From contig JAFOXE010000253.1 in assembly GCA_017425765.1 (NCBI GenBank), positions 1 to 12,649 on the forward strand: a stretch of DNA of 12,649 nt, in the 5' to 3' direction. The notes beneath the pieces were generated by a model that saw nothing but the letters and a program-made list of their open reading frames with translations, was not told the DNA's origin and ran no database searches. The stretch's first letter is position 1, and each line of letters begins with the position of its first letter. This document shows positions 1 to 12,649 of this stretch, piece by piece. Both the position numbers and the translations under genes were made by a program. Source of the stretch: Paraprevotella sp. (GTDB lineage Bacteria; Bacteroidota; Bacteroidia; Bacteroidales; Bacteroidaceae).

Positions 1-10
1 TCTCAATGCG

Positions 11-18
11 TATATTTG
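11..18 (+). promoter_or_regulatory. Probable -7 promoter box of rpe
   Basis: TATATTTG is an exact match to the Bacteroidota -7 consensus TAnnTTTG. Its last base is 22 bases before the rpe ATG, which predicts a leader of roughly 19 nt. The -33 partner would lie outside the window, so only half of the promoter can be seen. Confidence 0.6.
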
Positions 19-40
19 TGCTAGTAAAGCGAATAAATAT

Positions 41-691
41 ATGAAACCAATAGTAGCACCTTCCTTATTGGCGGCCAATTTTGGAAATTTGCAAGCCGAT
101 ATTGATATGTTGAATCAGAGCGAATGCGACTGGATACATATTGATATTATGGATGGGGTCTTTGTACCCAATATATCTTTTGGCTTCCCTGTATTGAAGT
201 TTGTTGCTCAACTCAGCAATAAGCCCTTGGATGTTCATTTAATGGTGGTGCAGCCCGAGAAGTTTATCAATGAGGTTAAGGCTTTGGGTGCTTACTGTAT
301 GAATGTGCATATGGAAGCATGTCCCCATTTACATCGGGTGGTGCAACAGATTAAAGATGCCGGAATGAAAGCCGGTGTTACATTGAATCCGTCAACACCG
401 GTCATGATGTTGAAGGATATTATCCGCGATGTGGATATTGTAATGTTGATGTCGGTAAATCCTGGTTTCGGTGGTCAGAAGTTTATTGAGCATTCTGTGG
501 AGAAAGTGCGTGAACTTCGTGATTTGATAGATCAAACCGATTCGTCAGCTTTAATAGAAGTAGATGGTGGAGTTAATTGCGAAACCGGAAAACGTTTGGT
601 TGAGGCCGGGGCTGATGTTTTGGTTGCTGGAAGCTCGGTGTTTAAGGCACCATGTCCACAAGTTGAGATTGCAGCCTTAAAGAATTTGTAG
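41..691 (+). CDS. rpe: Ribulose-phosphate 3-epimerase
   Basis: This cytosolic TIM-barrel enzyme interconverts D-ribulose 5-phosphate and D-xylulose 5-phosphate in the pentose phosphate pathway. The 216 residues match the usual family length. Signature segments appear in order: APSLLAANF at residues 6-14, HIDIMDG at 33-39 (metal ligand His33, catalytic Asp35), DVHLMV at 64-69 (His66), MSVNPGFGGQKF at 137-148, EVDGGV at 173-178 (second catalytic Asp175) and the phosphate-binding AGSSVF near 196-201. Every expected metal and catalytic residue is present. The ATG is chosen because the frame begins there with the typical family N-terminus and a -7 promoter box lies just upstream. comEC begins 18 nt after the stop in the same reading frame, so the two are probably cotranscribed. 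Confidence 0.97.
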   Translation: MKPIVAPSLLAANFGNLQADIDMLNQSECDWIHIDIMDGVFVPNISFGFPVLKFVAQLSNKPLDVHLMVVQPEKFINEVKALGAYCMNVHMEACPHLHRVVQQIKDAGMKAGVTLNPSTPVMMLKDIIRDVDIVMLMSVNPGFGGQKFIEHSVEKVRELRDLIDQTDSSALIEVDGGVNCETGKRLVEAGADVLVAGSSVFKAPCPQVEIAALKNL

Positions 692-709
692 CCATTTCGA
701 CAGATTGCA

Positions 710-2860
710 TTGGAAAGTACTTTCTTGCACAAGTATCCTGCCTTTTGGGTAGTATTACCTTTGGCATTGGGAATAACCTTGTCGGAGGTATTCTTGTGTA
801 ATGAAGAACAAATAATTTCATTAGTGGGGTGGCCCTTTGTTGGTATAGCCCTCTTTTGTTTGATGATAGCCGTGTATGTGTTTGTGTTGAGAACGCATAC
901 ACGGTTGTCATTATATAAAGGACAAAGACGGTTTGTTCTTGGTGTAACCCTCTTCTTTACTATCTTGGGTGTACTATTGAATGTGCGTATGTGGTCGAAA
1001 GACGACGTGTATTGGCCTGAAGAAACAACCTATTACAAAGGTGTTTTGTTGCAAACACCTCGTAAGACGCAACGTTCGGTACAATGTGATGTATTGCTTC
1101 AAAGTTATAAAGTTGATTCTACATTAAAAACGATAAACACCCCGATTCGTTTGGTCTTGCCTCGAACGCAAAAATCAGATTGTTTAGAGGTTGGAATGGG
1201 AATATCGTTTCATGGAAGGGTGGAACGAATTCGAAATAGTGGTAATCCGGACGAATTCAACTATGCAAGATATATGAGGTACAATGGGTTTGTCGGAACA
1301 GCATTGGTGTGGAATTCAGCATGGAATTCGTTTGAACTCGCAGAGCATGATAGGCAAAAACTTCCGTGGTTGGAACGATTAAGAATAGAGACTTTGCAAA
1401 TACGAAATTCGTGGGTGAAGTTGTATCAGGGAAGTTCGTTGCACAGCGATGCATTGGCAATCATGACAGCATTAACTTTGGGTGAACGCAGTATGCTGAC
1501 CAATGAGCTTAGCAAGCTATATTCAGATACTGGTGCCACACATCTTTTGGCTTTGTCCGGATTCAATTTAGGCATCTTGATGATGTTGTTCAATCTCTTT
1601 TTGTTGCGCTATGTACGGGATTGCGGATGGAGATGGCCCGTAACTTTATCATTGATGCTACTCATCTGGGGATATACGTTCTTGACTGGTTTACCTTCTT
1701 CGTTGGTACGTGCTTCCATTATGTGTACTTTTATGTTGGGAGCAGTCTTGCTCCGTCGGCAAAGCATTACGTTGAATACCTTAGCTTTGGCCGGAGGGTT
1801 GATGCTGGTGGTAAATCCGTACTACCTCTTTGATGTCGGTTTTCAATTGTCGTTTATGGCGATGTGGGGAATTCTGACACTACAACCACGGTTAGAAAGC
1901 GTACTGAAGGTGTCTTATCCATGTTTGCGTACACTATGGAAACTCTTTACAGTGTCGCTGGCAGCACAAATATGTACGGCTCCTATCGTGATGTATGTAT
2001 TCCACTCTTTACCTATTTATGCCTCTTTACTTAGTCTGGTGCTTATCCCCTTAACCTCAGTGCTGATTTATGGGGCTTTGTTGCTCAGCATTTTACAGAG
2101 CATATGGAGTCCATTGTCCGATTTTGCATCCCAAATGTTGAATCTGTTTGTCGATGTTCAAACGTTCGTTATGCGATGGGGCGCTTCTTTGCCTTATGCC
2201 AATATAGAGGGCGTATATATTACTTTGCTACATATTTTGTTAGCCTACCTGCTTATAATATTGTGGATGCAAGATAAGGGGCGAATAATTCGTGTTCGTA
2301 ATGGGCTGACTTGTTTGTTGTTGGGAGTGATGATAGTATGCAGTGTAGTAACAAACAGATTGGATAGGGTGGGCGATGACGTGGTGTTTTATAACAACCG
2401 AAATTGTCCGGCTGTACATATAATCTTATCGCCAGAACGTAGCTATCTACTTTGTGCAAATCCTGACAGCATGACTCATTTGGCATATATAGAAGAAACC
2501 TATTGGAAACGCAGGTTGAAAAGTCAACCTCTATTGCTTCCGGACGAGTATAAGGATTCGTTTGTGCAGAATCACAACGGACTACTCCTTTCTCCGCACG
2601 TATCTGTGTTGATGTTGTGCGACAATCGTTGGTACGCTACCATATCGGAACACAAAATGCTTGTTGATTATCTTCATATATGTAAGGGATTTAGGGGCAC
2701 TTTACGTTCTATCAGCAAGGCCTTTCGGCCGAAATGCGTAGTCTTGGATGCTTCTCTTACTCCTTACTACCGAAATAAATATGCAAAGGAGGCAGAAGAA
2801 GTTGGTTGGGATATTTACGATATGCACGAACTAGGTGCGTTAAAAATAGAATGTAAATAA
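710..2860 (+). CDS. comEC: ComEC/Rec2-family DNA uptake channel protein, without a recognisable metallo-beta-lactamase domain
   Basis: ComEC proteins form the inner-membrane channel that carries single-stranded DNA into the cytoplasm during transformation. An N-terminal membrane pair (about residues 10-90) is followed by a soluble DUF4131/OB-like region (about 100-215) holding the family segment SGNPDEFNYARYMRYNGF (177-194). The multi-pass Competence domain (about 245-550) contains GATHLLALSGFNLGI (275-289), DVGFQLSFMAMWGI (375-388) and TAPIVMYVFHSLPIY (423-437). Many family members read SGLH where this one reads SGFN. The last 165 residues show no HxHxDH metal motif, so the nuclease-like domain seen in many ComECs is absent or degenerate. 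The start is a TTG, chosen because hydrophobic family-like sequence begins right after it and no ATG occurs before residue 52; ATT at 704 is another option. Whether this cell is naturally competent cannot be told from here. Confidence 0.9.
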   Translation: MESTFLHKYPAFWVVLPLALGITLSEVFLCNEEQIISLVGWPFVGIALFCLMIAVYVFVLRTHTRLSLYKGQRRFVLGVTLFFTILGVLLNVRMWSKDDVYWPEETTYYKGVLLQTPRKTQRSVQCDVLLQSYKVDSTLKTINTPIRLVLPRTQKSDCLEVGMGISFHGRVERIRNSGNPDEFNYARYMRYNGFVGTALVWNSAWNSFELAEHDRQKLPWLERLRIETLQIRNSWVKLYQGSSLHSDALAIMTALTLGERSMLTNELSKLYSDTGATHLLALSGFNLGILMMLFNLFLLRYVRDCGWRWPVTLSLMLLIWGYTFLTGLPSSLVRASIMCTFMLGAVLLRRQSITLNTLALAGGLMLVVNPYYLFDVGFQLSFMAMWGILTLQPRLESVLKVSYPCLRTLWKLFTVSLAAQICTAPIVMYVFHSLPIYASLLSLVLIPLTSVLIYGALLLSILQSIWSPLSDFASQMLNLFVDVQTFVMRWGASLPYANIEGVYITLLHILLAYLLIILWMQDKGRIIRVRNGLTCLLLGVMIVCSVVTNRLDRVGDDVVFYNNRNCPAVHIILSPERSYLLCANPDSMTHLAYIEETYWKRRLKSQPLLLPDEYKDSFVQNHNGLLLSPHVSVLMLCDNRWYATISEHKMLVDYLHICKGFRGTLRSISKAFRPKCVVLDASLTPYYRNKYAKEAEEVGWDIYDMHELGALKIECK

Positions 2861-2881
2861 GGATATGCCGATTAAATGCTC

Positions 2882-2889
2882 TATCTTTG
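2882..2889 (+). promoter_or_regulatory. Probable -7 promoter box of the DHH phosphoesterase gene
   Basis: TATCTTTG is an exact TAnnTTTG match in the 53-base gap after comEC, 24 bases before the next ATG. No convincing TTTG -33 element lies 17-23 bp upstream. The gene may therefore have its own weak start as well as readthrough from rpe-comEC. Confidence 0.5.
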
Positions 2890-2913
2890 TGAGCATAACA
2901 GAAAGAACAGCTT

Positions 2914-3963
2914 ATGTTGCCAAACCTTTTGAATGAATGTGAAGTCAGGGAATTACAGTCTTTGATTAGTCAAGCACAAAATGTTGTAATAACTTGTCAT
3001 GTTTCGCCTGATGGCGATGCGGTGGGCTCAATGACCGCTTTGTATCATTATCTTCGTCGCATCAACAAGAATGTCACTATGGTGGCACCAAATATATTCC
3101 CGGACTTTTTGAAGTGGATTCCGGGAGCAAACGATATACATGTATACGATAAAAACGAGGAGGCTTTGGAACCAACCATTGCTGCGGCAGATTTATTTAT
3201 GTTTGTGGACTTCAATGAACCCAAACGAATGGAGAAACTGGGAGATGCGGTGATGGCCAACAATTCCCCTAAGGTGCTAATTGACCACCATTTGAACCCC
3301 ACTGATTTTGGCAGTGTGTCGTGTTCTCATCCAGAAATGTGTGCCACTTGCGAAATTATTCTTCGTTTGCTTTTGCAACTTAGTGCTATTGACGAAATCA
3401 CACCGGAGGAAGCAACTTGCTTGTATGTAGGCATGATGACAGATACCGGTGGTTTTATTTACAACTCCTCTAGGAGCGAAATTTACGAGGCCATCGGAGT
3501 ATTGCTTTCCAAAGGCATTGACAAGGATAAAATATATCGAAATGTGTTCTACACGTGTACAACAGACCGTTTTCGCTTGATGGGCTATTTATTGTATGTC
3601 AAGATGAAAACATTTCCTGAATATCGGGCTTCGTTGATGACACTCACTAAGGACGAACGTAAATTATTTTCGTGTAAGAACGGAGATACTGAAGGCTTTG
3701 TGAACATTCCTCTGCAGATAAACGGAATGAGGTTATCTGTGTTTATGCGTGAGGACACAGAAAAGAAAAATGTGATTCGTGTTTCTTTGCGCAGTGTGGA
3801 CGATTTTCCATGCAATGCTATGGCGACCGATTTCTTCAACGGAGGCGGTCATTTGAATGCTGCGGGAGGTGAAGTGATAGGCACGATGGATCAAGCCGAG
3901 GCTATCTTCAAAGAAGCACTAAAAAAATATGCACCTTTGTTGAGAGGAGTAAACGTGAGTTAG
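2914..3963 (+). CDS. nrnA: DHH/DHHA1 family phosphoesterase, NrnA-like (oligoribonuclease / pAp phosphatase)
   Basis: Proteins of this type are cytosolic, probably Mn-dependent phosphoesterases that degrade very short RNA or DNA oligonucleotides and/or dephosphorylate 3'-phosphoadenosine 5'-phosphate. The N-terminal DHH domain carries motif I CHVSPDGDAVGS (28-39), the acidic motif II VDF (Asp99), the name-giving IDHH (123-126) and motif IV GMMTDTGGF (173-181). The C-terminal DHHA1 domain ends with NGGGHLNAAGG (309-319), the substrate-binding glycine motif. All expected metal ligands are present and the 349-residue length is slightly above that of characterised NrnA (about 315). The ATG is preceded by a -7 box but no Shine-Dalgarno sequence. 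The gene lies just downstream of comEC, so it could recycle short DNA products, but that link is only positional. The choice between NrnA activity and other DHH activities cannot be settled from sequence. Confidence 0.88.
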   Translation: MLPNLLNECEVRELQSLISQAQNVVITCHVSPDGDAVGSMTALYHYLRRINKNVTMVAPNIFPDFLKWIPGANDIHVYDKNEEALEPTIAAADLFMFVDFNEPKRMEKLGDAVMANNSPKVLIDHHLNPTDFGSVSCSHPEMCATCEIILRLLLQLSAIDEITPEEATCLYVGMMTDTGGFIYNSSRSEIYEAIGVLLSKGIDKDKIYRNVFYTCTTDRFRLMGYLLYVKMKTFPEYRASLMTLTKDERKLFSCKNGDTEGFVNIPLQINGMRLSVFMREDTEKKNVIRVSLRSVDDFPCNAMATDFFNGGGHLNAAGGEVIGTMDQAEAIFKEALKKYAPLLRGVNVS

Positions 3964-4002
3964 TATCTGCTTGCGAGAGTAGGAATCTTTCAAAAAAAAC
4001 AT

Positions 4003-4010
4003 TATTTTTG
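4003..4010 (+). promoter_or_regulatory. Probable -7 promoter box of the DUF4827 lipoprotein gene
   Basis: TATTTTTG matches TAnnTTTG exactly and sits 21 bases before the ATG. This suggests the lipoprotein gene is transcribed separately from the DHH gene. No clear -33 TTTG is found at the usual distance; only TTTC at 3988-3991, which is too close. Confidence 0.5.
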
Positions 4011-4031
4011 CAGCGTTAAAAACACAGCCGT

Positions 4032-4727
4032 ATGAAACACACCCTATATACTTGTTTGTTTACAGTCCTTGCTGGATTGTTCGTGATGTCGTGTAGTGAC
4101 GACGAAACTTATGCCGAGCAAAAGGAAAGAGAACGTGATCTTATTTCAGCTTTTCTTGCAAGAGATGTTAAAATAATGAGCAGCGATGGCGAATTGGTGG
4201 CTGATGTGGGCCGTATTAATGTTATCTCTGAAAATCAATTTTATGCACAAGGTTCACAAACGTATACCGAACAAAATCAGTATGTGTTGTTCGGCGGAAC
4301 CGGTGTATATATGCAGATTGTACGTGAGGGTGCGGGCAAGAAGTTGGAAAGTGGCGAGACCAAGCAGGTGATTTGCCGATATGTGGAGTTTAATATTATG
4401 TACGACTCTATTCAAAGTCGTAGCGATGTGATGTTTTGGGACACCAGACCCGACATTATGGATGTGACCAATACGTACGGAACGTTTACAGCATCATTCA
4501 ACACAAAGATTAACAAAGGTGGTGCAATGTATTCTTATTACGGAAGTACTTCGGTTCCGTCCGGATGGTTGGTGCCCTTCTCCTATATAAAAATAGGTAG
4601 ACAAGTGAAGGAAGAAGAGGGTATAGCCAAGGTGCGTTTGATTGTGCCACACACACAAGGTCAGGCGGACGCAAGTTCAAGGGTATATCCTTGCTTCTAC
4701 GAACTGACCTATCAAGAAATGAAGTAG
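4032..4727 (+). CDS. DUF4827-type lipoprotein with an FKBP-like fold
   Basis: The first 20 residues form a lipoprotein signal (charged start, hydrophobic core, lipobox FVMSC with Cys21). The next residues, SDDE, resemble the acidic lipoprotein export signal that sends Bacteroidota lipoproteins to the outer leaflet of the outer membrane, so surface exposure is inferred. From about residue 91 the sequence follows an FKBP peptidyl-prolyl isomerase outline: GVYMQIVREGAGKKLESGE (91-109) recalls the opening strand and GxG-x-GD turn, SVPSGWLVPFSYIKIGR (174-190) the conserved VPGW helix, and VRLIVPHTQG plus FYELTY the last strands. The usual FDSS active-site motif is missing, so isomerase activity is doubtful. 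The family assignment rests on size, genus-level context and memory of DUF4827 proteins near these genes. The gene converges with hemW, with 15 bases between the stops and no obvious terminator. Confidence 0.75.
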   Translation: MKHTLYTCLFTVLAGLFVMSCSDDETYAEQKERERDLISAFLARDVKIMSSDGELVADVGRINVISENQFYAQGSQTYTEQNQYVLFGGTGVYMQIVREGAGKKLESGETKQVICRYVEFNIMYDSIQSRSDVMFWDTRPDIMDVTNTYGTFTASFNTKINKGGAMYSYYGSTSVPSGWLVPFSYIKIGRQVKEEEGIAKVRLIVPHTQGQADASSRVYPCFYELTYQEMK

Positions 4728-4742
4728 TGGATAGAGGGTGAG

Positions 4743-5918
4743 TCAGTCTACCCACATGAGGTCACTCATGATTCCATCCGATAAAAAAATACCTTTTCGA
4801 GTAAGTTTTAATACACCTTTCGGCTTTTGGTCGGAAGGTGTTGTTTTTTCTAATAGTCCTTGTTGCAGATATGGCTCGGCCATGCGTAGGCAATAGGTTG
4901 CGAGATCTGCACCAAAATCCTGTTCCAACACGCAGATGTCCAAACCTTTTGCTGTACGTATAGATGTAACGACACGGTCATTGTAACGCGTCGGGATGCT
5001 CATGTGCTCCGACTCAAACAATGGTTGAGCTGGAGTGATGCCGTGATGAAGTTCGTTGATGGTTTTGATGTACGTGTCTAGGTCTGCAATATTCCATTGT
5101 CTGCACTCCCCGTTGTATGAGTGGGCTGATGGACCACATCCCAAGTACGGCACTTCGTCCCAATACGAGGAGTTGTGCTTGGATTCAAAGTTTGGTTTAG
5201 CGAAGTTGGATATTTCATAGTGAACAAATCCGGCTTTTTCTACGTGATCGATTAGCGAGTTGAACATGTCGAGGCTGGTTTGTTCCGGTGTTTCTTGCAC
5301 CACACCCTCATCTCTCAGCGTCCACAACTTGGTGTTTTCTTCGTAAATCAATGCATAAGCCGATAGGTGTGGTACGTCTAGTTTCAACGCTTTTTGTATG
5401 TTTTTCTCCCATCCGGCCAGTGTCTGTCCCGGAAGACCATATATAAGATCAATGCTGATGTTTGTTAGCCCGAAGCTTTTCAGCACTTCTACGGCTTTGA
5501 TAGCCGCATCTGACGTGTGTCTACGTTGTAGAAACCTCAGTTCTTCGTCGTCAAAACTCTGTACACCCATGCTCACACGATTGACGGGCGTGTGTAGACG
5601 TATGTCCTTCACTTTGCTCACCGAAACATCGTCGGGGTTCATCTCTAATGTAATTTCTGCAGAGGGAGAAATGCGGAAATGGCGTTTTATTTCTTCAAAA
5701 ATAAAGGTCAGATCTTCAATAGGTAGTAGCGAGGGCGTTCCTCCACCTATATATATAGTGCTTAAAGTGTTCGTCTTCAGAAAATCTTTCCTCAAGGCAA
5801 TTTCACGACACAATGCTTTTGTATATTCGGCATGACGGTCTATGCAAGTGGTGGAGTAGAAATCGCAGTATATGCAACGTCTTTTACAGAAAGGTATATG
5901 TAGATATAAGCCCGCCAT
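4743..5918 (-). CDS. hemW: Radical SAM heme chaperone HemW (HemN-like)
   Basis: HemW proteins are cytosolic radical-SAM enzymes of the oxygen-independent coproporphyrinogen oxidase family that bind heme and are thought to deliver it to respiratory proteins. In the 391-residue product the cluster motif is C11-x3-C15-x2-C18-x-F20. The Phe after the third Cys, where HemN has a fourth Cys, marks the HemW subgroup. Other signatures are the SAM-binding GGGTPS (58-63), the HemW heme-binding HNSSYW (248-253) with LGCGPSAHS following, and the C-terminal winged-helix segment LTRKGIFLSDGIMSDLM. The frame stays open 27 codons upstream, but the ATG at 5918 is preferred: family proteins begin just before LYLHIPFC, and a good promoter box at 5943-5950 lies inside the extension. 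The gene is divergent from the EF-G2 gene. Confidence 0.95.
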   Translation of the reverse strand: MAGLYLHIPFCKRRCIYCDFYSTTCIDRHAEYTKALCREIALRKDFLKTNTLSTIYIGGGTPSLLPIEDLTFIFEEIKRHFRISPSAEITLEMNPDDVSVSKVKDIRLHTPVNRVSMGVQSFDDEELRFLQRRHTSDAAIKAVEVLKSFGLTNISIDLIYGLPGQTLAGWEKNIQKALKLDVPHLSAYALIYEENTKLWTLRDEGVVQETPEQTSLDMFNSLIDHVEKAGFVHYEISNFAKPNFESKHNSSYWDEVPYLGCGPSAHSYNGECRQWNIADLDTYIKTINELHHGITPAQPLFESEHMSIPTRYNDRVVTSIRTAKGLDICVLEQDFGADLATYCLRMAEPYLQQGLLEKTTPSDQKPKGVLKLTRKGIFLSDGIMSDLMWVD

Positions 5919-5942
5919 ATAGAGTACCTTATTAAGTTGAGG

Positions 5943-5973
5943 CAAAGGTATAATAAAATGTTGAAGAGCGAAA
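5943..5973 (-). promoter_or_regulatory. Probable hemW promoter
   Basis: On the minus strand TACCTTTG (5950 down to 5943) is an exact TAnnTTTG -7 box. It is preceded after 19 bp by TTTC (5973-5970), one base off the TTTG -33 consensus. The predicted transcript starts near 5939, about 20 nt before the ATG at 5918, which rules out the longer upstream start codons. Confidence 0.65.
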
Positions 5974-6011
5974 GTATGTTGCAAAACATAAGATAACAAT
6001 TCGAGTATTTC

Positions 6012-6041
6012 TTGGTGTTCTTCATGTTTTTTTCTAATTTG
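6012..6041 (+). promoter_or_regulatory. Possible promoter of the EF-G2 gene
   Basis: TTGG (6012-6015), 19 bp, then TAATTTG (6035-6041) resembles the Bacteroidota promoter, but the -7 box has one base fewer between TA and TTTG than the consensus. It would give a leader of about 34 nt to the ATG at 6079 and would exclude the in-frame GTG at 6043. This is a moderate match only. Confidence 0.4.
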
Positions 6042-6078
6042 CGTGCCGATTTTACGAACAACCTTAAATGTTGATAAA

Positions 6079-8238
6079 ATGAAAATATATCAAACACACG
6101 AAATCAAGAACATTGCCTTGTTGGGCAATGATGGATCAGGAAAGACTACACTTACCGAAGCCTTGCTCTACGAGAGCGGAGTAATTAAACGTAGAGGACG
6201 CATCACTGCACACAATACCGTGAGTGATTACTTCCCCGTAGAGCAGGAATATGGATATTCGGTGTTCTCAACCGTATTCCACGTAGAATGGAATAATAAA
6301 AAACTAAATATTATTGACTGCCCGGGTTCTGACGACTTTGTGGGCAGCGCGTTGACCGCTTTGAATGTAACCGACACAGCCATTTTGTTGCTGAACGGAC
6401 AATATGGTCCTGAGGTTGGTACACAAAACCACTTTAGATATACAGAAAAGTTAGGCAAGCCTGTAATCTTCTTGGTAAACCAATTGGACGACGAACATTG
6501 CGACTACGATATGATATTGGAACAACTGACTTCTATCTATGGTTCGAAGGTAATTCCTGTTCAATATCCTATCCAAACCGGTCCGAACTTTAATTCTCTT
6601 ATCGACGTGTTGCTCATGAAGAAATACTCATGGGGGCCAGAAGGTGGCGAGCCTACCATTGAGGATGTTCCGGAGGACCAAATGGAAAAGGCCATGATGA
6701 TGCACAAAGCCTTGGTTGAGGCCGCTGCAGAGAACGACGAAACATTGATGGAGAAGTTCTTTGAAAGCGAAACACTAACCGAGGATGAAATGCGCGAGGG
6801 TATCCGTAAGGGGTTGGCTGCTCGTGGTATGTTCCCTGTATTCTGCGTATGTGCAGGTAAGGATATGGGTGTGCGTCGCTTGATGGAGTTCTTGGGTAAT
6901 GTCGTGCCGTTCGTGAACGAAATGCCTAAGGTACATAATACACGTGGTGCAGAAGTGGTGCCCGATTCAAATGGTCCTACATCACTTTATTTCTTCAAAA
7001 CGGCCGTAGAACCCCACATCGGTGAGGTGCAATACTTTAAGGTGATGAGTGGTAAGGTGCACGAAGGTGATGATTTTACAAATGCTGATAGAGGTTCAAA
7101 GGAACGCATTGCCCAATTGTTTGTTTGTGCAGGTGCAAACCGCATTAAGGTGGAAGAATTAGTGGCAGGTGATATCGGTTGTACCGTGAAACTAAAAGAT
7201 GTGAAGACCGGGAATACCCTGAATGACAAGACTGCCGAGAATCGCTTTAATTTCATAAAGTATCCTAATCCTAAGTACTCTCGCGCAGTGAGAGCAGTGA
7301 ACGAGGCGGAAACAGAAAAGATGATGAATGCCTTGAACCGTATGCGCGAAGAAGATCCAACATGGGTTATAGAGCAGAGTAAGGAATTGAAGCAGATTTT
7401 GATTCACGGACAAGGTGAATTCCACTTGCGTACCTTGAAATGGCGCATGGAGAACAATGAGAAGATTAACATCGCATTCGATGAGCCTAAAATTCCCTAT
7501 CGCGAAACTATTACAAAGGCAGCTCGTGCCGACTATCGTCATAAGAAGCAATCCGGTGGTGCCGGTCAATTTGGCGAGGTGCATTTAATCGTAGAACCTT
7601 ATTACGAAGGTATGCCCGACCCGGAAGTATATAAATTCAATGGTCAGGAATATCGCATCAACGTGAAGGGTAAGGAAGAAGTGCAATTGGAATGGGGTGG
7701 CAAGTTGGTATTCATTAACTCTGTTGTAGGTGGTGCTATTGACGCACGCTTTATGCCTGCTATTCTAAAGGGTGTAATGCAACGTATGGAACAAGGCCCG
7801 TTGACAGGAAGCTATGCACGTGATGTTCGCGTGATTGTGTATGACGGAAAGATGCACCCGGTAGACTCTAATGAACTTTCCTTCATGTTGGCCGGACGTA
7901 GTGCATTTAGTGCAGCCTTTAAGGAGGCCGGTCCGAAGATTCTCGAACCTATTTACGATGTAGAAGTATTCGTGCCGGGTGATAAGATGGGCGATGTTAT
8001 GGGCGATTTGCAAGGACGTCGTGCCATGATTATGGGTATGACCAGCGAGAGCGGATATGAGAAACTCGTGGCTAAGGCTCCATTGAAGGAAATGTCCAAC
8101 TACTGCACTGCGTTGAGTTCACTCACCGGTGGTCGTGCTTCGTTCATCACCAAGTTTGCTAGCTACGAACTTGTTCCAGGCGATGTACAAGACAAATTGA
8201 TAAAGGACTTTGAAGCTAAGCAAGGCAAGGAAGAGTGA
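6079..8238 (+). CDS. fusA2: Elongation factor G paralogue, EF-G2 type (altered GTPase site)
   Basis: The 719-residue protein has the five-domain EF-G layout and acts on the ribosome in translocation. The G domain keeps a P-loop, GNDGSGKT (16-23), but departs elsewhere: switch I reads EYGYSVF (57-63) instead of RGITI, G3 is DCPGS (80-84) instead of DTPGH so the catalytic His is Ser84, and G4 is NQLD (134-137) instead of NKMD. Domain IV has QSGGAGQFGEV (491-501), an insertion of about 25 residues (512-540), and an intact tip DGKMHPVDSNE (589-599). Domain V ends with SLTGGRASF (681-689). These traits match the stand-alone second EF-G of Bacteroidales; the Bacteroides thetaiotaomicron member is reported to translocate without hydrolysing GTP and to matter for gut colonisation. 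The ATG is preferred to an in-frame GTG 36 bases upstream. No Shine-Dalgarno sequence is present, and a strong terminator follows. Confidence 0.92.
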   Translation: MKIYQTHEIKNIALLGNDGSGKTTLTEALLYESGVIKRRGRITAHNTVSDYFPVEQEYGYSVFSTVFHVEWNNKKLNIIDCPGSDDFVGSALTALNVTDTAILLLNGQYGPEVGTQNHFRYTEKLGKPVIFLVNQLDDEHCDYDMILEQLTSIYGSKVIPVQYPIQTGPNFNSLIDVLLMKKYSWGPEGGEPTIEDVPEDQMEKAMMMHKALVEAAAENDETLMEKFFESETLTEDEMREGIRKGLAARGMFPVFCVCAGKDMGVRRLMEFLGNVVPFVNEMPKVHNTRGAEVVPDSNGPTSLYFFKTAVEPHIGEVQYFKVMSGKVHEGDDFTNADRGSKERIAQLFVCAGANRIKVEELVAGDIGCTVKLKDVKTGNTLNDKTAENRFNFIKYPNPKYSRAVRAVNEAETEKMMNALNRMREEDPTWVIEQSKELKQILIHGQGEFHLRTLKWRMENNEKINIAFDEPKIPYRETITKAARADYRHKKQSGGAGQFGEVHLIVEPYYEGMPDPEVYKFNGQEYRINVKGKEEVQLEWGGKLVFINSVVGGAIDARFMPAILKGVMQRMEQGPLTGSYARDVRVIVYDGKMHPVDSNELSFMLAGRSAFSAAFKEAGPKILEPIYDVEVFVPGDKMGDVMGDLQGRRAMIMGMTSESGYEKLVAKAPLKEMSNYCTALSSLTGGRASFITKFASYELVPGDVQDKLIKDFEAKQGKEE

Positions 8239-8260
8239 TAATTCTTAATGCCTGATATGT

Positions 8261-8299
8261 AAAGAGCCGTCTTCTCAGATGAAGGCGGCTCTTTTTTTG
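8261..8299 (+). terminator. Rho-independent terminator after EF-G2
   Basis: AGAGCCGTCTTC (8263-8274) pairs with GAAGGCGGCTCT (8281-8292) with one G-T pair and a 6-nt loop, followed by a run of seven T. Two further A-T pairs can extend the stem base. It lies 22 bases after the EF-G2 stop, so rprX needs its own promoter. Confidence 0.93.
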
Positions 8300-8467
8300 T
8301 TTTACATCATAAAGTTTCTATACCTATTATTATATATAAAAAGCACATCGGAGTCTGATTTATTAAACGAATGTAATTATTATCAACTTCCTTGTTGGTT
8401 TTTGTTAATGATGTTAAAATTCAAAGATTTTTTTTTCCGAATAAGTGTGGTGTAATTGTCGGACTCT

Positions 8468-8475
8468 TAAATTTG
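8468..8475 (+). promoter_or_regulatory. Candidate -7 box directly before rprX
   Basis: TAAATTTG is an exact TAnnTTTG match, but it ends only 5 bases before the rprX ATG, so transcription would begin almost at the start codon. No convincing -33 element is visible. It may be a real promoter giving a leaderless mRNA or a chance match in AT-rich DNA. The rest of the 242-base gap after EF-G2 holds only the terminator, AT-rich sequence and a run of nine T at 8428-8436. Confidence 0.4.
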
Positions 8476-8480
8476 CCTCC

Positions 8481-10028
8481 ATGAAACGATCAACGATTTG
8501 GATTATAAGTATCATCATGGGAGCATCGTTCTTAGGACTCCTTTACCTTCAAATGAACTATTTGGAGAAGATGGTAACGATGCGCAAGGAACAGTTTGAT
8601 GATTCTGTGTTGCGTAGTCTAGATCAAGCTTCACGTGACCTAGAGCGCAACGAGACGTTTCGTTATCTGGAGAAGATAGCGAACAAATCCGGTTTGTATC
8701 CCGATACGCTTGATATGGGAGCGTTGTCTGTGTTGAATGCTCCGGATTTCAAGGCAAAAGCACATTTCCCATTGAGCGGTAAGCGTCAAGATGCAATTCC
8801 ATCGTTCCGATTGAAGACATTGACTAAGCATCCGTCGCAGATGCCCAAGGCGTTGAATCTAAATCGTAAGAATATCATTTCCGAGGCCACTATTTCTTTT
8901 CAAGAGTATGTGAAACATGCTTATGTGTATCAAAAAGGCGTATTAGACGAAGTGATTTATAGTATTTTGTATTCAGCCGGAAACAAGCCTTTTAAGGATA
9001 GAATCAATTTTAAGCTACTTGATCTGAATTTACGTTCGGCATTGGAGAGCAATGGGGTGAATATGCCATTCCATTTTGTGGTGACAACATCTGATGGCCG
9101 CGAGCTTTATCGCTGTGCGGATTATGTTAAAAAGGGTGACGAGTATTCCTATTCACAAACGCTATTCCGCAATGATCCACCGGATAATATGGGTGTGGTA
9201 CGTATCCATTTCCCAGATATGGGAGGGTATCTTCTGGGGTCTGCTAAGATAATGTTGCCTGCTATTGCCTTTACTATTATATTGTTTGTGACGTTTATTT
9301 TTACGGTATACATCATTTTCCGTCAGAAGAAGATTACCGAAATGAAGAACGACTTTATCAATAATCTTACTCACGAGTTTAAAACACCCATTTCGTCTAT
9401 TTCGTTGGCGGCGCAGATGTTGGCAGACGACTCGATAAAGAAGAGCGAGAGTATGTATACCAATCTGTCAAGGGTTATCTACGACGAGACCAAACGGTTG
9501 CGTTTTCAGGTGGAGAAGGTGCTACAGATGTCTTTGTATGATAGAGGCAATATTGCTTTCAAGAAGAAGCAGGTGCATGCCAACAATTTGATAGAGGGTG
9601 TGATCAAGACATTCTCGCTCAAGGTGGAGCAGAACGGAGGAGAGATAACTTCCTATTTGAATGCCGATTCTGATTTGATTTATGTGGATGGAATGCATTT
9701 TACAAATGTTATCTTTAATTTGATGGATAACGCCGTTAAGTACAAACGTGATGACGTAGATTTGCACCTAACGGTGAGCACGTGGAATGTAGGCGACAAG
9801 CTGATGATTAGTGTGGAGGACAATGGAGTGGGTATACAAAAGGATGACTTAAAACGCGTGTTTGACAAGTTCTATCGGGTAAATACTGGTAACAAGCACG
9901 ACGTTAAGGGCTTCGGATTAGGATTGGCCTACGTAAAGAAAATGGTAGAATTGCACAAAGGAAATATAAAAGCCGAAAGTGAATTCGGTAATGGAACGAG
10001 ATTTATAATAACATTAACAACACTTTAA
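8481..10028 (+). CDS. rprX: Sensor histidine kinase RprX
   Basis: This inner-membrane sensor kinase phosphorylates the response regulator encoded next door. A membrane helix (about 7-24) is followed by a periplasmic sensor region of some 230 residues with no recognised fold, a second helix (about 257-280), and the kinase core with hardly any linker: no HAMP or PAS domain is evident. The phosphoacceptor is His298 in NLTHEFKTP (295-303). ATP-binding motifs follow: N-box NLMDNAVKY (413-421), G1 DNGVGI (447-452), F-box FDKFYR (461-466) and G2 GFGLGL (477-482). Order, sizes and the pairing with an OmpR-type partner fit Bacteroides RprX. The ATG at 8481 is chosen because MKRSTIW leads straight into the first helix; the in-frame GTG at 8445 would read through a putative promoter box. 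The stop is 12 bases before rprY. The sensed signal is unknown from sequence. Confidence 0.9.
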   Translation: MKRSTIWIISIIMGASFLGLLYLQMNYLEKMVTMRKEQFDDSVLRSLDQASRDLERNETFRYLEKIANKSGLYPDTLDMGALSVLNAPDFKAKAHFPLSGKRQDAIPSFRLKTLTKHPSQMPKALNLNRKNIISEATISFQEYVKHAYVYQKGVLDEVIYSILYSAGNKPFKDRINFKLLDLNLRSALESNGVNMPFHFVVTTSDGRELYRCADYVKKGDEYSYSQTLFRNDPPDNMGVVRIHFPDMGGYLLGSAKIMLPAIAFTIILFVTFIFTVYIIFRQKKITEMKNDFINNLTHEFKTPISSISLAAQMLADDSIKKSESMYTNLSRVIYDETKRLRFQVEKVLQMSLYDRGNIAFKKKQVHANNLIEGVIKTFSLKVEQNGGEITSYLNADSDLIYVDGMHFTNVIFNLMDNAVKYKRDDVDLHLTVSTWNVGDKLMISVEDNGVGIQKDDLKRVFDKFYRVNTGNKHDVKGFGLGLAYVKKMVELHKGNIKAESEFGNGTRFIITLTTL

Positions 10029-10040
10029 TTCTAAAAGATT

Positions 10041-10742
10041 ATGGATGACAAATTGCGTATACTTCTGTGTGAAGACGATGAGAGTCTAGGCATGTTGCTT
10101 AGAGAGTATCTACAGGCAAAAGGCTATGATGCCGAACTTCAACCTGACGGTGATGCAGGCTACAAAGCTTTTATAAAAAACAAGTATGACATGTGTGTAC
10201 TTGACGTAATGATGCCTAAGAAGGATGGCTTTGCATTGGCTCAAGAAATTCGTCAAGTAAATCAAAATATCCCCATTATTTTCTTGACAGCTAAGAATCT
10301 GAAAGAGGATATATTTGACGGATTCAAAATCGGTGCCGATGATTATATCACTAAGCCTTTCTCAATGGAGGAGCTGGTGTTCCGTATGGAGGCTATCTTA
10401 CGTCGCGTAAGAGGTAACAAGGCGAAGGAGACTAGTGTGTACAAACTTGGACGTTTTACGTTCGACACCCAACGTCAGATTTTGGCCATTGGTGACAAGC
10501 AAACGAAGTTGACCACTAAGGAAAGTGAATTGTTATCGCTCTTGTGTGCTCATGCCAACGATGTGTTGCAACGTGAATTGGCTTTGAAGACAATATGGAT
10601 TGACGACAATTATTTCAACGCACGAAGCATGGATGTGTATATCACCAAGCTCCGCAAGCATTTGAAAGACGATCCGGCAATTGAGATTAATAACGTGCAC
10701 GGAAAGGGGTATCGCCTGATTGTTCCTCGCGAGGAAGAATAG
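10041..10742 (+). CDS. rprY: OmpR/PhoB-family response regulator RprY
   Basis: This cytosolic DNA-binding regulator is the expected partner of RprX. The receiver domain (about 5-117) has the acidic pair Glu11-Asp12, phosphoacceptor Asp55 in VLDVMMP (53-59), Thr83 in FLTAK and Lys105 in ITKPF, so all residues needed for phosphotransfer are intact. The winged-helix effector domain (about 135-229) shows LTTKESELLSLL (157-168), the recognition-helix region RSMDVYITKLRKHL (195-208) and the hairpin NVHGKGYRL (218-226). The length of 233 is normal for the family. The gene is 12 bases downstream of rprX, so the two form one operon, which ends at the hairpin at 10758-10797. RprY homologues have been linked to stress and envelope responses in other Bacteroidales; the target genes here cannot be told from this window. 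Confidence 0.93.
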   Translation: MDDKLRILLCEDDESLGMLLREYLQAKGYDAELQPDGDAGYKAFIKNKYDMCVLDVMMPKKDGFALAQEIRQVNQNIPIIFLTAKNLKEDIFDGFKIGADDYITKPFSMEELVFRMEAILRRVRGNKAKETSVYKLGRFTFDTQRQILAIGDKQTKLTTKESELLSLLCAHANDVLQRELALKTIWIDDNYFNARSMDVYITKLRKHLKDDPAIEINNVHGKGYRLIVPREEE

Positions 10743-10757
10743 GAGTAGGCTGAATAT

Positions 10758-10797
10758 AAAATAAGTCCCGAACTGTTGAGGTTCGGGACTTATTTTT
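10758..10797. terminator. Strong, probably bidirectional terminator
   Basis: AAAATAAGTCCCGAAC (10758-10773) and GTTCGGGACTTATTTT (10781-10796) are perfectly complementary across a 7-nt loop. The plus-strand T tract serves rprXY, starting 16 bases after the rprY stop. The A tract on the left arm gives a T tract on the minus strand, so the same hairpin can end the small membrane-protein gene, whose stop is at 10820. Confidence 0.93.
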
Positions 10798-10819
10798 ATT
10801 TTTTTATGTAGTAGGATGT

Positions 10820-10996
10820 TTAGTCTTGAATGCGCTTGTTCATGATGATGTGCGTAATCAGACCGGCAATCTGTAGGCCTAATGCACCACCGGTAAACCA
10901 ATTGTAATCAACTAAATCGGTAGCCTCGCTGATGAACAAGAGTATTACACCCAACAGAATCAAGATGATTCCTAAATTCTTTAATAAGGTATTCAT
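10820..10996 (-). CDS. Small two-helix membrane protein, function unknown
   Basis: A 58-codon frame on the minus strand runs ATG to TAA and encodes a protein beginning MNTLLKNLGIILILLGVILL. Two hydrophobic segments (about residues 6-23 and 36-52) are separated by a short acidic stretch, SEATDLVDYNWF, and the C-terminus is basic (NKRIQD), so a membrane hairpin is predicted. It is too short for ordinary ORF cut-offs. Support comes from its position: a -7-like box about 38 bases upstream, no gene on the other strand, and a shared terminator 23 bases after the stop. I recall similar small proteins ending in GLITH-like helices in Bacteroidales but cannot name a family. The MarR gene lies 106 bases upstream on the same strand, so readthrough from it is possible. 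Confidence 0.75.
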   Translation of the reverse strand: MNTLLKNLGIILILLGVILLFISEATDLVDYNWFTGGALGLQIAGLITHIIMNKRIQD

Positions 10997-11033
10997 GTCA
11001 GTTATATTTATATGTTATTCTTCTAAATTAGCA

Positions 11034-11065
11034 CAAATTAAAGCATAATTCTTCAAATGAGGAAA
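11034..11065 (-). promoter_or_regulatory. Possible promoter of the small membrane-protein gene
   Basis: On the minus strand TAATTTG (11040 to 11034) is preceded after 21 bp by TTTC (11065-11062). The -7 box lacks one base of the TAnnTTTG consensus, the same variant as upstream of EF-G2. The expected leader is about 33 nt. The match is weak. Confidence 0.3.
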
Positions 11066-11102
11066 CTTTTTTCTTAAAAAGTGACCTACAAAAGTTCTAG
11101 GT

Positions 11103-11546
11103 TTAGTCTTTTGAGTTAGCAAAAACTTTCTTTAGCACCTCTTGGCTTATGCGCAGTTCTTCTGCACTGAGTCCTTTAAGGGCTTCTTTTAGTGTTTTAT
11201 GTGCTACGTAGCGCGATTTGCTTTCCAAATCTCGGCCGGTACGCGTTAGGTGAATTTGATTGATGCGGCGGTCGGTCTTGCTTGAAATTCTCACCACTAG
11301 ATTCTGGCGTTCCATGTTGTCGATGAGGCGTGTCATGCTCGGTTTGTCCTTGAAGGTGGCATTGCACAACTCCTGTTGTGTCACCCCGTCTTTTTGCCAC
11401 AAATAAATCAACACCGTCCATTGTTCCGGTGTGATGTCCATATTGTTTAGACGGAAGTTACGATAAAATTTACGGTTCAATGCCGCTGATACTTTACCAT
11501 TAAGAATGGCAAAAATCATCTGTATGTCAAATGTTACTTGTTCCAC
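11103..11546 (-). CDS. MarR-family winged-helix transcriptional regulator
   Basis: A 147-residue protein of typical MarR length, expected to act as a dimer on palindromic DNA and often to respond to a small ligand or oxidant. The N-terminal dimerisation helix (about 5-30) is followed by LTPEQW-like DITPEQWTVLIYL (37-49), the helix-turn-helix with VTQQELCNATFKDKPSMTRL (55-74), and the wing SSKTDRRINQIHLT (88-101), where Asp92-Arg93-Arg94 is the conserved DRR motif. A C-terminal helix completes the dimer interface. Cys61 lies in the HTH region; a redox role would be speculative. Translation starts at GTG 11546: an in-frame TAA lies two codons upstream and the next ATG (residue 10) would cut the first helix. 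The gene diverges from rpsF, and a six-unit palindrome array lies between the two promoters, so it is a candidate autoregulator and possible regulator of the ribosomal operon. Its real targets are unknown. Confidence 0.9.
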   Translation of the reverse strand: MEQVTFDIQMIFAILNGKVSAALNRKFYRNFRLNNMDITPEQWTVLIYLWQKDGVTQQELCNATFKDKPSMTRLIDNMERQNLVVRISSKTDRRINQIHLTRTGRDLESKSRYVAHKTLKEALKGLSAEELRISQEVLKKVFANSKD

Positions 11547-11575
11547 GTTTTAATACTATTGCTTAAACAACCGTG

Positions 11576-11583
11576 CAAAGATA
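11576..11583 (-). promoter_or_regulatory. Probable -7 promoter box of the MarR gene
   Basis: TATCTTTG on the minus strand is an exact TAnnTTTG match 29 bases before the GTG start, giving a leader of about 26 nt. A possible TTG lies 24 bp further upstream, a little too far for a consensus -33 element. Confidence 0.55.
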
Positions 11584-11647
11584 CAACCTTTTCTGATAAA
11601 ATGGTTTCAATAATCATGTTTTTTGCCTTTTTTCACGTTGTTTCACC

Positions 11648-11776
11648 TACATGCTCGTATATAGGGGCATTACATGCTCGTGTATAGAGGTGTTACATGA
11701 GCATGTAAATGGTGTGTACACGTACGTGTGGATACCCCTTACCCGAGCGTGTCTTTTGACTGTGTTTAAGCGTGTA
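11648..11776. repeat. Array of six 14-bp dyads at an exact 23-bp period
   Basis: Units start at 11648, 11671, 11694, 11717, 11740 and 11763. They read TACATGCTCGTATA, TACATGCTCGTGTA, TACATGAGCATGTA, TACACGTACGTGTG, TACCCGAGCGTGTC and TGTTTAAGCGTGTA. The shared pattern is TACAYG-NN-CRTGTA, with the first T, the C at position 9 and the T at positions 11 and 13 present in all six. The 9-bp spacers are not conserved beyond some similarity between the first three (TAGGGGCAT, TAGAGGTGT, AATGGTGTG). Unit 3 has perfect 6-bp arms and unit 4 contains a 12-bp perfect palindrome. The array fills the middle of the 343-base gap between the MarR gene and rpsF and lies outside both predicted transcripts. It may be an operator array or a diverged intergenic tandem repeat. 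Nothing else was recognised in that gap except the two promoters. Confidence 0.75.
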
Positions 11777-11812
11777 TATGAGGTGGTTTTGCTAAAAAAT
11801 AGGGGAAATGCT

Positions 11813-11842
11813 TTTGTGTTCTAGGAAAAATCACTACCTTTG
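11813..11842 (+). promoter_or_regulatory. Promoter of the rpsF-rpsR-rplI operon
   Basis: TTTG (11813-11816), 18 bp, then TACCTTTG (11835-11842) gives both consensus elements at nearly ideal spacing. It is the best promoter in the window, as expected for ribosomal protein genes. Transcription should begin near 11846, leaving a leader of about 44 nt that is AT-rich and has no Shine-Dalgarno sequence. The last palindrome unit ends 36 bases upstream of the -33 element. Confidence 0.75.
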
Positions 11843-11889
11843 CACCGCATTTTAGCAAAAGTATTAATTAATTTTTTATTTAACGTATT

Positions 11890-12231
11890 ATGAACCAATA
11901 CGAAACCGTTTTCATTTTAACTCCCGTTTTGTCTGATGATCAGATGAAGGAAGCGGTCAACAAGTTCAGAGGAATTCTCACCGACAACGGTGCTGAGATT
12001 CTTAACGAAGAGAACTGGGGCCTGAAAAAGTTGGCGTACGCCATTGAAAAAAAGTCTACCGGATTCTATGTAATGGTAGAGTTCAAGGCAGCGCCTGAGG
12101 TAATTAAGACTCTTGAGATTAATTATCGTCGTGATGAGAGAGTTCTTCGCTATCTTACTGTAAAGATGGAGAAGTACGCAGCAGAATATGCTGAGAAGAG
12201 AAGAAGTAACAAATCTAAAAAGGAGGACTAA
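11890..12231 (+). CDS. rpsF: 30S ribosomal protein bS6
   Basis: bS6 pairs with bS18 on the platform of the small ribosomal subunit. The 113-residue product starts with the family signature [18 protein letters not shown], continues with the RNA-binding core ([21 protein letters not shown], about 46-66, split here by eye) and ends in a basic tail, [10 protein letters not shown]. The length suits Bacteroidota bS6. It is the first gene of rpsF-rpsR-rplI, an order usual in this phylum with no ssb gene between rpsF and rpsR. No Shine-Dalgarno sequence precedes its ATG. Its last codons double as the Shine-Dalgarno of rpsR. Confidence 0.97.
12217..12226 (+). promoter_or_regulatory. Strong Shine-Dalgarno sequence for rpsR
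   Basis: AAAAAGGAGG contains eight contiguous bases (AAAGGAGG) complementary to the usual 16S rRNA tail. It lies inside the last codons of rpsF, 11 bases before the rpsR ATG. Other genes in the window lack such a match, and Bacteroidota ribosomes normally do not use one. Confidence 0.8.
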
Positions 12232-12237
12232 TTCACT

Positions 12238-12504
12238 ATGGCACAGCAATCAGAAATCCGTTATTTGACTCCGCCGACCGTTGACGTCAAGAAGAAGAAA
12301 TACTGCCGTTTCAAGAAGAGTGGTATTAAGTATATCGACTACAAGGATCCTGAATTCTTGAAGAAGTTTTTGAATGAGCAAGGTAAGATTTTACCTCGTC
12401 GTATCACCGGTACTTCTTTGAAGTTCCAACGTCGCATCGCTCAAGCTGTTAAGAGAGCACGTCACTTGGCTCTTCTTCCATTTGTAACTGACATGATGAA
12501 ATAA
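12238..12504 (+). CDS. rpsR: 30S ribosomal protein bS18
   Basis: bS18 forms a heterodimer with bS6 on the 30S platform. In Bacteroidota it is also one of three proteins (with bS21 and bS6) that form the pocket hiding the anti-Shine-Dalgarno tail of 16S rRNA. The 88-residue product contains the family core [18 protein letters not shown] (19-36), [19 protein letters not shown] (51-69) and [12 protein letters not shown] (71-82). Only one Cys is present, so no zinc site is expected. The ATG follows the rpsF stop by 6 bases and is preceded by a strong Shine-Dalgarno sequence. Confidence 0.97.
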
Positions 12505-12505
12505 T

Positions 12506-12512
12506 AAGGAGG
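12506..12512 (+). promoter_or_regulatory. Strong Shine-Dalgarno sequence for rplI
   Basis: AAGGAGG lies in the 15-base gap between rpsR and rplI with 7 bases to the ATG, an ideal spacing. As with rpsR, this is unusual for a phylum whose ribosomes mostly ignore such sequences. Confidence 0.8.
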
Positions 12513-12519
12513 AAAGGAT

Positions 12520-12649
12520 ATGGAAATTATTTTGAAAGAAGACGTTATGGGCTTGGGTTACAAGAATGATATTGTAACTGTTAAAGCAGGTTACGGTCGT
12601 AACTATCTTATTCCTACCGGTAAGGCTGTCATCGCTTCTCCTTCTGCAA
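12520..12649 (+). CDS. rplI: 50S ribosomal protein bL9, N-terminal part (cut by window end)
   Basis: The first 43 codons are present, beginning [19 protein letters not shown] and continuing with [17 protein letters not shown]. This is the conserved N-terminal rRNA-binding domain of bL9, including the GYGRNYLIP signature. bL9 binds 23S rRNA near the L1 stalk. The frame is open to the last base, so the missing C-terminus is due to the window edge. It is third in the operon after rpsR. Confidence 0.95.

What the first reader, a model, noticed from the sequence alone, without database searches (positions are those of the whole stretch)
11648..11776. Six diverged palindromes in exact 23-bp register between a MarR gene and the rpsF operon
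Units with the pattern TACAYG-NN-CRTGTA start every 23 bp without a single indel, although both the units and the 9-bp spacers have diverged. Period kept while sequence drifts suggests that spacing or repeated protein binding is under selection, or that an old tandem duplication is decaying by substitution only. A 23-bp step is about 2.2 helical turns, so successive sites would wind around the helix, which could suit a spreading or nucleoprotein-forming protein. The best candidate ligand is the adjacent MarR regulator, whose family binds dyads of this size. The array is upstream of both promoters, so it would more easily affect supercoiling, looping or activation than block polymerase directly.
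Basis: partly seen in the sequence, partly recalled or inferred. Interest (0 to 1): 0.7.

Follow-up and report, generated by a model that had tools for sequence, protein, structure and literature searches.

The report
Dispersed four-palindrome repeat, not MarR operator
The row of small palindromes is one copy of a repeat that this bacterium carries at scores of places between its genes, so it is not a private switch for its neighbour, and some distant relatives carry repeats with the same spacing but different letters.

Summary
The array is real: five good dyads at 11648, 11671, 11694, 11717 and 11740, exactly 23 bp apart, plus a half-site at 11763. It is not a private MarR operator. Two units in this register occur 138 times in this 1.71-Mb assembly, the reversed control never; I estimate 90-127 elements. 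Of 17 other genomes held for the genus, 16 have no match and one has a single non-array match, though 12 keep MarR beside rpsF.

The element is AAAA-P1-s1-P2-s2-P3-s3-P4-TTTT: four 14-bp palindromes, 8-9-bp spacers. P1 covaries with P2 and P3 with P4; 1:4 and 2:3 do not, without G-U bias. No Y1 transposase, GTAG/CGTC foot or target duplication was found.

The geometry recurs with other letters: G200 has 12 places, 9 with exactly four units; G254, G334, G406 and G047 hold kindred arrays, and three G254 arrays recur at the same places in G334. I read it as a REP/MITE-like repeat conserved in geometry; a genome-wide binding protein is the main rival.

The parts
11648..11776 (.). the whole copy of the dispersed palindrome repeat (five good units and a half unit, 23-bp register)
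   Evidence: DNA fold z -4.7
11648..11661 (.). unit P0 TACATGCTCGTATA (extra outer unit; 22 of 61 elements have one)
   Evidence: 1 mismatch; outer units counted
11671..11684 (.). unit P1 TACATGCTCGTGTA
   Evidence: 0 mismatches
11694..11707 (.). unit P2 TACATGAGCATGTA, 13 of 14 complementary to P1 (hairpin 11671-11707, 9-nt loop)
11717..11730 (.). unit P3 TACACGTACGTGTG
   Evidence: 1 mismatch
11740..11753 (.). unit P4 TACCCGAGCGTGTC; in the DNA fold it pairs with P0 and closes a cloverleaf-like shape; only 9 of 14 complementary to P3
   Evidence: 2 mismatches; fold
11754..11757 (.). T tract that ends the core element (the A tract on the other side is missing here; the extra unit P0 lies there)
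   Evidence: at each of the four positions next to the core, 76-89% of the 124 element ends have A (T on the other strand)
11763..11776 (.). degenerate sixth unit, half-site GCGTGTA only
   Evidence: 4 mismatches, 1 of 6 self-pairs
11103..11546 (-). MarR-family regulator gene (neighbour; not shown to belong to the array)
   Evidence: PF12802 E 3.5e-14; orthologue beside rpsF in 12 sister genomes without the array
11835..11849 (+). TACCTTTGCACCGCA, conserved promoter-like box of rpsF, downstream of the array and intact
   Evidence: TTTGCACCGCA is in all 14 sister gaps printed; that TAnnTTTG is the Bacteroidetes -7 box is recalled
11890..12231 (+). rpsF (ribosomal protein S6), neighbour
   Evidence: PF01250 E 3.3e-32

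Best explanation
SHOWN: The array is one copy of a high-copy, species-restricted, intergenic palindromic repeat. The standard element is four 14-bp palindromes in a 22/23-bp register between an A tract and a T tract; the window copy has an extra outer unit. Neighbouring units tend to be inverted copies of each other in pairs (1 with 2, 3 with 4), so the element can form two DNA hairpins or cruciform arms in a row. Elements of the same geometry but other letters exist in other genomes of the order. INFERRED: It works like a REP/BIME or MITE, i.e. a non-coding element copied around the genome by a trans-acting enzyme that reads the palindrome pairs and their two-turn spacing, landing where it does least harm (between genes, more often on the 3' side). 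At this locus it sits between the two promoters, as one insertion among scores, and has no special tie to MarR. Any effect on marR or rpsF would be local and incidental. Likelihoods: dispersed repeat and not a local MarR operator 0.95; hairpin pairing at DNA level 0.7; spread by transposition-like copying 0.5.
For: Dispersal: 115 single-unit matches (<=1 mismatch) against 19 for the reversed control; 54 against 0 (<=1) and 138 against 0 (<=2) for two units in register. Restriction: of 17 other genomes of the genus one has one match (G014, no array) and 16 none. Empty neighbour locus: 12 sister gaps with a clear MarR ORF have median 224 bp; own gap 343 bp, minus 129 is 214. Architecture: 62 elements with score >=52 of 69 candidates (only steps 22 and 23 were allowed); geometries (23,23,23) 26, (22,22,23) 9, (23,22,23) 8, (23,22,22) 8, (22,23,23) 5, (23,23,22) 5, (22,22,22) 1. 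Spacers share some sequence between elements (mean best-orientation identity 0.42 against 0.33 shuffled; 58 of 131 hold CCC or GGG), as copies would. Pairing: P1:P2 9.24 of 14 against 8.10, P3:P4 9.40 against 8.20, 0 of 2000 shuffles each; covariation score 0.291 against 0.188, 0 of 500; 21 of 58 elements have a >=12/14 helix 1:2 or 3:4, 2 of 58 a 1:4 or 2:3 helix. DNA, not RNA: G-U 127 against A-C 111 cells. Placement: of 46 elements with both neighbours read, 18 convergent, 21 tandem, 7 divergent. Other species: G200 with 9 of 12 places exactly 4 x 23 bp and 0 matches in same-genus G019; G047 with 12 full and 2 cut copies of a four-palindrome element, the other full copies 91-97% identical to the query copy.
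Against: No mobilizer found: PF01797 (Y1) absent from G000 and G047, though these are 71% and 61% complete; other transposase families were not sought. No target-site duplication: 0 of 62 at 3 bp or more, 4 of 62 at 2 bp (the A/T tracts were stripped first, so a duplication made of A would be missed). No near-identical copies in G000 (best pair 78%), so present-day mobility is not shown there. In G254 and G334 three arrays sit at the same places, with units 49 of 56 identical in the two pairs counted and spacers 9 of 27 and 20 of 27; that is long persistence with units better kept than spacers, which a binding site predicts. Single-unit self-pairing is as strong as the pairing between units and letters are constrained (A2 98%, T13 96%, core mostly GCTC/GTAC/GAGC). 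A structure with P1:P3 plus self-hairpins also exceeds its shuffles (0.234 against 0.181), though P1:P3 alone does not (z 0.1). Pairing between units is clear only in a subset and was not significant in the 12 G200 places (z up to 1.6).
Confidence: 0.52

Rival explanations
1. The units are binding sites of one genome-wide DNA-binding protein (a nucleoid or chromosome-organizing protein, or a global regulator). Dimers bind each 14-bp dyad and about four of them cooperate at two-turn spacing; the sites multiplied because they serve the cell. (Odds raised from 0.25.)
For: Strong letter constraint in half-sites; extra units at 22/23 bp in 22 of 61 elements against 0-3 at control offsets. In G254 and G334 (same genus) three arrays lie at the same places; units are 49 of 56 identical in the two pairs counted, spacers 9 of 27 (flanks 75 of 83 and 19 of 20) and 20 of 27; in the third pair the arrays differ by one whole 23-bp step. 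In G200, 9 of 12 places lie within 600 kb of a 4.1-Mb genome (4 of 20000 random placements as tight), which recalls sites of a chromosome domain.
Against: Pairwise covariation 1:2 and 3:4 but not 2:3 or 1:4 is not needed for binding; no preference for promoters (7 divergent of 46); letters differ between species while geometry stays; no match in 16 of 17 genomes of the genus. In G200 the replication position of the cluster stayed unresolved.
Confidence: 0.32
2. Palindromicity is kept up by mutation, not by selection: template switching within and between hairpins rewrites imperfect arms into perfect ones, so that arrays stay palindromic while letters drift. (Not exclusive of the other readings.)
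For: Exact inverted pairs with unusual letters in single loci, e.g. in L124, L122 and L121 and in the two-unit place L275 of G200 (14 of 14; L271 13 of 14); in G254 several arrays have their own letters; a spacer set far more diverged than its flanks (9 of 27 against 75 of 83).
Against: Does not explain dispersal to scores of loci with A/T-tract ends, the four-unit count, or why units 2 and 3 do not covary.
Confidence: 0.15
3. Bidirectional transcription terminators or RNA hairpins: end unit plus T tract on one strand, A tract plus unit on the other.
For: A/T tracts at the ends; more convergent than divergent places, 18 to 7.
Against: No G-U over A-C excess in the 1:2 + 3:4 helices; divergent promoter regions including this window also hold elements; no terminator-like site found in window 11500-11900; in 18 sources no Rfam match that overlaps an element reaches its gathering score; no TTTT directly after the last unit in the 12 G200 places.
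Confidence: 0.06
4. Operator array of the adjacent MarR regulator.
For: Adjacency; the dyad size suits the family (recalled).
Against: An estimated 90-127 elements in the assembly; MarR orthologues beside rpsF in 12 genomes whose search shows no array.
Confidence: 0.03

Closest known systems
REP / BIME / REPIN (repetitive extragenic palindromes; REP doublets forming hairpins) with RAYT transposases
   Same: High copy, extragenic, palindromic units, inverted neighbouring units able to form hairpins in single-stranded DNA (PMC3116915 and PMC3733652, passages read).
   Different: No GTAG/GTGG or CGTC within 6 nt outside the element ends (0 of 62; GTAG does occur inside elements at unit-spacer junctions, which I did not count); no Y1 transposase found in the genome; 14-bp units at a 22/23-bp step; four units rather than doublets with 71 or 110 bp between the two REPs.
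BrickBuilt MITE of Porphyromonas gingivalis
   Same: 23-nt tandem repeat, intergenic, dispersed, nearly species-restricted, predicted stem-loops (PMC4596501: abstract, sections 5 and 8, part 1 of section 7 read); same order probably (recalled).
   Different: BrickBuilt repeats up to 22.8 times without spacers, inside leader and tail with IS5-type inverted ends GAGACC/GGTCTC; those ends were not found here (0 of 62 within 350 bp), and the unit number is about four. Its 23-nt letters were not in the text read, so the unit itself could not be compared.
Atypical secondary structures beside TnpA(Y1) subclass 2.6 of Bacteroidetes
   Same: Bacteroidetes, non-GTAG palindromic structures with copies elsewhere in the genome (PMC6006769, section 25 and passages read).
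   Different: Three Y1-like genes among the fetched sequence (G010 L159, G254 L209 and the weak hit L218) are flanked by other repeats; no 22/23-bp palindrome array was seen within 900 bp of them.
Prokaryotic satellites
   Same: Tandem units (PMC6749651, abstract and passages read).
   Different: That survey reports families of transposed satellites only in Leptospira interrogans and Methanocella conradii; here units are diverged, palindromic and about four in number.
Tandem phage operators
   Same: Two 23-bp-spaced dyads in viral contigs L051 and L050.
   Different: Two units; they look like repressor regions (inference) and not like a dispersed repeat. L050 holds another single such dyad about 480 bp away.

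Membership tests
REP/REPIN | extragenic, high copy | tested here: met
REP/REPIN | GTAG/GTGG or CGTC tag at the foot | tested here: not met
   0 of 62 within 6 nt outside either element end; feet of inner hairpins not tested
REP/REPIN | cognate RAYT (Y1) transposase in the genome | tested here: inconclusive
   none in G000, but the assembly is 71% complete
REP/REPIN | inverted neighbouring units forming a hairpin | tested here: met
   units 1:2 and 3:4; near-perfect in 21 of 58
MITE | terminal inverted repeats | tested here: inconclusive
   AAAA-CACAC ... GTGTG-TTTT ends, but every unit is itself a palindrome
MITE | target-site duplication | tested here: not met
   0 of 62 at 3 bp or longer after stripping the A/T tracts
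MITE | autonomous partner with the same ends | tested here: inconclusive
   no such partner evident among the 40 matches of the G047 element in its 61%-complete genome; not tested for G000
BrickBuilt | 23-nt tandem repeat | tested here: met
BrickBuilt | IS5-type ends GAGACC/GGTCTC | tested here: not met
   0 of 62
MarR operator | confined to the MarR locus or a small regulon | tested here: not met
MarR operator | binding by the MarR protein | not testable with these tools
   needs footprinting
CRISPR array | identical repeats with unique spacers | tested here: not met
   0 of 62 elements have four identical units

The most novel reading that the evidence does not exclude
A class of Bacteroidales DNA elements is defined by geometry instead of sequence: about four 14-bp palindromes at 21-23-bp steps, arranged as two tandem hairpins. 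Each carrier species has its own letters (ACAYGNNCRTGT here, ACATSSSSATGT in G200, AAGATGTACATCTT in G406), and some genomes have several letter sets. A protein or enzyme that reads shape and two-turn spacing, or a fast co-evolving binder-mobilizer, maintains and spreads them, either as selfish DNA or as chromosome-domain markers.
Probability: 0.35. Interest if true: 0.82.

Novelty: new variant of a known kind. Interest (0 to 1): 0.58.

Why it matters
REP-like repeats are known by their tags and transposases. This family has neither, as far as could be tested, yet keeps a two-turn register and pairwise inverted units while its letters drift, and the same geometry turns up with other letters elsewhere in the order. 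If the geometry is the conserved trait, sequence-similarity searches miss the whole class, and it offers a direct way to ask what reads palindrome spacing in Bacteroidales: a mobilizer, a chromosome organizer or a mutational process. It also warns against naming an intergenic dyad array an operator of the next gene before the genome has been searched.

Tried and rejected
MarR operator: rejected as a local operator. BrickBuilt identity: the 23-nt period made it a lead, but the IS5-type ends were not found. REPIN/RAYT: no tag at the ends, no Y1 gene found; I then looked at Y1-like genes in fetched relatives and saw other repeats beside them. RNA element: no G-U excess in the 1:2 + 3:4 structure (for self-hairpins G-U 94 against A-C 72, and the per-element spread was above chance, p 0.014); Rfam matches that overlap elements (L121 and L162 miRNA families, L017 sau-5971, L162 tsr25) lie far below gathering scores. 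P0:P5 pairing as a closing stem: not above shuffles. Longer stems beyond 14 bp and spacer pairing: no consistent signal. Virus or plasmid origin: no plasmid match; two viral-contig matches look like phage operators; no viral match for an 18-base piece of the G047 element.

Limits of the counts. The 62 elements come from places picked by the pattern and BLAST searches and are not a random sample; 7 of 69 candidates scoring 44-48 were dropped as chance-like, and only steps 22 and 23 were allowed (one search allowed 24 too and fitted it in a few elements). For alignment A1 I left out 4 of the 62 by eye because of irregular ends (L102, L111, L114, L099). In one search one of five measures (pairs with a change on both sides) was reached by 32 of 500 shuffles; two measures (144 and 413 of 500) did not exceed shuffles. 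The order-wide model search scored only the ten best candidates per genome with stricter filters, and it missed G047, which does hold such an element, so 7 of 393 (own included) is a floor; of its hits G304 looks like chance and G354 is a 21-bp tandem repeat. Letter-free survey: no three-unit hit (>=16 of 18 pairs, steps 20-24) in the eight added genomes (62-100 kb each) and two in G016 (400 kb) that look incidental; some of the seven G254 clusters may be pieces of one long array. The reversed control pattern itself had 8 matches in G016 and 1 in G002; two such places, with 3 mismatches, in the fetched G016 stretches are a tandem repeat of other letters. The G200 pattern also matches 3 places of G000, which are elements of its own family. 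G200 unit-unit covariation is not significant with 12 places. Literature: searches of the held PMC library, as far as their listings show (7-15 papers each, 0), gave no description of such an element; most subscription papers and bioRxiv preprints are not held.

Full report
OBSERVATION. Against TACAYGNNCRTGTA the six have 1, 0, 0, 1, 2 and 4 mismatches, so there are five good units and one half-site; all spacers are 9 bp. The array lies in the 343-bp gap between a MarR-family gene (PF12802, E 3.5e-14) and rpsF (PF01250, E 3.3e-32). Folded as single-stranded DNA the 129 nt give -23.9 kcal/mol against -12.7 +/- 2.4 for shuffles: P1 and P2 form a hairpin, P0 pairs with P4, and P3 folds on itself.

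GENOME-WIDE. The window is a whole contig of a 1.71-Mb, 257-contig, 71%-complete assembly. The single unit (<=1 mismatch) occurs 115 times against 19 for the reversed control. Two units in register occur 54 times (<=1 mismatch, control 0) and 138 times (<=2 mismatches, control 0). BLAST with the array gives 61 matches at E <= 10, itself included. From detection rates on collected elements I estimate about 90 (two-unit pattern) to 127 (end pattern) elements in the assembly.

RELATIVES. Of the 17 other genomes held for the genus, 16 have no two-unit match and G014 has one that is no array. S6 was found in 16 of 18 genomes, own included. Twelve sister gaps with a clear MarR ORF measure 206-343 bp (median 224); the own gap minus 129 bp is 214 bp. 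The TTTGCACCGCA box before rpsF is in all 14 sister gaps printed. This fits an insertion between two promoters that were left intact.

ANATOMY. Sixty-two elements (of 69 candidates; seven weak ones dropped; steps of 22 and 23 only were allowed) share the plan AAAA-P1-s1-P2-s2-P3-s3-P4-TTTT with 14-bp P and 8- or 9-bp s. With no step imposed, 23 bp is the recurrent spacing of units in the fetched loci. At each of the four positions outside the core 76-89% of the 124 ends have A; no target duplication of 3 bp or more was seen in 62. A further outer unit at 22/23 bp occurs in 22 of 61, against 0-3 at control offsets; the window copy is of that kind. Unit letters are constrained (A2 98%, T13 96%; core GCTC, GTAC or GAGC in 169 of 248). 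The most similar pair of the same or mirrored geometry is 78% identical, median 54%. Units average 0.63 identity between elements (shuffled letters 0.32) and 9-nt spacers 0.42 (shuffled 0.33), best orientation.

PAIRING. Within elements P1 is more complementary to P2 (9.24 of 14 against 8.10) and P3 to P4 (9.40 against 8.20) than between shuffled elements (0 of 2000 each); 1:4 and 2:3 are not. On alignment A1 (58 of the 62) the 1:2 + 3:4 structure has covariation 0.291 against 0.188 (0 of 500 shuffles). Single-unit self-pairing has 0.269 against 0.180, a 1:3 structure with self-hairpins 0.234 against 0.181, and 1:4 + 2:3 falls below its shuffles. Near-perfect (>=12/14) 1:2 or 3:4 helices occur in 21 of 58 elements, 1:4 or 2:3 in 2 of 58. 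G-U cells (127) hardly exceed A-C cells (111), so the constraint looks like DNA. Control (a) of the counting tool does not remove relatedness; the contrast between the two pairings, which share relatedness, is the better argument.

PLACEMENT. Of 62 elements 46 had both neighbours read: 18 convergent, 21 tandem, 7 divergent; the median distance is 71 bp to a gene end and 149 bp to a gene start. Seven lie in frames of 90 codons or more that I take for over-extended or spurious ORFs, and nine lie near contig or locus ends.

OTHER SPECIES. A covariance model over 393 genomes of the order hit 7, own included. Four of the other six (G200, G254, G334, G406) show four palindromes at 22 or 23 bp with other letters; G304 looks like chance and G354 is a 21-bp tandem repeat. 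G200 (same family, other genus, 99% complete) has AACATSSSSATGTT: 31 two-unit matches, control 0, and 0 in same-genus G019. Of 12 places 9 have exactly four units at 23 bp, one three and two two; the neighbouring steps have 6 or more mismatches. Nine of the 12 lie within 600 kb, as tight as 4 of 20000 random placements. The cumulative skew minimum of the sampled contig lies there, but gene strands do not tell origin from terminus and dnaA is on another contig. G406 has AAGATGTACATCTT at 22 bp with a compensated pair. G047 has a 14-copy element (12 full, 2 cut) of four palindromes at 23/22/23 with ends TTAAGCTTA. A letter-free scan of 400 kb each finds four consecutive palindromes (>=20 of 24 pairs) only at steps 21-23 of 15-32: 7 clusters in G254, 2 in G200, 0 in G016. 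With eight more genomes (62-100 kb each) and threshold 19, steps 21-23 hold 12 clusters and the other 19 steps together 4; no three-unit hit at steps 20-24 came from the eight added genomes. So the class is patchy.

PERSISTENCE. The three G254 places found with the model have counterparts in G334 of the same genus, by flanking identity of 86-92%. In two pairs units are 49 of 56 identical each, spacers 9 of 27 (flanks 75 of 83 and 19 of 20) and 20 of 27. In the third the arrays differ by one whole 23-bp step. So in that genus arrays outlast speciation and units are better kept than spacers. This favours a function or upkeep of the units, and I raised rival 1 for it. No such pair could be had for the window's own family.

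KNOWN KINDS. It works like REP/REPIN DNA (inverted palindromic doublets; PMC3116915, passages), but tags are absent at the ends (0 of 62) and no Y1 transposase was found in an incomplete genome. Bacteroidetes Y1 subclass 2.6 genes are said to be flanked by atypical structures (PMC6006769, section 25); the three Y1-like genes seen here are flanked by other repeats. BrickBuilt shares period and dispersal, but not the IS5-type ends. No Rfam match that overlaps an element reaches its gathering score in 18 sources.

MECHANISM. Shown: dispersal, restriction within the genus, fixed geometry, pairwise inverted units. Inferred: copying by a trans-acting enzyme that reads paired palindromes at two-turn spacing. 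Open: binder or mobilizer, and whether it benefits the cell. That the organism belongs to Bacteroidota is inferred from a Bacteroidetes FopS sRNA above its gathering score in L012 and from the two protein relatives; that the order is Bacteroidales is a guess from these.

Noticed in passing
G047 loci L129-L142: A young MITE-like element of about 100 bp with palindromic ends TTAAGCTTA, 12 full and 2 cut copies, and weakly shared sequence upstream (such as TTGTCGTGAGAG) in several copies.
   Followed up: partly
G254 L164/G334 L174, L170/L168, L171/L161: Palindrome arrays at the same places in two genomes of one genus; in one pair the spacers are far more diverged than the flanks, in another a whole 23-bp step is gained or lost.
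   Followed up: partly
G254: L215 8562 and 17998, L219 14341, L206 1819: Arrays of 21- or 23-bp palindromic units, some long, with their own letters at each of these loci.
   Followed up: partly
G200 contig C1, 715-1316 kb: Nine of twelve palindrome quartets crowd into 600 kb around the cumulative GC-skew minimum of the sampled contig.
   Followed up: partly
G254 L209 8949-9848: A Y1 transposase gene follows about three tandem copies of a roughly 303-bp repeat.
   Followed up: no
G354 L166: 21-bp tandem repeat TAGACGACCATCTATTACGAT, palindromic units, several copies in a row.
   Followed up: no
L012 1653-1724 and L010 1668-1885: FopS sRNA and cobalamin riboswitch matches next to elements of this family.
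   Followed up: no
window 10757-10833 (-): Threonine-leader-like Rfam match below its gathering score (41.5 against 55 bits), just downstream of the response-regulator gene.
   Followed up: no
viral contigs L050 5661 and L051 155: Pairs of 23-bp-spaced dyads that look like phage operators.
   Followed up: no
G200, six places: Six equally scoring copies of a 261-aa DnaA-domain ATPase frame, probably an insertion-sequence helper (the guess is recalled knowledge).
   Followed up: no
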